From positions 39,299 through 103,298 of the forward strand of contig JANPRD010000008.1 in assembly GCA_024699715.1 (NCBI GenBank): 64,000 nucleotides of DNA, read 5' to 3'. The notes under the pieces were generated by a model, which was not told the DNA's origin, ran no database searches, and saw nothing but the letters and a program-made list of their open reading frames with translations. Source of the stretch: Candidatus Methanophagales archaeon. Its GTDB lineage: Archaea > Halobacteriota > Syntropharchaeia > Alkanophagales > Methanospirareceae. Below, in pieces: positions 1-64,000 of this stretch. Numbering within the stretch: the first letter of the stretch is position 1; each line of letters starts with the position of its first letter. The position numbers were made by a program, and so were the translations under genes.

Positions 1-370
1 TATTCGCATACGTTGCCCAGAACTGTTTTCTGTCAGGTGAAACATCAATCCATCCCTGACCGCCAAGAATGTTCCAGTTCGTCGTGTTCTGCTTGAAACC
101 TGTTATGTTCACACATCTCGGATCATATTCTATGGTGAACTTCCCACCACCTATCTTCATGGAAGAATTAGCGTGAACTTGCACTTCTGTTGTATTTCCT
201 GGACCTGACACACTAGCATTAGGCGGACTTAGATAGTATATACCCTCCTCTCCCTGCGGTATTGGAACAGGTCGGAAGTAACCGAAAGCCTGCGGTGCAA
301 TTACTGCAAGTATAGAAGCAACAATCATCGCTGCCATCGCTATACCTACCACCTTTTTCCTTTCGTTCAT
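1..370 (-). CDS. Secreted cohesin-like surface protein, C-terminus beyond window
   Basis: The frame is open from an ATG at 370 to the window edge (123 residues seen). A basic start (MNERKK) is followed by a hydrophobic signal segment (about residues 8-30) ending near AFG. A beta-rich domain follows with GGGKFTIEYDPRCVNITG, which resembles the strand-YDP-strand pattern of cohesin-type domains. It is nearly identical in sequence to the start of the decayed copy at 774-1908, so the missing part probably resembles that copy's C-terminal half. A structured leader and a palindrome lie upstream. The cohesin call rests on motif resemblance only; surface location is well supported by the signal peptide. 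Confidence 0.7.
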   Translation of the reverse strand, partial: MNERKKVVGIAMAAMIVASILAVIAPQAFGYFRPVPIPQGEEGIYYLSPPNASVSGPGNTTEVQVHANSSMKIGGGKFTIEYDPRCVNITGFKQNTTNWNILGGQGWIDVSPDRKQFWATYAN

Positions 371-413
371 TTACTCTTTCCTCACCTCCACCTTGTTTGG
401 GTATTTATGTCAT

Positions 414-432
414 AGCGCCCCTCCTCGGCGCT
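414..432 (-). promoter_or_regulatory. Leader hairpin before the cohesin-like gene
   Basis: On the minus strand AGCGCC pairs with GGCGCT around loop GAGGAGG, 44 nt before the start codon at 370. A hairpin with the same GCGCC/GGCGC stem and loop GATGAT sits 37 nt before the surface gene starting at 4177. Two further small inverted repeats (CTGAAG-GGG-CTTCAG and GGGG-TGTG-CCCC) lie just upstream in the same leader. Shared position and stem suggest a functional 5' UTR element; no known riboswitch class was recognised. Confidence 0.45.
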
Positions 433-557
433 CTGAAGCCCCTTCAGGTGTCTCTCGCAACCCGCGAGGGGCACACCCCTCCGCTTCAACGCCCTTATGT
501 TCGCCACATCCCCTCTCTTGCTCATACTTCATGCGAAGAATGAGAAATAGGGTTATA

Positions 558-597
558 AATAACATTATGGAATAAAAACATATGCAAAAAGCATGTG
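558..597 (-). promoter_or_regulatory. Putative promoter and palindromic operator of the cohesin-like gene
   Basis: A 17-bp block (558-574, AAATAACATTATGGAAT) is identical to 4318-4334. Directly beside it is an imperfect palindrome, ACATATGCAAAAAGCATGTG (578-597), which is close to the reverse complement of the one at 4340-4360. Read on the minus strand the block includes an AT-rich TATA-like stretch. Two more AAAAGCAT copies follow at about 600-635. The conservation beside two surface genes suggests a shared promoter and regulator site; no regulator is identified. Confidence 0.5.
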
Positions 598-773
598 TAA
601 AAAGCATATTTCTTCACACAACCGAAAAGCATGCATGGGAGGTCGGAAATATTTCCTCTTTGGGCTTTATAGTGCCTGAAATTAAGTTTTTATTGCTAAG
701 GGATAGACGCAAAAAAGAAGAGAAAGGGAAAAAATAAAAAACTTGCAACTTTTTCGCTCTTCTGCTCTGTCTA
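598..773. other. Intergenic spacer, no gene
   Basis: This spacer lies between the upstream control region of the cohesin-like gene and the end of its decayed copy. It holds extra AAAAGCAT repeats and AT-rich, purine-rich sequence. I see no open reading frame with coding character and no clear RNA structure. Confidence 0.4.
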
Positions 774-1908
774 TCAGCAGCTCTCCGTCAGCGTTCCAGC
801 ACTTTTCATGCTTATGAAGTATCCTTCTCCACGCTCCATCGTCGTGAAGTCGTTGAACACTGGAGGAGCGACAGGGTTGTAAACCTCGAATTTCCGCTCA
901 ATCGCATTCCACCTTGCGACATACCAGTAGTCGCCAGCAATTGAAGAGAGAGCATCTGTGATGTCTTTTGAGCAGTTCAGCCAGCCGACCATGTTCAAGC
1001 CCTTCTTTAACTCAATACTCATTGAAGTGTATGGTGTTCCGCTGTATGTCCATGTGCAGTTTTGCGTAACATAAACGAAGTAGCCTGTGCCGGGGTCCAT
1101 TGTGCTCGCTCTTTCAAATTGTTTTGATGTTGCATTGTATCTATATACCGCACTGACATTGTCCCACACTGATGCCAGATACACTGCTTGTGCTGTTATC
1201 TGAAGGTGTCAGCGGCAGTGACACTAAGTTCCAGCCCTTCGTAAAGGGTCTTTGCTGTAAGTTTCCTCCGCCGGTGCACCGCAGGTGAATGCTCCTGCTG
1301 TCTCTGGAGAGGGTTCATGTACATCATACTCACAAGTGGATATTCGTATAGATATGTCTCATCAGTACAAGTATCCGAAATCGAAGTTTGCACATCCCGC
1401 ATGTCGACGATAGCAGCAGTCTAATGTGAGATTGCCGACATGGTAGTCCCCAGGTGGTAAGCTCCACACCCATAGGCGCATAGTACGTTGCCCAGAACTG
1501 AACTCATGTGCAGGCTGCGAGCATCGATCCATCCCATGACCGCCAAAGCGTAGTGTTCCAGTTCGTCCTGTTCTGCTTGACAACCTGTTATCTCTCGCGC
1601 ATCTCGGATCATATGTCGATGGTGAACAGCACCACCACCTATCTTGCCGCTTGGAAGAATTAGCGTGAACTTGCACAACCATGCTTCGCCTTTCCTGGAC
1701 CTGGCACACTGGCATTAGGCGGGCTCAGGTAGTATATACCCTCCTCCCCCGGCGGTATTGGAACAGGTCGGAAGTAACCGAAAGCCTGTGGTGCAATTAC
1801 TGCAAGTATAGAAGCAACAATCATCGCTGCCATCGCTATATATGTCACTTTTTTACCGTTTTTTACTTTCATTTTTATGTGCATCACATTTTTCCGCATT
1901 TTCCACAC
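774..1908 (-). pseudogene. Decayed paralogue of the cohesin-like surface protein
   Basis: The start (1908) encodes the same signal peptide and first domain as the gene at 1-370, with near-identical DNA over about 1690-1860. The frame then breaks several times: pieces of the cohesin-like domain (VQVHANSS, GNLTLDC) appear in different frames over 1362-1715. The last open piece (1184-774) is clean and contains two repeats of a domain with KGLNMVGWLNCS, FNDFTTMERGEGYF and YFVYVTQNCTW, a type common in archaeal surface proteins. At least three or four indels separate these pieces. It could be a true pseudogene of a tandem duplicate or a mis-assembled repeat. Confidence 0.7.
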
Positions 1909-1913
1909 CTCTT

Positions 1914-3548
1914 TCAGCAGCTACAGCAGCTACAACATGTCAATGGTTCCCCCCGTATTATTTTGAGGCCATCACTCACCCCTACTCTGCCATCACAATT
2001 TACATCACTTGCCCACCGACTCGCAACTGGTTCCCCCCGTATTATTTTGAGGCCATCACTCACCCCTACTCTGCCATCACCTCCCGCATCACCGCACTTA
2101 ACAAGTGTGTAGTTATTCCACGGCTCTATAAGTGGACGGTAATCCTGAGCTCCCGCACCTCCATCAATGCTGTAAGCGGAATTATTGATTCCATCGCCAT
2201 CGGTGTCGCTTCCCAAGTAATCGCTCCAGTAATTACCTGTGTAGTTGTCGTATACCTTCCCGCCGTATTTGTAACCGATGCCCCAAGGATTATCAACGGA
2301 GCAGTTCCAGCAGTTCGTCCCTGTGTTGTCGTATGCCTGTGATGTCCGTCCCGTGAAGTTAAGATTATTAGAGATGAAGTCATTCCAGAACACGCAGTTG
2401 TGAGAACTGTTGTCCATTTTCAGTCCGTAATCACCGCTATACATTATATCGTTGCCGAAAATCTTGCTCCAATTTCCCCACACATATATACCGCATTTCG
2501 TATTGTTTCGTATAGTATTATCTTCAACGGTATGGTAGAATCCCATGAGTTCAATGCCATAGGAATTGTTCACAATCGTGTTTTTTCTTATGCTAACGAA
2601 CTGCGTATCATTCAGGTATCCAGGTTTGAGTGCTCTTGGGAAGATTTCTATGCCTGATGCGATGCTATCTTGCACCGTGTTGTTTATTATATCTACATAT
2701 CTTGATTTCACGACCATTATGCCCTTGTAGTTCCCTTGAATCATGTTCTCCTCTATTGTCCCGTTAGATAAGTTACCTAAATATATACCTCTGCCACCTT
2801 CGCCACCGTAGACCTGACAATTCCTGATTGTGCAGTTCTTTATAACAAATGGGACATTTGTGTTCTCTATATGGATGCCATCGTAACCCGTAAGGTTCTC
2901 TATCGTGAGGTTCTCTATATAATAGGTTCCGCTTATATTATTAGCTAATCCTGCACTTACTAGCTCATCAAAATCACTGTCGCTCATCACGATAATCGCT
3001 CGCCCAACGATGTGCACTTCTGTCCGCTCATTGTTCCATTCTTTCAGTTCGTCCACTTGATCGTCCACATCTGCAATCACTTTAAATTCATGAGTTCCTG
3101 CAGACAAGTTCACCATGAAATTCACCACCTTGCTCTTGCTCATGTTAAGTCCGTTCACGCTTACAGTTCCGTTCAGCACATCGTCGACATACAAACTGAC
3201 ATTGAAAGAAGTTGTGATATTCGCCGTGCCGTTATTCACGATTGTTGCATTTATTATCTGGTTGGTATTCGGCTTTATGACATCTGGGAATCCGATGTCG
3301 CTGACGATGAGGTCGGGCATGGAAGCATTTTGTAGCACTAAGATTGCATCGCAAACACTGACATATCCGTCATTTCCACGACTATACCAAACTGACTGAT
3401 TACCAGTTGTGTTCAAATAGTTGAGAACATCCCATGTGTTTATCTCAAAAGTATTGCTATCAACCATGCTTGTGTTCAGTGTATTCCCATTAAATTCAGA
3501 GCAATTACTGCAAACCGGGTCGTATGCGGTCAGATGAACCATAGTCAA
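1914..3548 (-). CDS. CARDB / parallel beta-helix / dockerin-like surface protein, main part
   Basis: This is the C-terminal 544 residues of a gene that begins at 4177; the two upstream pieces are in other frames. In order: end of a DUF3344-like domain, a CARDB domain (about residues 80-180, PDLIVSDIGFPD to EWNNERTEV), a NosD-type right-handed beta-helix (about 215-400), a degraded repeat with NYWSDYLGSDTDGDGINNSAY, and a dockerin-like module of two calcium loops (DAGGDGRVGVSD and DVNCDGRVGVSD). The protein ends CCSCCSC. Many Asn-X-Ser/Thr sites suit an extracellular glycoprotein. The dockerin next to a cohesin-like gene suggests the two bind. Confidence 0.75.
   Translation of the reverse strand: MTMVHLTAYDPVCSNCSEFNGNTLNTSMVDSNTFEINTWDVLNYLNTTGNQSVWYSRGNDGYVSVCDAILVLQNASMPDLIVSDIGFPDVIKPNTNQIINATIVNNGTANITTSFNVSLYVDDVLNGTVSVNGLNMSKSKVVNFMVNLSAGTHEFKVIADVDDQVDELKEWNNERTEVHIVGRAIIVMSDSDFDELVSAGLANNISGTYYIENLTIENLTGYDGIHIENTNVPFVIKNCTIRNCQVYGGEGGRGIYLGNLSNGTIEENMIQGNYKGIMVVKSRYVDIINNTVQDSIASGIEIFPRALKPGYLNDTQFVSIRKNTIVNNSYGIELMGFYHTVEDNTIRNNTKCGIYVWGNWSKIFGNDIMYSGDYGLKMDNSSHNCVFWNDFISNNLNFTGRTSQAYDNTGTNCWNCSVDNPWGIGYKYGGKVYDNYTGNYWSDYLGSDTDGDGINNSAYSIDGGAGAQDYRPLIEPWNNYTLVKCGDAGGDGRVGVSDGLKIIRGEPVASRWASDVNCDGRVGVSDGLKIIRGEPLTCCSCCSC
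1944..2080 (-). repeat. 53-bp exact direct repeat within the dockerin-like module
   Basis: Positions 1944-1996 and 2028-2080 are identical over 53 bp, 84 bp apart. Each copy encodes the loop and helix GDGRVGVSDGLKIIRGEP. Exact DNA identity between two halves of a structural repeat indicates very recent duplication or gene conversion. Confidence 0.85.
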
Positions 3549-3719
3549 CTCCGCTATGTTCGGTCCAATTGTGACAGTGCCGTTGAAATATGTTGTATTC
3601 CTCGTTATGATGGTGTGACATAATTCAGCGCATCATGTCCATCATTTATCCAATACTGAATTAGAGGATAACTGTTATTCTCTAACACGACAACAAGAAC
3701 GATGCCATAGACTCTGCCA

Positions 3720-4013
3720 TCAATCGTTCCATTGATTTTTGATACGTTCGCTGTGTTTGTTTGTCCCTGCATTGACACGATTGGTCACATTATACCACCA
3801 CCAATATTTGCCGTGCGTGGTTGCCCAGACATTTGGATTGTTGTCATTTACGCCCTCAAGATGTAATGGACCTAGTTCGTTTCCATTGAACTTAACACTC
3901 ACCCAGCCTCGTGTATTCTCGTTGCCTCCCCATATACCACTATATAAGTATGCCTTCTGACAGTTCCAGCAGGCACATCGAAAGAACCTGAAAGAGTCGT
4001 TTGTCCGTTCCAA
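3720..4013 (-). CDS. Middle fragment of the DUF3344 domain of the 1914-4177 gene
   Basis: From about 3960 downwards this frame reads KAYLYSGIWGGNENTRGWVSVKFNGNE and YWWWYNVTNRVNAGTNK, continuing the DUF3344-type domain begun in the 4177 fragment. Its own upstream part (residues 1-18) is out-of-frame sequence, so it is not an independent gene. A further frame change near 3740, and another near 3625, are needed to reach the main part at 3548. Confidence 0.6.
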   Translation of the reverse strand: MERTNDSFRFFRCACWNCQKAYLYSGIWGGNENTRGWVSVKFNGNELGPLHLEGVNDNNPNVWATTHGKYWWWYNVTNRVNAGTNKHSERIKNQWND

Positions 4014-4177
4014 CCCACACTACCTATGAAAACAGTGCCATTCAACGTGCCACTTGACCTCGTCGTCAGTCCCCATCCATTAAATTGATAATCCGCCACC
4101 GCCACTGGTATGCTGAGAAACACTATCGCCGCAACTAATATCGCCGCTATACATCCACATCTTACCCCTTTCTCCAT
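3899..4177 (-). CDS. N-terminal fragment: signal peptide and start of DUF3344-like domain
   Basis: The start at 4177 is preceded by a purine-rich GGAGGTGGTGAAAGG ribosome-binding region. Residues 1-28 (MEKGVRCGCIAAILVAAIVF onwards) are a clear signal peptide. YQFNGWGLTTRSSGTLNGTV and GSFDVPAGTVRR follow and match the first strands of DUF3344-type archaeal surface domains; the same domain type occurs near the end of the giant divergent gene (14125-14714). The frame ends early at 3899 because of an indel near 3960. Confidence 0.65.
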   Translation of the reverse strand: MEKGVRCGCIAAILVAAIVFLSIPVAVADYQFNGWGLTTRSSGTLNGTVFIGSVGWNGQTTLSGSFDVPAGTVRRHTYIVVYGEATRIHEAG

Positions 4178-4213
4178 CCTTTCACCACCTCCCTCTGCTG
4201 TTTGCTTTTATCT

Positions 4214-4229
4214 GCGCCATCATCGGCGC
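4214..4229 (-). promoter_or_regulatory. Leader hairpin before the DUF3344/CARDB surface gene
   Basis: On the minus strand GCGCC pairs with GGCGC around loop GATGAT, 37 nt before the start codon. It matches the hairpin at 414-432 in stem sequence and position. Confidence 0.45.
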
Positions 4230-4317
4230 CCTTTCGCCCTCACGGAATATCGCACCCCGTAAAGGGCATCTTATTCCTCATACCTCCATCCGCCTCTATC
4301 TTACATCGTGCTAAAAA

Positions 4318-4360
4318 TAAATAACATTATGGAATTAAAACATGTGCTTTTTGCATATGC
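4318..4360. promoter_or_regulatory. Shared promoter block and palindrome between divergent surface genes
   Basis: The block AAATAACATTATGGAAT (4318-4334) repeats that at 558-574. The palindrome-like CATGTGCTTTTTGCATATGC (4341-4360) follows. It lies between the gene starting at 4177 (minus) and the giant gene starting at 4439 (plus), so one site could serve both. The remaining spacer (4178-4317, 4361-4438) holds only the leader hairpin and AT-rich sequence. Confidence 0.5.
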
Positions 4361-4553
4361 AATAAACACACTCATTATTTATTATATCTTGCGAAGATAG
4401 CGAAGAAGATGATGAAGAAGGGATGAGAGGAAAGGGAGATGAGAGGAAAGAAAAAAGGAAAGTGGAAGAAAGCGCAGATTTCGTGTGTCATCATACTTAC
4501 ATTACTTGTAACATCGCAGAACATCTCTTCGCCCTTTTCGCCCGTCAACAATT

Positions 4554-4562
4554 CCCCCCCCC
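4554..4562 (+). repeat. Nine-C homopolymer just after the signal peptide
   Basis: The signal-peptide frame meets a TGA at 4565 with nine Cs; with eight Cs it runs directly into the ISICNAIPPPLNISAPSIV frame that leads to the body of the protein. This is either a length error or a slippage-prone on/off switch. Confidence 0.6.
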
Positions 4563-4628
4563 ACTGAATTCAACATTTCCATCTGCAACGCCATCCCTCC
4601 TCCGCTTAACATATCCGCACCGAGTATC

Positions 4629-4937
4629 GTGTCGTTTGAACCGAAATCAATGATAGTATGTGATTATGAGGGTGAAAGAAGAACATTCAGCATATCCACT
4701 GACCAGGTTGTAGATGTGCGATGGCTTATAAATGGAACTGAGATTCAGGTGAACAAGAGCGTAATAAATGCTTCATACACAAAAAGCGCAACTGTCGGCA
4801 TATGGAATGTCTCTGCTATTGCGTTTAACAAAAACGGAACAGTAATGCATACATGGATTTGGAAAGTGTCTCAAAACTTCGCAAACCTCGCACAAACCGA
4901 ACAAACCTCACGACTCCCTCACCGACGCAACCTATAA
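4629..4937 (+). CDS. Giant surface protein, fragment 1: Ig-like domain
   Basis: The open frame actually continues upstream from about 4560 (EFNISICNAIPPPLN), so the GTG at 4629 is not the real start. VVDVRWLINGTEIQVNKSV and NGTVMHTWIWKVSQ are typical of the small beta-sandwich domain found at the start of archaeal CARDB proteins. The frame changes near 4870 into the next fragment. Confidence 0.6.
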   Translation: MSFEPKSMIVCDYEGERRTFSISTDQVVDVRWLINGTEIQVNKSVINASYTKSATVGIWNVSAIAFNKNGTVMHTWIWKVSQNFANLAQTEQTSRLPHRRNL

Positions 4938-5905
4938 CGCAAACACCAATACCTTCTTCATCTTCCCCGACGCATTCACCTCCACCTCCGCCTACCCCAA
5001 AACTTTCCCCGCAATCAAAACCTACACAAAAGAAAACACATACAAACATTACAGCACCTTTCTATATCTTCGGCTGGGTATATTACGATGATAAAGAAGA
5101 ATGTTACAATCCTATTGTAATCGTGAGCGATGGAAAAAATAAGTGGTATGCCAAGACTTATTCTAACTTCTTCCACCTTTTCATTACAAATATAAGCGAA
5201 GGAGATATTCTTGAGTTTAATGTTTCAGATGGAAGTCAATATAACATCACAGAATTCATAGTAACACATGAAGATATAGAAAAAGGAGGCATTTTCAATG
5301 TTAATCTGACGCTTAAAAGCCCAACACAGACTGACTTGGCAGTAACAAAATTATGGATGGAGCAGCCAGAAATTATAATTGGAGATGTTGTGAATGTGAC
5401 TGCGGAAATTAAGAATAGAGGAAAAAGCACATGCGCAACGACAATATTCTACGACGAAAAGAACATCTCTATATTCAAATTCTATTGGAATGTGCCCAAC
5501 TTTACAAATAAGGGAAATGACATCATAGTTCAGCCTGAAGCCCTAAAAATAAGAATACACTTCATTGAGCTGGGAATTCAGGATGGGGGTTATGTGAGAA
5601 TTTACGATAAAAAAGATGATTTGATTCATAATTTCACGGTGGATGCAGGAGATTTTAATATAACAGATTTTTGGACAAATTGGAGCGAAGGAGATGAAAT
5701 AAGAATAGAATCCTATGCAAGAAATTATCTGTATTTCATGATTGATAAATATGAGGCGATATTTGGAAATGAAACACAGAGATTAGGAAGCGGTCAGTCT
5801 TCTAACTTCACGGCGAGGTGGAATGCATCCGCATGGTTCAACGATGAGGACATTGCTTCTGGCAATCACACGATTCGTGTGCGTGTTATACCCCTTGCCA
5901 AATGA
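4853..5905 (+). CDS. Giant surface protein, fragment 2: linker, beta domain, first CARDB with CUB-like insert
   Basis: Residues 1-65 are a Pro/Ser/Thr-rich linker. Residues 68-155 form a beta domain (FYIFGWVYYDDKEECYNP, ISEGDILEFNVSDG). A CARDB domain starts at TDLAVTKLWMEQPEIIIGD and carries a CUB-like insert (ALKIRIHFIELG, DFWTNWSEGDEIRIES, IDKYEAIFGNET). The frame is lost at HTIRVRVIPLAK and resumes as NESNVENNEMSRT in another frame near 5905. Confidence 0.65.
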   Translation: MDLESVSKLRKPRTNRTNLTTPSPTQPITQTPIPSSSSPTHSPPPPPTPKLSPQSKPTQKKTHTNITAPFYIFGWVYYDDKEECYNPIVIVSDGKNKWYAKTYSNFFHLFITNISEGDILEFNVSDGSQYNITEFIVTHEDIEKGGIFNVNLTLKSPTQTDLAVTKLWMEQPEIIIGDVVNVTAEIKNRGKSTCATTIFYDEKNISIFKFYWNVPNFTNKGNDIIVQPEALKIRIHFIELGIQDGGYVRIYDKKDDLIHNFTVDAGDFNITDFWTNWSEGDEIRIESYARNYLYFMIDKYEAIFGNETQRLGSGQSSNFTARWNASAWFNDEDIASGNHTIRVRVIPLAK

Positions 5906-6228
5906 ATCAAATGTTGAGAATAACGAAATGAGCAGGACAATATGCGTGAAGCCAGCCAGAATCGATATTCAGGTGGCAAGTCTCTTCGTGGATAAGGAAC
6001 CACTTCTTGATGGTGATGTTGTCAATATTAACTGCCGCAATCACGAACAATGGATATGAAGATGTGAGTGAATTAAAAGTTATATTTATAGATGAGGAAA
6101 ATGGGAGGAAAGAGCGCTTCGGCGAAACTGCTATTCACTAATCTGAAAGCAGGCGAGCTCCGTAACAATCCCCACAGTTTGGAACGCTACTTACGGCAAT
6201 CATACCATAACAGTGACAGCAGACCCAG
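5906..6228 (+). pseudogene. Giant surface protein, frame-scrambled stretch (CARDB)
   Basis: Pieces such as RIDIQVASLFVDKEPLLDGDVVNI and VSELKVIFIDEENGRK occur in different frames, showing one CARDB unit with at least two indels. It links fragment 2 to the fragment starting at 6229. Confidence 0.5.
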
Positions 6229-7329
6229 ATGACGCTCATCCCAGAGCTTAATGAAACCAATAATCAGAGGAATATACAAGTGTATGTGAGGAAATCAAGG
6301 GATTTCTCCCTCACATCCCTGGTGAGCTATTCAATAAAGTGGCGAGATTTAAACACATCTCATATTTTCTTAGGTGAAAAGTTGTTTGTAAATGTGTCTT
6401 TAAATATAACAAATTTTGCAAATTGTGGTGGAAAAACAGATGTTTGTTTATTTATGGATGACGATTTATTGGATAAAGCGACTGTTGTTTTCAGTAAAGG
6501 TAACGAAACAAAGCATGTGGAATTCGATTTGACAGTTGATAAAGCAGGAAATCACTCACTTAAGGTTTGTGTTGACTGCAATGATACAGTAAAAGAGTTC
6601 AATGAAACGAATAATTGCAGGAGTATAAATATATGTGTGCATAAAGGGAATGATTTTGCGGTCACAAATATAACATTCAAACCATCTGAGCCTCTAATAG
6701 GAGACATTATTGAAATAAATGCGACAATAGCGAATTTCGGAAATAGAGGAGGAAGCACTATTATAGAGTTTTATGATAATAAGAGCATAGAACTCAAAAG
6801 AACAAGAGAAGATTATTCCGGCGGAAGAACAATCAACGATGTCATTAGGATTCCTGAAGCTTTAAAAATAAGGGTTCATTTCTCGTATATCGCAGCAGGC
6901 TCCTACATTAAGATTTATGAAGGCGATAATCCGATTCCAATTGCGGTATATAATACTTTGTCTGATATAAGTGATAATTGGACAGAATGGTGCGATGGCG
7001 ATACAATACGCATAGAATCGCACTTTGGAGAATTCACAGTTGACAGATACGAGGCGATGCTTCCATACGAGGCGATGCTTGCAAATGAGACTGTAAATTT
7101 GAGTGCAGGAACTTCAACAAATATTCCTTCGGTCTTGAATCTGACATCGCAAGAATTCGGCTGGGCAATCAATGGAACACATAATATAACAGTAAAAGTT
7201 GACCCTTATAATCAAGTAGATGAGTTAAATGAGACGAATAATGCAAGAACAGTGCAGATAGATGTGAATCCTTCTCTTGATTTCGCGGTCACTAATATCT
7301 ATTTCGAGCCGGAAGGAGCCTGTTCTTAA
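6229..7329 (+). CDS. Giant surface protein, fragment 3: two CARDB units
   Basis: The first unit (about residues 20-145) is plain CARDB with a negatively charged MDDDLL loop and ends FNETNNCRSINICV. The second begins FAVTNITFKPSEPLIGD and carries the CUB-like insert (ALKIRVHFSYIAAGSYIKIY, WTEWCDGDTIRIES, VDRYEAML). It ends VDELNETNNARTVQIDV. The next unit starts DFAVTNIYFEPE and then shifts frame near 7315. Confidence 0.65.
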   Translation: MTLIPELNETNNQRNIQVYVRKSRDFSLTSLVSYSIKWRDLNTSHIFLGEKLFVNVSLNITNFANCGGKTDVCLFMDDDLLDKATVVFSKGNETKHVEFDLTVDKAGNHSLKVCVDCNDTVKEFNETNNCRSINICVHKGNDFAVTNITFKPSEPLIGDIIEINATIANFGNRGGSTIIEFYDNKSIELKRTREDYSGGRTINDVIRIPEALKIRVHFSYIAAGSYIKIYEGDNPIPIAVYNTLSDISDNWTEWCDGDTIRIESHFGEFTVDRYEAMLPYEAMLANETVNLSAGTSTNIPSVLNLTSQEFGWAINGTHNITVKVDPYNQVDELNETNNARTVQIDVNPSLDFAVTNIYFEPEGACS

Positions 7330-7939
7330 CGACAACATTGAAATAAAAGCAAGCATAACTAACTTCGGTAATAGAAGCGGGAGGACTTTCGTGGAAGTTT
7401 ATTATGATAACAGAACCGTAGGACTTGAAAGAGAAATAGGAGGTATGGGTAGTTCCACAGATGTTATTTCACTCCCGCCGGGCGTTATCGGCGCAAGACT
7501 TCATTTCAAGCGTGTTCAGGCGGGCTCTCACGGCTATATTCATATATATGACGAAAATGGGAATTTAGTTGAGAATATCAAAGAAAAGGGCTGGACTGAC
7601 TACATATACAGCAAAAATATCACGATAAAGGCGAAATGCTTGCTTAAGACAGAGTCCCTTGCGTTCAAAATTGATAAATACGAGGCATTGATTGCAAATG
7701 AATCTGTGATGTTAAATGCATCGGAATCGAAAAATGTTACCGCATCGTGGAACGCGACCACACTTTACGGAGGTGCAGGTCCTCATAATATAACCGTCCG
7801 CATAGACCCGCATGATGTATTCACCGAGAAAAACGAAACGAACAACATATTAATCAAGCAAATATTCGTTAATGGCACTGATTTGGCGGTTACAAACATA
7901 GATATTCCGTGTGAAAACATTTTTGTGGACAGAATGTAA
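7277..7939 (+). CDS. Giant surface protein, fragment 4: CARDB with CUB-like insert
   Basis: In frame from about 7310: KEPVLNDNIEIKASITNFGN, the CUB-like insert (ARLHFKRVQAGSHGYIHIYD, FKIDKYEALIAN) and the closing FTEKNETNNILIKQIFV. The unit that follows starts TDLAVTNIDIPCENIF and shifts frame near 7925. Confidence 0.65.
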   Translation: MISRSLISISSRKEPVLNDNIEIKASITNFGNRSGRTFVEVYYDNRTVGLEREIGGMGSSTDVISLPPGVIGARLHFKRVQAGSHGYIHIYDENGNLVENIKEKGWTDYIYSKNITIKAKCLLKTESLAFKIDKYEALIANESVMLNASESKNVTASWNATTLYGGAGPHNITVRIDPHDVFTEKNETNNILIKQIFVNGTDLAVTNIDIPCENIFVDRM

Positions 7940-8279
7940 TATTACCGCGACAATAGCTAATCTTGGTGCGATTGATGCACACAATTTCTCTGTTATTTTC
8001 GATGGTTTAGGACAAAGGAACACGAGCGGCATGTCGTTTTCAACACTACAAACATCTCTTCATCTGCCAGCTGGCAACTCAACAAATATCACGGTGTCAT
8101 GGAAACCGCCAGAAAGAGGTTATTACACGATAAACGTGAGTGTTACTTTTGTTCCTCTGGTTGACAATGATGAAACGAACAATATGATGTCTAAAGATAT
8201 TATCCAACATCAGGTTGGGACTTCTCCATTGAGAATGTCAGTGTTTATCCTGAAAAAGTGCGAGAAGGTGAAAATGTGA
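7911..8279 (+). CDS. Giant surface protein, fragment 5: plain CARDB unit
   Basis: CNITATIANLGAIDAHNFSV through VSWKPPERGYYTINVSVTF to NDETNNMMSKDI is one CARDB unit without insert. The frame is lost again near 8215. Confidence 0.6.
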   Translation: MKTFLWTECNITATIANLGAIDAHNFSVIFDGLGQRNTSGMSFSTLQTSLHLPAGNSTNITVSWKPPERGYYTINVSVTFVPLVDNDETNNMMSKDIIQHQVGTSPLRMSVFILKKCEKVKM

Positions 8280-10302
8280 CAATAGTAGCAACAGTAGGCA
8301 ATCTTGGGCTGTAAGTGAGAATGTGAGCGTAGGATTCTTCGTGAACTACACAGATTTCGCGGCTGGAGATGAACGATTTGAGCGAATTGGCACTGTTAAT
8401 GTGTTGTGCTCCCGTTAACAAAACAACTAATATCTCTTCAACTGGACTGCAAATGTTCATGGTGGCGAACATCTGATAGTTGCTGTGGTTGACCCCGATG
8501 ACGAATTTGACGAATCAGAAGATTTCAAACAACAGAATAGGTGGATTTTTCACAGTATCATCCTCTCGTAACAGTCAGGAAACAACGTGAAGAACTGCAC
8601 GCTACATATAATTCCTCCCGATTTGACGATATCAAACCTCTCTATAAACCCATCAGCACCAAATATCGGCGACACCGTGAATATAACCGTGGAAATAAAA
8701 AACAACGGGAACACGACAGCGAACAGCACTGTTTGGTTCTATGTGTACGAGGGATATATCAGTTTATAATAGAACAGATATTGCGCATCAGATTTACCCT
8801 TCATGGACGCTGCTGGCGAGCCAGAAGATGCCGATGATGCGAGTCCACTTCGCTTATCATAAATATAACTTTTCCAAAAGGTAAGGGAGATGAAGTAAAT
8901 GCATATACATGAGTGATACAAAAGGACGTCACCCGGTGTGCTTTTATGTCGACATACGGAGAAGGAGCAAATGCGCAAGCCAGTAAAGGAGTTTAATATC
9001 TCTGCCGATAAATCCCAGGGCACACCAGGATGTGCTCCGCCTTATTACAATCGAACATGTGGACATAACGAAACGGAGAACAGATGGGAAGTGAAATGGA
9101 CGATTATTCATAAAAGAAACGCCAATGGCGATTTAGTGCGCTGGCAAAATATCTGGACTGAATGGAGCGATGGCAAGAAGCTTGAAATAAATGCAAGAGG
9201 CGATGAGTCTTATGAGTGTGGTTCGATTCCAGGTGTGGAGTTTCTGATAGATGAATACCAGGTTCCTTCTTGGCAACCAAGACCGTGGCGCTGAAACCTG
9301 GCGAAACAGAAGCTCTGCAATGTCTCGTGGAACATCAATTTCCCATTGGAAGCGAAAGCAGCGGGTAAGAATTACACGGTCATGGCAATCGTGGAAGGCA
9401 AGAACAAGAGGAGAAAGAGGAGCATATTTAGGCGGAACTGACCTCGTGAGTCGCGAACATATATCTCATGGAACCGGCCGATGAGAGAGTGGAGGATGAA
9501 ATAACTGTCTGGGACGGCGACCATCGTGCGGATAAACGCAACCATAGAAAACCAAGGCAGAATGGCTGCCACTGATATCCGCATTAATTTGACCGAATAT
9601 TATCAATCTGAAAAGAATCCCTCTGATGGGCGAGGTGCCGTTCATCAATCGCTTGGTCAATCCGATACCCGCAGAAAGAAGGAAGTCTTCCGAAGCTCGG
9701 TAACTCAACGGCTGTTTCCGTGCACATGGAGACCGCGAGTAGTCAAACGAGGTCACTCTTGTGTGCCCTTTAATAGCACACCGTGAGGAAGTAGAAAGTT
9801 ATAATATACATGTGACTCAAACAACCCGATCATGAGGAACTATGAAGAGAACGAATACAAACAATTATCAGCATGATACGAAAGTGCATGTGAGACGAAT
9901 CTCGTGACTTCACCGTAACAAATCTCTCCTTTTATGGTGAATAATGAAACAATCAGACCTGATTCTTCAGGTAAAATATGGTTAAACCTTTATGATAACG
10001 TGACTTTGAATGCATCATTAACATAACAAACTATGCGAATCAGGGTGGCACTGTGAATGTCAGCTTCTATCTTGATGGTTGACAAAGAACATGAGATAGG
10101 TAGCAGAACTGTTATTTTCGGTCCCGGTTATGGAAATAGGACGATATATACGAAACGAGATGTGTGAACATTTCGTGGAAGCCAGAAGTCATAGGCGAGC
10201 ATAACATAACTGTGGTTGTGGATTCGCTGGAGAAAATAGACGAAATAAACTGAAAGCAACAACGCATACACACAGCCCATTCACATCCGTGCGTCAGACC
10301 TT
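8280..10302 (+). pseudogene. Giant surface protein, most heavily broken stretch
   Basis: CARDB and CUB-like pieces are spread over all three frames: LTISNLSINPSAPNIGDTVN at about 8620-8690, WQNIWTEWSDGKKLEINARG then EFLIDEYQVPSW at about 9140-9275, RINATIENQGRMAATDIRIN at about 9530-9590, and DFTVTNLSF-like sequence near 9910. No open piece is longer than about 120 codons. I count roughly ten indels in 2 kb, well above the rest of the window. Confidence 0.55.
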
Positions 10303-11184
10303 GTGGTAGAAAACCTGAGTGTCAATCCGAAAATTCTCAATCGGTGTGAGAATGCTTACATCAATGTCACGATTGCGAACCGTGGAAAGTTGAACGAGAG
10401 CAATGTCACCCTTGTCATTTACGACTGCGCGCGGCGACATATAGAAGACTTATCATTAAATGAAAGATATTGTGGGTTCTCTACGATAGCAGTAGAGCGT
10501 GAGAATGCGACTGCAATGCGACTGTATCTTGACCTCGCAATAGAAGGCGGGGAAGTTTGCATTTATGATAGTAAGGGCAGAGAGATAGAATGCTATAATC
10601 ACAGTTTCCACGGCTGGACGCCCTGGATATTGGGTAATAAAAGTGTGGTGAAGACAATAAGAGAGGATGCTTATGCGAAGGTCAGCAAGGTTTATTACTT
10701 AGAAGAAAGCAGTGAAATTTTCACGACTTCTATTCCAAAACTCGATATTAACGAAACTGTGAATATTTCCGCTAACTGGACGGCATCCTCATGTGGAGAA
10801 CGGTTCATCATAGCAATTATTGACCCTGAAAATTCCGTTCCGGAATACAACGAATCAAATAACAACTTGGCACAGTTTATAACTGTGCAAACTGCCGACC
10901 TTAAAGTTTGCAATATCTCTTTCAGATGGCTCAACGGCTCGCAAATAAGCGAGAAGGAAATAATAAAACACGGCGATAACCTCACAATAACCGCAAATGT
11001 GACAAATATAGGTGTAGAAAATGCCAGTGAGTTCTATATTCAATTCCTTGTTGATGATATTCCTATTAAAAACGAAACGATACCGGGCTTAGCAAAAGGA
11101 TCAATAATATCGGTAAATGCCAACTGGACTGCGATTGTCGGCGAGCATGTGATAAAGGTGGAAGCTGATTACGAAGACAAATAG
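10303..11184 (+). CDS. Giant surface protein, fragment 6: CARDB with insert plus next CARDB
   Basis: It begins VENLSVNPKILNRCENAYIN, carries a diverged CUB-like insert (MRLYLDLAIEGGEVCIYD, FHGWTPWILGNKSV) and closes VPEYNESNNNLAQFI. A second unit begins ADLKVCNISFRW and runs to GEHVIKVEADYEDK, where the frame breaks just before the expected DETNETNN. Confidence 0.65.
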   Translation: MVENLSVNPKILNRCENAYINVTIANRGKLNESNVTLVIYDCARRHIEDLSLNERYCGFSTIAVERENATAMRLYLDLAIEGGEVCIYDSKGREIECYNHSFHGWTPWILGNKSVVKTIREDAYAKVSKVYYLEESSEIFTTSIPKLDINETVNISANWTASSCGERFIIAIIDPENSVPEYNESNNNLAQFITVQTADLKVCNISFRWLNGSQISEKEIIKHGDNLTITANVTNIGVENASEFYIQFLVDDIPIKNETIPGLAKGSIISVNANWTAIVGEHVIKVEADYEDK

Positions 11185-11291
11185 ACGAGACGAACGAAAC
11201 GAACAACATAGCAGCGAAGGAAATATATGTTTCTGGTGCTGAAGTTACCGGAAGCACATCTTGGGAAACCTTAGGACTTCATGGTGATATA

Positions 11292-11504
11292 TTGTTTGAA
11301 CCCACGCAGCCTTATGACGAGGATACCGTGAACATCACCGTGAACATCACCAATATTGGATGTTTGAACGCAACAGATTTCAATGTGCTTCTGTTCTATG
11401 ATTATTCGCCAGACTATTGGGAAACCTATCCCGGTCATTCAACTGATGGTTGGGTTTGGGTGAATAAGACTTATCCCGGCGCTAATTGGTATATCTCCGT
11501 ATAA
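11292..11504 (+). CDS. Giant surface protein, fragment 7: CARDB start
   Basis: FEPTQPYDEDTVNITVNITN is a CARDB start, followed by DFNVLLFYDYSPDYWETYPG. The insert region that follows is in another frame from about 11500. Confidence 0.55.
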   Translation: MFEPTQPYDEDTVNITVNITNIGCLNATDFNVLLFYDYSPDYWETYPGHSTDGWVWVNKTYPGANWYISV

Positions 11505-11596
11505 TAGACCGTGCGAAGAAAGAATGCGATAACATTCGTGGACCCTCATGGATGCATGGCGATGTGGAACTGATATGATGATGGGGGAATGCTGTA

Positions 11597-12292
11597 TTGA
11601 ACGGGTCAAATTTCAATGATGTATGTAATTGGGCTCAGGTAACGGAAGGAAAATCATGCTGGATTCCAGTGCAAGGTGATACTGCAAATGTTAAAGTTCA
11701 TGGCGAACTCTGGGAAGACTTCATCATCTTCTTCTATCCTGTGTATCAAAATGGAACATCGTGGTTATATGAAGGTGTCAACGTGCCTGTAAATAGTTCG
11801 GTAAATCTCACTCCTCCGATGCAAACAGAGGTCAGAGCAGGCGATTTCAAGGTCATCGCGGTGATAGACCCTGAGAATAAAGTGCCTGAAGATGACAAAG
11901 CTGACAATATCATAGCACGAACGATGCATGTGAAACCCACAAGAGACTTCACTGTATTAAATGTAACTGCGGATAATGTGAATCTATCAGACACGGATAC
12001 CACGAACATAACCGCAGAGGTGGCAAACCTTGGACTGCGGAACGGAACTGCGGAGGTGAGCTTTGTGGATTACGAAATTGAAAATTGCACATACAAATAT
12101 CATTTCAATAAACGCCTTCCACATTCTTATTTGCCGATACCTCCTGATGCATGCTATCTCGGACCTGAAACTCCTCATTGGATACATTTTACGGAATCTG
12201 ACGATTATTCATCGCCGGGTGTGGATGCAATACAACTCCATTTCAATCAGATAACTCTCTTGACCATAGGTGGCTGTAATAGGGATTTATAA
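11597..12292 (+). CDS. Giant surface protein, fragment 8: end of one CARDB, start of next
   Basis: WIPVQGDTANVKVHGELWED is the end of an insert; AGDFKVIAVIDPENKVPEDD closes one unit. The next begins DFTVLNVTADNVNLSDTDTT and enters a long insert (DAIQLHFNQITLLTIGG) before the frame breaks near 12275. Confidence 0.6.
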   Translation: MNGSNFNDVCNWAQVTEGKSCWIPVQGDTANVKVHGELWEDFIIFFYPVYQNGTSWLYEGVNVPVNSSVNLTPPMQTEVRAGDFKVIAVIDPENKVPEDDKADNIIARTMHVKPTRDFTVLNVTADNVNLSDTDTTNITAEVANLGLRNGTAEVSFVDYEIENCTYKYHFNKRLPHSYLPIPPDACYLGPETPHWIHFTESDDYSSPGVDAIQLHFNQITLLTIGGCNRDL

Positions 12293-12481
12293 TGGAACAG
12301 GTAATAGGATATGGTATAGAGAGTATGATGAATATCATTGCATTGGGAAGATTATAATATCACGGTGCCAGGGGATACCGTTTATATTTATAATAATAGC
12401 CTTTGCAACGTTCTCTCTCAGCGGATATGAGACAAAAAAAGTAATTTACAAAGAGAATGTGCATTTGAACGCAACAAAAAC

Positions 12482-12937
12482 ATGGAACGAAACGAAGACA
12501 TCACCACGAAATGGCTCGCAACCACTGGGAATCATTTCATTAACGTTACTGTGTGGAACGAAACAATAAAAGAGATAAACGAGTCAAACAACTCTTTTGT
12601 TCTCCATTTGAATGTGAATGCTTCACGAGACCCTACGATTGAAAACATCACATTTAATCCACTGCATCCAAAGGACGGAGATGATGTGACAATTACCGCA
12701 ATAGTGAGGAACAACGGCACGAAAACTGCAACTTTCATGGTTGATTTGTGGCTTAACCTCACGAGAAACTCATCAATTGCTCCAGTTCCTGATGCTGACT
12801 GGGCAATTTATCATAAAAAAGAAAACAGAACATCTTATATAATACATTTGAAACGCGAGAATGTCACGCTGGGTCCGGGCAAGAACGGGAGTGTGAGTGC
12901 GGTATGGCATAACATAAGCATTGAGGGCGATCCCTGA
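12482..12937 (+). CDS. Giant surface protein, fragment 9: CARDB
   Basis: GNHFINVTVWNETIKEINES closes one unit. DPTIENITFNPLHPKDGDDV opens another, with a long loop ending ENVTLGPGKNGSVSAVWHN. The frame shifts near 12930. Confidence 0.6.
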   Translation: MERNEDITTKWLATTGNHFINVTVWNETIKEINESNNSFVLHLNVNASRDPTIENITFNPLHPKDGDDVTITAIVRNNGTKTATFMVDLWLNLTRNSSIAPVPDADWAIYHKKENRTSYIIHLKRENVTLGPGKNGSVSAVWHNISIEGDP

Positions 12938-13256
12938 TTATGAGGTGATAGCGATTGTTGACCCTCTTGATTGTATAGACGAGATAAACGATAGTAAGAG
13001 CGACAACGAAATGCGTAAAGAAATAAAGATGAACTATCCGGACCTTACAGTAACAGAATTCATTTCGCCTTCAAGAGAAGATAGGAATGCTTCTGTTGTC
13101 ATCGCAAATATGGGTGTGAAGAATGCATCAAATGTCACTGTGAGGTTTGAAGTGAGCGAAGTACGAAGAAAAGAGAAATGGAGATGGCGGGGCATGGGAT
13201 GCATACCCCATAAGACAGGGGCTGCAAAATATACGTGTTCATTTCAAGTGGCTTGA
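12921..13256 (+). CDS. Giant surface protein, fragment 10: CARDB
   Basis: YEVIAIVDPLDCIDEINDSK closes the previous unit. PDLTVTEFISPSREDRNASV opens a short CARDB unit. The CUB-like insert (IRVHFKWLDARD, WSPWIDGDTIWLF) follows in other frames over 13220-13450. Confidence 0.55.
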   Translation: MRAIPDYEVIAIVDPLDCIDEINDSKSDNEMRKEIKMNYPDLTVTEFISPSREDRNASVVIANMGVKNASNVTVRFEVSEVRRKEKWRWRGMGCIPHKTGAAKYTCSFQVA

Positions 13257-13576
13257 TGCTCGTGACAGAGGTCGCCTTGAGATAAGAAGGAACAAGACGG
13301 AGATGTGCCTGTGAAGGTATATTATGATGAAGAGTTTTGTGGATGGTCTCCATGGATTGACGGAGACACAATTTGGCTCTTTTACTCACTCTCAGGTAGA
13401 AGGAATTCAAAATAGATGCGATAGAGTGGGGCGAATTATGAGAGAACATAAATGGAACGATAGAAGCGGGTGGAAGTGTTAAAATACGCATTCCTCAGAG
13501 GTGGGGAGACCCCGAAAATTACACACAACCCCGCAGACTGAAAGTAATCGTTGACCCTTATAATAACATAACTGAA

Positions 13577-13825
13577 TTGAGAGAGGATAATAACAGCAAG
13601 ACTGGGACGATTTACATAGACCTTGTTGCTGATAATATAACATTTGTGTATCCCAAATATGTTCTTTGCTTAGATACTGAGACCAATATTATTGATGTGA
13701 CCATAAGAAATGGAGAGAGAAGCGCAGATAATATTGTCTTACCTGCAAGTGATTTTAATATATCTCTTCGAGTAAAATACTTGAATGGAACAGTCTACTT
13801 TGAGGATGAGCAGACATACGCATGA
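13577..13825 (+). CDS. Giant surface protein, fragment 11
   Basis: LREDNNSKTGTIYIDLVADN ends a CARDB unit, and NITFVYPKYVLCLDTETNII opens the next with FNISLRVKYLNGTVYFEDEQ. It continues in another frame (13785-13985: LIYAGESVNITFEEGKIYPP, EEYIVSAVVDADDNIIEGND). Confidence 0.55.
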   Translation: MREDNNSKTGTIYIDLVADNITFVYPKYVLCLDTETNIIDVTIRNGERSADNIVLPASDFNISLRVKYLNGTVYFEDEQTYA

Positions 13826-14124
13826 GCTCATATACGCCGGTGAGAGCGTAAATATTACATTTGAAGAAGGCAAAATATATCCTCCATTTGAGGGATTCTC
13901 CGAAGAATATATTGTCTCAGCTGTAGTGGACGCAGATGATAATATCATAGAGGGAAACGATTTCTACCCTTGGGGTGAAGTATAACAATGAGACGGAAAG
14001 GCAAGTGACAGTATCCAAACTAATGGATATAAAGCGAAAGGAATTCCTCTTAAAATGTCGCCCATGGAAAACTTTACGGAAACATCATATATGATATTGG
14101 TAACAGTGATTATTCATCATCAGA

Positions 14125-14394
14125 ATGGGAAAGCCATATTCAATTGATTTTGATTTGCCCCATATTAATGCGGAGGATGTTGAAATGGCAAGACTCTATT
14201 TATATTGGTTGACATGGCAAAAATTGGAGACACCATCAATTGATATGGAATTTAACGGGAAAAAAATCGCATATATCAATGATATAAACGACCAAAATTA
14301 TTTTGATGATGTGCAATATGTAGATATAAAAGGTGAGAATACGTACTTAAGCACAGATATGGCGTTTATGTTTATGATGTTACAGATGAAGTGA
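14125..14394 (+). CDS. Giant surface protein, fragment 12: DUF3344-like domain, first half
   Basis: YSIDFDLPHINAEDVEMARL and LYLYWLTWQKLETPSIDMEF then FNGKKIAYINDINDQNYFDD match the DUF3344-type domain of the divergent gene (compare GSFDVPAGTVRR and VSVKFNGNE there). The frame shifts at about 14380. Confidence 0.55.
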   Translation: MGKPYSIDFDLPHINAEDVEMARLYLYWLTWQKLETPSIDMEFNGKKIAYINDINDQNYFDDVQYVDIKGENTYLSTDMAFMFMMLQMK

Positions 14395-14714
14395 GAGAAG
14401 CTATCAGGAGTCAAGAGGGTCTTGAGGCTGTTGCATACAGGGAAGAGGAGGCTGGCTTATCAGGCATGCTCCTTCTCATAATTTACAAGGATTCTTCAGC
14501 ACCTCTTATGGAATATTGGATTAATGAAGGTGTTGATGTGATATGGGCAAATGAAGAGAAAGATACAAAACCAGAACAATGCATCGTGAGAGCTCCATTT
14601 GACACATCTTTAGATAAAAACAAAGTGGGAGAGCAAAACTATTTACTGTTTTATCATCGTTATCTGAGAATTCTGAACATGCATTGCTCTTCAATAATGA
14701 AGAAGTGGCAGTAA
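14391..14714 (+). CDS. Giant surface protein, fragment 13: DUF3344-like domain, second half
   Basis: VREAIRSQEGLEAVAYREEE and MLLLIIYKDSSAPLMEYWIN followed by EGVDVIW mirror the end of the DUF3344-type domain in the divergent gene, where YPLIQYWINDGHDAL occurs near 3650. Confidence 0.55.
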   Translation: MREAIRSQEGLEAVAYREEEAGLSGMLLLIIYKDSSAPLMEYWINEGVDVIWANEEKDTKPEQCIVRAPFDTSLDKNKVGEQNYLLFYHRYLRILNMHCSSIMKKWQ

Positions 14715-14763
14715 ATGCATGGAGAGAAAGAGGAGATGACTGTATGGCTCTTACGGAGCCTGA

Positions 14764-15150
14764 ATGGGTGGATGTGATGAATTATCAGGGCAGGGAGATG
14801 AGGCTGAATTTCAAAGCAGAGGTGATTATATGACTGTGACAAACGCGATTTTAAAGGTCACATACCTGCCTGACCTGACAGTTTCACTTGAGAGCGCTCC
14901 TTCATCTGTGAAAGCAGGCACAACTCAAACAATAAAAGTGAGAGTGAGTAACTTGGGAGAGAGCAAAGCAGAGAACTTCGTTGTGAGATTGAAAGCGAGC
15001 AAAGGGAAGGTGACGCCTTCTGAGCAAACAATAAAACTGCTGAACGGGACATACGAAGGAAATAACACCGTTACGGTGGATTTCAAGTGGACTGCTCCGA
15101 AATTAGCGATGCCATCATCGGATATATACAAAGAGTGGAAGAGAATGTGA
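14764..15150 (+). CDS. Giant surface protein, fragment 14: last CARDB
   Basis: After MRLNFKAEGDYMTVTNAILK, the last CARDB unit starts LPDLTVSLESAPSSVKAGTT and runs to TVDFKWTAPK, then the frame shifts near 15110. Confidence 0.6.
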   Translation: MGGCDELSGQGDEAEFQSRGDYMTVTNAILKVTYLPDLTVSLESAPSSVKAGTTQTIKVRVSNLGESKAENFVVRLKASKGKVTPSEQTIKLLNGTYEGNNTVTVDFKWTAPKLAMPSSDIYKEWKRM

Positions 15151-15443
15151 ACATATCTGTTGAAGTTGACCCCTATAATATGGTTGAGGAGCTGAATGAG
15201 AACAATAATGCGGATGATATAACCGTGACGGTGTGGGATGTCCTCACGAGGAATCCGGAGTTGAGACCGCCGGGAGGCGGAGGAGCGGGGGGAGGCACTG
15301 GCACAGGCTTCGGAACTGGAAACAAATCTGGTAGGGAAGCGGTTGCATTCGGCGGCGCCCCTGCTGAATCGGAAGAGGCGGGAAAAGGTAAAGGAGGTAA
15401 AAGAGGGAATCTCATGCAAAAACACTCTGGGGCTATCTTTTGA
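15087..15443 (+). CDS. Giant surface protein, fragment 15: end of CARDB and Gly-rich linker
   Basis: VEVDPYNMVEELNENNNADD closes the last CARDB. A Pro/Gly-rich linker (PGGGGAGGGTGTGFGTGNKS) and a charged stretch rich in Glu, Gly and Lys follow. The frame shifts near 15430. Confidence 0.6.
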   Translation: MDCSEISDAIIGYIQRVEENVNISVEVDPYNMVEELNENNNADDITVTVWDVLTRNPELRPPGGGGAGGGTGTGFGTGNKSGREAVAFGGAPAESEEAGKGKGGKRGNLMQKHSGAIF

Positions 15444-15640
15444 ACAAAATGATTGTGCCTGGTGAGGAAAAGGCGGGAGGCTCTTCGGGATTCTCACTGT
15501 GGGAATATCTCATTAAAGTTTCCGCTTTCCTCATTGGTATTGCTTTCCTCGTTCTCGGCTATTTATTTGAGAGAAGAAGGCACAATGCAGCGAAGCATGT
15601 GAGAAAAGAACGAAAGAGTAGAGGTGAAAGCGAGAGGTGA
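15440..15640 (+). CDS. Giant surface protein, fragment 16: membrane anchor and basic tail
   Basis: SLWEYLIKVSAFLIGIAFLV with LGYLF is a single membrane helix, followed by a strongly basic cytoplasmic tail (ERRRHNAAKHVRKERKSR). This anchors the protein with its repeats outside. The stop is 6 nt before the ExbB-like start, so the genes are co-transcribed. Confidence 0.65.
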   Translation: MNKMIVPGEEKAGGSSGFSLWEYLIKVSAFLIGIAFLVLGYLFERRRHNAAKHVRKERKSRGESER

Positions 15641-15646
15641 AGCGGT

Positions 15647-16327
15647 ATGGTATTGTTTGAGGCGCTGAAAGGCACAATAACTGCACTGCAAAACATAATA
15701 TATCTCATTTCCAATGCACTGCTTATCCCGGTAATGGCATTGCTTGTCGGCGGAGTGGCATTCTCCCTCTTTGAACTCGGCAGATTCGTGTATGAGTTCA
15801 TTCAGCGAAGGAAACATCCGAGCAGAATAGAGGAAATAGCGTGGATTTTTGACCGTGAAAATGCAACAGAAGCGGAACGTAAGAGTGGTGAGCGCCTCTC
15901 GGAGGCGCTGAAAATCATTCGCTCAAAGGGTTCAAGCAAACTCGTCCACGATTTCATAAACGATTTGGAGCGGTTAAGTGCGAAGATTAAAGACGAACGC
16001 ATCCTGAAGGTGCAAGTGGAGAAGCTGATTCAGGACTACGAGGAGAAAGTGGCGAGGCGAACGGAAATAACAAGGATTCTTGTCAGGGTGGGACCGATGC
16101 TCGGACTAATGGGAACACTTATTCCGATGGGACCTGCGCTTCTTGCACTCTCTCAAGGAGATGTGGTGACGCTTGCGAACAATTTAATCATTGCTTTCGG
16201 CACAACAGTTCTCGGATTGCTCATCGGTGGCATCGCTTACATGATGACAGAGGTGCGAAACCGCTGGTATGACAGGGATTTGAGCGATATTGCATATATT
16301 TGCGAGGTGCTGTTCGGGGAAGAATAG
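15647..16327 (+). CDS. MotA/TolQ/ExbB-type proton channel protein
   Basis: This 226-residue membrane protein has helices at about 12-45 (LISNALLIPVMALLVGG), and a pair at about 148-200 (VGPMLGLMGTLIPMGPALLA, ANNLIIAFGTTVLGLLIGGI). The GPMLGLMGTLIPMGPALLAL segment is the hallmark of the MotA/TolQ/ExbB family, which couples ion flow to work on a partner at the cell surface. A charged cytoplasmic loop separates the helices. A GAGAGGTGAAG ribosome-binding site overlaps the end of the giant surface gene, so both are in one operon. The DUF2149 gene follows and is the likely ExbD-type partner. Confidence 0.88.
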   Translation: MVLFEALKGTITALQNIIYLISNALLIPVMALLVGGVAFSLFELGRFVYEFIQRRKHPSRIEEIAWIFDRENATEAERKSGERLSEALKIIRSKGSSKLVHDFINDLERLSAKIKDERILKVQVEKLIQDYEEKVARRTEITRILVRVGPMLGLMGTLIPMGPALLALSQGDVVTLANNLIIAFGTTVLGLLIGGIAYMMTEVRNRWYDRDLSDIAYICEVLFGEE

Positions 16328-16418
16328 GCAAAAAGAGGAAAAATAGGAAAAGAGAGAAAGGAAAAGGGGAAAGAGGAAGGAAAAGATGGAATGAAAATGG
16401 GAAGGAGGTGATGAATTA

Positions 16419-16814
16419 ATGAGGTATATGCGAGACAGGAGGGGAAGCAGAAGGAATAGAAATAGTAGGGGTAATGCGAGAAGTGTTGGGAGGAGGGATG
16501 CGGACGAGCCACTGACGGGTGTTGCTAACTTATTTGATGTTGCGATGGTTTTCGCTCTCGGCTTAATGGTGGTGCTTCTGATGTATTACAACTTGCAGGA
16601 GCTTTTAAAGCCGCAAGATGTGACAATCGTGAAGAATCCAGGACAGAAAAACATGGAAATAATCGTGAAACATGGGAAGAAGATAGAGCGATTAAACATG
16701 ACTAACCAGACTGTGCAGGCTGAAATTATAGGGGAGTGGGCAAGAATATACGAAACGAAAGGTGGTGGTAAGATTCTTGTGCCTTCAAATAAAAGTAAAG
16801 CCTCTCCTTCCTGA
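16419..16814 (+). CDS. DUF2149 family protein (ExbD-like partner)
   Basis: 131 residues. A basic cytoplasmic start of about 30 residues (RRGSRRNRNSRGNARSVGRR) precedes one membrane helix (about 40-62) with LFDVAMVFALGLMVVLLMYY. The Asp at its start sits where ExbD/TolR/MotB carry their proton-binding Asp. The rest is a small external domain. DUF2149 genes are known beside ExbB-type channels in archaea. The start is supported by an AAGGAGGTGATG ribosome-binding site 6-8 nt upstream. It probably forms a stator with the preceding gene product, acting on the giant surface protein. Confidence 0.75.
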   Translation: MRYMRDRRGSRRNRNSRGNARSVGRRDADEPLTGVANLFDVAMVFALGLMVVLLMYYNLQELLKPQDVTIVKNPGQKNMEIIVKHGKKIERLNMTNQTVQAEIIGEWARIYETKGGGKILVPSNKSKASPS

Positions 16815-17071
16815 AAGAAAGGAATTTGTTCTTTTTTGTTCTTACTATGAAGACACGAACATGGAAATAGTGTGAGATTGTGAGAGGGAGCGATAAGAAA
16901 TCTCAGCGACTATGGTGCCGTTTTAAGGTGGAAAGAGTATAAGAGAGGCGAAAAAAAGCTGACTTCTCGGCGCTGCTGATGGGAGAACTGTGCAATCCCT
17001 TGAGAGATGCATCCCCGAGAGGTAGTAGCGATGTGTGAAGCCACCCTTTAATAGTAGTTTATTGCTTCAGA
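16815..17071. other. Intergenic region with a possible structured RNA
   Basis: Between convergent genes. At about 16970-17024 the ends TCTCGG and CCGAGA can pair, with an inner GGGA/TCCC stem and a GATGCATC palindrome. No known RNA family is recognised. The rest is purine-rich without coding signal. Confidence 0.25.
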
Positions 17072-17773
17072 CTACTCCCGCTTTTCCATCTCCGCACTCT
17101 TCAACTTCCTCCCACGCAGAAGCGAGACCGCAAGCAAGACCGCAGCAACCGCAAAGATTGTCTCAAAGCCCGGAACACCCGGCACGCCCACAGGACTCGT
17201 TTGCGGTGTCTGCGCAGGCTGCTCACTCACGGTAGGTGCTGGCGTCTCAGGCGTCGCTTCTGGTGGCATCTGCGTCGGCGTTTGTGTCGGCGTCGGGACA
17301 GGTGTCGGGGATGGATTGAATGCAGTTGTAGGGTAACCCGCAGCCTTCCACGCAGTTATTCCACCCTCCAAGTTGAAGACGGTGAAGTTGTGTTGCGCAA
17401 GAATCTCGCATGCCTGCCTGCTTCTCGCACCACTTCTGCAGTAAACAATCAGCACTTTTGACTTGTTCAGCTCGTTGAGTCGCTCTTCTATCTCTGAAAG
17501 AGGAATGTTTTTCGTTTCTACACCCTCTATTTGAATGTGTTCCTCCTCGTATTCCGCCTCAGTTCTGACATCTAACAAAATTATTTGCGAAGGTTCTTCA
17601 GTGAGCATCTTGTAAATATCCTCCGCACGCTTGTCAATGCATCCGTTTCCAAAAGACGGCAGTGGCGGTGTCAGTTGCTCTCCCTTCGCAGCAGAAACGC
17701 CTGCCACCAGAGCAGCGAAGAACAGTGAAGAGAGCATCAACAGCGAAAACAACATTCTCCCGCTTCCCCTCAT
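17072..17773 (-). CDS. Secreted rhodanese-domain protein with PGF-CTERM-like anchor
   Basis: 233 residues. Signal peptide at 1-29; a rhodanese domain at about 45-150 with LLDVRTEAEYEEEHIQ and the active-site loop CRSGARS, so the sulfur-accepting Cys is present. A Pro/Thr-rich stalk (about 155-205) ends in VPGVPGFETIFAVAAVLLAV plus SLLRGRK, the pattern of archaeal PGF-CTERM sorting signals (motif, helix, basic tail). It is expected to be attached to the outside of the cell and may handle persulfide or act in sulfur trafficking. Confidence 0.85.
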   Translation of the reverse strand: MRGSGRMLFSLLMLSSLFFAALVAGVSAAKGEQLTPPLPSFGNGCIDKRAEDIYKMLTEEPSQIILLDVRTEAEYEEEHIQIEGVETKNIPLSEIEERLNELNKSKVLIVYCRSGARSRQACEILAQHNFTVFNLEGGITAWKAAGYPTTAFNPSPTPVPTPTQTPTQMPPEATPETPAPTVSEQPAQTPQTSPVGVPGVPGFETIFAVAAVLLAVSLLRGRKLKSAEMEKRE

Positions 17774-17880
17774 GCTCCACGCTCACCTTCCTAAAAAGAG
17801 GCAGGGGGAAATAAAAAATTTCTGCCGAGCGAGCAGACCTTAATTGAAAGGGGCGAAAAGAATTGAGAGGTGAATGCGGG

Positions 17881-18366
17881 ATGGCAGAGGAGGGCGAAAC
17901 GGCGGGGGAGGACAAGGGAAAGGGCATGCAAGAAGAAATAATGCAAGGAGCGAGAATAAAATACATAGAGCATCCTTCGGATGTCGGCTTTGAGGTCTTC
18001 GGCGAGACGCTTGAGGAAATCTTCGCAAACGCAGCAATCGCAACTTTCAGTTTCATGACGAATATTGATGAAATAGAGGAGGAAGAGGAGCGAGAAGTGC
18101 GGTTGAAAGCGGAAGATTTATGCAGTTTAATGTTTGATTGGCTTGACGAGATGCTTTTTTACTTTGAATCAGAGTCGCTTGTGTTCAAAAAATTTGACAT
18201 ACGAGTGAATGATAAGGATTTTTCTCTTGAAGGGAAGTGCATAGGCGGGAAATTTGACCCTGCGAAGCATTCTTCAGGTATCATCGTGAAAGCAGTCACT
18301 TACAATATGATGGAAGTCAAGCGTGAGGACTCGCTCTGGAAGGCGAGGGTCGTTCTGGATGTTTAG
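17881..18366 (+). CDS. Archease (RtcB RNA ligase cofactor)
   Basis: The domain starts at IKYIEHPSDVGFEVFGETLE and includes ALATFSFMTN-like sequence (AAIATFSFMTNIDEI), DLCSLMFDWLDEMLFYFESE and AVTYNMMEVKR, all typical of archease. Archease activates the tRNA ligase RtcB and protects it from premature oxidation. I chose the ATG at 17881 over an in-frame TTG at 17863; the first 25 residues are charged and low in complexity. It ends beside the phosphoesterase gene on the same strand. Confidence 0.9.
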   Translation: MAEEGETAGEDKGKGMQEEIMQGARIKYIEHPSDVGFEVFGETLEEIFANAAIATFSFMTNIDEIEEEEEREVRLKAEDLCSLMFDWLDEMLFYFESESLVFKKFDIRVNDKDFSLEGKCIGGKFDPAKHSSGIIVKAVTYNMMEVKREDSLWKARVVLDV

Positions 18367-18398
18367 TGCTTCGGGGAGCAGAGGAAAGAAGAGGGAAG

Positions 18399-19190
18399 AT
18401 GCGGGAAGTGAGCGGTAAGAGTGTGCAAAGGCGATTTGAGATTGTTGAGGGGCTTCCCGCAATTTTCTTCTGCGAGGAGGATGCGATTTGCATTGCAGAT
18501 TTGCATCTCGGCTACGAATCCTCGCTTGCAGGCATCTCACTGCCGAGCAGGCAACTTCAAGAGGTTGAGCGGAAGTTTGAGCTTGCGTTGAAAAATTGCG
18601 GAGGAGCATCTAAACTCATCATAAACGGCGACTTGAAGCATGTTTTCTCGGAGGCGAGCAGGCAGGAATGGGCGGAAGTCCCCATGTTTTTGGACTTTGT
18701 GTTGAGTTTTGTGCGTGAAATTATACTCGTGAGGGGGAATCATGACACTTTCCTGGGTCCGTTGAGGCGATTTAAAGAAGTTGAAGTTGTGAATTCGCTT
18801 GAAATTGGAGATGTTTTGCTCATTCATGGACATAACAAGGACTTCATTCATATTTTTGAGTGGGCGAAGGCTCGTGGTATTGCGGAAATCGTGATTGCAC
18901 ATGAGCATCCATTTTTGATTTTAGGCGACAGGGTCGGTGCGAGGGTGAGAGTGCCTTGCTTCCTCAGAGGTCGCTTCGGAGGATTCCGCATTTGCGTGCT
19001 TCCCGCTTTCTCTCCGCTCGCAGGCGGAACCGCCGTGAATGTCGCAGCGAAGAGCGAATTCCTTTCGCCGATTTTGAGGAGCGATTTCGTGCAGATTGAT
19101 GAAATGGAGGTTCTTGCCGTTGACGAGTCCGCAGGAACGCTTAAGTTTCCAGCATTGAAAAAGTGGAAAGCGTTCTCACTTCGCTTGTGA
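18399..19190 (+). CDS. Metallophosphoesterase (COG1407-type, ICC-like)
   Basis: The calcineurin-type motifs are all present: IADLHLGYE, INGDLKH, VRGNHD, IHGHNK and IAHEHP. Such archaeal enzymes hydrolyse phosphodiesters with a two-metal centre; the substrate is unknown, and many lie beside helicase or DNA-repair genes. The open frame reaches back to 18366, overlapping archease, but ATG 18399 has the better ribosome-binding site (GAGGGAAG). The C-terminal part contains an unusual Ala/Phe-rich insert (ICVLPAFSPLAGGTAVNVAA). Confidence 0.85.
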   Translation: MREVSGKSVQRRFEIVEGLPAIFFCEEDAICIADLHLGYESSLAGISLPSRQLQEVERKFELALKNCGGASKLIINGDLKHVFSEASRQEWAEVPMFLDFVLSFVREIILVRGNHDTFLGPLRRFKEVEVVNSLEIGDVLLIHGHNKDFIHIFEWAKARGIAEIVIAHEHPFLILGDRVGARVRVPCFLRGRFGGFRICVLPAFSPLAGGTAVNVAAKSEFLSPILRSDFVQIDEMEVLAVDESAGTLKFPALKKWKAFSLRL

Positions 19191-19256
19191 GCGGTGCGGG
19201 TAGGATGCGAGGAAGACTTTTAATCTCGGTGCGAATTTAGTGAGAGGAAGAAAGAG

Positions 19257-19598
19257 GTGGAAGAAATGGGAGAGGAGAGCCGTCAGCATCAAGAAAGGGA
19301 AGAAGAAAGGGTTCAGCAAGAAGAGATTCCGCAGGAGGAGGGGGTTTTTGAATTAGTGATTCCGAGGGGGATTGCGACGGGCATCGTTTTTGAGGCTGCG
19401 GAGAAGTTCGGCTTAGATATTGACCAAGAAATCAGAGATGAGGATGTTCCAAAGATTGTGTTGCGAGGAGATTCAAGAGAAGTAATAGAGATGGCACGCA
19501 AATTCATATATGAAAAGCATAAGCAGTGGATAGAATCGCTTGAAGAGCAGCGTAGAATGCGAAGAGAACGCATATTAAGGAAACTGCGGAAAAAGTGA
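19257..19598 (+). CDS. Small basic/acidic protein of unknown function
   Basis: 113 residues, not recognised. A Glu/Gln-rich start (residues 1-28) leads to a compact alpha/beta segment (FELVIPRGIATGIVFEAAEK to KIVLRGDSREVIEMARKFI) and an Arg/Lys-rich coiled-coil-like end. A GTG at 19257 and an ATG at 19266 are both possible starts. The next gene is convergent. Confidence 0.6.
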   Translation: MEEMGEESRQHQEREEERVQQEEIPQEEGVFELVIPRGIATGIVFEAAEKFGLDIDQEIRDEDVPKIVLRGDSREVIEMARKFIYEKHKQWIESLEEQRRMRRERILRKLRKK

Positions 19599-19603
19599 AG
19601 TAA

Positions 19604-20551
19604 CTATTTCTCCTTTTTCAGCCTGCCTATGAGAATCCAATGGTCAAAATAGCCATCACTATGCTCATTTTTCATGATTTCGCAGTGGAAATCCTTTAAG
19701 GATGTCTTTTGCTGTCTTCGCCTCCCACTCGCTTGAGAATGTCAGGAACACGCAACCGCTCCCTGCAGGGTTCAACGCCTTCGGAATGTCAAGCAGCACA
19801 GGCTTCCACTCAAAAAGGTTGAAAGGTGTGATTTTTCCGAGCATGAAACCGAAGACGCAGTCAAATGCCTTCGGGAAGAATGCGGAGAGGTATGCACAAT
19901 TCAGGACGACGCTCCTTTTCGGCGAAAGCACGCCCTCTCTGAGACCCCTGCAAATCTCACATTTGTTGATGTCAGCGGTGAGGGGAAAAATGCCGAGCTC
20001 ATGCAACGCAATCGTTGCTGCGCCGTCTCCACAGCAGATTTCAACCGTCTTGCTTCGCTCACTTATTCCTTCGCTGCGCAGGAAATCAGAGAGAACGCCC
20101 TTCAACGCAGAAACTCGCTCCGCAGAGTAGAAAGCCCGCTCCTTGAACGAGCATTCGCAGAGAAAGCCCTCAACGAGACCGAGCGAGAAGTATTCAATGA
20201 TGCCTTCAACGAATTTCTCTCTGTCTACGGTGAGTTCCGCCTCCGCCTTCCCCTCCTCTTGCCTCGCTTGCCTCGCTTGCCTCGCTTGCTTCGCTTGTTC
20301 GCTTGCTTCGCTGCGAGCATTTCAAACTGCCTTCGTGGGAATTCTTCCGCAAATATGTCGGTGAGTAGTAGCCAATGCTGATTTTCGTGGAGCAGAATGC
20401 CTAAGAGTTCCTTCTCTTCGCTGTAAATTTTCACCGCATCCCTGAGATGCTGCATACGCTCAAGCGTCCTCGGAATCCACCTCAAATCCTCAAAACTCTC
20501 CTCCGCAAGCCTCAAATCCCCGCTGACACCAAGTAGATTGCTCAACTCCAT
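19604..20551 (-). CDS. SAM-dependent methyltransferase-like protein (frameshifted)
   Basis: Pieces in different frames read as one protein: 20551-20225 (MELSNLLGVSGDLRLAEESF...), then VDREKFVEGIIEYFSLGLVE through KTVEICCGDGAATIALHELG (glycine-rich SAM loop, about 20035) to FSSEWEAKTAKDIL, then GFHCEIMKNEHSDGYFDHWI ending at 19604. Joins are needed near 20230 and 19680. Methyl-acceptor unknown. A tandem repeat at about 20265-20310 encodes an Arg/Lys/Gly-rich stretch in the middle. Confidence 0.6.
20262..20312. repeat. Short tandem repeat, CTTGCCTCG and variants
   Basis: Four near-perfect 9-10 bp CTTGCCTCG-type units are followed by degenerate CTTGCTTCG/CTTGTTCG units. On the minus strand it encodes repeated Lys/Arg/Gly (KRGKRGKRGKR) inside the methyltransferase-like gene, next to its frameshift. 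Confidence 0.7.
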
Positions 20552-20714
20552 CTCTTCTCTCTTTGTTTCCTCTTTCTTACTTTCCTATGCTTTTCGTTTT
20601 CGCCGCCGTCGCCGAAGATGAATTAGAGGAGAAGGGTAATATTAAGGGGATGGCGTCGCCTAAGGGAGAGCAGAGCGTAGGGTAGGAGAGGAAAGGGAAG
20701 ACCTGACGCCTTTA

Positions 20715-23700
20715 ATGAGGCAGTATTTCAAGAAGAAGGAGGAGAGTGGGGACGCCATTCTGCTTTTTCAAGTCGGAGACTTTTTTGAGACATTCGGGGA
20801 GGATGCGAAGCTTGTATCTCGTGAGTTAGGGATTGTGCTGACTGCTCGTTCTTGTGGAGAAGAGAAGATACCGATGGCGGGATTTCCGTGCCATTCAGCG
20901 ATGAATTACATAAAGAGGCTCATAAATCGTGGATACAAAGTGGCGATTTGTGAGCAAGTAGAGAAGCCTTCGCCGAAGAAGAAAGTGGTGCGAAGAGAAA
21001 TAACGAGGACAATAACGCCCGGAACGGTGCTTGAGGACGAACTTTTGGATGTTACGAACAACTTTTTCATGGGAGTTTTCGGCGAAAAAAGTGATGAAAG
21101 CACAAAGAAAAGTGAAAAATACGGCGTCACATTCATAGACATTTCAACAGGCGAAATGTTCATCACTGAGACCGACAGAGAGAATCTGCTCTCGGAGATA
21201 TTGAAGTTTTCGCCTGTGGAGTGTTTGATGCCGAGAGGGTTTGATGAGGAATTGAAGAAGGAGATAGGGATTTATTGCTTCATAAATGAGGTTGAAGAGG
21301 AGTTTTTTGATGAAGTTGAGGCGGATTTAGAGTTAAAAAGATTGCATATAGATATTAATTCAGCATTAAGCAAGCGAGTAGTGGGAGCAACACTCAAATA
21401 TTTGAGGAAGATTTGCAGAAGAGACATCTCGCATGTCCGAGTTAAGAGATATGAACCGCAGGAGTTTATGATGATTGACGCAACTTCTTTCAAAAATCTT
21501 GAGATTTTTGAGAGTTTGCGCATGAGAGGAGAGGAAGGAACACTTTTGAGCGTCCTTGACAGGACAGCGACGCCTATGGGGCGAAGGAAGTTGAGGGAGT
21601 GGCTAAGGAAGCCCCTTAAGGATGTCTCGCAGATAAATGAGCGTCTTGATGCTGTTGAGGAGCTCTTCGCAAACACATTCTTGAGGCATGAATTGATGGA
21701 GCGACTGCAACGCTTCTACGACATTGAGCGTCTCGCTTCAAGGATTGAACTTGCGCTTGCGAATGCTCGTGATTTGATCGCACTGCGTCAGAGTTTGGAT
21801 GCGGTCTCTGAGGTGAAAGAGCTGCTGAATTCCTGTAAAAGAGGGAGACTGCGAGAGATTTCAAAAGAATTGGACGATGTGAGCGAAGCAAAGGAAATTA
21901 TAAAGAGAGCAATAGTGGAAGACCCGCCCGCACTTTTGAAGGAAGGAGGCATCATAAAGGAGGGATTTGATGCTGAATTGGACGCACTGCGGAATGCAAA
22001 GCGAGAAGAAGAGGCGTGGATAAGGGAATTTGAGCGGAAGGAAAGAGAAAGAACGGGCATAAACTCGCTCAAAGTCGGCTATAATGAGATTATTGGATAT
22101 TACATTGAGGTTACGAAGCCGAATTTAAGGCATGTTCCTGCGGAATACAGGCGGAAGCAGACGCTGAAGAATGTGGAGCGCTTCACAGTAGAGGAACTTG
22201 AGCGACGCTCTGAACGCATATTGAGCGCAGAAGAAAGGATAAAAGCGCTGGAATACGATATTTTCTGTCGTGTTCGTGAAGAAGTCGCAAAATACACGAG
22301 AAGAATTCAAAGGACGGCGAATGCAATAGCGGAATTAGATGTTTTAGTATCTTTTGCGGAGGTTTCAGCGATAAATGGATATGTTAAACCCAAAGTTTAT
22401 GAGGGAGAAGATGTTGAAATAGAGGAAGGACGGCATCCAGTTGTTGAACTTTCTGTTGATTTTGTGCCTAATGATGTGAAGATAAGCGGTAGAGAGAGAT
22501 TTTTGATAATTACGGGACCGAACGCATCAGGAAAATCAACTTATGTGAGGATGGTCGCTTTGATTGCGATAATGGCACAAATAGGATGCTTTGTTCCCGC
22601 AAAAGCGGCGAAAATATGCGTTTTTGATAGGATTTTGACGAGAATAGGCTCTGTTGACGAGATTTCAAGTGGGATAAGCTCTTTCATGGTTGAGATAATG
22701 GAGATGTTGAAGATAATAAGGAACGCAACAGAGCGAAGTTTAGTCCTTTTGGATGAGGTTGGGAAGGGAACAAGCACTTATGATGGGATAAGCATCGCAT
22801 GGGCATTCTCAAAATACATGTGCGGCGTGGGCTGCAAAGTGCTTTTCGCCACGCATTTTCACGAGCTCACGGAGCTTGAGCGGGAGGTTGAGGGCGTCGT
22901 AAATTACCATTTTGATGCGGTTGAAGGCGGAAGCGACGGCGAGGGTGAAGGAAGCGGTGCATTGAAGTTCGTCAGGAAACTGAAGCGTGGGCGTGCAACA
23001 AAAAGCTACGGCATAAAGGTGGCTGAGATGCTGAACATGCCCGAAGTCATCATTAAGGAGGCAGAGAAGAAGTTGAAAGAGCTTGAGCGGAGAGCGAAGG
23101 AAGCGGAGGAGAGGGAGAAGGATGTGGTGGAGACGGAGAAGAGAAACGGAGAGGGGAGCGAAGTCGCAACTTGCGAAGTCGCAAAAAGAAGTGCTTTGAG
23201 TGTGCGTGTCAAGCGTGACTTTGAAAATCGGCAAGCGTTTATTGAAGAATTGATAGGGCAATTGGAGAAATTATATGAAAAGTGGAGGAGTGAGACAGTT
23301 TTGAGGGCGATTCGTGAGTTAAGGATGCTGATTATTGAGCGAAATGCGGAATTCAAGCTGAGGAGGAAGTGCGGAGAGAGCATAGAACACTTCATTACGA
23401 AGAATGTGCTTTTCAATTCGCTGAAAAATGTCCGCTCTTACTTCGTTGAAGGCAAGAGAAGCATCATAAGCAGATACGGATACCGCCCTGATGTGATTGC
23501 ACTCACAGATGAAGAGCTCGTAATAATTGAGGCGGAGAGGAGTTTGAAAGGCTTGAAGAGAAAATTGAAGTCGTTGGAGAACGCTTTGGAGAATTTGAGG
23601 AAGCACGGTTTTGCGGATGCTGGCGTCGTAGGTGAAAGTGCCGTGAATGCTGGGAAGGACCCGATATTGAAGTTTCTGAGAGCGGGGAAATTCAAGTTAA

Positions 23701-23828
23701 TGGTAGGTGTCCCATCTGCTCGTGTTAAGCGTGAGGATGTGGTGGAATTGAAGGAAAAATGCTCAAAATTGCATTTGAAATTGGAGATATATAAGGTAAA
23801 AGAGGGCGGTGAGATTGAAAAGATATAA
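20715..23828 (+). CDS. mutS: DNA mismatch repair protein MutS with extra C-terminal domain
   Basis: 1,037 residues. The mismatch-binding start has the Phe-X-Glu motif (VGDFFETFGEDA, about residues 20-30). Connector, lever and clamp regions follow. The ATPase has ITGPNASGKSTY (about 597-610), LVLLDEVGKGTSTYDG (about 674-689) and FATHFHELTELE (about 710). The MutS part ends near 790. About 240 further residues hold a charged coiled coil (790-830) and a compact domain with GYRPDVIAL (about 919-927) and LVIIEAERS (about 932-940), resembling the PD and (D/E)-X-K/E strands of restriction-type nucleases. Usual archaeal MutS is 800-850 residues. No mutL is seen nearby. The start has a GAGGAAAGGGAAG ribosome site. 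Confidence 0.92.
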   Translation: MRQYFKKKEESGDAILLFQVGDFFETFGEDAKLVSRELGIVLTARSCGEEKIPMAGFPCHSAMNYIKRLINRGYKVAICEQVEKPSPKKKVVRREITRTITPGTVLEDELLDVTNNFFMGVFGEKSDESTKKSEKYGVTFIDISTGEMFITETDRENLLSEILKFSPVECLMPRGFDEELKKEIGIYCFINEVEEEFFDEVEADLELKRLHIDINSALSKRVVGATLKYLRKICRRDISHVRVKRYEPQEFMMIDATSFKNLEIFESLRMRGEEGTLLSVLDRTATPMGRRKLREWLRKPLKDVSQINERLDAVEELFANTFLRHELMERLQRFYDIERLASRIELALANARDLIALRQSLDAVSEVKELLNSCKRGRLREISKELDDVSEAKEIIKRAIVEDPPALLKEGGIIKEGFDAELDALRNAKREEEAWIREFERKERERTGINSLKVGYNEIIGYYIEVTKPNLRHVPAEYRRKQTLKNVERFTVEELERRSERILSAEERIKALEYDIFCRVREEVAKYTRRIQRTANAIAELDVLVSFAEVSAINGYVKPKVYEGEDVEIEEGRHPVVELSVDFVPNDVKISGRERFLIITGPNASGKSTYVRMVALIAIMAQIGCFVPAKAAKICVFDRILTRIGSVDEISSGISSFMVEIMEMLKIIRNATERSLVLLDEVGKGTSTYDGISIAWAFSKYMCGVGCKVLFATHFHELTELEREVEGVVNYHFDAVEGGSDGEGEGSGALKFVRKLKRGRATKSYGIKVAEMLNMPEVIIKEAEKKLKELERRAKEAEEREKDVVETEKRNGEGSEVATCEVAKRSALSVRVKRDFENRQAFIEELIGQLEKLYEKWRSETVLRAIRELRMLIIERNAEFKLRRKCGESIEHFITKNVLFNSLKNVRSYFVEGKRSIISRYGYRPDVIALTDEELVIIEAERSLKGLKRKLKSLENALENLRKHGFADAGVVGESAVNAGKDPILKFLRAGKFKLMVGVPSARVKREDVVELKEKCSKLHLKLEIYKVKEGGEIEKI

Positions 23829-23832
23829 TAAT

Positions 23833-24889
23833 TCATTCAATTCGCCTGATTTCAGAGTAAAGTCTTCTTGCGGTTGCCCTGAAAATGACAGCATAGGTCA
23901 AATTTCTTGGCACAGGTATGAATCTAAAGATGTGAGCGAGTGCGAAGAGGCGGAAAGGCTTCATAGCGGGTTCTGTTGCGAGCATTCTGAAATAAGCCCG
24001 CTCTGTCCGTTTTTCAAGCGAGAGGAAGGCTGGCAATACCTTTGCGTTGTGCAACGCTCGCAGAGATGCCACCGCCAGTGAGTTCGTCAGCGCCGATGCC
24101 AGCGTCTCCCACGAAAACGATATTTTCTGCAAGTAGCGGTCGCTGGTAGCCGAGAGGCACAAGACCCGCCGTAGAACGCACAATTTCGCCTTCAACCCCC
24201 TTTTCACGCTTCCACCTCTCTAAAAACTTCTTTGGGGTCATTTTCGGTGCATTCCTTCCTCTCTTTTTTGTGTTAAGGAGCCAACCGACGCCAAGATTAA
24301 CAGTGCGAGTGCGGTCATCCTTCGGAAAAATCCATAGATAGCCCATTTCATGCTGAAGCCAGTGCTGTTCAAGGAAATCTTTCGGGTAAATATTGCAGTT
24401 TTCAATCGTTTCTTGGTATGTGATGCCGAGCCTTTTTCTGTTTAAAGGTTTAAACAGCGGAGGACATCCTGAAGCGTCCAAAATGAAATCCGCATCGCCC
24501 AAATCTTGCTTCCTTCTTATTTTTCTGCCTGTGATGATTTCAGCGCCCTCTCTCTCCGCAATCTCTGCGAGGAAGCGTAAAAATTTCGGCTTGTGAAGGA
24601 CAACCATTGTGCCGTTCAACTCTTTCTTCGGCAAAACAATATATTTTTTGTTGCATGTTCGTAGCAGAATTCCCTTCACCGCCTTGCTTATTGCATTCTT
24701 TGGAGGGATAATACCTTCTTCTGCTCGCACAAAATGAGCCTCTCCACACCTGAAGCCGTCAGGATTGAAGCCGATTTCACGATGCCTCTCGTAGAGTTTG
24801 ACCTTGAAGCCGTGTTTAGAGAGCCAGTAAGCGGATGCGAGACCTGCGACACCGCCACCGACGATTGCTATTCTCTTTGGGGCACTCAC
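23833..24889 (-). CDS. Geranylgeranyl reductase family FAD-dependent oxidoreductase (frameshifted)
   Basis: The N-terminal 291 residues (24889-24014) have the dinucleotide fold (IAIVGGGVAGLASAYWLSKH), RCGEAHF, and VGDAGIGADELTGGGI for FAD binding. The true C-terminus lies in another frame from about 24065 to 23833 (ALHNAKVLPAFLSLEKRTER ... FRATARRLYSEI), so one indel near 24060 is inferred. Family members saturate isoprenoid chains of archaeal lipids or quinones. It is shorter than the enzyme at 33801 and differs from it, so the substrate may differ. It converges with mutS, 4 nt apart. Confidence 0.75.
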
Positions 24890-24920
24890 CTCATATTTTT
24901 AACTCGGCTCAAACAAAAAA

Positions 24921-25631
24921 ATGCATGTGAAAATTTACGGGGAGAGCGGGGGAATAGTTTTGGAACTGCCTCTTACCAAACCCACAGGTAAAGTTAGAGT
25001 TAAAAGGCGAACAAAGAACTTTGGTGTCCCTGTTGCGACGAGAAGGGAGGCACTTTTGGAGAAAGATTATGTAGAGTGGCAGATTTCTTATGCAACAGAA
25101 GAAGCATCTGAGACTGCAGTGGAGAGTGTCAGACTTTCTGACGGCAGAATAGGATTTGAGTTGGCGAAAATATTGTGCGAGGCGAAAAGACTTGGGATTT
25201 TAAGAGAAAGAGATTTCAAAGAGATGAAGGAATTCGCTAAAAGTGTGAGAGATAAAACAATTGAGGAGAAAGAGGAGATTGTGAGGATAAGAGTAGGCGA
25301 AGAGGTAGCAGGCGGTTTCGTGAGATTTGAAGAGAAAGTGCCAGTATTCGTGAAAGAAGCAGATAAATATTTCATAGAAATAGTCTTAAGGCATAAACAG
25401 AAGGCAGTTGGATTCCAATCAATGGTTTATCTTTGCATTTGGCTGAAAAATATGGAAAATTCGGAAGGTAATCCGCCAATAGGAAGACCAGCAAGGAGGA
25501 ATGAACATGTGAAATTCAAAATAACTGATGGAAATATTATAAAGGATGTTGTCAAAGCATTCGCAATCGCTTCGAGAAAGCATAATCAGGACATCTCAGA
25601 GATTGTTGAACAGGTGCTTGAGAAATGCTGA
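24921..25631 (+). CDS. Unknown protein overlapping a DNA methylase (restriction-partner candidate)
   Basis: 236 residues, family not recognised. Its stop overlaps the methylase start (25625), so the two are translationally coupled. The middle is helical and charged; EEVAGGFVRFEEKVPVF and KYFIEIVLRHKQKAVGFQSM form a strand-rich segment, and the end (VKFKITDGNIIKDVVKAFAI) looks like a separate small domain. Position suggests a restriction or specificity partner, but no clear nuclease motif is visible. The ATG at 24921 lies in AAAAAAATGCATG. Confidence 0.6.
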   Translation: MHVKIYGESGGIVLELPLTKPTGKVRVKRRTKNFGVPVATRREALLEKDYVEWQISYATEEASETAVESVRLSDGRIGFELAKILCEAKRLGILRERDFKEMKEFAKSVRDKTIEEKEEIVRIRVGEEVAGGFVRFEEKVPVFVKEADKYFIEIVLRHKQKAVGFQSMVYLCIWLKNMENSEGNPPIGRPARRNEHVKFKITDGNIIKDVVKAFAIASRKHNQDISEIVEQVLEKC

Positions 25632-27052
25632 AGTCCGCATCTTCGCAGGAGGAGAAGCATTTCAAGCGAAAGGAGAAGATATTAGGTCAGTTTTACACGC
25701 CTAAGGCACTCGCAAATTTCATAGTTAAGTCTTGTGCGAAGTTAGTTCATGAGAGAAATCTTCTGATTGACCCTGCTTGTGGTGATGGTGTATTTTTAGA
25801 GGCGGGAATTTCGGCAGGATTCAAGGAAGTTATAGGTATTGATATTGATTCTACTGTCATAAAACACACGAAATCTGCGCTGAAAGGCAAAATCGTTGTG
25901 GCGAATGGCTTGGAAATCACAGGCTACGAAGAGAAGTGCGATGCAGTTGTCGGGAATCCTCCATTTTCAGCGAAATATGGAAGAATCACTGACAGGAAAA
26001 TATTAAATAAATTCTCGCTCGGACGCCGAAAGTCATCGCAAGCAATAGAAGTTTTATTCTTAGAAAAATTTGTTCAGCTCGCAAAAGAAGGCGGAATTAT
26101 TGGAATTATTCTGCCTTTTGGCATCTTTGCGAACACACAACTCGCCTATATCCGAAGATTTATGTTCGAAAATTTGAAAATTCTGGCAGTTATTTCGTTA
26201 CCGAGAGGCATTTTTCCGAAAACAACGGCGAAAACATGCGTTCTGCTGGCGATGAAAAACAAGGAAGGGCATAGCGGTCCGATTCTTTTCGCAAAGGTCG
26301 GAAAATTGCGGGAACTTGAGCATTTGGAGCGAAGAGGGAAGTTTGTAGATGTGGAAAATGATATTCTTTATCCTGAATATTACCTTGACAGGATAGAAAT
26401 TAGAGCGGAAAGGAGGCTTGAAGATGTCGTAACAATAAGAAGTGGAGCAACAGAATACGGAGATGCGAGATTTTTCGTGAAGGAAGGCATTCCTTTCATA
26501 TCTGCGAAGGTCATTACGCCTCTTGGAATAGATTTCAGCAGGGAGCGGAAGTTCATTAAGCCGAATTCAATAATGGACAAGGAATCGGCAAGGGTGAATA
26601 TTGGCGATGTTCTGTTCGTCAGAGTGGGTGTTGGATGCATAGGAAGGGTCGCAGTTGTGACAAACGAGGCGGAGAAAGGCATTGCTGACGACTGGATTTA
26701 TATTATGCGTGTGAAAAACGAGCAAATATCGCCATATTATATAGCATTCTACATGCAAACTGACATCATTCAAAAAGAAATAAGGCGATTGGCTCGTGGT
26801 GTCGGAACAACAACGATTCCAAAGCGGCTTTTATACGAAATTCCATTCTTTTGGGATGAGAAATTGAATGCAGAGGCGGAGAAAATTTACTTGCGTATGG
26901 TGGAACTTCGCAAGAGTGGTAGAATAAGAGAGGCTGAGCGAGTGAGAAAGGAATTCAAGAGCAGAATAGAAGCATTAATCGCAAGTGAAAGTGCAAGAGC
27001 GGGAAATGCTGAAAGAGAGAGTGAAGGAGGCAACTGTGGAAATTCTGCGTAA
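25625..27052 (+). CDS. N6-adenine DNA methylase fused to a target-recognition (HsdS-like) domain
   Basis: 475 residues. N-terminal methylase of the HsdM type: GQFYTPKALANFIVKSCAKL, motif I DPACGDGVFLE, motif IV GNPPF (catalytic), LPFGIFANTQL. From about residue 255 a type I specificity-like target-recognition domain follows (RLEDVVTIRSGATEYGD, FISAKVITPLGIDF, RLARGVGTTTIPKRLLYEIP). This is the layout of the methylase-specificity half of type IIG enzymes but without an obvious N-terminal nuclease. It overlaps the unknown gene upstream and the fumarase gene downstream. Confidence 0.88.
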   Translation: MLKSASSQEEKHFKRKEKILGQFYTPKALANFIVKSCAKLVHERNLLIDPACGDGVFLEAGISAGFKEVIGIDIDSTVIKHTKSALKGKIVVANGLEITGYEEKCDAVVGNPPFSAKYGRITDRKILNKFSLGRRKSSQAIEVLFLEKFVQLAKEGGIIGIILPFGIFANTQLAYIRRFMFENLKILAVISLPRGIFPKTTAKTCVLLAMKNKEGHSGPILFAKVGKLRELEHLERRGKFVDVENDILYPEYYLDRIEIRAERRLEDVVTIRSGATEYGDARFFVKEGIPFISAKVITPLGIDFSRERKFIKPNSIMDKESARVNIGDVLFVRVGVGCIGRVAVVTNEAEKGIADDWIYIMRVKNEQISPYYIAFYMQTDIIQKEIRRLARGVGTTTIPKRLLYEIPFFWDEKLNAEAEKIYLRMVELRKSGRIREAERVRKEFKSRIEALIASESARAGNAERESEGGNCGNSA

Positions 27053-27911
27053 GGCGGAGACTGAGCTGCCTTCAGATGTGAGAGAGGCGCTTGAGCGTGC
27101 TTACGAGGCGGAGACAAGCGAGACGGCGAGGATGCAGTTGAAAGCGATGCTTGAGAATGTTGAGCTTGCTGCGAAATTACAGCGACCAATCTGCCAAGAC
27201 ACGGGGATTCCGCTCTTTTTCGTGAGGCTCGGCGTCCTTAGCGGTGTTGTTGGGAGTGGTTGTGGCGCTTCTTCAGTGCCGTTAAGCGTTCTTCGTGAGA
27301 TTGAGGAAGGCATTAGAGAAGGCGTGGAAGAGGCAACAGAGAAGATTCCTCTCCGAGGTAATGTCGTGCATCCTTTCATGAGAGCGGGCGAGAAGAAAGA
27401 GAGCAATGTAGGGAAGCGAATACCTCACATCCATTTCAGCATTTCAGAAGAATTTGAGGGCATTGAAATCACGGTGCTTCCGAAAGGAGGCGGTTCTGAA
27501 AATGTGAGCGTGTTCGCAACGCTACCACCGTTGAGAGCGGAGAAAGCATACGAGGCGTTAAAGGATTTTGTGCTTAAAGCGGTGTTGGAAGCGGGAGGGA
27601 AGCCTTGCCCGCCCACGATTATTGGGGTTGGCGTTGGCGGCTCCGCAGATTTGGCGATGCATCTCGCAAAAATCGCACTCTTGCGACCCGTAGGCGAAAG
27701 AAGCGAAGAGGAGGAAGTTGCGAGGGCAGAAGAAGAAATACTTGAGGCAGTGAACCGCACTGGCATCGGTCCGATGGGTCTCGGCGGTCGCACAACTGCA
27801 TTGGATGTGCATATTGAGGTCGCTGCATGCCACATCACTTCTCTGCCTGTTGCTGTGAATTTTCAATGCTGGGCGGCTCGCAGGGCATCCACACGAATTC
27901 CACTTGTTTAA
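27006..27911 (+). CDS. Fumarate hydratase class I, alpha subunit
   Basis: PICQDTGIPLFFVRLG and VAACHITSLPVAVNFQCWAA carry the Cys ligands of the Fe-S cluster; LPKGGGSENVS and GVGVGGSADLAMHLAKIALL are family hallmarks. The alpha subunit pairs with a separate beta subunit to hydrate fumarate to malate; the beta gene is not in this window. ATG 27006 is chosen (MLKERVKEATVEIL); an in-frame GTG lies at 26985. Either start overlaps the methylase end. Confidence 0.9.
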   Translation: MLKERVKEATVEILRKAETELPSDVREALERAYEAETSETARMQLKAMLENVELAAKLQRPICQDTGIPLFFVRLGVLSGVVGSGCGASSVPLSVLREIEEGIREGVEEATEKIPLRGNVVHPFMRAGEKKESNVGKRIPHIHFSISEEFEGIEITVLPKGGGSENVSVFATLPPLRAEKAYEALKDFVLKAVLEAGGKPCPPTIIGVGVGGSADLAMHLAKIALLRPVGERSEEEEVARAEEEILEAVNRTGIGPMGLGGRTTALDVHIEVAACHITSLPVAVNFQCWAARRASTRIPLV

Positions 27912-27938
27912 TTAAACGAGGGTAGAATAAGAGGAGAC

Positions 27939-29126
27939 ATGCGAGTGATTTTCTACACGGGTAAGGGCGGTTCTGGCAAGTCAGTGCTTTCTTGTGCCAC
28001 CGCTTTGCGTCTCGCCACGCAAGGCTACGACACGCTCGTCATGTCTTCAGACCCTGCGCACACGATTTCAGACGCCTTTGAGCGTCCAGTAGGAAGCACA
28101 CCCACGAAAATCGTTGAGCATCTGCACGCAATTCAGGTAGATGCGCTGCGAGAGGTTCGTGAGAAATACGGTGTCATTCAGGAATATGTTGTATCTGTTT
28201 TTAAAGCTCGTGGATTGGACGAAGTTCTCGCTTACGAAATCGCATCCCTTCCAAATATGACGGAATTTGCAGCGATGTTAAAGATAGTTGATTATGTAGA
28301 TGCGTATGATGTTGTCGTTTTAGACACAGTTCCCTCAGGTGAAATGCTTAAAAATATATATTTACCCGCTATTCTCGGCTCAATCGCACCGAAATTGCTT
28401 CGTTTAGTCGCTCCTTTCACGAGCGTTGCGAAATTAGCGGAGCCAATCGTGGGTGTGCCTGCACCGAGCAAGGAAGTGATTGCGGAGGATTTGAGGCTTA
28501 TTGAGGCTTTGCGCAGGCTGAAAGACATCTTATTAGACAGAGATGTGACGAGTTTGAGGCTTGTTGCGAATCCTGAAGCGTTTAGTTTGCAGAATTTGAA
28601 GCGGACTTACATGCTTGCGAGCCTCTACAACATAAATGTAGACCTTGCAATAATGAATAAAGTGATTCCTGAGGATGTGAGAGACCCTTATTTTGATGTT
28701 TGGAAGGAGGAGCAGAGGAAATATTTAGAAGAGGCGGAGAGGGCTTTCTACCCGTTGCCAGTGAGGCGAGTCCGTCTTTACAGAGAGGAAGTGAAGGGCT
28801 TGAAACTGCTCGCAGAAGTCGCAGATGAGCTCTTCGGCGATGAAGACCCCGCAAAGATTTTCTTCAAAGGCAAGGCGTTGAGCGTGAGCGAGACAGAGCG
28901 GGGCTTGGAAATTGTCGTTCCTCTGCCTTTTGCTCGCAGTGAATTTTGCGAGGTTGAGCGGATAGGTGGCGAATTGTCCGTTGTCGTGAGCACGGAAATC
29001 GGAGAAGTGAGGAATTTCATTCCGCTTCCGTCGGCTGCGTGGCTCATGCGTTTGGAGCGAGCGAAACTTTTAAATGGCGAACTGCATATTTTCTTCGTGA
29101 GGGAAAATGATGACGGGAGGAAGTAG
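27939..29126 (+). CDS. ArsA/Get3-like ATPase with C-terminal alpha-crystallin-like domain
   Basis: 395 residues. Deviant Walker A GKGGSGKS at residues 8-15, SSDPAHTISDAF (switch I), VVLDTVPSGEMLK (switch II) and a C-terminal part from about residue 310 (LSVSETERGLEIVVPLPFAR...) resembling the ArsA_HSP20 domain. Archaeal family members are usually linked to tail-anchored membrane protein targeting rather than arsenite. The small next gene overlaps its end by 20 bp. Confidence 0.88.
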   Translation: MRVIFYTGKGGSGKSVLSCATALRLATQGYDTLVMSSDPAHTISDAFERPVGSTPTKIVEHLHAIQVDALREVREKYGVIQEYVVSVFKARGLDEVLAYEIASLPNMTEFAAMLKIVDYVDAYDVVVLDTVPSGEMLKNIYLPAILGSIAPKLLRLVAPFTSVAKLAEPIVGVPAPSKEVIAEDLRLIEALRRLKDILLDRDVTSLRLVANPEAFSLQNLKRTYMLASLYNINVDLAIMNKVIPEDVRDPYFDVWKEEQRKYLEEAERAFYPLPVRRVRLYREEVKGLKLLAEVADELFGDEDPAKIFFKGKALSVSETERGLEIVVPLPFARSEFCEVERIGGELSVVVSTEIGEVRNFIPLPSAAWLMRLERAKLLNGELHIFFVRENDDGRK

Positions 29127-29388
29127 GGATTACGATGACTTTGAGGCGTTAGAGGCGCTCATCAGTTTGACGGTTTTCCCGTTGCGTGTCGGTGCGACGG
29201 TCGCTGCGGGCATCGCAAATGCGGTTGAAGCGTCCATTCCAGCGTCGGAAAAAATCGCTTCAGACTTGATTTCCGCAGAAATAAGCACGCTTAAGGCGGT
29301 TAAAGAGATAATTGAGCGTAGAATTGAGAGGCTTGAGCGTCGCTTGAGCGAGGGAGAGGAGAAAAGAGAGAAAGTGAAAGTGGAATAA
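29107..29388 (+). CDS. Small helical protein coupled to the ArsA-like gene
   Basis: 93 residues, not recognised. The start lies inside the end of the ArsA-like gene (20-bp overlap), so the two are co-translated. A moderately hydrophobic segment (ALISLTVFPLRVGATVAAGI) is followed by an amphipathic, charged helix (LKAVKEIIERRIERLERRLS). It could be a membrane-associated client or partner of the ATPase. Confidence 0.65.
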   Translation: MMTGGSRDYDDFEALEALISLTVFPLRVGATVAAGIANAVEASIPASEKIASDLISAEISTLKAVKEIIERRIERLERRLSEGEEKREKVKVE

Positions 29389-29449
29389 TTTTGCAAATGC
29401 CGAAGCAGTCAGAGCCTCTCAGTTTGCACACTCCACTCACTTTTTTCGC

Positions 29450-29800
29450 CTAAGCTTCTAAAAGCAATGTGTCCTCGTCGCTGTAGGGAGGAGAGCAAAT
29501 GCAAAGGAAACGCAGAGGTGCGGTGCCGATGTTTTCAATGCAGTGCGCCTCTCCTTTGCGGATGAAGATTGCTTCTCCCGCCGAGACCTCTTCACGCTCT
29601 TCCTCCACTTCCATTCGCCCTCGCCCCTCTAAAATGAAATAAATCTCGTCAGAACGCATGTGCCTGTGCTTTTTCGTCCTCTCGCCGACGCCCACGACCG
29701 CTTCCGCAAGGCTCGCACACTCCATTTTGCATATCTCCCTTATCTTAGAGCCGTCCTTCGCAACAAATTGGCTTATCCGCTCAATCTTTAACACGAGCAT
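29450..29800 (-). CDS. Cupin-domain protein
   Basis: Start at ATG 29800 (MLVLKIERISQF) fits the fold; an open extension reaches 29833. Cupin motif 1 is TKKHRHMRSDEIYFILEGRG and motif 2 is GEAIFIRKGEAHCIENIG, giving the metal-binding His and Glu residues. Small single-domain cupins of this kind bind metals or act in sugar or amino-acid metabolism; the substrate is not visible. Confidence 0.82.
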   Translation of the reverse strand: MLVLKIERISQFVAKDGSKIREICKMECASLAEAVVGVGERTKKHRHMRSDEIYFILEGRGRMEVEEEREEVSAGEAIFIRKGEAHCIENIGTAPLRFLCICSPPYSDEDTLLLEA

Positions 29801-29859
29801 GAAAACTATGTGCGAATTTAAATTTAAAAACATCAGCGAAAGCGAGAGAAAGAAGCAGA

Positions 29860-29940
29860 AAAGGAGAAAAGGCAGAGGCAGGGCAGAGGCAGGGCAGAGG
29901 CAAAAGCGGAGGCGGAAGAAAGAGAACAGCAGGGTGCAGA
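29860..29940. repeat. Short degenerate tandem repeat GGCAGAGGCA
   Basis: Three to four GGCAGAGGCA-type units lie in a long purine-only stretch just before the ABC ATPase start. No coding role is seen. Confidence 0.5.
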
Positions 29941-29944
29941 GTGA

Positions 29945-30511
29945 ATGTCGCTTGAAGTAAGGAGCGTTTCCGCATCTTACGGTGTTAAGAAAGTGCTTGA
30001 AAGTGTGGATTTCAAAGCGGAGAGAGGCGAGTTTCTGGGCATAATCGGACCAAACGGCTCGGGAAAGACGACATTATTAAGGACAATATTACGCATTTTA
30101 AAGCCAAAAATGGGTATTGTTATGATAAATAAGCGAGATATATGGGATTTCAACGAGAAGGAATTTGCAAAGATATTTGCGTGTGTGCCTCAAGATACGC
30201 ACATTTCATTTGATTTCACTGCTATTGATGTTGTTCTGATGGGTAGGAATCCGCATTTGCGCAGATTTGAGTTTGAATCCGAGAGGGATTTTGAGATTGC
30301 GAGGCGTTGCATGCTGCTGACGAAGTGCTGGCATCTCGCAGAGCGTCCAGTGACGGAGTTAAGCGGAGGCGAGCGCCAAAGGGTCTTAATTGCGAGAGCT
30401 CTCGCTCAAGAGCCGAAGGTGCTCCTTTTGGACGAGCCTACCGCTCACTTGGATATAAATTATCAGATAGAGATAATGGAACTTTTGCGTGAATTGCGTC
30501 TTCAGGATTAA
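29945..30511 (+). CDS. ABC transporter ATPase (cobalamin/iron type), N-terminal part
   Basis: Walker A GPNGSGKTT (about residues 36-44), signature LSGGERQRVLIARALAQEPK, Walker B VLLLDEPTAHLD. Similar to BtuD/FepC ATPases of vitamin B12 and iron-siderophore importers. The frame stops at LRLQD, but the next frame continues LIIIAAIHDLNLASQFCDRL, so one missing base at about 30508 (GG for GGG) is likely. No permease or binding protein is adjacent. Confidence 0.85.
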   Translation: MSLEVRSVSASYGVKKVLESVDFKAERGEFLGIIGPNGSGKTTLLRTILRILKPKMGIVMINKRDIWDFNEKEFAKIFACVPQDTHISFDFTAIDVVLMGRNPHLRRFEFESERDFEIARRCMLLTKCWHLAERPVTELSGGERQRVLIARALAQEPKVLLLDEPTAHLDINYQIEIMELLRELRLQD

Positions 30512-31251
30512 TTATTATCGCAGCAATACACGATTTAAACCTTGCTTCGCAGTTTTGTGACCGCTTAATCCTCCTACACAACGGGAAAATTGAGGCAATA
30601 GGCGAGCCTGAAGCGGTGATAACCGCAGAGAACATACGCAAAACATTCGGTGCTGATGTCGTTGTCAGGCGAAACGAAATAACAGGCAGAATTTTCGTCC
30701 TTCCTTTGCCCGCTCAACACAAGCGAGAGGACACTGCGGCGGAGGGTGCGGCAGAGGGCAAGGCATCTGGGCGGGGCGAGGCATCAGGGCGAGGTGCGAG
30801 GAAGCGAGTGCATGTAATTTGCGGTGGCGGTAAGGGCGCATCGCTCATTCACGCACTTGTCGTTGCGGGTTGCGATGTCAGTGCAGGCGTTCTGAACCTC
30901 TTGGATGCGGACTACGAGGTTGCGAAGGAGTTACGCTGCGAAGTCGTTGCGGAGGCACCATTCTCGCCTGTGAGCGAAGATTCGCATGCGGAAAATCTGC
31001 GAATGATTGAGCGGGCGGATGTCGTCGTGCTTTGCGAAATCCCTTTCGGCTCCGGAAATCTGAAAAACTTGAAAGCAGCGGAATTTGCGCTGAAAAAAGG
31101 CAAAACTTTGATAATTTTAGAGCAGGAGAGCGTTGAAAATCGTGATTTCACAGGCGGAGAGGCGACTGAGATATTCAAAAGACTGAAAAAAGAAGGTGCA
31201 ATAATTGTAAAGAATGAGAATGAAGTGCTTTCTTTCATTAAAATGAACTAA
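30508..31251 (+). CDS. ABC transporter ATPase, C-terminal part with added nucleotide-fold-like domain
   Basis: Continues the gene at 29945 in the shifted frame: H-loop IIIAAIHDLNLA, LLHNGKIEAIG, then an Ala/Gly/Glu-rich linker (about 30720-30800). A roughly 150-residue domain follows (VHVICGGGKGASLIHALVVA, GCDVSAGVLNLLDADYEVAK, VVAEAPFSPVSEDSHAENLR). This extra domain is known on B12/iron ABC ATPases of methanogens and relatives; its role is unclear. Confidence 0.75.
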   Translation, partial: LIIIAAIHDLNLASQFCDRLILLHNGKIEAIGEPEAVITAENIRKTFGADVVVRRNEITGRIFVLPLPAQHKREDTAAEGAAEGKASGRGEASGRGARKRVHVICGGGKGASLIHALVVAGCDVSAGVLNLLDADYEVAKELRCEVVAEAPFSPVSEDSHAENLRMIERADVVVLCEIPFGSGNLKNLKAAEFALKKGKTLIILEQESVENRDFTGGEATEIFKRLKKEGAIIVKNENEVLSFIKMN

Positions 31252-31682
31252 AACTCCTCCAAATCTTGCTCTCTCACCATTATGAGAGCATCTTCGTCCC
31301 CATAATACAATGGAACTCTCGTTTTGAAGACGAAGCCGAGTTTTTTGTAGAAGTTTATTGCGATTTTGTTGCTTTCTCGCACCTCTACCATCGCTTTTCC
31401 ACCTGTTCTCTTGAAAACTTCATTCATAAGAGCAGTTCCAATACCCTTTCTACGCCATTCAGGATGAACAGCAATTGAAATTATGTGTCCATCGGAATGA
31501 AAAATGATGTATCCGACGATTTTTCCCTCATGCTCGCAGACGAGGAAATTCTTGGGGAATGCGAGTGCGTAATGCAAAAAAGTGAATGGACTGTAAGGAG
31601 ATTTCGGGAATGCTCGCTCCTCTATCTCCACAATATCTCCCAAATCCTTGCGATTAAATCTCCTTATTTTCATCTCTGACAT
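31248..31682 (-). CDS. rimI: N-acetyltransferase, RimI-like (GNAT)
   Basis: 144 residues. IRRFNRKDLGDIVEIEERAF, the acetyl-CoA loop VHPEWRRKGIGTALMNEV (Q/R-X-X-G-X-G/A pattern), and VRESNKIAINFYKKLGF are classic RimI. Archaeal RimI/Ard1 acetylates protein N-termini. It converges with the ABC ATPase, 4-bp overlap. The TnpB element is inserted just upstream of its start. Confidence 0.85.
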   Translation of the reverse strand: MSEMKIRRFNRKDLGDIVEIEERAFPKSPYSPFTFLHYALAFPKNFLVCEHEGKIVGYIIFHSDGHIISIAVHPEWRRKGIGTALMNEVFKRTGGKAMVEVRESNKIAINFYKKLGFVFKTRVPLYYGDEDALIMVREQDLEEF

Positions 31683-31719
31683 ATCCCACTCATCTTACAA
31701 AACGTCGCTAAGAAAGCTT

Positions 31720-31733
31720 ACGGTTTTAACCGT
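31720..31733. repeat. Left-end hairpin of the TnpB element
   Basis: Perfect inverted repeat ACGGTT-TT-AACCGT. Confidence 0.65.
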
Positions 31734-31809
31734 GAGATAGGGGAGGTGGGTGGGGGGTTAGATTTAAATATTTATAGTTCATATCTTTCAATGAGGGGGC
31801 GAGTCGCCC

Positions 31810-32868
31810 ATGAAAGTGAGGAAGACTATTAAGGCTAAGATTCTCGAACTTCGGAAGAAAAAAGAAGAGCTTTTGAAACGTGAGTATGAGAGCTGGCAAC
31901 ACTACCTGAGAGGGGATAAAGCGGTTCCATTGTATTCTGCAACCAAGCAACAAGCGGATAGGCTTCTTAGAAGACTTAAAGGCAGAGTCAAGCCGAGCAA
32001 GGAGTATCCGTTGATTCTAAGGAGAGATGTTTACAGAGCCAACACTAAACTGACACCTTATTGGCTTAAGATACCAATCTACGGAGTTAGAGGTGGAATC
32101 AACGTTCCAATCAAGACGCATGAGCCTATAAAGGATATGGTCTGCAAGGAAGCCAAAATCCTCAGGAAGGGTAATGAGTGGTTCGTATACATAACAGTCG
32201 AAAAGGAGGTTGAAGAGAGAAAACCTAAATCCATTTTAGCCATAGACTTGGGCATACGATGGATTGCGGTAACTGTCAACTCCAACAATCCTAAGCCAAA
32301 GTTCTACGGAAAAGAGCTCAGAGGGGTTAAGGGACACTACTTCTACCTCAGAAGGTCTTTAGCCCTGAAGAATGCCCACAAAGCCATAAAGAAGATAGGG
32401 CATAAGGAGAGGAGAGTGGTCAACGACATCCTCCACAAGATAAGCAGAGTGATAGTTAATGAAGCCTTAGAGAACGAATCCACGATTGTTCTCGGAAACC
32501 TTAAAGGTATCAGAAGAAAAAGCAAAAGTCGAAGGTTCAACAGGAAGCTAAACAACGGCTTCCCATACTACAGGCTAAGCCAATTCATAGAGTATAAGGC
32601 AAGATGGCTTGGAATAAAGGTCTTAAAGATAAGCGAGAGAAACACATCTAATACATGCCATAAATGCGGGCATAAAGGGATCCGAGTCGGAAGCCTCTTC
32701 AAATGCGCAAGCTGCGGATACTCCTGCAACGCAGACTATAACGGAGCAATGAACATACTCAAGCGGGCTATGGGCTATATGCCCATAGCAGGGGCTGGTT
32801 TGACACAGCCCGGAACTGGGTATGATGAAGCCCTCAGGGCTGAAAAACCCAGAATCTCCCGGCTTTAG
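31810..32868 (+). CDS. tnpB: TnpB RNA-guided endonuclease (IS200/IS605 OrfB)
   Basis: 352 residues. RuvC-I SILAIDLGIRWIAVTV supplies the first Asp. The usual RuvC-II Glu position reads IVLGNLKGIRR (Gly in place of Glu), while a Glu occurs at ISERNTSNTC just before the zinc finger (CHKC ... CASC). RuvC-III ADYNGAMNIL has its Asp. The pattern matches TnpB forms described as having a rearranged catalytic site rather than a dead nuclease. No TnpA neighbour. It sits between a GNAT and a radical SAM gene and looks intact. Confidence 0.9.
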   Translation: MKVRKTIKAKILELRKKKEELLKREYESWQHYLRGDKAVPLYSATKQQADRLLRRLKGRVKPSKEYPLILRRDVYRANTKLTPYWLKIPIYGVRGGINVPIKTHEPIKDMVCKEAKILRKGNEWFVYITVEKEVEERKPKSILAIDLGIRWIAVTVNSNNPKPKFYGKELRGVKGHYFYLRRSLALKNAHKAIKKIGHKERRVVNDILHKISRVIVNEALENESTIVLGNLKGIRRKSKSRRFNRKLNNGFPYYRLSQFIEYKARWLGIKVLKISERNTSNTCHKCGHKGIRVGSLFKCASCGYSCNADYNGAMNILKRAMGYMPIAGAGLTQPGTGYDEALRAEKPRISRL

Positions 32869-32871
32869 CCG
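32860..32871. repeat. Right-end hairpin of the TnpB element
   Basis: Inverted repeat CGGCT-TT-AGCCG overlapping the tnpB stop codon; resembles the left-end hairpin. Confidence 0.65.
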
Positions 32872-32912
32872 TGGAGAGTGTCAAATTTCGCCTGTAATCT
32901 GCCAAAGTTCGC

Positions 32913-33800
32913 CTAGCGCATCGTCCCGTCGGGGAAAACAGTCACCCAACCCCGCTTCTCCTTCACTTTCCGCTCTCTTACGCAACTCCTACCGATGACC
33001 GTGTTCAGATGCTTGCAGGCAATTTCGTAGGCACGGAGCATCTCATCTTCCGTAGGGTCACGAGAAATCTTCTCCCTGCTCATCTCCGCTCTGAATGGAT
33101 TTATGCGGAACTCTATCGGCTCTTTACTCTCCTTTGAGATTTCTGCGATGAATTTTGCGATTCTCTCCACCTCTTCTTCGCCAACAATATCAGGAATAAA
33201 GACAGTATTGACGGTAATTTTGACTCTTTTACTTGCGTATTCTATGTTTTCAAGCACTTTCTTGTTTGAAAAGCCCGTATACCACGCATGAAGATGCTCG
33301 TCATAAGCCTTCAAGTCAAACATCACTTCGCTTAAGCCCGCTTTTAGCAGCTCTTCAAGGTATTCAGGAGTGAGCAGGTAGCCGTTTGTGTCAAGCACAA
33401 TCCAGTCGGCGATTTCACGAAGGCGAGAGACCAATTTTACGAGGAATCTACGCTTCAAAGTGGGTTCGCCACCTGTGATGACCGCTTCTTCCACACGCTC
33501 TCGCCCGTAGTATTGACGAATTGCTCGCCTAACTAAATGCATCAAATCCTCAACGCTCAAGCATTCGCCGACAACCTCACGAGCAACACTGAAACAGCCA
33601 CGACACTTGAAATTGCAGCCTGCGAGCGTCAGCCACACACGAGGCTTCACCTCTGAAAGCGTCACAAATGGAACATGCCTGCACTCTTCCGTCTCTCTTC
33701 CTTCCGAAGACGACACTTCCACCGCCTTCACCTCTGACGCCTCTGACGCCTCTGACGACGCTTCCGACACCGAAGACGCACCCCACCACGACAAAGGCAT
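32913..33800 (-). CDS. Radical SAM protein (activating-enzyme type)
   Basis: 295 residues. CNFKCRGC is the CX3CX2C site for the 4Fe-4S cluster; AVITGGEPTLKRRFL is the GGE motif, and WIVLDTNGYLLTPEYLEEL, EVMFDLKAYDEHLHAWYTGF follow the pyruvate-formate-lyase-activase pattern. The first 40 residues are an unusual Ser/Glu/Ala-rich repeat (SVSEASSEASEASEVKAVEV). The start ATG directly abuts the TGA of the upstream reductase, so they form one transcription unit. The substrate is unknown; too short for the tetraether synthase. Confidence 0.82.
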   Translation of the reverse strand: MPLSWWGASSVSEASSEASEASEVKAVEVSSSEGRETEECRHVPFVTLSEVKPRVWLTLAGCNFKCRGCFSVAREVVGECLSVEDLMHLVRRAIRQYYGRERVEEAVITGGEPTLKRRFLVKLVSRLREIADWIVLDTNGYLLTPEYLEELLKAGLSEVMFDLKAYDEHLHAWYTGFSNKKVLENIEYASKRVKITVNTVFIPDIVGEEEVERIAKFIAEISKESKEPIEFRINPFRAEMSREKISRDPTEDEMLRAYEIACKHLNTVIGRSCVRERKVKEKRGWVTVFPDGTMR

Positions 33801-34985
33801 TCAAAAAATCAACTTTGCGAGGTCAAAAAGCAAGGAAGGGCTACGCCGCACGAACTCCTTGAGCATCGCCACAGCCGTCTGTTCTCGCAGTTTTATCGTG
33901 CCTTTCGCTGCGAGTGCGTGAGCGAGTTTGTTCATCCTTGATGCAGGCATTTTCAGAAAATACTCCTTCGCCTTAAGCCCGATTTCCAAGCGGCGACCGA
34001 AGTCTTGACGCCACCGCTTCTCGTATTCGTAAAGTTTCCGCCGAGAGAAGTCCTTTTCCTCGCAAGCCTCAGAGATGACTTCCGCTGCGATTTCACCTGC
34101 TCGCATCGCATAGAGAATGCCTCCGCCGCTGAGCGGGTCCACTTGCCTCGCCGCATCTCCAACGAGAACTATTCCATCAGCAACGGTCTCGTAAATCGGA
34201 CCGCTGAGAGGCACAGCACCGTAAATCTCCGCAAGCACCTTCCCCGCTGGAAATTTCTTCGCAACGAATGAACGCAAAAAGTCCAACGCACGCCTCCCTT
34301 CAGTTGAAATATCTGCTCCGATGCCCAAGCCGACATTTGCGCAGTCGTCGCCCTTCGGGAAGACCCATGCGTAGCCACGAGGAGCCATATCTCCTATGAA
34401 GAACTCGCAGTATGCGTCATCAACCTCAACGCCACTCATTAAAAATTCCGCACAAACCGCAATATCTCGCATCTTCACTGCGGTGTTCAAGCCAGCCCAT
34501 TCGCCTACTTTGCTCTCTACGCCATCAGCAGCGACGACGACATCCGCATAAATGCGCATCTGCTCGCCCATGCAGTTCGCAGAGATGCCTTTTACCGCAC
34601 CGTTCTCCTTAATGACGCCTGTTGCTGCCGTTTTCACTCTTACCGTTGCGCCTGCACGAGCAGCCTCTTCCGCAAGAAATCTGTCAAATATGCGACGCTC
34701 AAGCACATAACCCGCATGCGAACCCTCCGCTTCTACCGTCACTTTTGTGCCGTCAGGGCTGTAAATGTGCGCTCCTTTCACAGTTGCGCAAATCCAACGC
34801 TTGTCTATTCGCACAAATTTCTCCAAGCCCTTGCTCACGCCCTCCGCACACCTCACCGGAACGCCAATCTCTTGATTCCGTTCAATAAGCAGAACATCCA
34901 AACCTCGCAGAGCAAGGTGCTTCGCAGTGACACTCCCAGCGGGACCCGCTCCTACAACTACAACATCGTGTCGCTCCTCTCGCAT
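33801..34985 (-). CDS. Digeranylgeranylglycerophospholipid reductase (geranylgeranyl reductase family)
   Basis: 394 residues. FAD-binding VVVVGAGPAGSVTAKHLALR (residues 8-27), VPVRCAEGVSKGLEKFV, GYAWVFPKGDDCANVGLGIG and LVGDAARQVDPLSGGGI are hallmarks of the archaeal enzyme that saturates the phytanyl-type chains of membrane lipids. Full length for the family (about 390-400). The following radical SAM gene is coupled to it. Confidence 0.9.
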   Translation of the reverse strand: MREERHDVVVVGAGPAGSVTAKHLALRGLDVLLIERNQEIGVPVRCAEGVSKGLEKFVRIDKRWICATVKGAHIYSPDGTKVTVEAEGSHAGYVLERRIFDRFLAEEAARAGATVRVKTAATGVIKENGAVKGISANCMGEQMRIYADVVVAADGVESKVGEWAGLNTAVKMRDIAVCAEFLMSGVEVDDAYCEFFIGDMAPRGYAWVFPKGDDCANVGLGIGADISTEGRRALDFLRSFVAKKFPAGKVLAEIYGAVPLSGPIYETVADGIVLVGDAARQVDPLSGGGILYAMRAGEIAAEVISEACEEKDFSRRKLYEYEKRWRQDFGRRLEIGLKAKEYFLKMPASRMNKLAHALAAKGTIKLREQTAVAMLKEFVRRSPSLLFDLAKLIF

Positions 34986-35162
34986 CTCTTCTCATCCTAT
35001 TTGAAATGAACTACTATTAATCCTCCATCCGAGCTTTACACTCTTCTCCCTCTCCATCTGAGCGGGCTGTCCCGCATGCGTATCGTTGTTTCCGCTTGTG
35101 TTCACTAATACTTAAGCGATTTTTCAGCACACATTTATTTTGATATTCACGATGCAATATGT
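34986..35162. promoter_or_regulatory. Divergent promoter region
   Basis: Separates the reductase (minus) from the HTH regulator (plus). AT-rich stretches (CATTTATTTTGATATT near 35130) could serve the plus-strand operon as a TATA region; no operator repeat is visible. Confidence 0.3.
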
Positions 35163-35573
35163 ATGCTCTGGCGGGAGAAGGAACTGCTTGAAATATTGAA
35201 GGAAGGCAAGTTGAAGACGAGTGAAATAGTCAAGCGAGCAAGAATGAGCAAGGCGACCGCTTTGAAATATCTTGAGCGTCTCAAGGGAAAGGGATTAGTT
35301 GATTGTGAAGAAATAGGACCCACAAAATTATGGTTTTTGCGTGAAGAAATTGAAGAAAGAGATGGGGGAGGGGATAAAGAGGAGAAAGGGGAGGAAGAGA
35401 GGAAAGAAGTTGTGGAGCGTAGGAAAATAGAGTGGAAGAAAGTGGAAGAATGCATATATGTGGATAAAAGAGTCTTCAAACTAATTGAAGAGTTTGAAGG
35501 AGTAACGGGAAAAAGTTTCAAAATTTTGATAAATAAAAATGGAGTGAGGTTGGTTTTAGGTGAAGTTAGGTGA
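35163..35573 (+). CDS. HTH transcriptional regulator of the KaiC signalling operon
   Basis: 136 residues. A winged-helix/HTH at about 8-60 (LLEILKEGKLKTSEIVKRAR, SKATALKYLERLKGKGLV), a long Glu/Lys-rich linker (about 65-90), and a small C-terminal domain (VFKLIEEFEGVTGKSFKILI). It ends 6 nt before the KaiC-like gene. Probably the transcriptional output or autoregulator of the operon. Family beyond HTH not recognised. Confidence 0.75.
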   Translation: MLWREKELLEILKEGKLKTSEIVKRARMSKATALKYLERLKGKGLVDCEEIGPTKLWFLREEIEERDGGGDKEEKGEEERKEVVERRKIEWKKVEECIYVDKRVFKLIEEFEGVTGKSFKILINKNGVRLVLGEVR

Positions 35574-35579
35574 AGAGGG

Positions 35580-36869
35580 ATGAGGACAATAAGTTCAGGT
35601 GTGAAGGGTTTGGATGAAATTCTCGGAGGAGGTTTCTTCCGACCTTCTGTTGTTTTGATTGCGGGTGGCGTCGGCACAGGCAAAACAACTCTCGCTCTTC
35701 AAATTCTATTCAACGCTGCAAGAACGGGGCGGAAATGCCTTTTCATCGCTTCCATCTCAGAGCCGATAACAGCAATAAACAGATTCCTCTCATCTTTCTC
35801 ATTCTTCAATCCTGACCTTGAAACGATACATTTTGCAGATGCGGGAGAGGCATTCATGGCAAAAGAAGATGTTTTCTCATTCATAAGAGAGAATATAGAC
35901 ATAATAAAGCCTGAAATAGTTGTTATTGACTCTTTCTTGAGCATTACGGAGAGTAAGGAGGATTTACTCTCACTTTTCTCATACATAAAAAGAAGGAACA
36001 TCCTGCTACTTTTGACTGAAGTATTCACAGAAGACAATTTAAATGAGCATTATATTGCTTCCTTAGTGGATGGCGTCATTTTTCTTGATGCTGAGAGGGG
36101 TCGTCGCAATCTTGCGGTGTTGAAAATGAGAGGAAGAGCGATATCAACAAAAAAGCACGCATTCAAATTCACATCAGAAGGCATAGAGGTATTCCCAAAA
36201 TTGAGTATTGCGGAGACGAAAGTGAGCGAAAGAAGAGTGAACATCGGCGTGAAAGGCATAGAGCATGTGCTTGGCGATGGTGGAAGTGTGCTTGAAGGCA
36301 GTATTATTCTCGTCACGGGCGAAGCTGGAACGGGAAAGACGCTCTTCGGCTTCCATTTCATACAGGCAGGTATAGAAAAAGGGGAAAAAGGATTAATTAT
36401 TTCGTTAAATGAGGACAAACCGACATTGGAGAGGAACGCAAGACATTTCGGATTTGATTTCAATAAAGGATTGTTGAAGATTTTAAGCGTTCCTTTGATT
36501 GATTTGATTCCAGATGAGCATCTTATAAAAATAAAGGAGGAGCTTAAAGGGGTGAAGCGGGTTGTTGTGGATGGCTTCCCTCACTATATTCATGCATTTG
36601 ATAACGAGAACGAATACAAAATTTTCATGCGAACACTCATATCGCTGTTCAGGAGCGAAGGCATCACATCAATTTTCATCGGCAATACCGCTCAGGGAGC
36701 GCATGCAGATATCGCTCATCTCGCAGACGGCATCATCATACTTTCAAGCGAAGAGGAGATGGGCGTTAAACGGAGATTCATAGAAATCGTGAAGATGCGA
36801 GGCTCCGCTCACACAATCGGAAAGAAACTCTGCGACATCACTCCAAATGGGCTTGAAATTAGCCCTTAA
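35580..36869 (+). CDS. Double-domain KaiC/RecA-superfamily ATPase
   Basis: 429 residues in two RecA-like halves. Half 1: SSGVKGLDEILGGGF, Walker A GGVGTGKTTLA (about 31), Walker B IVVIDSFLS. Half 2 from about residue 220: VKGIEHVLGDGGSVLEGS, Walker A GEAGTGKTLFG, SLNEDKP (acidic residue after strand), VVVDGFPHY, and FIEIVKMRGSAHT. Archaeal KaiC-like proteins act as ATP-driven signalling switches. Sits between an HTH regulator and a membrane DUF835 protein. Confidence 0.85.
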   Translation: MRTISSGVKGLDEILGGGFFRPSVVLIAGGVGTGKTTLALQILFNAARTGRKCLFIASISEPITAINRFLSSFSFFNPDLETIHFADAGEAFMAKEDVFSFIRENIDIIKPEIVVIDSFLSITESKEDLLSLFSYIKRRNILLLLTEVFTEDNLNEHYIASLVDGVIFLDAERGRRNLAVLKMRGRAISTKKHAFKFTSEGIEVFPKLSIAETKVSERRVNIGVKGIEHVLGDGGSVLEGSIILVTGEAGTGKTLFGFHFIQAGIEKGEKGLIISLNEDKPTLERNARHFGFDFNKGLLKILSVPLIDLIPDEHLIKIKEELKGVKRVVVDGFPHYIHAFDNENEYKIFMRTLISLFRSEGITSIFIGNTAQGAHADIAHLADGIIILSSEEEMGVKRRFIEIVKMRGSAHTIGKKLCDITPNGLEISP

Positions 36870-36948
36870 TAAAGAAAAGTGAAGAAATGGAGTGTTTAAT
36901 TGAGATGATTTCCGCAGTTCTGGACGCAAGAATGCACGCAGAACTGGC

Positions 36949-36957
36949 GGGGGGGGG
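36949..36957 (+). repeat. Nine-G run in the ribosome-binding position
   Basis: G9 ends 3 nt before the ATG of the DUF835 gene and stands where a GGAGG-type site would be. Its length could vary by slippage or be a base-calling artefact. Confidence 0.6.
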
Positions 36958-36960
36958 AAT

Positions 36961-38814
36961 ATGTTTGTAGATATAATAGGAATTGCACTATTTGCCTCTC
37001 TTGCATTCACAATATACTATTTGAGGAAGATAATAAAGCTTCTGAAGGGAGGAAAGGGCTGGAAACTCATCACTGTTGGATATATTCTTTATGTGCCGAG
37101 AGTAGCCCTAAGTTTTATAGATTATCCGCAGTATCCGATTGAGATAGCACGCATTTCATTATCTGTTGCGATAGTCATTTTCATCGCTCTCGGAATGTGG
37201 AAGTTAGTGAAGGATTTGAGAAGTGTGGGCGTTTCTTTCTTTAGCCTCGCTTATGCGAAATATTTAACCGCAGGTATGTTCCTTTTCCTCGCATGCCTCT
37301 CCATTCGGACATCTTCTTTCTTCTTCTTGCGTTTAAATGAACAACTATGGTGGGTTATTGCAAGGATTTTCCTCGTTGCCTCGATATTAATGTTCGGTTT
37401 CGCTTTGAGGAAAATATATGTTGTTCTCGGTCCGAAGACGAAAGAGATAAAAGCGCTCATGCGTGCGGTGGAAATGAAGTGGATGCGAGATAATTTGCAT
37501 ATAATTCCTTTATATACGCAGCTGACAAACGAAATTATAGCCCATTTAATACCCATAGAGGGAGGAATGGGAGTTGCGAAGAGAGTATTAGAGAGATGTG
37601 CTGCCTCGCATGAGATATTGCGAGGTTGTGAAATAAGCGAAGAGGGATTGAACGCAGCGGTAATATTCAGGAATGTTGCGAATATGAGCGAGAGAGAAAG
37701 ATACAGAAAGATGTTTTATGCCTTTTCTTGCCTGAATTCCATGCTTATAGATGCGTATGCAGTGATAACATCGCCGGAGAGGGCGATGGAAGTGGTGAAA
37801 GACGGCGAAGAAATCATTGAACACATGCGAAGAGTGAATTTACCCGTGAACAATGAGCTGATTTACAAGCATCGCATATTCTTTGGTATGCCTGAAGGGA
37901 TTGCTGAAAATGGAAAGAGCAAAACTTTCCTTTATATCTTATTTAAAGAGGCGTTGGAGCCTCTGCTTATGAAATGCACGAAATCCGCAATAAAAGAGAT
38001 TTCAGCAGTTGCTCGTGCAAAAGGAATAGAAATAGGGAGCGACGGTAGGGTTAATATAGATGCGATTTTCAGGAGAGTGCATGAAATAATGCCAGAAGAG
38101 AGCGTAGAATACACGAAATCCATACTTTCTGCGGTTATGAGGGACATTTATCCGCTGATAAGAGAAGATATAGGTGCGGAGCAGACGAAGAAGAGATTTT
38201 CTGCGGTGTTCAAAGAACTATTTGAGAATCACTGCGGTGCGATTTTGAAGTATGGCGTATTGGAGAACTTGCCAGAAGATATTGAGATTCCGAAGTGGTG
38301 TTCATCGTTAAAGAGTGGACAGTGCTATTTAATATGCGAGGAGAAGCCAATCGCATCATTAAAACTCTTCAATATGCTTGTTCAGTATGGTTTTAAGGGA
38401 CTGCTAATATCAAGAATGCACCCTTCTCATGTTCGTAATGAATATAAAATGCGTGCGGATGTGCCTGTAATTTGGCTAACGCACATCAGAGGAGAAAATC
38501 ATATTGCACCGACGAACATCACGCAGTTGAGCATCGCAGTTAAAGATTTTGCGGAGCGGGGCGTTGAGGGAATAATAATGATTGAAGGTTTTGAATATCT
38601 CATAGACCAGAACGGATTTGATGTTGCTCTCAGATTCTTGGAGTCCATCGTTGACATCGTCACGGTAAGCAAGTGCAGATTGATTATGCCTTTTGATGAA
38701 TTGACAGTGAGCGAGAGGGAGTTCCACAGGATTGCTCGTGAGATGAATGTAATGAGCAGGGAGGAGGTGGAGGAGATTATTGCTGCAACGGAGAGCCATG
38801 CCCCCTCTCATTAA
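36961..38814 (+). CDS. Membrane protein with C-terminal DUF835 domain (signal transduction)
   Basis: 617 residues. Five or so membrane helices over residues 1-150 (IIGIALFASLAFTIYYL ... FLVASILMFGFALRKIYVVL). A long alpha-helical middle (about 160-440) may be a sensor or dimer domain. The end (about 445-600) is DUF835: SGQCYLICEEKPIASLKLFN, LLISRMHPSHVRNEY, VIWLTHIRGENHIAPTNITQ, IIMIEGFEYLIDQNGF. DUF835 proteins in archaea often accompany KaiC-like ATPases and receivers, as here. Likely a membrane sensor feeding the KaiC and response-regulator neighbours. Confidence 0.82.
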   Translation: MFVDIIGIALFASLAFTIYYLRKIIKLLKGGKGWKLITVGYILYVPRVALSFIDYPQYPIEIARISLSVAIVIFIALGMWKLVKDLRSVGVSFFSLAYAKYLTAGMFLFLACLSIRTSSFFFLRLNEQLWWVIARIFLVASILMFGFALRKIYVVLGPKTKEIKALMRAVEMKWMRDNLHIIPLYTQLTNEIIAHLIPIEGGMGVAKRVLERCAASHEILRGCEISEEGLNAAVIFRNVANMSERERYRKMFYAFSCLNSMLIDAYAVITSPERAMEVVKDGEEIIEHMRRVNLPVNNELIYKHRIFFGMPEGIAENGKSKTFLYILFKEALEPLLMKCTKSAIKEISAVARAKGIEIGSDGRVNIDAIFRRVHEIMPEESVEYTKSILSAVMRDIYPLIREDIGAEQTKKRFSAVFKELFENHCGAILKYGVLENLPEDIEIPKWCSSLKSGQCYLICEEKPIASLKLFNMLVQYGFKGLLISRMHPSHVRNEYKMRADVPVIWLTHIRGENHIAPTNITQLSIAVKDFAERGVEGIIMIEGFEYLIDQNGFDVALRFLESIVDIVTVSKCRLIMPFDELTVSEREFHRIAREMNVMSREEVEEIIAATESHAPSH

Positions 38815-38910
38815 GCTCCTCGTCTCACACCCGTTCAATTTTAAACGGTCTGTTGAACAGAGTTGTCTATATTTATAGCATTTTCAGACGAAATAAGTAG
38901 GTGAGGGGGG

Positions 38911-39351
38911 ATGGCATGTGAGGGGAAGGCGCGGATAAGAGTGTTACATGTGGATGATGACCCTGCGATTCTGGAGATAACGAAGATATTTTTGAGGCGT
39001 GAAAGTAATGGAAGTGGTGAGGAGTTTGAGATAGCATCCGCGCTTTCAGCGGAAGAAGCGCTGATGTTGCTGAGAAGGGAGCGATTTGATGTGATTATAA
39101 GCGATTACAGTATGCCGGGAATGGACGGTCTCGCATTTTTAGATGAAGTGAAGCGAATTGTGGGAGAAATTCCATTCATCATTTTCAGCGGATTCTCAGA
39201 GGAAGTTGAGGAGAAAGCGATGAAGAAGGGGGCGAGAGCGTGCATACCTAAAAGTGGCGACCCCGTCTCGCAATTCCGCAGATTGGCACACATCTTGAGA
39301 AAATGCGTGTCTTGCGAGGGGAAGAAAAATCCCCAGTTCAGCCTAAATTGA
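38911..39351 (+). CDS. Stand-alone response regulator receiver protein
   Basis: 146 residues, one CheY-like domain. Acidic pocket VLHVDDDPA, phosphoacceptor Asp in VIISDYSMPGMDG, switch Ser in IIFSGFSEE and Lys in IPKSGDP are all present. No output domain. It follows the DUF835 gene, so it may receive or store signal for the KaiC/DUF835 set; no histidine kinase is in the window. Confidence 0.88.
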   Translation: MACEGKARIRVLHVDDDPAILEITKIFLRRESNGSGEEFEIASALSAEEALMLLRRERFDVIISDYSMPGMDGLAFLDEVKRIVGEIPFIIFSGFSEEVEEKAMKKGARACIPKSGDPVSQFRRLAHILRKCVSCEGKKNPQFSLN

Positions 39352-39387
39352 CTTTGCCGCCTTGAGGCATCTCATCAATTTCAGATT

Positions 39388-39403
39388 TGTCGGACTGCCG
39401 ACA
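39388..39403. terminator. Hairpin between convergent genes
   Basis: Perfect stem TGTCGG-ACTG-CCGACA between the receiver (plus) and zinc-ribbon (minus) genes; position suggests termination for either strand. Confidence 0.35.
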
Positions 39404-39479
39404 TTTAGGCAACCTCTGCCTATGCTTCATCTTTATAGTTTAACACCTCCTTCACGCTCACCTAACCTATTATTTTTGT

Positions 39480-40043
39480 TCATCTCCATAGCTTACCGCA
39501 GCGAGAGCATCGTATTCCCGATTTACCGACGAGGTAATCACGATTTCCACAAGAGCATTTCGGGCCGTTAACGATGAATCCACGCACTTGAACGACTCTC
39601 CAGCGGCCGCATGCTGAGCATCTCGCCCCCGATTCACGCTCTAAACGGTCACTGCTCCATCTAACTCGCCTCAGAATGCCCACATCATATTCATGTTCTC
39701 TGCTCCATCTGTTGCTTTCACCTACGAACCAGCCTCTGTTGCCACATGCGCAGAGAGGTCCGTTCACGATGTATCCGTGAACCTTCACATCCTGCCGACG
39801 ACCGCATGCTGAGCATATAACGCTTGAAGATGCAACGAACCAATCACGATTTCCACACGCACATTTCGGTCCTGCAAGTATGTAAGCAGTGACCTTTTCT
39901 TTTATCTTCCGCTTACATCTTGAGCATACAACCGCAGATTTTATGAGCCAATTCCGATTTCCACACGCACATCTCGGCCCAAACCTCACATAATTCCCGA
40001 CAATCGTCCGAATTCCCACACGCACTCCTCTCAAAGAAGCCAT
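39480..40043 (-). CDS. Protein of four tandem zinc-ribbon repeats
   Basis: 187 residues built from four about 37-residue units with GPxCACGNRxW ... CSxCGR: Cys sets at GPRCACGNRNW/CSRCKRK, GPKCACGNRDW/CSACGRR, GPLCACGNRGW/CSACGRW, GPKCSCGNRDY/CSRCGKL. Unit 3 carries an about 28-residue insert. Each unit could bind one zinc through a CXC...CXXC set. No known family recognised; nucleic-acid binding is a guess. The start follows a strong GGAGGT site. Confidence 0.75.
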   Translation of the reverse strand: MASLRGVRVGIRTIVGNYVRFGPRCACGNRNWLIKSAVVCSRCKRKIKEKVTAYILAGPKCACGNRDWFVASSSVICSACGRRQDVKVHGYIVNGPLCACGNRGWFVGESNRWSREHEYDVGILRRVRWSSDRLERESGARCSACGRWRVVQVRGFIVNGPKCSCGNRDYLVGKSGIRCSRCGKLWR

Positions 40044-40160
40044 TCATACCTCCAAAGGAATCTATTTTGATAGTATTTCATCCCTGATAAATTTTACGTC
40101 AATAATCAAAAAATTGAAGAAATTTTAAAAATCGGGGCAAAGGATAAAGTAAAATTTATT

Positions 40161-40817
40161 TTATTTAACTCTTTTTGTTCTGCGTCTCGTAGTTAAGTGT
40201 CTCGTAGTTAATAGTGAGGCGACAGCAGCAGAGAGGACTGCGTAGAATAGCTCAAAACCCGCAGGCTTCGGTGAGGACGGCTGTTGCGTCGGCTGTGAAG
40301 TTTGCTTCGGCTCCTCACCACGAAGTAGACTCACAATGGCATTCGCAAACGCCTCCGCACTCGCAGGGTCTCTCCCAGTCACGACTCTTCCAGCGATGAC
40401 GACGCTCTCGTCCTTGTAAATTGCACCTCCTTTCTTCAATTCTGCGACCGCATCGCTGCTCGGAAATACCGTTGCGGACTTTCCTTTGAGTATGCCAGCA
40501 CGAGCAAGCACAACAGGAGAGAGGCAGATTGCAGCAACAACCTTTCCGTCCTCGTAGGCATCTCTTACTAAATTCCGCAGTTGAGTGTCGTCCCAGAGGT
40601 ATTTCGGTGAGCCACTTCCGCCAACAACGACAACCGCATCAAATTCAGATGCGTTCACATCTGAAATTGCGAAGTCAGGCTGAACTTTACCGCCGAGCAT
40701 TCCCGTAGCGGTCTCCTTGCGAGGAGCAGCAACGAAAACGGAAGCACCTGCGCCTTCAAACACCGCCTTCGGCTTAAATAATTCCTCGTCCCTGAAGTCC
40801 TGCTGTGCGATGACCAT
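40161..40817 (-). CDS. Secreted DJ-1/PfpI family protein with C-terminal membrane anchor
   Basis: DJ-1/PfpI core: VVVVGGSGSPKYLW, AAICLSPVVLARAGILKGK (Cys in the nucleophile elbow), GRVVTGRDPASAEAFANAIV. A Thr/Pro/Ser linker then GFELFYAVLSAAVASLL plus RRRTKR resembles a PGF-CTERM-type anchor. Upstream of the ATG the same frame continues EGTLEGKKIL preceded by a hydrophobic LLFFILFILLAPLTATVLA signal peptide back to about 40900, without a proper start codon, so the real start is near 40900-40910 (a TTG in a shifted frame). External location is therefore likely. Confidence 0.75.
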   Translation of the reverse strand: MVIAQQDFRDEELFKPKAVFEGAGASVFVAAPRKETATGMLGGKVQPDFAISDVNASEFDAVVVVGGSGSPKYLWDDTQLRNLVRDAYEDGKVVAAICLSPVVLARAGILKGKSATVFPSSDAVAELKKGGAIYKDESVVIAGRVVTGRDPASAEAFANAIVSLLRGEEPKQTSQPTQQPSSPKPAGFELFYAVLSAAVASLLTTRHLTTRRRTKRVK

Positions 40818-40935
40818 TAGTATTTTCTTGCCCTCAAGCGTTCCTTCGGCGAGGACAGTCGCAGTAAGGGGAGCCAGTAAAATGAATAGAATGAAGAAGA
40901 GAAGTCAATAAAAATACAAATTTACTACACATTTC

Positions 40936-42345
40936 CTACGCACCTTTTTCCCCTTTCCTGTATTTTGGATGGTATTTTCGGATGATATGCTCGTCTATTC
41001 GCTTCAATTCGCCTTCAGGAAGCATCGCAAGCAGTTCCCAACCGAGGTCAAGCGTCTCTTCTATGCTCCTGTCCTCGTTTTTACCTTGCATGACGAAACG
41101 CCTCTCAAATTCATCTGCGAACTCCAAATATCTGCGGTCTCTGTCTGTGAGAGCCTCTTCGCCGACGACCGCAACTAAATCTCGCATGTCCCTGCCTTCT
41201 GCGTATGCCGCATACAGTTGATTTGAGACGCCATGGTGGTCTTCTCTCGTTCTTCCAGCGCCGATGCCCTCGCCCATCAGCCGAGAAAGCGAAGGAAGCA
41301 CATCAACAGGCGGGTAGATGCCTCTGCGGTGCAAGTCCCTTGAAAGAACTATCTGACCTTCGGTGATGTAGCCCGTGAGGTCTGGGATGGGATGCGTTAT
41401 ATCGTCGTCGGGCATCGTCAGAATTGGTATTTGCGTGATTGAGCCTTTCCTCCCCCTTATTCTTCCCGCTCGCTCGTAGTTCGTAGCCAGATCTGTATAC
41501 ATATAACCGGGGTAGCCTCTTCGCCCTGGAACTTCCTCCCTTGCAGCTGAAATCTCCCTCAAACTCTCACAATAATTCGTCATATCCGTTAGAATGACCA
41601 AAACATGCATGTCATACTCGTAAGCGAGGAACTCTGCTGTGGTTAAAGCCATTCTCGGTGTTATAATTCGCTCAATAGCAGGGTCATCCGCTAAATTAAT
41701 GAACGCAACAATACGCTCAATCGCACCTGTCCGCTCAAAATCCTTCATGAAAAATGAGGCTTCCTCGTGAGTAATGCCCATCGCAGCGAAGACAACAGAG
41801 AATTGTTCGCCTGTGCCACGCACTTTCGCCTGTCTCGCTATTTGAGCTGCGAGTTCGTTGTGCGGGAGACCTGAGCCTGAGAATATGGGCAGTTTCTGAC
41901 CTCGCACGAGCGTGTTCATCCCGTCAATCGTTGAGATGCCTGTCTGAATGAACTCTCGTGGGTATGCACGAGCAACAGGGTTAATTGCTGCTCCCGTGAT
42001 GGGCAAGCGCTCCTCTGGAATGACCTCAGGACCGCCGTCAATCGGTCTGCCGAGTCCGTCAAAGAATCGCCCTATCATGTCTGCGGAGACGCTCACTCGC
42101 ATGATGTCGCCAGTGAATCGCACCCTTGTCTTTGATGTGTCAATGCCTGAAGTGCCTTCAAACACCTGAACGACTGCGAGACCCCGCTGTGCTTCTAAGA
42201 CCTGTCCTGTCTTCTCCTCGCCGTCAGGCGTGTAAATGCGGACAACCTCACCGTAAGAAACGCCCTCAACGCCTTCTACCACAATCAAAGGACCCGATGC
42301 CCCTCTAATTGTCGTGTATTCACGAGCAGAAATGTCCGCAGCCAT
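40936..42345 (-). CDS. atpB: A-type ATP synthase subunit B
   Basis: 469 residues, full length. [20 protein letters not shown] start, [20 protein letters not shown] (the non-catalytic P-loop remnant of B subunits), [35 protein letters not shown] and [20 protein letters not shown]. It forms the A3B3 head with subunit A. Subunit A is directly upstream; subunit D, usually next, is absent. Confidence 0.95.
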
Positions 42346-42453
42346 TTCCTCTCACCCGCTCCCCACTCGCTCTCCACTCGTTTCCTCACCTACCTACTCT
42401 ACTCCCACTTTCACATGCCTCCTCTTCTCCACCTCTTCTTTCGTCCTCCCACT

Positions 42454-43371
42454 TCACATTCCACTTCGCTCCTTCTTCAACTGCTCAAATTCATCTTTCA
42501 TCGCCCTCATTATCTCATTATATTTCTCCCTAAATGTCTCATTTCTCTCGTATTTCATCCTCGCAATCGCATCTTTTATGCGCATTCCAGCAATTTTTGC
42601 GATTCCAACGCCACTTTCCATCGCTTCTTTCGCCTGTGCATACCATTCAAGAATGATTTTCGCCATCAAATACTGCTTCTCAAGCGAGCAGAAAGAGTCT
42701 ATTTCGTGGTATGCGTTCTGCTGAAGGAAGTCCTCACGAATCATACGAGCAACCTCTAAAACGAGGCGGTCTCGCTCGGGCAGCGCATCCGCACCGACGA
42801 GTTGCACGATTTCTTGAAGTTCAGCCTCTTTCTGAAGCAGAGCCATCATTTCCTCTCTCTGCTCAATGAAATCTGGAGCGACATTCCTGCTGAACCATTC
42901 TCGCAAGTGTTCCAAGTATAGAGAGTAACTTCGTAGCCAACTGATTGCGGGGAAGTGCCTTCTGTGTGCAAGAGAGGTATCAAGCGCCCAGAAGACACGA
43001 ACAACACGGAGCGTGTTCTGCGTCACAGGCTCAGAGAAATCGCCTCCAGGCGGAGAAACAGCACCCACAACTGTCACACTTCCCACACGAGGCTCGCTTC
43101 CGAGTGTTCTCACCCTGCCCGCACGCTCGTAAAAGTCTGCGAGGCGAGCAGCAAGGTAAGCAGGGTAGCCTTCTTCTCCGGGCATCTCCTCCAATTTACC
43201 TGAAATCTCTCGCAGTGCTTCCGCCCATCTTGATGTGGAGTCCGCTTGTATTGCGACATCGTAGCCCATGTCTCTGTAGTATTCAGCGAGTGTTATGCCT
43301 GTGTATATTGATGCTTCTCTCGCAGCGACAGGCATGTTTGATGTATTAGCAATCAAAGTTGAGCGTTCCAT
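42454..43371 (-). CDS. atpA: A-type ATP synthase subunit A, C-terminal part
   Basis: Starts in frame just after the break: [80 protein letters not shown]. Joins the 43394-44317 fragment; an extra base at about 43418 (CCGAGAATT for CCGGAATT) accounts for the break. Confidence 0.9.
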
Positions 43372-43393
43372 GAGCTTCTCGCCACTGTATGGG

Positions 43394-44317
43394 TCAACTA
43401 ATTCTCGGAAAGTCTTCCAAAACTTCTGTCATTTCGTTGCCTCGCTCACCGCATCCGATATAAACAATAACTTTCGCATCAGACCACTTCGCAAGCTGGT
43501 GCTGCATTACTGTTTTTCCCGTGCCGAAGCCTCCTGGGATTGCACCTGTCCCTCCTTTCGCCATCGGGAAGAAAGTGTCGCAGATGCGCTGTCCGGTGAG
43601 CAAAGGCACCTCGGGGTCAAGTTTCTCCTTGTAAGGTCTGCCCTTTCGCACGGGCCAGCGGTGCTTCATTCGCAGTTCAATCTCGCCTCGCTCCGTCTCA
43701 ACCCTCGCAATCACATCATTAACAGTGAATTTTCCCTCTCTTATTTCCAAAAGCCTCCCCTCTTCAACCCAAGGAGGCACAAGAATGCGGTGCATAATCA
43801 CCTTTGTCTCTGGAACTTCGCCAAGAATGTCCCCAGCAACGACAGTTTTGCCCTCTTCCGCCGTAGGTTTGAACTCCCAAAGCCTTTCGGGGTCAAGAGC
43901 GTCAACATAAATGCCTCTCGTGATGAAATCTCCGCCCGCTTTCTCTTTTATTGCCTCAAGCGGTCGCTGAATGCCGTCGTAGAAGTTCTTCAAAATGCCA
44001 GGTCCGAGCTCAACGGAGAGAGGCGCACCAGTCCCGACGACAGGCTCCGCAGGCTTCAAACCTGTGGTGTCCTCGTAGACTTGAATGTAAGCGAAATCGC
44101 CCTCCAAACGAATCGTCTCGCCCATTAAACCCTCTTCGCCCACCCTCACGACCTCATACATCTCGCATCCTCGCATGCCCTCCGCAACGACAAGCGGACC
44201 CGCTATCTTCCAAATGCGCCCTCGCTTCCCTTCTTCAGCCTCCACCGCTTCAGCTCCGCCCTCCGAATGAGACGCACCCTCCACTTCTCGCTTCTTACCC
44301 TTACTTGCCTTCGCCAT
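43394..44317 (-). CDS. atpA: A-type ATP synthase subunit A, N-terminal part
   Basis: Catalytic subunit of the archaeal ATP synthase. [18 protein letters not shown] opens the barrel; the bulge domain ([20 protein letters not shown]) and Walker [21 protein letters not shown] follow, with [21 protein letters not shown] single-base frameshift then ends the frame early; the rest is at 42454-43371. ATG 44317 has an AAAGGTGAG site. An unusual charged N-terminal extension of about 30 residues ([20 protein letters not shown]) precedes the domain. The F, C, E, K, I, H and D subunits are not here. Confidence 0.9.
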
Positions 44318-44371
44318 CACGCTCACCTTTAAATTTTCATTCTCTTTACTTTCGGTGAATAAAAAAGAAAG

Positions 44372-45301
44372 ATGGCTTTCCGTGTCGCAGTCATTCTGAA
44401 AGAGGCATCTGACTGGACTGCAAACGCCTTACTGCGAAACCTGAAAAAGCGAGGCGTGTCCGCAAGACCCCTGAAAATTGCTGAAGTGAGTGCTTGCGTC
44501 CCTTCCGCAGCGAAAAACGCAAAATGTGCATTCTCGCCTGAATTGAGATTTGATGCTTTTCTTGTGAGGGATGTCGGTGGCATTCTTGCGGAAAAGGCGG
44601 GGTGTGCGCTTGAGAACATTTCATTCAAATTTGACATCCTTCGCATACTCGCATCGCATAAAATTGTAATGAATTCGCCTGAAGCGATTCAAAATGCTGC
44701 GAATAAGTTCTATTCCGCCGTTCTCTTTTCGTCTGCGAGCCTTCCCGTGCCTAAAACAGTGGTGACGGAGAGCGTTGAGGTTGCGTTGAACGCCCTTGAG
44801 GATTTCGGCGGTTCTGCGGTTGCGAAACCCATTTTTGGGCATCAAGGTAAAGGTGTTGAGAAGATTACTCTTGATGCGTCTGCTCGTGAGAAAATTCAGC
44901 GAATTATTGCGGAGAGAGGCGTAATTTACTTGCAGGAGTTCATTCCCAATGCAGAGAGGGACATTCGTGTGTTCGTCGTTGGCGATGAAATAGTGGGAGC
45001 AATTTACCGAGTTCGTCGTTCAGGAAGCATCGTGAGCAATCTGAGCATGGGCGGTAAGGCTGTGCGTTGCGAGCCTACTGCGGAGATGTGTGAGATTGCG
45101 TTGAAAGCAACAAAAGCAATCGGTGCGGACTTCGCAGGCGTTGACTTAGTTGAGCGTCTCGGCGACGGCAAGATTTTCATCCTCGAAATCAACGGAACGC
45201 CTTCAGCAAAGGGCATTAAAATGGCTTGCGGCGTAGATGCAACTGAAAAAATCGTTGATTTGCTCATTGAGCGTTTGAAAAATGATTTATCTCCTCACTG
45301 A
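44372..45301 (+). CDS. RimK-family ATP-grasp glutamate ligase (MptN/CofF-like)
   Basis: 309 residues. ATP-grasp core with [58 protein letters not shown] and [12 protein letters not shown]. Members in methanogen-type archaea add alpha-linked glutamate to tetrahydromethanopterin (MptN) or to F420 (CofF); sequence alone does not separate the two. Divergent from atpA. Confidence 0.82.
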
Positions 45302-45723
45302 CTTGAAGCCTTTTGAGTTTTTCCCTGAATGCATTGTCCAAGCGTTTGACGAGTCTGAGGACATCTGCCCACAGCCCCTCCAACTCATCCTTCCCAAGGA
45401 AAGCATGATAGAAATTTGAGTGCAGTTTTTCAGCCTTCTCGTAGATTTTGAAAAGTTCTTTCCCGTCTTCAAATTCTGAAATGAGGAATTGCATGGCAAA
45501 TTCCCTCTGATTCCCATGTCTTGGCTGCGGTTTTCCCAATTCAACTGACAGAAATCGCATTCATCAAACATGAAACAACGCCCCATAAGTCTTCAGATGC
45601 CTTCTCTTCACTCTTAATACGGTCATTCTCGTAATTTTTCAAGTAGAAAGAGGCTCGCTCCCAGTATTCCCTTGCCTTCTGCATCCTCTTCAAAAACTCC
45701 TCCTTCGCTCTACCTTCGCTCAT
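45264..45723 (-). CDS. HEPN/PaREP1-like protein (frameshifted)
   Basis: Two pieces make one helical protein of about 150 residues. Piece 1 (45723-45541): KEEFLKRMQKAREYWERASF, KASEDLWGVVSCLMNAI. Piece 2 (from about 45560 to 45264): ELGKPQPRHGNQREFAMQFL, IYEKAEKLHSNFYHAFLGKD. The pattern (W-G, then R-H/G, then LHSNFY) is that of archaeal PaREP1/HEPN-type proteins. It lies 3 nt downstream of a gene for an unknown 125-residue protein and overlaps the end of the ATP-grasp gene on the other strand. Confidence 0.65.
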
Positions 45724-45726
45724 ATC

Positions 45727-46104
45727 TCAACCATCCCTTTTCGTGTAGAGAGGCACTTTCGTCCCATCCTTTCTTATTGCTTTCTCAATTTTCACTGAAA
45801 TGTAATAGCCTAAGCGAACTAATCCATACTCTCTCAGCTCTTCCCAGTCCTTTTTTGAGATAAAAAGGTAGTCCGAATTGAGAATATTTAGGAGTATAAA
45901 CTCAATATCTCTCCCTCTGAGCTCATTAAATTCCTCACTTCTCTCTTTAAATGTTAGAATTTTCCCCTTAAGCCTGTCTCCGTCACTTAAATCGTATGCT
46001 ATTGAGAGATAAGATGAATCTATGCTTATACAAAAGTGGCTTGCCCCTTCTGGTGGAACTGGTTCCCATTTAGTAACAGGCCTTTCCGAGATTATAAGAG
46101 GCAT
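45727..46104 (-). CDS. Unknown protein paired with the HEPN-like gene
   Basis: 125 residues, not recognised. VTKWEPVPPEGASHFCISID, YLSIAYDLSDGDRLKGKILT, ELRGRDIEFILLNILNSDYL, LVRLGYYISVKIEKAI. Mixed alpha/beta, no membrane segment. The stop is 3 nt before the HEPN-like start, so they are co-expressed. It could be an antitoxin-like partner, but it lacks MNT nucleotidyltransferase motifs. Confidence 0.65.
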   Translation of the reverse strand: MPLIISERPVTKWEPVPPEGASHFCISIDSSYLSIAYDLSDGDRLKGKILTFKERSEEFNELRGRDIEFILLNILNSDYLFISKKDWEELREYGLVRLGYYISVKIEKAIRKDGTKVPLYTKRDG

Positions 46105-46150
46105 ATTTCCTTATTGCACCCTCAACTTTAAATATTTGATTCCACTTTTT

Positions 46151-47410
46151 TCAATCCAAAACATCGTCGTATTCGCTTTTGACCTCACCTTTCACGATTG
46201 TATGCCTCACGGAAGGGAACTCGCAACCCTCAAAAGGCGACCAGCCGCATTTTGTATATAAATGCTCGCTACTTATCTTACGCAAGCGCTTCAAGTCCAG
46301 AATTGTGAAGTCTGCACGCTTCCCCTCTTCAATACGACCTCTGTCTTTTAAGCTTAGAAATGAGGCGGGCATCGCTGCGCATGCTGATGCTATTCTGCAA
46401 GGCGACACTCCTCGCAAAATGAGCCAGCCGACGAAACTGCCGAATGTGTCAAGATTTGGGACACCAGCAGCTCCTTCCGCCTTCTCCGCTGCGGTGTGCG
46501 GTGCATGGTCGCTCGCAATGAAATCAATTTCGCCTCGCTTCAACGCATTTAAGAGCATCCTACGACTCCTTTCGCTGCGAAGCGGAGGATTCACACGCAA
46601 CATGCGATTGCGAGCAGCGTCCTTCTCGCTGAAGAAGAGGTGGTGAGGCGTCACTTCGCAGAACACACGGGGAGCGTCGGTGTGATTGCGAAAAGTGCGA
46701 AGTGCGAGCACCGTCTCTTCAGAGGAGACATGTGCAATATTTATTTTCATTTCGGCACGCACATTCGCATTCAGCGAGAGCGCTGCGGAAAGCACGCTCC
46801 TCACAGCGGAGACCTCAGTGGCAGCTTCGCTCCTTCGCCCTCGCAACACAAGTTCCTGGTCTTCGCAGTGGAAAACCACAGGCTTACCCCTTGTAGCGAG
46901 CAACGCCTTCGGTAAGGCATTTGCGGGAAGGTAAAGTCCGCCTGTCGTCTCGCAGAGGTATATTTTGAAAGCAACGACTTCCTCACGCATCCTTTCAATC
47001 TCACCCGAATGCAAATTCTCTTCCGTGACGCCACCGCAGAAAAGGATTTCAGCGTAACCTCTCGCTTTCTCAGCGAGCCTCTTCTTCGCACGCACTCGCT
47101 CTGCGGATGTCGCAGGTCTCGGTGTGTTAGGCATGTCCACGACCGTCGTCACGCCGCCGTGAATCGCCGCCTTCGCTCCCGAGAGAAAGTCTTCCTTGTA
47201 AGACCACTCGTGGCTCTCGTCCTCACGCAAGTGAGCATGCAAATCCACGAATCCCGGAAAAATAAGACAACCCGCACCCGCAGACACCCGCTTCTCGCCA
47301 CTCAATCCCTGCTTACGCACTGCGGAGATGCGACCCTCGTCAACGCCCACTTCCGCCTCAAATATGCCTTCAGGATGCACAAAACGCCCCTCAATGACAA
47401 GCTCATGCAT
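46151..47410 (-). CDS. pyrC: Dihydroorotase
   Basis: FPGFVDLHAHLREDESHEW (metal HXH), VTTVVDMPNTPRP, EVVAFKIYLCETTGG (Lys region), INIAHVSSEETVL, CEVTPHHLFFSEKD, DFIASDHAPHTAAEKA. These define the cyclic amidohydrolase that closes carbamoyl-aspartate in pyrimidine synthesis. ATG 47410 (MHELVIEGRFVHPEG) has a GGAAGGA site; the frame is open to 47464 with a low-complexity extension I leave out. Allantoinase-type relatives exist, but DLHAHLRE plus gene context favour dihydroorotase. Confidence 0.88.
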   Translation of the reverse strand: MHELVIEGRFVHPEGIFEAEVGVDEGRISAVRKQGLSGEKRVSAGAGCLIFPGFVDLHAHLREDESHEWSYKEDFLSGAKAAIHGGVTTVVDMPNTPRPATSAERVRAKKRLAEKARGYAEILFCGGVTEENLHSGEIERMREEVVAFKIYLCETTGGLYLPANALPKALLATRGKPVVFHCEDQELVLRGRRSEAATEVSAVRSVLSAALSLNANVRAEMKINIAHVSSEETVLALRTFRNHTDAPRVFCEVTPHHLFFSEKDAARNRMLRVNPPLRSERSRRMLLNALKRGEIDFIASDHAPHTAAEKAEGAAGVPNLDTFGSFVGWLILRGVSPCRIASACAAMPASFLSLKDRGRIEEGKRADFTILDLKRLRKISSEHLYTKCGWSPFEGCEFPSVRHTIVKGEVKSEYDDVLD

Positions 47411-47498
47411 TCCTTCCCGCTCTCCTCCGCTCCCTGCTCTTCCCTCCTCTCCCCTCCTCTCCACTAACTCCGCTTCTCCTCTTCACTGTCTTCACCAC

Positions 47499-48234
47499 TC
47501 ACATACGAAGTCGCCTGTCCAGCGCCAACTTTGAGACGGTGACGAAGAACCTCACGACCTCTTTCAACCCCAATTTTGATTTTCCGTCCTCTCTATTTTT
47601 GAAAATTATGGGGATTTCAGCCACTTTGAACCCAATTTTTCGTGGCAAAATATACCATTTCTACCTGAAATGCGTAGCCTTCCGAGCAGATTTCCGAATT
47701 AATGCGTTCTATAACTTCCCTTTTGTATGCTCTGTATCCGCTTGTCGCATCCTTAACGCCTAAATTCAGCAATTTACTCGCCATCATGTTCGCTCCTGCG
47801 CTTATAATTCGCCTTAAAATGCCCCAGTCATTCACGCCACCGCCACGCACATACCTTGAGCCTATAACAACCTCGCATTTCTCCTCGAGCAACTTCCTCA
47901 AAAATGCCGGAATAAGAGCGGGGTCGTGAGAGAGGTCGCCATCCATCTCAAAAAGAATATCGCCCTTTGCATGTGCGAAGCCCGTCTTGTAAGCGGAGCC
48001 GATGCCCATTTTACGCCCTCGCTCAATCAGCCGAATCTCGCAAATACCCCCGAATTTTCTCGCAAGTCTCCTGACTTCGTCTGCAGTGCCGTCCTCGCTG
48101 TTGTCGTCAACGACAATAATCTCACCTGTGATGCGATTTTTGTGCAGAACTTCCACAACTCTCGGTATCAGAATGCTGATGTTCCGCCTCTCGTTAAATG
48201 TAGGGATGACGATGGACACTTTCAACGCTCTCAC
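47499..48234 (-). CDS. Dolichyl-phosphate mannosyltransferase-like GT2 (frameshifted near the end)
   Basis: VSIVIPTFNERRNISILIPR, IIVVDDNSEDGTADEV, LFEMDGDLSHDPALIPAFL (DXD), VIGSRYVRGGGVNDWG, KDATSGYRAYKREVIE. This family transfers mannose or glucose to polyprenyl phosphate for glycosylation, fitting the many surface glycoproteins here. The frame stops at 47617, but dropping one A from AAAAA at about 47647 restores KIGFKVAEIPIIFKNREDGK and KSKLGLKEVVRFF, ending at 47499. No C-terminal membrane helices. Confidence 0.85.
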
Positions 48235-48421
48235 CTATTCTCTTTCCCGCTCCTTTCCCTTTTCCCATGCGAAGAAAAAATAAACATTTTGACTGCTGAC
48301 ATGCGACTTTCTACTTTCAGACGCAAGCAGCTGTTTCTTCGTCTCTTTTTGTCTCATGTCGTCGCCGTTCAAAATAGAAAGTTTTTTATGTATTTTTTCG
48401 GAGAGGGGATGTGAGGGGAAA

Positions 48422-49012
48422 ATGGAGAAGGGCGAGAAGGTGCTTGTTGCGTTGGTCGTGCTGACATTTGTGGGATTTCTGGGCGGAGCTGCAGTCATGC
48501 AACAGCAGATGAAGCACATGCCGCCGGAGAGCTGCTACCAGATGTGCCACGAGATGAAGCCTTTTTACGACTCATTTGAGGCTTCTGTGCATGCGAAAGA
48601 GATTAAAGATTGTCATGAATGCCACGAATCTGAGAAGCCTGAGATGTTTTTGTATGCGGGTGAGATGCTAAAGCACCTTGAAAGGCAATATTTTGAGAGC
48701 AAGGGCGTTGAAGTTGAGGAAATAGAGGAGAAACCGCCATCTTCACCGAAGAGGGAGATATGCGAGAAGTGCCACAACGGCGTGAGAGCGAAAGCGGTCT
48801 CAGAGAAAGTTGCTCCGAAGGGAACTTCATGCGAAACATGCCACACCGAAATAACGCATGCTGAACACAAAATCGGTGAATACGGAGAAAAGTTCAAGGG
48901 CTACGAAAGTCCTTCTTACGAGGGTCGTGAGTGCGTCGCATGCCACAACGACCATTCAATGAGTGTGAAGGAGGACACATGCTTGGACTGCCATCCATTC
49001 CATCCGTCGTGA
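48422..49012 (+). CDS. Membrane-anchored six-heme cytochrome c (NapC/NrfH-like)
   Basis: 196 residues. One N-terminal membrane helix (about 6-26), then heme sites CYQMCH (a CX3CH form), CHECH, CEKCH, CETCH, CVACH and CLDCH. The first site followed by EMKP and ASVHA matches NapC/NrfH-type quinol- or methanophenazine-oxidising cytochromes. ATG 48422 after AGGGGAAA is chosen. Probably passes electrons from the membrane pool to extracellular carriers. Confidence 0.88.
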   Translation: MEKGEKVLVALVVLTFVGFLGGAAVMQQQMKHMPPESCYQMCHEMKPFYDSFEASVHAKEIKDCHECHESEKPEMFLYAGEMLKHLERQYFESKGVEVEEIEEKPPSSPKREICEKCHNGVRAKAVSEKVAPKGTSCETCHTEITHAEHKIGEYGEKFKGYESPSYEGRECVACHNDHSMSVKEDTCLDCHPFHPS

Positions 49013-49080
49013 GCAACCACACGCTCATTTCTCGTCTTCCGCCTCGCTGGCTGACTGCTTCCGCACCACCCTGCCGTCTC

Positions 49081-51130
49081 CTACTCTTTCTCTTCCTCTT
49101 CCGCTCTCCTCCTCACTGCTTCCAAAAGAATCAGGGACATCCCAACGCTCATCGCCACAACGCCCGTCCAGATGAGCGATACGAGAGGAATCCGCTTCAC
49201 ACGAATAATGAAGTTTTCAGGCGGTTCTCGGCTGCCGAACATCGCATTGAACAACGCTTCGTATGTTGAATTTGTGTATTGCATGAATATATACACATCT
49301 TCCGCAGGCGTTGAGATGATTAATGGCTTTGAAACTATCCCAAAATTCGGGTAATAGAACATCCATATCTCACTTTTATGAACACTTCCACCCGTTTTAA
49401 CATCTGCATATATTTTAAAAGCGGTGAATTCGGGCAAGAAATGGGCGACCCTCGGGCTGTAAATGAAACTATTGCTTGCGAAAACTTCGCATGTGGAGAT
49501 TTCTATGCTCGTTCCCAACGCATTCACATCTGAATTAAGCGTCGCAGGTATATCTCCGCTGTCCCGCTCCGCAGAAGAACTCACGAACACGCCAACGAGA
49601 ATTAAAATAATTGCGAGGTGAATGAGCATCGTTCCCACACGCATAGCAGAAATTCTCACCGCAATTTTCCTCACAAAATTCAGCAGGACAGAAACGCCTG
49701 CGAAAATCAAGAATGGGAGACCGAAATTTGCGAGTGCATTCGGAAGCGGGACGCCGAGAAACGCAAGAACGACGCCGAGAGCAGTAACGAGAGCGGTGAG
49801 CAAAGCAAATCGTTTGACACTCAAACTGAGATTGCAGCCTGCGAGGGCAACGACGAAGGCAATCGTGGGCGGGTAGCACCACATCGTGAAAAATTCAGGC
49901 TCGGTGTTCATCGGGATGCCTGTAACAAGCTCTCCGAGCATGGGCATCGCTTCCCCTAAGAAGCAGACGAGGAGTGCAACGAGCAGCGACCAGAACGCAA
50001 CGAAAAGCGAGAGCGAGTGCAAAGAGCGGAAATCCACATCAAACGCATATATTGGCTTCTGCAACCTGAAACGCAGGTAGAGGAAAATGAAAGCGAAGGA
50101 AAAGCCGAAAATCAGCAGCACAGGTCCGAGCGCAGAAGCTGCGAACGCATGCACAGACTCCAAAAGACCGCCTCTCGTCAGTGCAGAAGCGAAAATGACC
50201 ATGAAAAATGCGAGAAGTAGCGAAAACTCACGAGCAAGGTCTTTCCTGCGAGAATGCAGGTGGAAATATGCGGTGAGTGCGAGCCAAGGCATTAAAGAAG
50301 CGGTCTCAACAGGGTCCCACGCCCAGTAGCCACCCCATCCCAAGACCTCGTAAGACCACCAACCGCCGAGAGCGATTCCAAGCGAGAGAAAAAGCCATGC
50401 TGCACACGCCGTCAGGCGTAACGCCCTCTCCTTCTCCTTCCTCGCAACAACACCACCGCTACCGCCACCACCACTGCCACCACCGCTTTCTTGCGTTCCC
50501 TCAAAAGCCTCTGCGAGCATCCCTGCAAGCGAGAGTGCGAAAGTCAAAAGTGTGAGCGAGTAGCCGAGAAAAAGCACAGGCGGATGCACAACGACCCAAA
50601 CATTCTGTAGGAGAGGGTTTAAGCCGTAGCCTTCTCTCGGATGCACTGAAAATCGCTCAAATGGCTGCTCTACAAGCACTACAACGAGCAGAAGTAGAAG
50701 AATAATGTCTGCGGTAAGAAAGAACATGCGTGAAAATTGCTCTCTCTCACGGCTATAATCTCCTCCCTTACAAAGTTTTAAGCGTAACCACGCATAGGGG
50801 AGTGCGAAAAGGAGGCAAAGGAAGAGCAGAGAACTGCCACTTCCTATCCAAGTGTCTGCAAATTTGAACAGAGGCGACAAACCTGAAGAGCTGTAAGAGT
50901 AGACTTCCTTCAACGCAAACTCGTCGTTCAAAAATGCGAGAGCGAGACGAAAATAAGCGAGCAGAATGAGAATGAGCGCAGCGAAGAGCGGAAAGCTTGC
51001 GGAAGGAGGAGTCGGTGAGCGAGCCTGATGAGCGTGAGCGACGAAGCAGCAGCAAGAAAAAATCAATAAAAACGAAAATGAAAGCGAGAATGAGCAAAAT
51101 CGTTCCTAAATCAACCGAAAATCCATTCAT
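49081..51130 (-). CDS. ccmF: Cytochrome c heme lyase CcmF/CcsA-type (frameshifted near N-terminus)
   Basis: About 680 residues, many membrane helices. The main frame (49081 to about 51030) has PLLQNVWVVVHPPVLFLGYS and the heme-handling WGGYWAWDPVETASLMPWL (tryptophan-rich motif), both diagnostic. A natural Gly/Ser linker (GGGSGGGGSGG) sits in one loop. The N-terminus is in another frame from ATG 51130 (MNGFSVDLGTILLILAFIFV), so one indel near 51030 is inferred; a GGAGG site lies upstream. It attaches heme to the neighbouring cytochromes. No other ccm gene is adjacent. Confidence 0.88.
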
Positions 51131-51153
51131 TTTGTAGTGCGACCTCCATATTC

Positions 51154-51630
51154 CTAAAGTTCTCCCCATTTTTTCTCGTATCTCACCACATTTGAGATTG
51201 TTTTTCCGCTTTCATCCACTACTTTCACAACTATCATTATGAAATCATCATCTTTTATCTCGCTTTCTGGGAATTCCGCACGCAGTTCGTATGTGTCCGC
51301 TCCATGATACAATTTCGCATCCCAATCAATACCTTTCATACCATGATTCGCAGCAGCGAACATCTCAACAGCGGGAAAAACATTCGGGGCGCTCCTGCTC
51401 ACACTCATTATGCTCACTCCCTCTCGCTTCACCTCCAATATTTTAACTTGCGGGTGTTCATATTCACCTTCAACGGAGACCCTCACTTTCACTGCGGGAA
51501 CTTCTTGCATTTTAAGGAACGAAACGACTGCTGCTACGACTAAAATCGCAACCGCAATCACAACAATAATTCTAACGAGCAATTTCTTCTCCTCTGCCTC
51601 TCCAGATGCATCATCTTTCTGCTCCGCCAT
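51154..51630 (-). CDS. Membrane-anchored protein of unknown function in the cytochrome cluster
   Basis: 158 residues. A charged start (MAEQKDDASGEAEEKK), one membrane helix (about 18-42, VRIIVVIAVAILVVAAVVSF), then an external beta-rich domain (VKVRVSVEGEYEHPQVKILE ... YELRAEFPESEIKDDDFIMI). It resembles CcmE in layout (one helix plus a small beta domain) but lacks the clear H/C-X3-Y heme motif, so I do not assign it. It lies 24 nt upstream of ccmF. Confidence 0.7.
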   Translation of the reverse strand: MAEQKDDASGEAEEKKLLVRIIVVIAVAILVVAAVVSFLKMQEVPAVKVRVSVEGEYEHPQVKILEVKREGVSIMSVSRSAPNVFPAVEMFAAANHGMKGIDWDAKLYHGADTYELRAEFPESEIKDDDFIMIVVKVVDESGKTISNVVRYEKKWGEL

Positions 51631-51654
51631 GCCTCTCTACCTCACTACTCTCGC

Positions 51655-52401
51655 TCAAAACCCGAAAATGCTCATCAATTCGCCGAATACATTTTTAAAT
51701 AATTCGGAGATTGTCGGGAAAGGTGCTTTCGCAGTCTCGCCCTGCTCTTCCGCTTCTCCTCCGATTTCAGGAGGAAGAACGCCTGCTTCTTTGTATTTTT
51801 CGCCGAATTCGCCGTGACAGACAACGCAGAGCTCAGTCGTCTTTGCTCCGTGAGCTGCATGCGGGTCCCTGCTGTGACAGGCATCGCAGGAAGTGCTTTC
51901 GGGGACGAAAGGCTCTCTGCTTCCCTCTTGAATGTGGCAAGCCTCGCACCTCGCACCTTGATGCGCTCGGTGAAATTTACCGCAAGAAATGTTCTTCGGG
52001 TCGGCGAGACCTGTGCCGATGTGGCAGTCCACGCAGACCTTAATTCCGTGTGCTTTCTCCCTTATTTTTTCCATGTCAAGATTTCCTGCGGTGCTGTATG
52101 CCGCTGAATGGCAGTTGCACGAGCCCAACTTCGCATTCAACTCGTCTTTAGTGAGCAGTGAGACATGACACTGCACGCATTCAGGTGCGGGATGCCACCT
52201 GCCTGCGAGGAAATTTGCGGTGTTCGGCGGTAATACTTCCTTTGCGGATGCGACGCTCACAACAACGCCTTCGCAGCAAAACATCGCCTCCTCTCCTCTT
52301 TTTCCACAAATGAAAACGCCGCTCACGCAGCAGAGAGCAGCGACTGCGAGCAACGCAGCAAGCTTGCAAGCGAGAGCCTTTTGCGGTGTTTCACTTCCCA
52401 T
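51655..52401 (-). CDS. Multiheme cytochrome c, five standard plus two unusual heme sites
   Basis: 248 residues with an N-terminal membrane or signal segment (about 10-32). Standard sites: CVQCH, CVDCH, CEACH, CDACH, CVVCH. Unusual: SCNCH (CXCH) and CGKFH, where the second Cys is Phe (TTT for TGT) yet the following RAH context is kept. The C-terminus is heme-free (about 200-248). Same strand as the two preceding genes and ccmF, probably one operon. Confidence 0.85.
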   Translation of the reverse strand: MGSETPQKALACKLAALLAVAALCCVSGVFICGKRGEEAMFCCEGVVVSVASAKEVLPPNTANFLAGRWHPAPECVQCHVSLLTKDELNAKLGSCNCHSAAYSTAGNLDMEKIREKAHGIKVCVDCHIGTGLADPKNISCGKFHRAHQGARCEACHIQEGSREPFVPESTSCDACHSRDPHAAHGAKTTELCVVCHGEFGEKYKEAGVLPPEIGGEAEEQGETAKAPFPTISELFKNVFGELMSIFGF

Positions 52402-52528
52402 TATTTAAAATGGATGGTTTCTTTTGAAATTTCTTTCGTTTTCTTCTTCTGATTTGACATTCCGCACACGCTCTCAAGCGGGAACAGAAAGCGAAAATGA
52501 TTTTTTAGAGCAGGGAGAAGTTTTGACG

Positions 52529-53649
52529 ATGAAGGTCGCAAATGTTGCTTTCGCTCTGACACTCGCAACGCTCGCACTTCTCGCCTTCGCAGTCGGCAGT
52601 GTGTTCGCACTGAAAGGCAGTGATTGTCTCAGATGCCGATGGATTGGGAAACTACACGCCTCGTAACCTCACTTTCACACACGGAAGCACGCTCAAGGTT
52701 TATGCGGAGATGAAAGATGTGAACCACAAGGGCTTTGTCCGTGTAGATTTCGTGTTCGTGATAAAAGACCCGAAGGGATACCCTGTTGCGATGGACAAAT
52801 TAGAAGTGCGACGCAGGGACTACGAAAGCGATGCTTATGTGCTTTACACGAAAAAAATACCTAATTGGTGGCTTTACGGCACATACCAACTTGATATTTA
52901 CGCATATGACCGTGTGGATGAGTCAAAAATGAGGCAAATAAAGGAAGATTTTGAGGAGAAAAAGCATCACAGAGATTATAGAAAGCGACGAATATGACGA
53001 TTACAAGAGTTTTTTTGAGTCAGGCTCTGGCATGGATATAGAGAAACCGCTTTCAGATTCAAAAAGGGAGCATAGAACGCTCACTTTCTCCGTCGTTTCT
53101 GAGGAGGAGTTGAGGAGAATAGAGCGAGCTCGTGTTGCGCCTTCCCCAGCGCCTGCGAAGCCGAGATTTGTCGTGATGGATGTTCGCACGAGTGCGTTTG
53201 AAATTCAGCCCGGAGAGAGCGTTTATGTGTATGTTGTCGTGAAGAATGAGGGGGTAAGCGGAACAGACAACGTCTCTTTATTCCTTAATGACAAGAAATA
53301 CGCCGATGCCACTGTATCTCTAAAGGAAAATGCCACTATTACTGTTCCTTTTGAGGTCAAGTTGTATGAAGAAGGCTTCTACAAAATCACAATTTCAGGC
53401 TCAAATATCGTTAAAGGAATATATGTGAAGAGGAAGGAGAATTCATCCTCCTCCGCTACAACCTCCGAGGGAAATTCCACAGTCCTCGCTTCCTCAACAC
53501 AAAAAGAACAAGAGCGGGGAAAGCTCGGGCAGAGTGAGGAGGAGCAGGGGCAGAAGAAAGGAAAATTACCTGCACCAAGAGGTTATGATATTGTAATAGC
53601 TGTATTGATTGCCCTTTTAGCTCACTACTACCGCCGTCATCATCGGTAA
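52529..53649 (+). CDS. Surface protein with CARDB domain and C-terminal anchor (two frameshifts)
   Basis: ATG 52529 starts a signal peptide (MKVANVAFALTLATLALLAF). A frame change at about 52622 leads to IVSDADGLGNYTPRNLTFTH and the domain KVYAEMKDVNHKGFVRVDFV through WWLYGTYQLDIYAYD; another at about 52958 (AAAAA for AAAA) leads to SITEIIESDEYDDYKSFF. A CARDB-like domain follows (FVVMDVRTSAFEIQPGESVY to YKITISGSNIVKGIYVK), then a Ser/Thr/Gln linker and a C-terminal helix with basic tail (GYDIVIAVLIALLAHYYRRH). It may hold cytochromes at the surface. Confidence 0.7.
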
Positions 53650-53719
53650 TGGTGGTAAAAGGGAGGGGGAAGGGGGAGAGAAAAGAGAAAGTAGCGAGAA
53701 AGCAGAAATTACCGCACCC

Positions 53720-54292
53720 TCATTTCATTCCATGTATTTCTGAAATCTCGCCTCTGTGGCAGACGGTGCAAGGCTTCCCTCGCTTCAGATGGATGTCAAC
53801 GAGGTTCGTGTAAGGCTCTAAAGCGTTCGGATAGCCGTGGCACTGCTCACAAGTGGTGTTTCCGGGACCTTTCTGCGGGATATGTGGCTCCGGACTGCCA
53901 TGGCACTGCGTGCAAGCGACGACACCTGCGTGAACAGTGTGAACAGTGGCATTAGGACCGCCGTGGCAGCCTCCTAAATTCTCGTAGTCAAAGCATCCGG
54001 GCTTCCCATTCACCATGTATCCTCCTTTTGTGTGAGCTTCCAGATTTGCCGTCCTCTCTCTATTGTGGCACATGTCACAACTCAACTGCGTGACTGGCGT
54101 GGGCGTGGGCTTCACTGTTGCGGCAGGCGTCGCAGTCGGAACGGTCGGAGGTGTGGGCGAGGGCTTCGTAACTGGTGTCGGCGTCTGTGTGGGGGGCTTT
54201 GCAGGCGGCTTCGTCATCCACACTGCGACCCCTCCAATCGCCGCTATTACAATTACTGCTACCACAATCCCAGCAACCAACTTCGCTTCCAT
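53720..54292 (-). CDS. Multiheme cytochrome c with a CX8CH heme site
   Basis: Start MEAKLVAGIVVAVIVIAAIG at 54292, after GAGGAGAGCAA; an extension of six residues to 54310 is possible. One N-terminal helix anchors it, then a Pro/Thr stalk (about 27-68). Heme sites: CDMCH, CTQCH, CEQCH, CTVCH, plus CFDYENLGGCH (CX8CH), a spacing not normally used. Good candidate for an extracellular electron-transfer cytochrome. Confidence 0.85.
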   Translation of the reverse strand: MEAKLVAGIVVAVIVIAAIGGVAVWMTKPPAKPPTQTPTPVTKPSPTPPTVPTATPAATVKPTPTPVTQLSCDMCHNRERTANLEAHTKGGYMVNGKPGCFDYENLGGCHGGPNATVHTVHAGVVACTQCHGSPEPHIPQKGPGNTTCEQCHGYPNALEPYTNLVDIHLKRGKPCTVCHRGEISEIHGMK

Positions 54293-54337
54293 TTGCTCTC
54301 CTCTTCCCACGCACCTTTTAAATATCTTTCGGTTTTT

Positions 54338-55192
54338 TCATCTTCGCCTGAAACGCCGAATGTCAAAAGGAAGCGTCCCTTTCGTTCGCAGCACCGCCCA
54401 CGAGTAATATGCGAATGCGTAAATCACCAACGCAAGGAAGAAAATGCAAACAGTGACATTTTCCGCACTACCGACGGGCATCGCAACCCTTAGTGCTGCA
54501 TGTGTGAGTATGAATCCCGTAGGAACTATTATAATAGGCAGAAATACGAATAACCACGCCTCCGCTTTATTGAAAAGTTCAAATTCTGATGTGATAAGAA
54601 GCCACCAAAGGATAAAGAAGAGGAGGATTGCGTAGTGAGCATGCGGAATCATCGTCTCTACCATGAAAACAAAACCAGACATTGTGATTATTGCCAAGAA
54701 AATTGATTTCACTGCAAAGCCGATTGAAGTGCCTGGCGCTATTATGCCCTCAACTGTCGCAGGATTCGCAGATGCCTTCACCTGCCCCTCCATCACCGCA
54801 TCCACTTTCTTGTCTATGCCATTTAATCTCGCCTCCAATTCTTCCATCTGAACATGCACCTCCGCAAACTTGCGAAGAAGCGGCTCAAGCCGACGATAAA
54901 TGCCCTCTTCAAACGCAGATTCCACTAATTTACCGTAATAAATCGCCTTCCTGTATGTCTTTATGCAAGAATAGCATATCAAAAAACCCAAAAGCAGGAA
55001 AAGTGTGTCCACTCCTACACCCCATAAATCAATATGTTCCATGCTAATATCAATTACTAACGAGTAAAGAGAGAAAATAGTGAGAGCTAAGCCTATAAAA
55101 AACGCAACAGTTAATCCTATCTTCTCAAAAACCGAGACTGCTGTCCTTGGGTTCTTCCCACGCTTGACCATTTCAAATATGAGAAATCTCAA
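54338..55192 (-). CDS. Six-helix membrane protein with a coiled-coil loop, unknown function
   Basis: 284 residues. Two helices (about 25-47 and 62-80), a charged coiled-coil loop (about 90-135, RRLEPLLRKFAEVHVQMEEL), then four helices (about 155-265). No enzyme or heme motif seen. It is downstream in reading direction of no obvious partner but adjoins the cytochrome cluster; it could be a membrane partner in electron transfer, without direct evidence. Confidence 0.65.
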   Translation of the reverse strand: MRFLIFEMVKRGKNPRTAVSVFEKIGLTVAFFIGLALTIFSLYSLVIDISMEHIDLWGVGVDTLFLLLGFLICYSCIKTYRKAIYYGKLVESAFEEGIYRRLEPLLRKFAEVHVQMEELEARLNGIDKKVDAVMEGQVKASANPATVEGIIAPGTSIGFAVKSIFLAIITMSGFVFMVETMIPHAHYAILLFFILWWLLITSEFELFNKAEAWLFVFLPIIIVPTGFILTHAALRVAMPVGSAENVTVCIFFLALVIYAFAYYSWAVLRTKGTLPFDIRRFRRR

Positions 55193-55402
55193 ACTTAAAA
55201 TTTCTTTCTATTTTTCTTCTTTCCTCCTTCTCTTCTCTCCCTCTCTCCCTCCTTTCTCGGGAGTGAGAGCGTAGAAAGGATTTACGAGAAGCGTGCTCCT
55301 CTGTTCTCTGTATGCAGTTTCCCTCATTTCTTTTCTACGCCGTTTTCCACACTCTTCTACTGCGGAAGCAAGTTTTTAAGGAGGCGAGGAATTTTTAAAG
55401 GG

Positions 55403-55624
55403 ATGAAGAAGGTTTTTGGTGTGATTGGCGACCCGATAGAGCATAGCCTCTCGCCAGTTATGCACAACGCAGCATTTTCAGCGCTGAACATGGACGCAAT
55501 ATACCTCGCATTCAGGGTTTCGCCGAAAAATGTCGGAGATGCGATAAAGGGAGCGAAGAGTTTGGGCTTCGTCGGCTTAAATGTGACAATCCCGCTCAAA
55601 GAGAGAGGCGATTTTATATGTTGA
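55403..55624 (+). CDS. aroE: Shikimate dehydrogenase, N-terminal part
   Basis: [20 protein letters not shown] is the shikimate-binding start; [12 protein letters not shown] holds the catalytic Lys. The frame breaks at 55620 (one extra base in TTTTATATG), and [18 protein letters not shown] continues in the next frame. NADPH-dependent step of aromatic amino-acid synthesis. Confidence 0.9.
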
Positions 55625-56288
55625 GCCTGATGAAATAGCATCAAAAATAGGAGCAATAAACACAATAGACTTCAAAAGTGAGCCTCCAAAGGGATATAAT
55701 ACCGATGGCATCGCAGCCTTAAATGTGCTTGAGTCTGCGGTTGGAAGCGTTAAAGGCAAGCGAGTGCTGATTTTAGGAGCTGGTGGTGCTGCGAAGGCGA
55801 TTGCTTTCTACCTTGCGAGCGCTGGAGCTCTCGTGAAAATCGCAAACAGGACGATTGAGCGTGCTGCTGAAATCGCCTCAAAGCTGGAAAACGCCTCCTA
55901 CACAGGTTTAGACAATTTAGAAAGGCATATTGCGGATGCTGACATCCTCGTGAACGCAACTTCCGTCGGAATGTATCCGAAAATTGAAGAAACGCTTGTG
56001 ACTGCTGAGATGATGCATTCAGATTTGGTCGTTTTTGACATTGTTTATAATCCTGTTGAGACGAGATTGCTGAGGGAGGCGAAGAAAGCGGGCGTTAAGC
56101 GGCGGATTGACGGCGTTAAAATGCTCGTATTTCAGGGTGCAGCATCATTTAAAATATGGACGGGTATCTCTCCACCGCTGGATGTGATGGAATCTGCGGT
56201 GAGAAAAGCCCTTCAGTCAGCGAATAGCAAGGCGAAGAGCGAGGCGAAGAGCGAAGCGAAGAGCAAAGAGAGTGCGTTGGAGCGTTGA
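55620..56288 (+). CDS. aroE: Shikimate dehydrogenase, C-terminal part
   Basis: Continues the fragment above: [13 protein letters not shown], then the NADP-binding fold [69 protein letters not shown] and [14 protein letters not shown] clean ATG-bounded open frame starts at 55725. The last 20 residues are an Ala/Lys/Ser/Glu repeat ([15 protein letters not shown]), outside the fold. Confidence 0.9.
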
Positions 56289-56305
56289 GCAAGCGAAGAG
56301 GAAAA

Positions 56306-57473
56306 TCAGAGTTTCTTTCTTGCGACCTCCACATATTTCACGCCTCCGTTTCGGATGAAAGCGAAGAGCATGCGTTTTCTGACGCCGTGAGCGAGTCTTA
56401 CTGCTCTTGCGAGTTCATGCGTGCTGAAAGTATGCTCTGCGGGTAGAACATGCACGAGAAAAGCGGAGTGCTTGTCGCAGGAAGCCTCGTAAACACGGAA
56501 GTGCGAGCCGAATTTGAAGCCCGTTTTCGGGATTAAGCCTCGCTCACGCAAGTCCTCGTAGACCGCAAATTTCGCAGAGAAGCATTCATCAACCGCACTC
56601 GCATGCTTCACGAATTGGGGAAAATCCATTCTTGCGGAAACTGCTTCTTTCACATTCTCACATTCTTCCCCTGCTACCCCCACCTTTGCCCTCGCCCTCG
56701 CACCCTCACTCGCATTCTTGACCGAAATGATTCCCTTTTTGAGCAGGTAAGCCGCTTCAACGAGAGAGAGTTGAAGTTTTCCTTCTTGCGTGAGTGTGCC
56801 GAAGTCGTGGATGTGCCTCACATTCTCCGCATCCCAAATGAAAACTCTGTCGCCGAGCAGGCTCGCTTCCGCTGCTGTTGCTCCCTCTTTTCTTCCGCCT
56901 TCCTTTTGCTCTTCCGCCTCGTTGCGAAGCGTGTCCGCCGCTTTGAATGAGCGAACTTCGTAGTAAGTGATGTCGCTTTCCTCGTCGACAATTGCCAAAA
57001 TCGCCTCCTTTCGCATGTTTTCGGCGAGAGATGCGAGCCTTTCAATTTCGGCGAGAGAGACAGCGTCCCTTTCGGATAAAATGCGAATGAACGCCTTTGC
57101 AGGCTTCTCCCCCTTTGAGCCACGAGGGAAAAGCCAGAAGAAATCCTTCCCGCAGCGAACTGCATATCCTCGCTCCCTTAAGTCCTTGAACACGATGTAG
57201 CGGAGCATGAATCTCGGCTGAATCGCAAGAGCAACACTCAAAAATCCCTCAACACTTAACTCCTTTCCCTCCGCATCCTCCACACGCAATTTGCCTTTCT
57301 CCACAAGAAATGCTGCTTCCTCAAGCGAAAGACGCTCGGCTTCAAGCCACGCTTTTGCCTTCTCACTACCACCTTTACCCTTACCCCCTTACCCCCCTAC
57401 CCTCAATTAGAGAGACAAAAACGATTTCTTCGCCCTCTGCCACCTTCGCTTTCCGAAGAACGCCTCGCACCAT
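56306..57473 (-). CDS. endA: tRNA-splicing endonuclease, duplicated-domain form (frameshift near N-terminus)
   Basis: Two tandem endonuclease repeats: a degenerate first one (LSLEEAAFLVEKGKLRVEDA, FVFKDLRERG-type IVFKDLRERGYAVRCGKDFF) and an active second one (LQLSLVEAAYLLKKGIISV, VYEDLRERGLIPKTGFKFG, then Tyr in HFRVYEA, His in KHSAFLVHVLP and Lys in GVRKRMLFAFI). This is the homodimeric form. The clean frame starts at a GTG (57304), but similarity continues upstream (EKAKAWLEAERLS); an extra G in a G5 run near 57388 separates it from ATG 57473 (MVRGVLRKAKVAEGEE). It starts directly after moeA ends. Confidence 0.88.
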
Positions 57474-57474
57474 T

Positions 57475-57795
57475 TTATAAAAGGGGAAAATTATTTGGCG
57501 TCAAAAGACGGATTTCAACCGTTTCGCCTGCTTCCACAATTTCACGACCCTTCTCAACGAATATGTAGCCGTCTGCGCTTGCGAGTGTTGAGACCGCACC
57601 TGAACCCTTCAAAATCGGCGTCGCAAGCATTTCACCGCCAGAAGAACGCTCCAAGCGGACAAAAACAAACTCATTTCTGCCTTTCTCTGAAATTATGCGC
57701 TGCGAAGTCCTCGCTTTCATGCATTTCTCCTCCACCCTTTCAGCGGTTCCTGTGTTTGTGGCTGCTGAAATGCGTTTCAAGAAAGGAGCGACGAA
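57475..57795 (-). CDS. moeA: Molybdopterin molybdenumtransferase MoeA, C-terminal part
   Basis: Contains domain IV of MoeA: LKRISAATNTGTAERVEEKC, FVFVRLERSSGGEMLATPIL, GSGAVSTLASADGYIFVEKG, ETVEIRLL. It continues the fragment at 57740-58870 after one extra C near 57795 (FFQ-LFVAPFLKR). Confidence 0.85.
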   Translation of the reverse strand, partial: FVAPFLKRISAATNTGTAERVEEKCMKARTSQRIISEKGRNEFVFVRLERSSGGEMLATPILKGSGAVSTLASADGYIFVEKGREIVEAGETVEIRLLTPNNFPLL

Positions 57796-58870
57796 GAGGC
57801 TGAAAGAAAGCAGACGCGGATGTCGGATTTCCGGGCAGTGCGAAGAGCGGCTTTCCTGAAAAAATGCCGAATGCGAAAGGCTTCCCGGGCTTTATGTCAA
57901 CGCCATGCACGAGTATTTCACCATTCCGCTCCAAAACCGCAGGAACAATGTCTCCAGCACCCGCAGAAGTCCCGCCTGAGACGACAAAAACATCCACTTC
58001 CCCACAGGAAGATGTTCCTTGCTGAAACGCTGACTTTAACCTCGCCTCTATTTCATCAAAATCGTCAGGAGCAACGCCCAATTGGACTGGAACGCAACCG
58101 CAGAGCCTCACAGCGTCGGAGATTGTTCTCATGTTAACATCGTAGATTTTACCCGGAGGAAGCTTAGTGTGGTCAACGCTCACGATTTCGTTTCCTGTTG
58201 AGAGAACGCCGACCTTCACCTTCTTCCTCACGAGAACTTCAGAGAAACCGCATGCTGCAAGCAAACCCGTCTCACGAGGCGTGAGCAGCGTCCCTTCAGA
58301 CAATATTCGCTCCCCCTTCCTGATGTCTGAGCCTGCCCGCTGGACATTCTCCGCAGGAACAACAGGCTTGAATATTTTGACCTTCACCTTTTCACTGCCT
58401 TCTCCCTCCGCTCCGACAACGAAACGCTGCTCGCCACCACCTCTCCCTCCGCTACCACCACCGCTACCGCTCTTCTCTGCCAATTCCGTGTTCTCAACCT
58501 TGACGACCGCATCTGCGCCTGCAGGCATCGGCGCTCCTGTTGAGATTGCGACGCAAGTGCCTCGCTGAACGCTCACCTTAGGAACTTCGCCAGCTCGCAA
58601 CTCTCCTCGCAGTGAAAGCACCGCAGGAGCGTCCTCTTCTGCGTAAAATGTGTCCTCCGCAATAACTGCGTAGCCGTCCACCGTCGCTCTGTCAAATGGA
58701 GGAATGTCAAAGGGAGCATGCAAATCCGCTGCTGAAATCCTGCCGAGTGCTTCGCTTAAATGCACACGCTCCTTCTTCGCAGAAATCTCTCGTGAAACGC
58801 TCTCCGCAACCCGTAGAATCACATTAAGAGCCTCATCAATACTCACAACACGCAAGAACTCCCGCCCCAT
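57740..58870 (-). CDS. moeA: Molybdopterin molybdenumtransferase MoeA, main part
   Basis: PPFDRATVDGYAVIAEDTFY, AISTGAPMPAGADAVVKVEN, KVGVLSTGNEIVSVD, GKIYDVNMRTISDAVRLCG, VFVVSGGTSAGAGDIVPAVL, FSGKPLFALPGNPTSA are the MoeA hallmarks. It inserts molybdenum or tungsten into the pterin, fitting the tungsten-type oxidoreductase at the end of the window. A Gly-rich insert (SGSGGGSGGRGGG) is unusual. It shares the strand and spacing with radA, slipin and endA. Confidence 0.9.
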   Translation of the reverse strand: MGREFLRVVSIDEALNVILRVAESVSREISAKKERVHLSEALGRISAADLHAPFDIPPFDRATVDGYAVIAEDTFYAEEDAPAVLSLRGELRAGEVPKVSVQRGTCVAISTGAPMPAGADAVVKVENTELAEKSGSGGGSGGRGGGEQRFVVGAEGEGSEKVKVKIFKPVVPAENVQRAGSDIRKGERILSEGTLLTPRETGLLAACGFSEVLVRKKVKVGVLSTGNEIVSVDHTKLPPGKIYDVNMRTISDAVRLCGCVPVQLGVAPDDFDEIEARLKSAFQQGTSSCGEVDVFVVSGGTSAGAGDIVPAVLERNGEILVHGVDIKPGKPFAFGIFSGKPLFALPGNPTSASAFFQPLRRSFLETHFSSHKHRNR

Positions 58871-58900
58871 TTCCCACTACGCTTTGCATCATTACCGCTA

Positions 58901-59734
58901 CTACTCCGCACTCGCACCACCACTACCGCCACTACTACCGCCACTACTACTGCCACTGCTTCCACTATTCTCACGAGTTTGAGTGCGTAAGAAGCCGAGA
59001 GGCTCAAGCATTTCAACAGGGAAAGGAATAATGACGGTTGAAGCTTTCTCTTCTGTTGCTTCCGTTATAGTTTGGAGCATTCTTATGAATAGACCGCCCT
59101 TCTGCTTTGCGAGGACTTCTGCGGCTTCCGCAATCTTTTTTGCTGCTTGGAACTCTCCTTCTGCTGCGATAATCCTGCGTCTCCGCTCTCGCTCCGCTTC
59201 TGCTTGAGCAGCCATCGCCCGCTGCATGCCCTCAGGTAGCATGACATCCTTTATCTCAACCGCAGAGACCTTAATGCCCCATGGGTCTGTCGCCTCGTCA
59301 ATAATGCTCTGCAGACGCTGATTCAATTTCTCCCGCTCCGAAAGCAGTTCATCCAATTCCGCCTGACCAATCACGCTTCTTATTGTCGTTAGCGCAATCT
59401 GAGCGGTCGCATAAGAGTAATTCTCAACTTCCGTAACCGCCTTCTCAGGGTCAACTACACGATAATACACGACAGCATTCACCTTTGTTGTGACATTATC
59501 CTTCGTTATCACTTCTTGCGGTGGCACATCAAACACAGCAGTTCGCAAATCCACCTTCACCATGCTGTCAACGATTGGAATAATGAAGAAAAGACCCGGT
59601 CCTTTCGCACCTACGAGCCTTCCGAGCCTGAAAATCACGCCCCTTTCGTATTCCTTCACCACTCGTATTGATGCCGCAAGCAGAATTAGCAGAAACAGCA
59701 ATAATATCGCAACAAGCCACAATATCCACGCCAT
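58901..59734 (-). CDS. Slipin/stomatin-like SPFH membrane protein
   Basis: 277 residues. An N-terminal helix (about 3-24), then the SPFH domain: [80 protein letters not shown], and the coiled coil [20 protein letters not shown]. Usually paired with an NfeD protease partner, which is absent here. It ends in a Ser/Gly-only tail ([18 protein letters not shown]). Confidence 0.88.
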
Positions 59735-59789
59735 CTTCTCCCTCCTTTTTTATTTTTCACACAAACAGGCGATAAAGGGGTTTTACAAC

Positions 59790-60740
59790 TCACGCATCTC
59801 GTATGCCCTCTCTCACAACGGCAAAAACAACCTCTCCTTCAGGCAGATAAGGCGAATCAACGAGCCTCGCAATCCGCTTCTCGCCCTTTGATTTCCTCAA
59901 ATATACTCTGAAAGTTGCTGTGTGTGCGACAATATGACCTCCGACGGGCTTTGTGGGGTCTGCGAAGAACACATCAGGTCTCGCTTGCACCTGATTAGTT
60001 ATCATTACTGCCGCATTAAAAAGGTCTCCGAACCTCAAAGCGTCGTGCAAATGCTTATTTATTTTCTGTTGTCGGTCGGCGAGTGTCCCTCTACCGACAT
60101 ATTCGGTGCGGAAGTGAGCGGTTGCAGAGTCAATGATAAGTAAGCGAACGGGCTTCTCCGTGTCTTTCAACTCCTCTGCGAGTTCAGTCGCCTTCTCAAC
60201 AAGAAGCATCTGGTGGTTTGAGTTGTAAGCACGAGCAACATGAATATTCCTCAACGCCTCCTCCGGCTCTAACCCGACGGCAGTCGCCATCTCCGCAATC
60301 CTTTCTGGGCGGAATGTGTTCTCCGTGTCTATTATAATTGCGGAGCCGTTCAGCCCTCCCTGCTCCTCAGGAAGCTGCACATTCACAGCGAGTTGGTGTG
60401 CGATTTGCGTCTTTCCACTACCGAACTCACCGTAAAATTCAGTGATTGCCTGCGTCTCTATGCCTCCTCCGAGGAGTGAGTCAAGCGCTTTTGAGCCTGT
60501 TGTGAGCTTTCTTATGCTTTTCCTGCGCTCTAAAATCTTTTCACCCGTCTCAAAACCGCCAATATCTACCGCTTCACGAGCAGCACTTATTATCTTCGCA
60601 GCTACCGCCTCCCCTATCTCCGCAGCAGCAGCGAGCTCCGCAGGCGTAGCCACCGCTACCGCCTCTACCGAGTGGTATCCCGCCTCCCTCAACTTCTCCG
60701 CTGTCGCAGAACCCACGCCGGGTAATTCCTCTAACTCCAT
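59790..60740 (-). CDS. radA: DNA repair and recombination protein RadA
   Basis: 316 residues. An N-terminal helix-hairpin-helix ([20 protein letters not shown]), the ISGG-like [20 protein letters not shown], Walker [10 protein letters not shown], Walker [16 protein letters not shown], and loop 2 [20 protein letters not shown] with [12 protein letters not shown]. Archaeal Rad51 recombinase, full length. Confidence 0.95.
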
Positions 60741-60788
60741 TCCTCTCTTCTCCTCCTTCTCCCCTCCCTCTTTCCTCTCCTTTTGCTC

Positions 60789-61760
60789 TCAATTCTTAAA
60801 TACTTTGAGTGCAAGCACATCCGCCAGCTTCGGATATTTCCCTTTCTGTAAGTGAACAGCAGCGGCAGCGTTCCCGAACCTCAAGCATTCCTTCGGTGAG
60901 CGTCCTTTAAGCAGAGCGAAGATGAAGCCTGCGTTGAACACATCTCCTGCACCTGTCGGATGCAAAGGCACGACTTCAAACGCCTCGCATTCAATCTCAA
61001 AATCACGGCAGAACCACGCAGAACCCCTCTCGCCACGATGCACAACAACATTCTTGCATCCTGAACGCAGCAATTCTCGCTCTCCTTCGCCACCCGCAGG
61101 CTTTCCGCTCAACGCTTCTACCTCCGACTCGTTCACAAACAAGAAGTCAACGAATGGCAGAAACTCAAACACGCTCCTCCTCGCAAAATCCGTCCAACCG
61201 ATGAAAGCACTCCAGCCGATGTCCACGCCTGTGCGTGCATCATGCTGCGATGCATATGAAAGCATCTCTCTATTCGCCTCAAAAAGCCCTTCCGTGTTCC
61301 AATGTCCTGCACGCATCAGAAATTTCGTCCTGCGTAAAGCGGTGAAGAGGTTCAAATCCGCCAAGTCCTCCGCCTTCAAATCCAAATTCGCACCTCTGTC
61401 TGTCAGCATTGAACGGCTGCCGTCCTCAAATGCGATGCTCACGGTGATGCCCGGTCTTCCTCCCGCTGTGCGTGAGGGGAAGCACTCAACGCCACACTTC
61501 CGCAGTTCTGCGAGAAGCCATGCTGAAATCGCATCCTCTCCGCACTTGCAGAAGAAAGCAGTTCGCAAACCGAGAGAGGCACACGCAGCCGCACAGTTCC
61601 CCGCTTGACCTCCCAAACTGACGAAGAACTCGCAACCTGTCTGGCGGTCTCTCTTTGGGTAGTCCCGCAAAGGCTTCGTCGCAATATCGCAAAACAGGTC
61701 GCCCACCACAACAACATCGTATTCCTTTTTCTCCTCTTTGCTCTGTTTGCGTTCAGGCAT
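60789..61760 (-). CDS. PfkB-family carbohydrate or nucleoside kinase
   Basis: VVVVGDLFCDI start, SLGGQAGNCAAACASLGLRT (substrate and PfkB signature 1), DIGWSAFIGW, FLFVNESEVEALSG and PTGAGDVFNAGFIFALLKGR (signature 2, catalytic Asp in GAGD). The substrate cannot be told; ribokinase- and nucleoside-kinase-type both fit. ATG 61760 after GAGAGAAAAAAGGA is chosen over the open extension to 61829. First gene of the minus-strand run. Confidence 0.88.
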   Translation of the reverse strand: MPERKQSKEEKKEYDVVVVGDLFCDIATKPLRDYPKRDRQTGCEFFVSLGGQAGNCAAACASLGLRTAFFCKCGEDAISAWLLAELRKCGVECFPSRTAGGRPGITVSIAFEDGSRSMLTDRGANLDLKAEDLADLNLFTALRRTKFLMRAGHWNTEGLFEANREMLSYASQHDARTGVDIGWSAFIGWTDFARRSVFEFLPFVDFLFVNESEVEALSGKPAGGEGERELLRSGCKNVVVHRGERGSAWFCRDFEIECEAFEVVPLHPTGAGDVFNAGFIFALLKGRSPKECLRFGNAAAAVHLQKGKYPKLADVLALKVFKN

Positions 61761-62118
61761 TCCTTTTTTTCTCTCCCCTTCAACCCCCCTTAAGCGTCGG
61801 GAATATTTGTATAAGGGTGAGACGATCACATATATCAGATGAGTGTGTGTGAGGGGGACTGCGCAGAGAAGCGAGCGGCTTGAAAACTCATCTTTAAGGT
61901 GTTAAACACGGACTAAGGTAGGATTGAAAGCTGACTAGAGAGAAGCGAATGAGTTAAACACGGACTAAGGTAGAGCTGGGGGAGGGAGAAAAGCAGATTA
62001 ACGCACGGATTCTGTTTTGGGGGAGGAGATGGTCATTTATTCCTCCAGTTCATTTGTTAGAATGAGCCGGCAAGGAAAGATTTAGAGTTTAGTGGAAAAT
62101 CGAGCTTAGTTCAGTCTC
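61761..62118. other. Intergenic region with a 21-bp direct repeat and kinase promoter
   Basis: No gene is seen. TTATACAAATATTCC (minus strand, about 61800-61815) is a TATA-like element for the kinase operon. Two identical 21-bp repeats are annotated separately. The rest is purine-rich without obvious structure. Confidence 0.4.
61901..61973. repeat. 21-bp exact direct repeat, two copies
   Basis: Identical 21-mers at 61901-61921 and 61953-61973, starting GTTAAACACGGACTAAGG, with 31 bp between. Five turns of helix (52 bp) separate the start points, so both face the same side of DNA. Upstream of the kinase operon. Confidence 0.7.
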
Positions 62119-63321
62119 TCACTTTTGATTATTCCTTTTCAGTGAGTAGAGTTCATCTGCGACATCTGAGAGACCGAACTTCTCAAGTGTCTCTCGCTTT
62201 GGGACGCCATTTTCGTCCCAGCCCCGCTTCTCGTAGTAAATACTGAGCATCTTCTCGTATTTTTCCCTTTTCACTCGCTTCCCCTCGTTCGGACCGCCTC
62301 GCAAAGGCTCCTCAAACACCCTCGGTGGCGGGTAGTCGTCCTTTCTTCTGATGCCGAGCATGACTGCGATTGCCCTCGTGAGATTGTAAATTGCGTCTGA
62401 GCGGAAAAGCAGCTCATCAATCGTCGTTTCAACGCCAGTCGCAGCCGAAAAAGCCTCGGCATAAAACCTCTCGCTCAAACCGAGCTCAATCCAAGGCAGC
62501 CTGCAAACGCCGAGCATGTCAAAGAGTGGGCGAACTGCCTGATGGTAAAGCACTAAATCCACTTTCTCCTCCAAGCTCCATTTCTCCCCGACTTCAAGCT
62601 CCTTCGCTATCGGCCACGCTCGGTTGTGGTGCGCTCCGATGTCGCAAGTGCCGTAAGCGAGAGCCATGCACTCGGAGGCGTGAGCGTCGTAAGCACTCTG
62701 CTCTAAATATTTCACTTGCGAAATCAAGTTATTCATCTCTTTCCACTTCTTAATGACACCGAAAGAGCCTTCAGCAAGCACATCTCCAATACCCTTGCGG
62801 TGAGCAATCATCTCAATTAACGCCAAAATCTCATCCTGCGAGCCCCACTTTACGCTGAATCCCACCTCTTCCTCCGAAATAATGCCCCTTTCTTGTGCCT
62901 CAATTACCGCAGCGATGAGATTTCCTGTCGAAATCGTGTCCATTCCGAGCTCGTCGCAGAGGTAATTCGCTCTCACCACGAAGGAGAAGTCGTCTATGCC
63001 GATGTTAGAGCTGAACATGCATGTCGTCTCGTATTCAGGACCTTCAACAACAGTGCCTCTGAAGCGCCCTTCTTTCACGAGGCATATATTTCCGCATGCC
63101 ATTGAGCAGGCGAAGCAAGCGGTGTTCCCTATTTTGAACCTGCGAACCATTTCATCGCCATTCACACGAGTGGCGCCATCAAAAACGCCCGCTCTGAAGT
63201 TGAATGAGGGGAGAACGCCAATAGTATTCAAATAATCCACGACGCTCATTAAGCCCTGCTCCTGCCAGAGGTCAAATAGAGAAATGATTTCGCAAGTATT
63301 CAAACGCTTTCTCTGCGACAC
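62119..63321 (-). CDS. Aldehyde:ferredoxin oxidoreductase (tungsten), C-terminal part
   Basis: CFACSMACGNICLV supplies three Cys of the 4Fe-4S cluster, GVCRLPW the fourth. EYETTCMFSSNIGIDDFSFV and LGMDTISTGNLIAAVIEAQE are family blocks. In frame from EIISLFDLWQEQGLMSVVDY; a single-base break at about 63297 separates it from the N-terminal part. Confidence 0.9.
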   Translation of the reverse strand: MSQRKRLNTCEIISLFDLWQEQGLMSVVDYLNTIGVLPSFNFRAGVFDGATRVNGDEMVRRFKIGNTACFACSMACGNICLVKEGRFRGTVVEGPEYETTCMFSSNIGIDDFSFVVRANYLCDELGMDTISTGNLIAAVIEAQERGIISEEEVGFSVKWGSQDEILALIEMIAHRKGIGDVLAEGSFGVIKKWKEMNNLISQVKYLEQSAYDAHASECMALAYGTCDIGAHHNRAWPIAKELEVGEKWSLEEKVDLVLYHQAVRPLFDMLGVCRLPWIELGLSERFYAEAFSAATGVETTIDELLFRSDAIYNLTRAIAVMLGIRRKDDYPPPRVFEEPLRGGPNEGKRVKREKYEKMLSIYYEKRGWDENGVPKRETLEKFGLSDVADELYSLKRNNQK

Positions 63322-64000
63322 TCAAAAGACGGTCAATGTCTGCGACAGGCAAATCTTTAGAGCCACGAACCGCAATCGCCTTCAGATTCTTTGAGCCGAA
63401 GACCGCACCCATGCCCGTTCTGCCTGCGTTGCGACCCCACTCAGAATTCACGCATGCGAAACGCACAAGATTCTCACCCGCAGGTCCGATGCAAGCAACG
63501 CTCACATCCTCGCCCAAATCTTTCTTAATTGCTCGCTCCGTCTCAACGCATCCCTTCCCTTTGAAAGCATCCGCAGAGAGCAGCGAAACTTCGCCATCAT
63601 CCACGAATATCAGAGTGAGCTTCTTCGCCGCACCACGAATGAGCATGGCGTCGTAGCCCGCCTGCCTCAACTCAACGCCGAACATGCCGCCGAAGTTTGA
63701 GTCTGCGTATATGCCCGTCGCAGGAGAGATTGAAGAGATTGAAGTTTTGCCCGTCGCAGGGAAATACAGACCCGTGAGCGGTCCGGGAGCAATCAAAATG
63801 ATGTTTTCAGGCTTCAACGCCTCATCCCTGAAGACCTCTCTGCGTGGCGGGACGCCTGAGCGAATGCGTGCAACGAGAAAATCCCACACAAACCTCGCAC
63901 CGAAGCCCCTCCCGCCAACGAACTTCAGCAGAAATTCCTCGCTCAGCTCTCGCTCCTTCACCGTCCCGCTGCTCAAATCTACATCCAAAAGACGACGAGT
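63272..64000 (-). CDS. Aldehyde:ferredoxin oxidoreductase, N-terminal part (cut by window)
   Basis: VDLSSGTVKERELSEEFLLK, VGGRGFGARFVWDF, APGPLTGLYFPATGKTSIS, SNFGGMFGVELRQAGYDAML and NSEWGRNAGRTGMGAVFGSK bind the tungstopterin. The frame is open to the window edge (LLDVDLSSG), and the family normally has about 10 more residues, so the true start lies outside. Oxidises aldehydes with ferredoxin; the exact subfamily is unclear. Confidence 0.9.
   Translation of the reverse strand, partial: TRRLLDVDLSSGTVKERELSEEFLLKFVGGRGFGARFVWDFLVARIRSGVPPRREVFRDEALKPENIILIAPGPLTGLYFPATGKTSISSISPATGIYADSNFGGMFGVELRQAGYDAMLIRGAAKKLTLIFVDDGEVSLLSADAFKGKGCVETERAIKKDLGEDVSVACIGPAGENLVRFACVNSEWGRNAGRTGMGAVFGSKNLKAIAVRGSKDLPVADIDRLLSVAEKAFEYLRNHFSI

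Follow-up and report, generated by a model that had tools for sequence, protein, structure and literature searches.

In the window (the whole 64,000-nt stretch of DNA analysed), we identified a MutS1 protein with a C-terminal tail that, by prediction, is a metal-dependent nuclease of NucS-like type and would likely cut at the mismatches found by MutS, in place of MutL; we put the probability of this reading at roughly 0.6. The gene is an uninterrupted ORF (20715-23828, plus strand) of 1037 codons with no stop inside. Over residues 1-791 the protein scores 934 bits against the MutS equivalog NF003810 (cut-off 480), and each of the five MutS domains in Pfam is above its cut-off. In addition to the FxE motif, which has a role in mismatch recognition (PMC12292046), and to Walker A, the protein carries the Walker B stretch LLDEVGKGTS at residue 678 and ATHFHEL at residue 712. 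Domains I to V, FxE and the intact ATPase motifs were thus all found, and the protein is the complete MutS1 that the sequence-only reading had taken it for. A pattern search did not find the usual MutS C-terminal helix (TPxxAL) in any of three fused proteins; it is kept in nine of nine other MutS compared, one of which (P0050) has a variant recognised by eye. P0002, a MutS from Candidatus Methanospirare jalkutatii, is the closest database protein, with 97% identity over the full length; the species is an ANME-1c archaeon found in hydrothermal samples (PMC9894754). P0002 extends 33 residues further toward the N-terminus, and small indels relative to it in window positions 20619-20714 put those residues out of frame, so the true start of the ORF may lie slightly upstream of 20715. 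The features of the protein are collected in Table 1.

Table 1. Features of the MutS fusion protein, with window positions.
Feature	Residues	Position	Strand	Basis or remark
MutS1 part, domains I-V	1-800	20715..23114	+	NF003810 and five Pfam domains
FxE mismatch-recognition motif	F23-F24-E25, within GDFFE from residue 21	20781..20789	+	
Walker A, GPNASGKST	601-609	22515..22541	+	
Linker, fast-changing	801-834	23115..23216	+	dN/dS contrast; no MutS C-terminal helix motif
Helical hairpin preceding the nuclease-like core	835-880	23217..23354	+	Model helices 2-23 and 26-43
Predicted NucS-like core of PD-(D/E)XK type	887-1037	23373..23825	+	Two AlphaFold2 models; Foldseek/VIA matches to EndoMS/NucS
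E888 and H892	888, 892	23376..23390	+	Invariant in 10/10 sequences
RPD, with D926 as predicted metal-binding residue	924-926	23484..23492	+	Invariant in 10/10 sequences
E-x-E, with E941 at the usual place of Lys	E939, E941	23529..23537	+	Both invariant in 10/10 sequences
K950, the sole invariant Lys	950	23562..23564	+	Helix after strand 3 (model 110-131)

Past about residue 800 the sequence is no longer that of a MutS. This extension is genuine, as had been claimed, since it recurs in P0002 (same species, 20 member sequences), with 98% identity over residues 840-1037, and in a second genus (L039, P0004). AlphaFold2 models of the tail from two orthologues, 55% identical over this region, have the same order of elements and predict a core with the alpha-beta-beta-beta-alpha-beta arrangement of PD-(D/E)XK nucleases. 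In structure searches the best PDB matches of the orthologue model were to the archaeal mismatch endonuclease EndoMS/NucS, and the tail models also matched several nucleases of PD-(D/E)XK fold, with VIA Z below 8 for every structural match. The window's own model gave no Foldseek match at E ≤ 0.001, and yeast acetyl-CoA carboxylase is joint top of its VIA list. A nuclease-type rather than a non-nuclease fold is predicted. Of the segments from which the sequence-only reading had guessed it, GYRPDVIAL and LVIIEAERS lie on predicted strands 2 and 3, and LMVGVPSA and LHLKLEIYKV on later predicted strands. The AHJR-like profile scored 19.0 bits on the window's tail, below its cut-off of 26.1, and PDDEXK_10 reached 21.9 bits in one stand-alone member (Pfam cut-off 21.2); at E up to 1, the former was matched by eight and the latter by six of ten members. 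No Pfam model of an HNH or GIY-YIG nuclease matched the fusion at E up to 10. We regard the sequence matches to the PDB as chance, whether the query was the tail alone (two rows, best E 0.085), alignment A1 (four rows, best E 0.66) or the ten-sequence alignment A4 (five rows, best E 0.1). For BFVD structures nothing was found at E ≤ 0.001, the top rows (probability 0.99-1.00) being mostly unnamed phage proteins and one named DNA repair protein. Scans of the tail against NCBIfam, PADLOC and PHROGs returned nothing convincing, and Rfam had no match within the window. P0003 corresponds to the end of the protein from the sister species (99%) and does not count as a further relative, although it is a row in alignments A2 and A3, on which the models were built.

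To locate the putative active site we used alignment A4, which holds two fusions and eight stand-alone proteins with 20-55% identity to the window's sequence. Sixteen of its 154 gap-free columns are invariant across the ten sequences: L850, A865, E888, H892, L899, E912, S919, G922, R924, P925, D926, E939, E941, K950, P983 and E1024. The predicted motif consists of RPD, 12 residues and E-x-E; its acidic residues, earlier numbered Asp922 and the Glu936 region, are correctly D926, E939 and E941, and their retention in all ten sequences supports the nuclease-fold reading. The replacement of the usual catalytic Lys of (D/E)-x-K by Glu, also remarked on from the letters of one protein, holds in ten of ten sequences, and for this reason we call the tail PD-(D/E)XK-like rather than a canonical member. 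The usual Lys of this motif can shift its position, and BamHI has a Glu in its place. In Pyrococcus abyssi NucS, the residues of the RecB-like motif include, according to a review, E127, D160, E174 and K176 (PMC7343888). Arithmetic on the ends of the aligned ranges, which begin at offsets 69 and 70, rather than superposition places E939 at 174, E941 at 176 and D926 at 161 of NucS. By this estimate the D and E of the NucS catalytic set fit, and its K is a Glu in the tail.

We then looked for relatives by scanning 392 genomes from the phylum with a tail profile built from two sequences, at a threshold of E 0.001. The domain is present in 11 of them. Two carriers have the fusion, namely the window's genome and that of Candidatus Methanoxibalbensis ujae (G033), both ANME-1c, so the survey of related archaea did turn up a second fused species. 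The other nine have stand-alone ORFs (E 3e-5 to 3e-14), all within one family (f10). In all eight loci measured the nuclease-like gene is the next one downstream of mutS, in the same orientation; it encodes 162-178 residues and shares 22 or 25 nt with the 3′ end of mutS. In the ninth carrier (G286, L075), mutS likewise runs into its start. In alignment A4 the hairpin of the fusion (835-880) has its counterpart at the N-terminus of the stand-alone relatives. Outside the mutS-nuclease pair, the neighbours vary among three genera (six loci). We take f10 as Archaeoglobaceae by inference, as one of its MutS has 100% identity to a database entry labelled Ferroglobus sp., and Ferroglobus placidus belongs to Archaeoglobales (PMC3236036). 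Three more genomes, with E 0.002-0.009 and frames of 783-1085 residues, were left out of the carrier count. A protein search with residues 840-1037 returned P0002 alone and missed P0004, which a full-length search recovered; hence absence from tail-only protein searches is weak evidence. Pattern matches in viral contigs (85 and 10) included no relative of the tail.

The Glu found at the Lys position in every sequence would also fit a catalytically dead nuclease fold, serving as a DNA-binding or assembly module that replaces the MutS C-terminal helix while another enzyme cuts. The closest precedent for the fusion is in keeping with such a role: the MutS1 of Cyanophora paradoxa likewise bears a C-terminal restriction-nuclease-like (Mrr_cat-like) extension, thought to be inactive, in which a key residue is changed to Arg and the spacing of the carboxylates is altered (PMC12292046). 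That motif is broken and known from a single species, whereas the archaeal Asp and both Glu are invariant in all ten sequences, even where identity is as low as 20%, and the archaeal domain also exists in an operon form. Moreover, the Archaeoglobaceae MutS retains its own C-terminal helix and yet still adjoins the nuclease-like gene, which also speaks against such a module. We thus consider a dead fold rather unlikely and favor a domain that cuts; the nuclease-like core proposed from the sequence is now backed by two structure predictions, the conserved carboxylates and the stand-alone relatives overlapping mutS.

MutL was not found in 10 of the 11 carriers. The MutL_C model, which detects MutL in 11 of 14 control genomes, had no match in the Archaeoglobaceae-type family (0 of 55 genomes, 0 of 40 high-quality ones), and all nine stand-alone carriers are among these 55. 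The exception is the window's own genome, a draft that is 80% complete with 5.9% estimated contamination. On a separate contig it encodes a MutL of 615 residues containing DQHAAAERINYE, which we take to be an endonuclease-type motif, and on contig C7 a second, standard mutS (L034:2981-5621) that a frameshift splits into two overlapping frames. The standard mutS of the same species is unbroken in database protein P0061 (877 aa, 18 members); the split is either a strain difference or an assembly error. The case for action without MutL comes from M. ujae and the Archaeoglobaceae, which were out of reach of the sequence-only reading, and the label of a self-contained repair enzyme went too far: the nuclease is only predicted, the usual Lys is missing, and the fusion's own genome has a second, standard mutS alongside a MutL with an endonuclease-type motif. 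In the sister species M. ujae, the standard mutS has decayed to three stretches 51-66% identical to P0061, with stops in each (L068, about 3340-4960, contig C67), and the MutL query had no match in the genome. The gtrA-gyrB pair that adjoins mutL in the window's genome lies deep within a contig in M. ujae with no mutL beside it, and the GDPD gene, also a neighbour of mutL, had no match there in a search run without a control. The M. ujae genome is 89% complete, and 11 of the order's 53 genomes have no MutL_C match (15 of 15 high-quality ones do have it), so loss of mutL in this species is likely but not proven. NucS_C (PF01939) gave nothing above cut-off in the window's genome, its fusion locus included, or in M. 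ujae, and the sole match in the former lies away from the fusion and below cut-off. Some PF01939 matches above cut-off in the order are unlike NucS and were set aside; the best falls in a 426-aa coiled-coil-like protein (L045:1489-2769, minus strand, genome G007), and matches of its level occur in several genomes of the order.

Since the stand-alone relative of the tail overlaps mutS in nine archaea with no detectable MutL, the tail would likely make MutL's cut. The intact motifs suggest that the MutS dimer would detect a mismatch through FxE and its ATPase, and the two C-terminal domains of the dimer, with D926, E939 and E941 as the predicted metal ligands, would then cut. The least certain step is that both strands would probably be cut, which we favor by analogy with EndoMS/NucS, an enzyme that cleaves mismatch-carrying double-stranded DNA (PMC8228993); such a break would be repaired via recombination, and no strand mark would be needed. 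Archaeoglobaceae-type genomes have the MutS and the nuclease-like part as two overlapping genes, and ANME-1c have them in a single chain lacking the usual helix. We would give even odds to the broader proposal that this is a third way of starting mismatch repair, in which MutS works with a NucS-type nuclease encoded by overlapping genes (in the MutL-less Archaeoglobaceae) or in one chain (in ANME-1c), with M. ujae relying on the fusion alone. The likeness to EndoMS/NucS lies in the predicted nuclease core, the places of the Asp and of the first Glu as estimated from the range ends, and the mismatch-repair setting without MutL. However, EndoMS/NucS recognises the mismatch with an N-terminal domain of its own and has the catalytic Lys, whereas the fusion would use MutS, has Glu, and gives no NucS_C match above cut-off. 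With the standard MutS-MutL system it shares the MutS1 recognition and ATPase module, but the incision partner is likely not MutL, which went undetected by MutL_C in 55 of 55 Archaeoglobaceae-type genomes. MutS proteins bearing their own nuclease are known from HNH fusions (MutS7 and octocoral mtMutS), for which self-contained repair has been proposed (PMC3166940), and from the GIY-YIG fusion of plant MSH1 (PMC12292046); these have other nuclease folds and are not archaeal, and the HNH case has a MutS7 rather than a MutS1 core. Alternatively, MutS could deliver a nuclease that cuts branched or recombination intermediates and so prevent or resolve recombination where the partners differ in sequence. 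The sister genus does show a weak match to Hjc (E 0.085), which hints at this, but a complete MutS1 domain I with FxE suits base mismatches and the closest folds of the orthologue are mismatch endonucleases, which makes a junction cutter improbable.

The Nei-Gojobori dN/dS between the two fusions came to 0.20/2.93 in the MutS core, 0.85/1.21 in the linker (801-858), 0.33/1.84 in residues 887-1037 and 0.18/2.48 in residues 887-950; as dS is near saturation, these values are meaningful only in how the linker differs from the domain. In a tree of 74 MutS cores, built by a quick method with SH-aLRT as its sole support measure, all three fused proteins cluster together (100). Their clade joins (99) a set of 30 short archaeal MutS, including proteins named Methanocaldococcus and Ferroglobus, and is separate from eleven standard ANME-1 MutS. 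The likeliest history, whose order of events we infer, is that the ANME-1c ancestor had both a standard mutS and an Archaeoglobaceae-type mutS-nuclease pair, and that the overlapping genes of the latter then fused. A chance fusion of an ordinary MutS through misassembly or frameshift, which a draft genome with 5.9% estimated contamination and indels beside the start codon might suggest, is scarcely credible, as the architecture recurs in independent genomes (P0002, with its 20 members, and another genus) and the domain is conserved and has stand-alone relatives.

A term search of the main text of the ANME-1c genome paper (PMC9894754) found no mention of MutS, MutL or mismatch, and in the open-access literature, as far as it was covered, no report of a mutS-linked NucS-like gene in archaea was found. 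The pair of MutS and a NucS-like nuclease, with overlapping genes in one lineage and a fusion in the other, looks like an unrecognised arrangement doing MutL's job. According to a review, the repair systems MutS-MutL and NucS exclude one another, apart from a few exceptions (PMC8228993); a MutS that works with a NucS-like nuclease and without MutL would, if our reading is right, bridge the two and explain how MutS functions in archaea that lack MutL. The single-chain version might also serve as a mismatch-cutting tool, probably a heat-stable one.

Finally, we noted several other loci. Downstream of the fusion (window 24921-27052, plus strand) lies an R.Pab1-type restriction gene (46.3 bits, cut-off 25); an N6-adenine methylase gene with a weak specificity-domain match comes next and slightly overlaps it, the pair forming a compact restriction-modification system; a link between this R.PabI-like/N6-methylase pair and the fusion was dropped, as the neighbours differ at the sister locus. 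In an ANME-1 relative (G007, L036:2169-6326), the MutS match within a frame of 1385 residues is interrupted at Walker A by an insert of about 440 residues, which has Cys at its start and His-Asn at its end and looks like an intein. Among the Archaeoglobaceae-type loci, L085:7444-8940 has two opposite-strand frames (166 and 330 aa, the latter with an ATP-binding-like start) between the nuclease-like gene and ribosomal genes, which are absent in L083 and are possibly an inserted defence-like pair.
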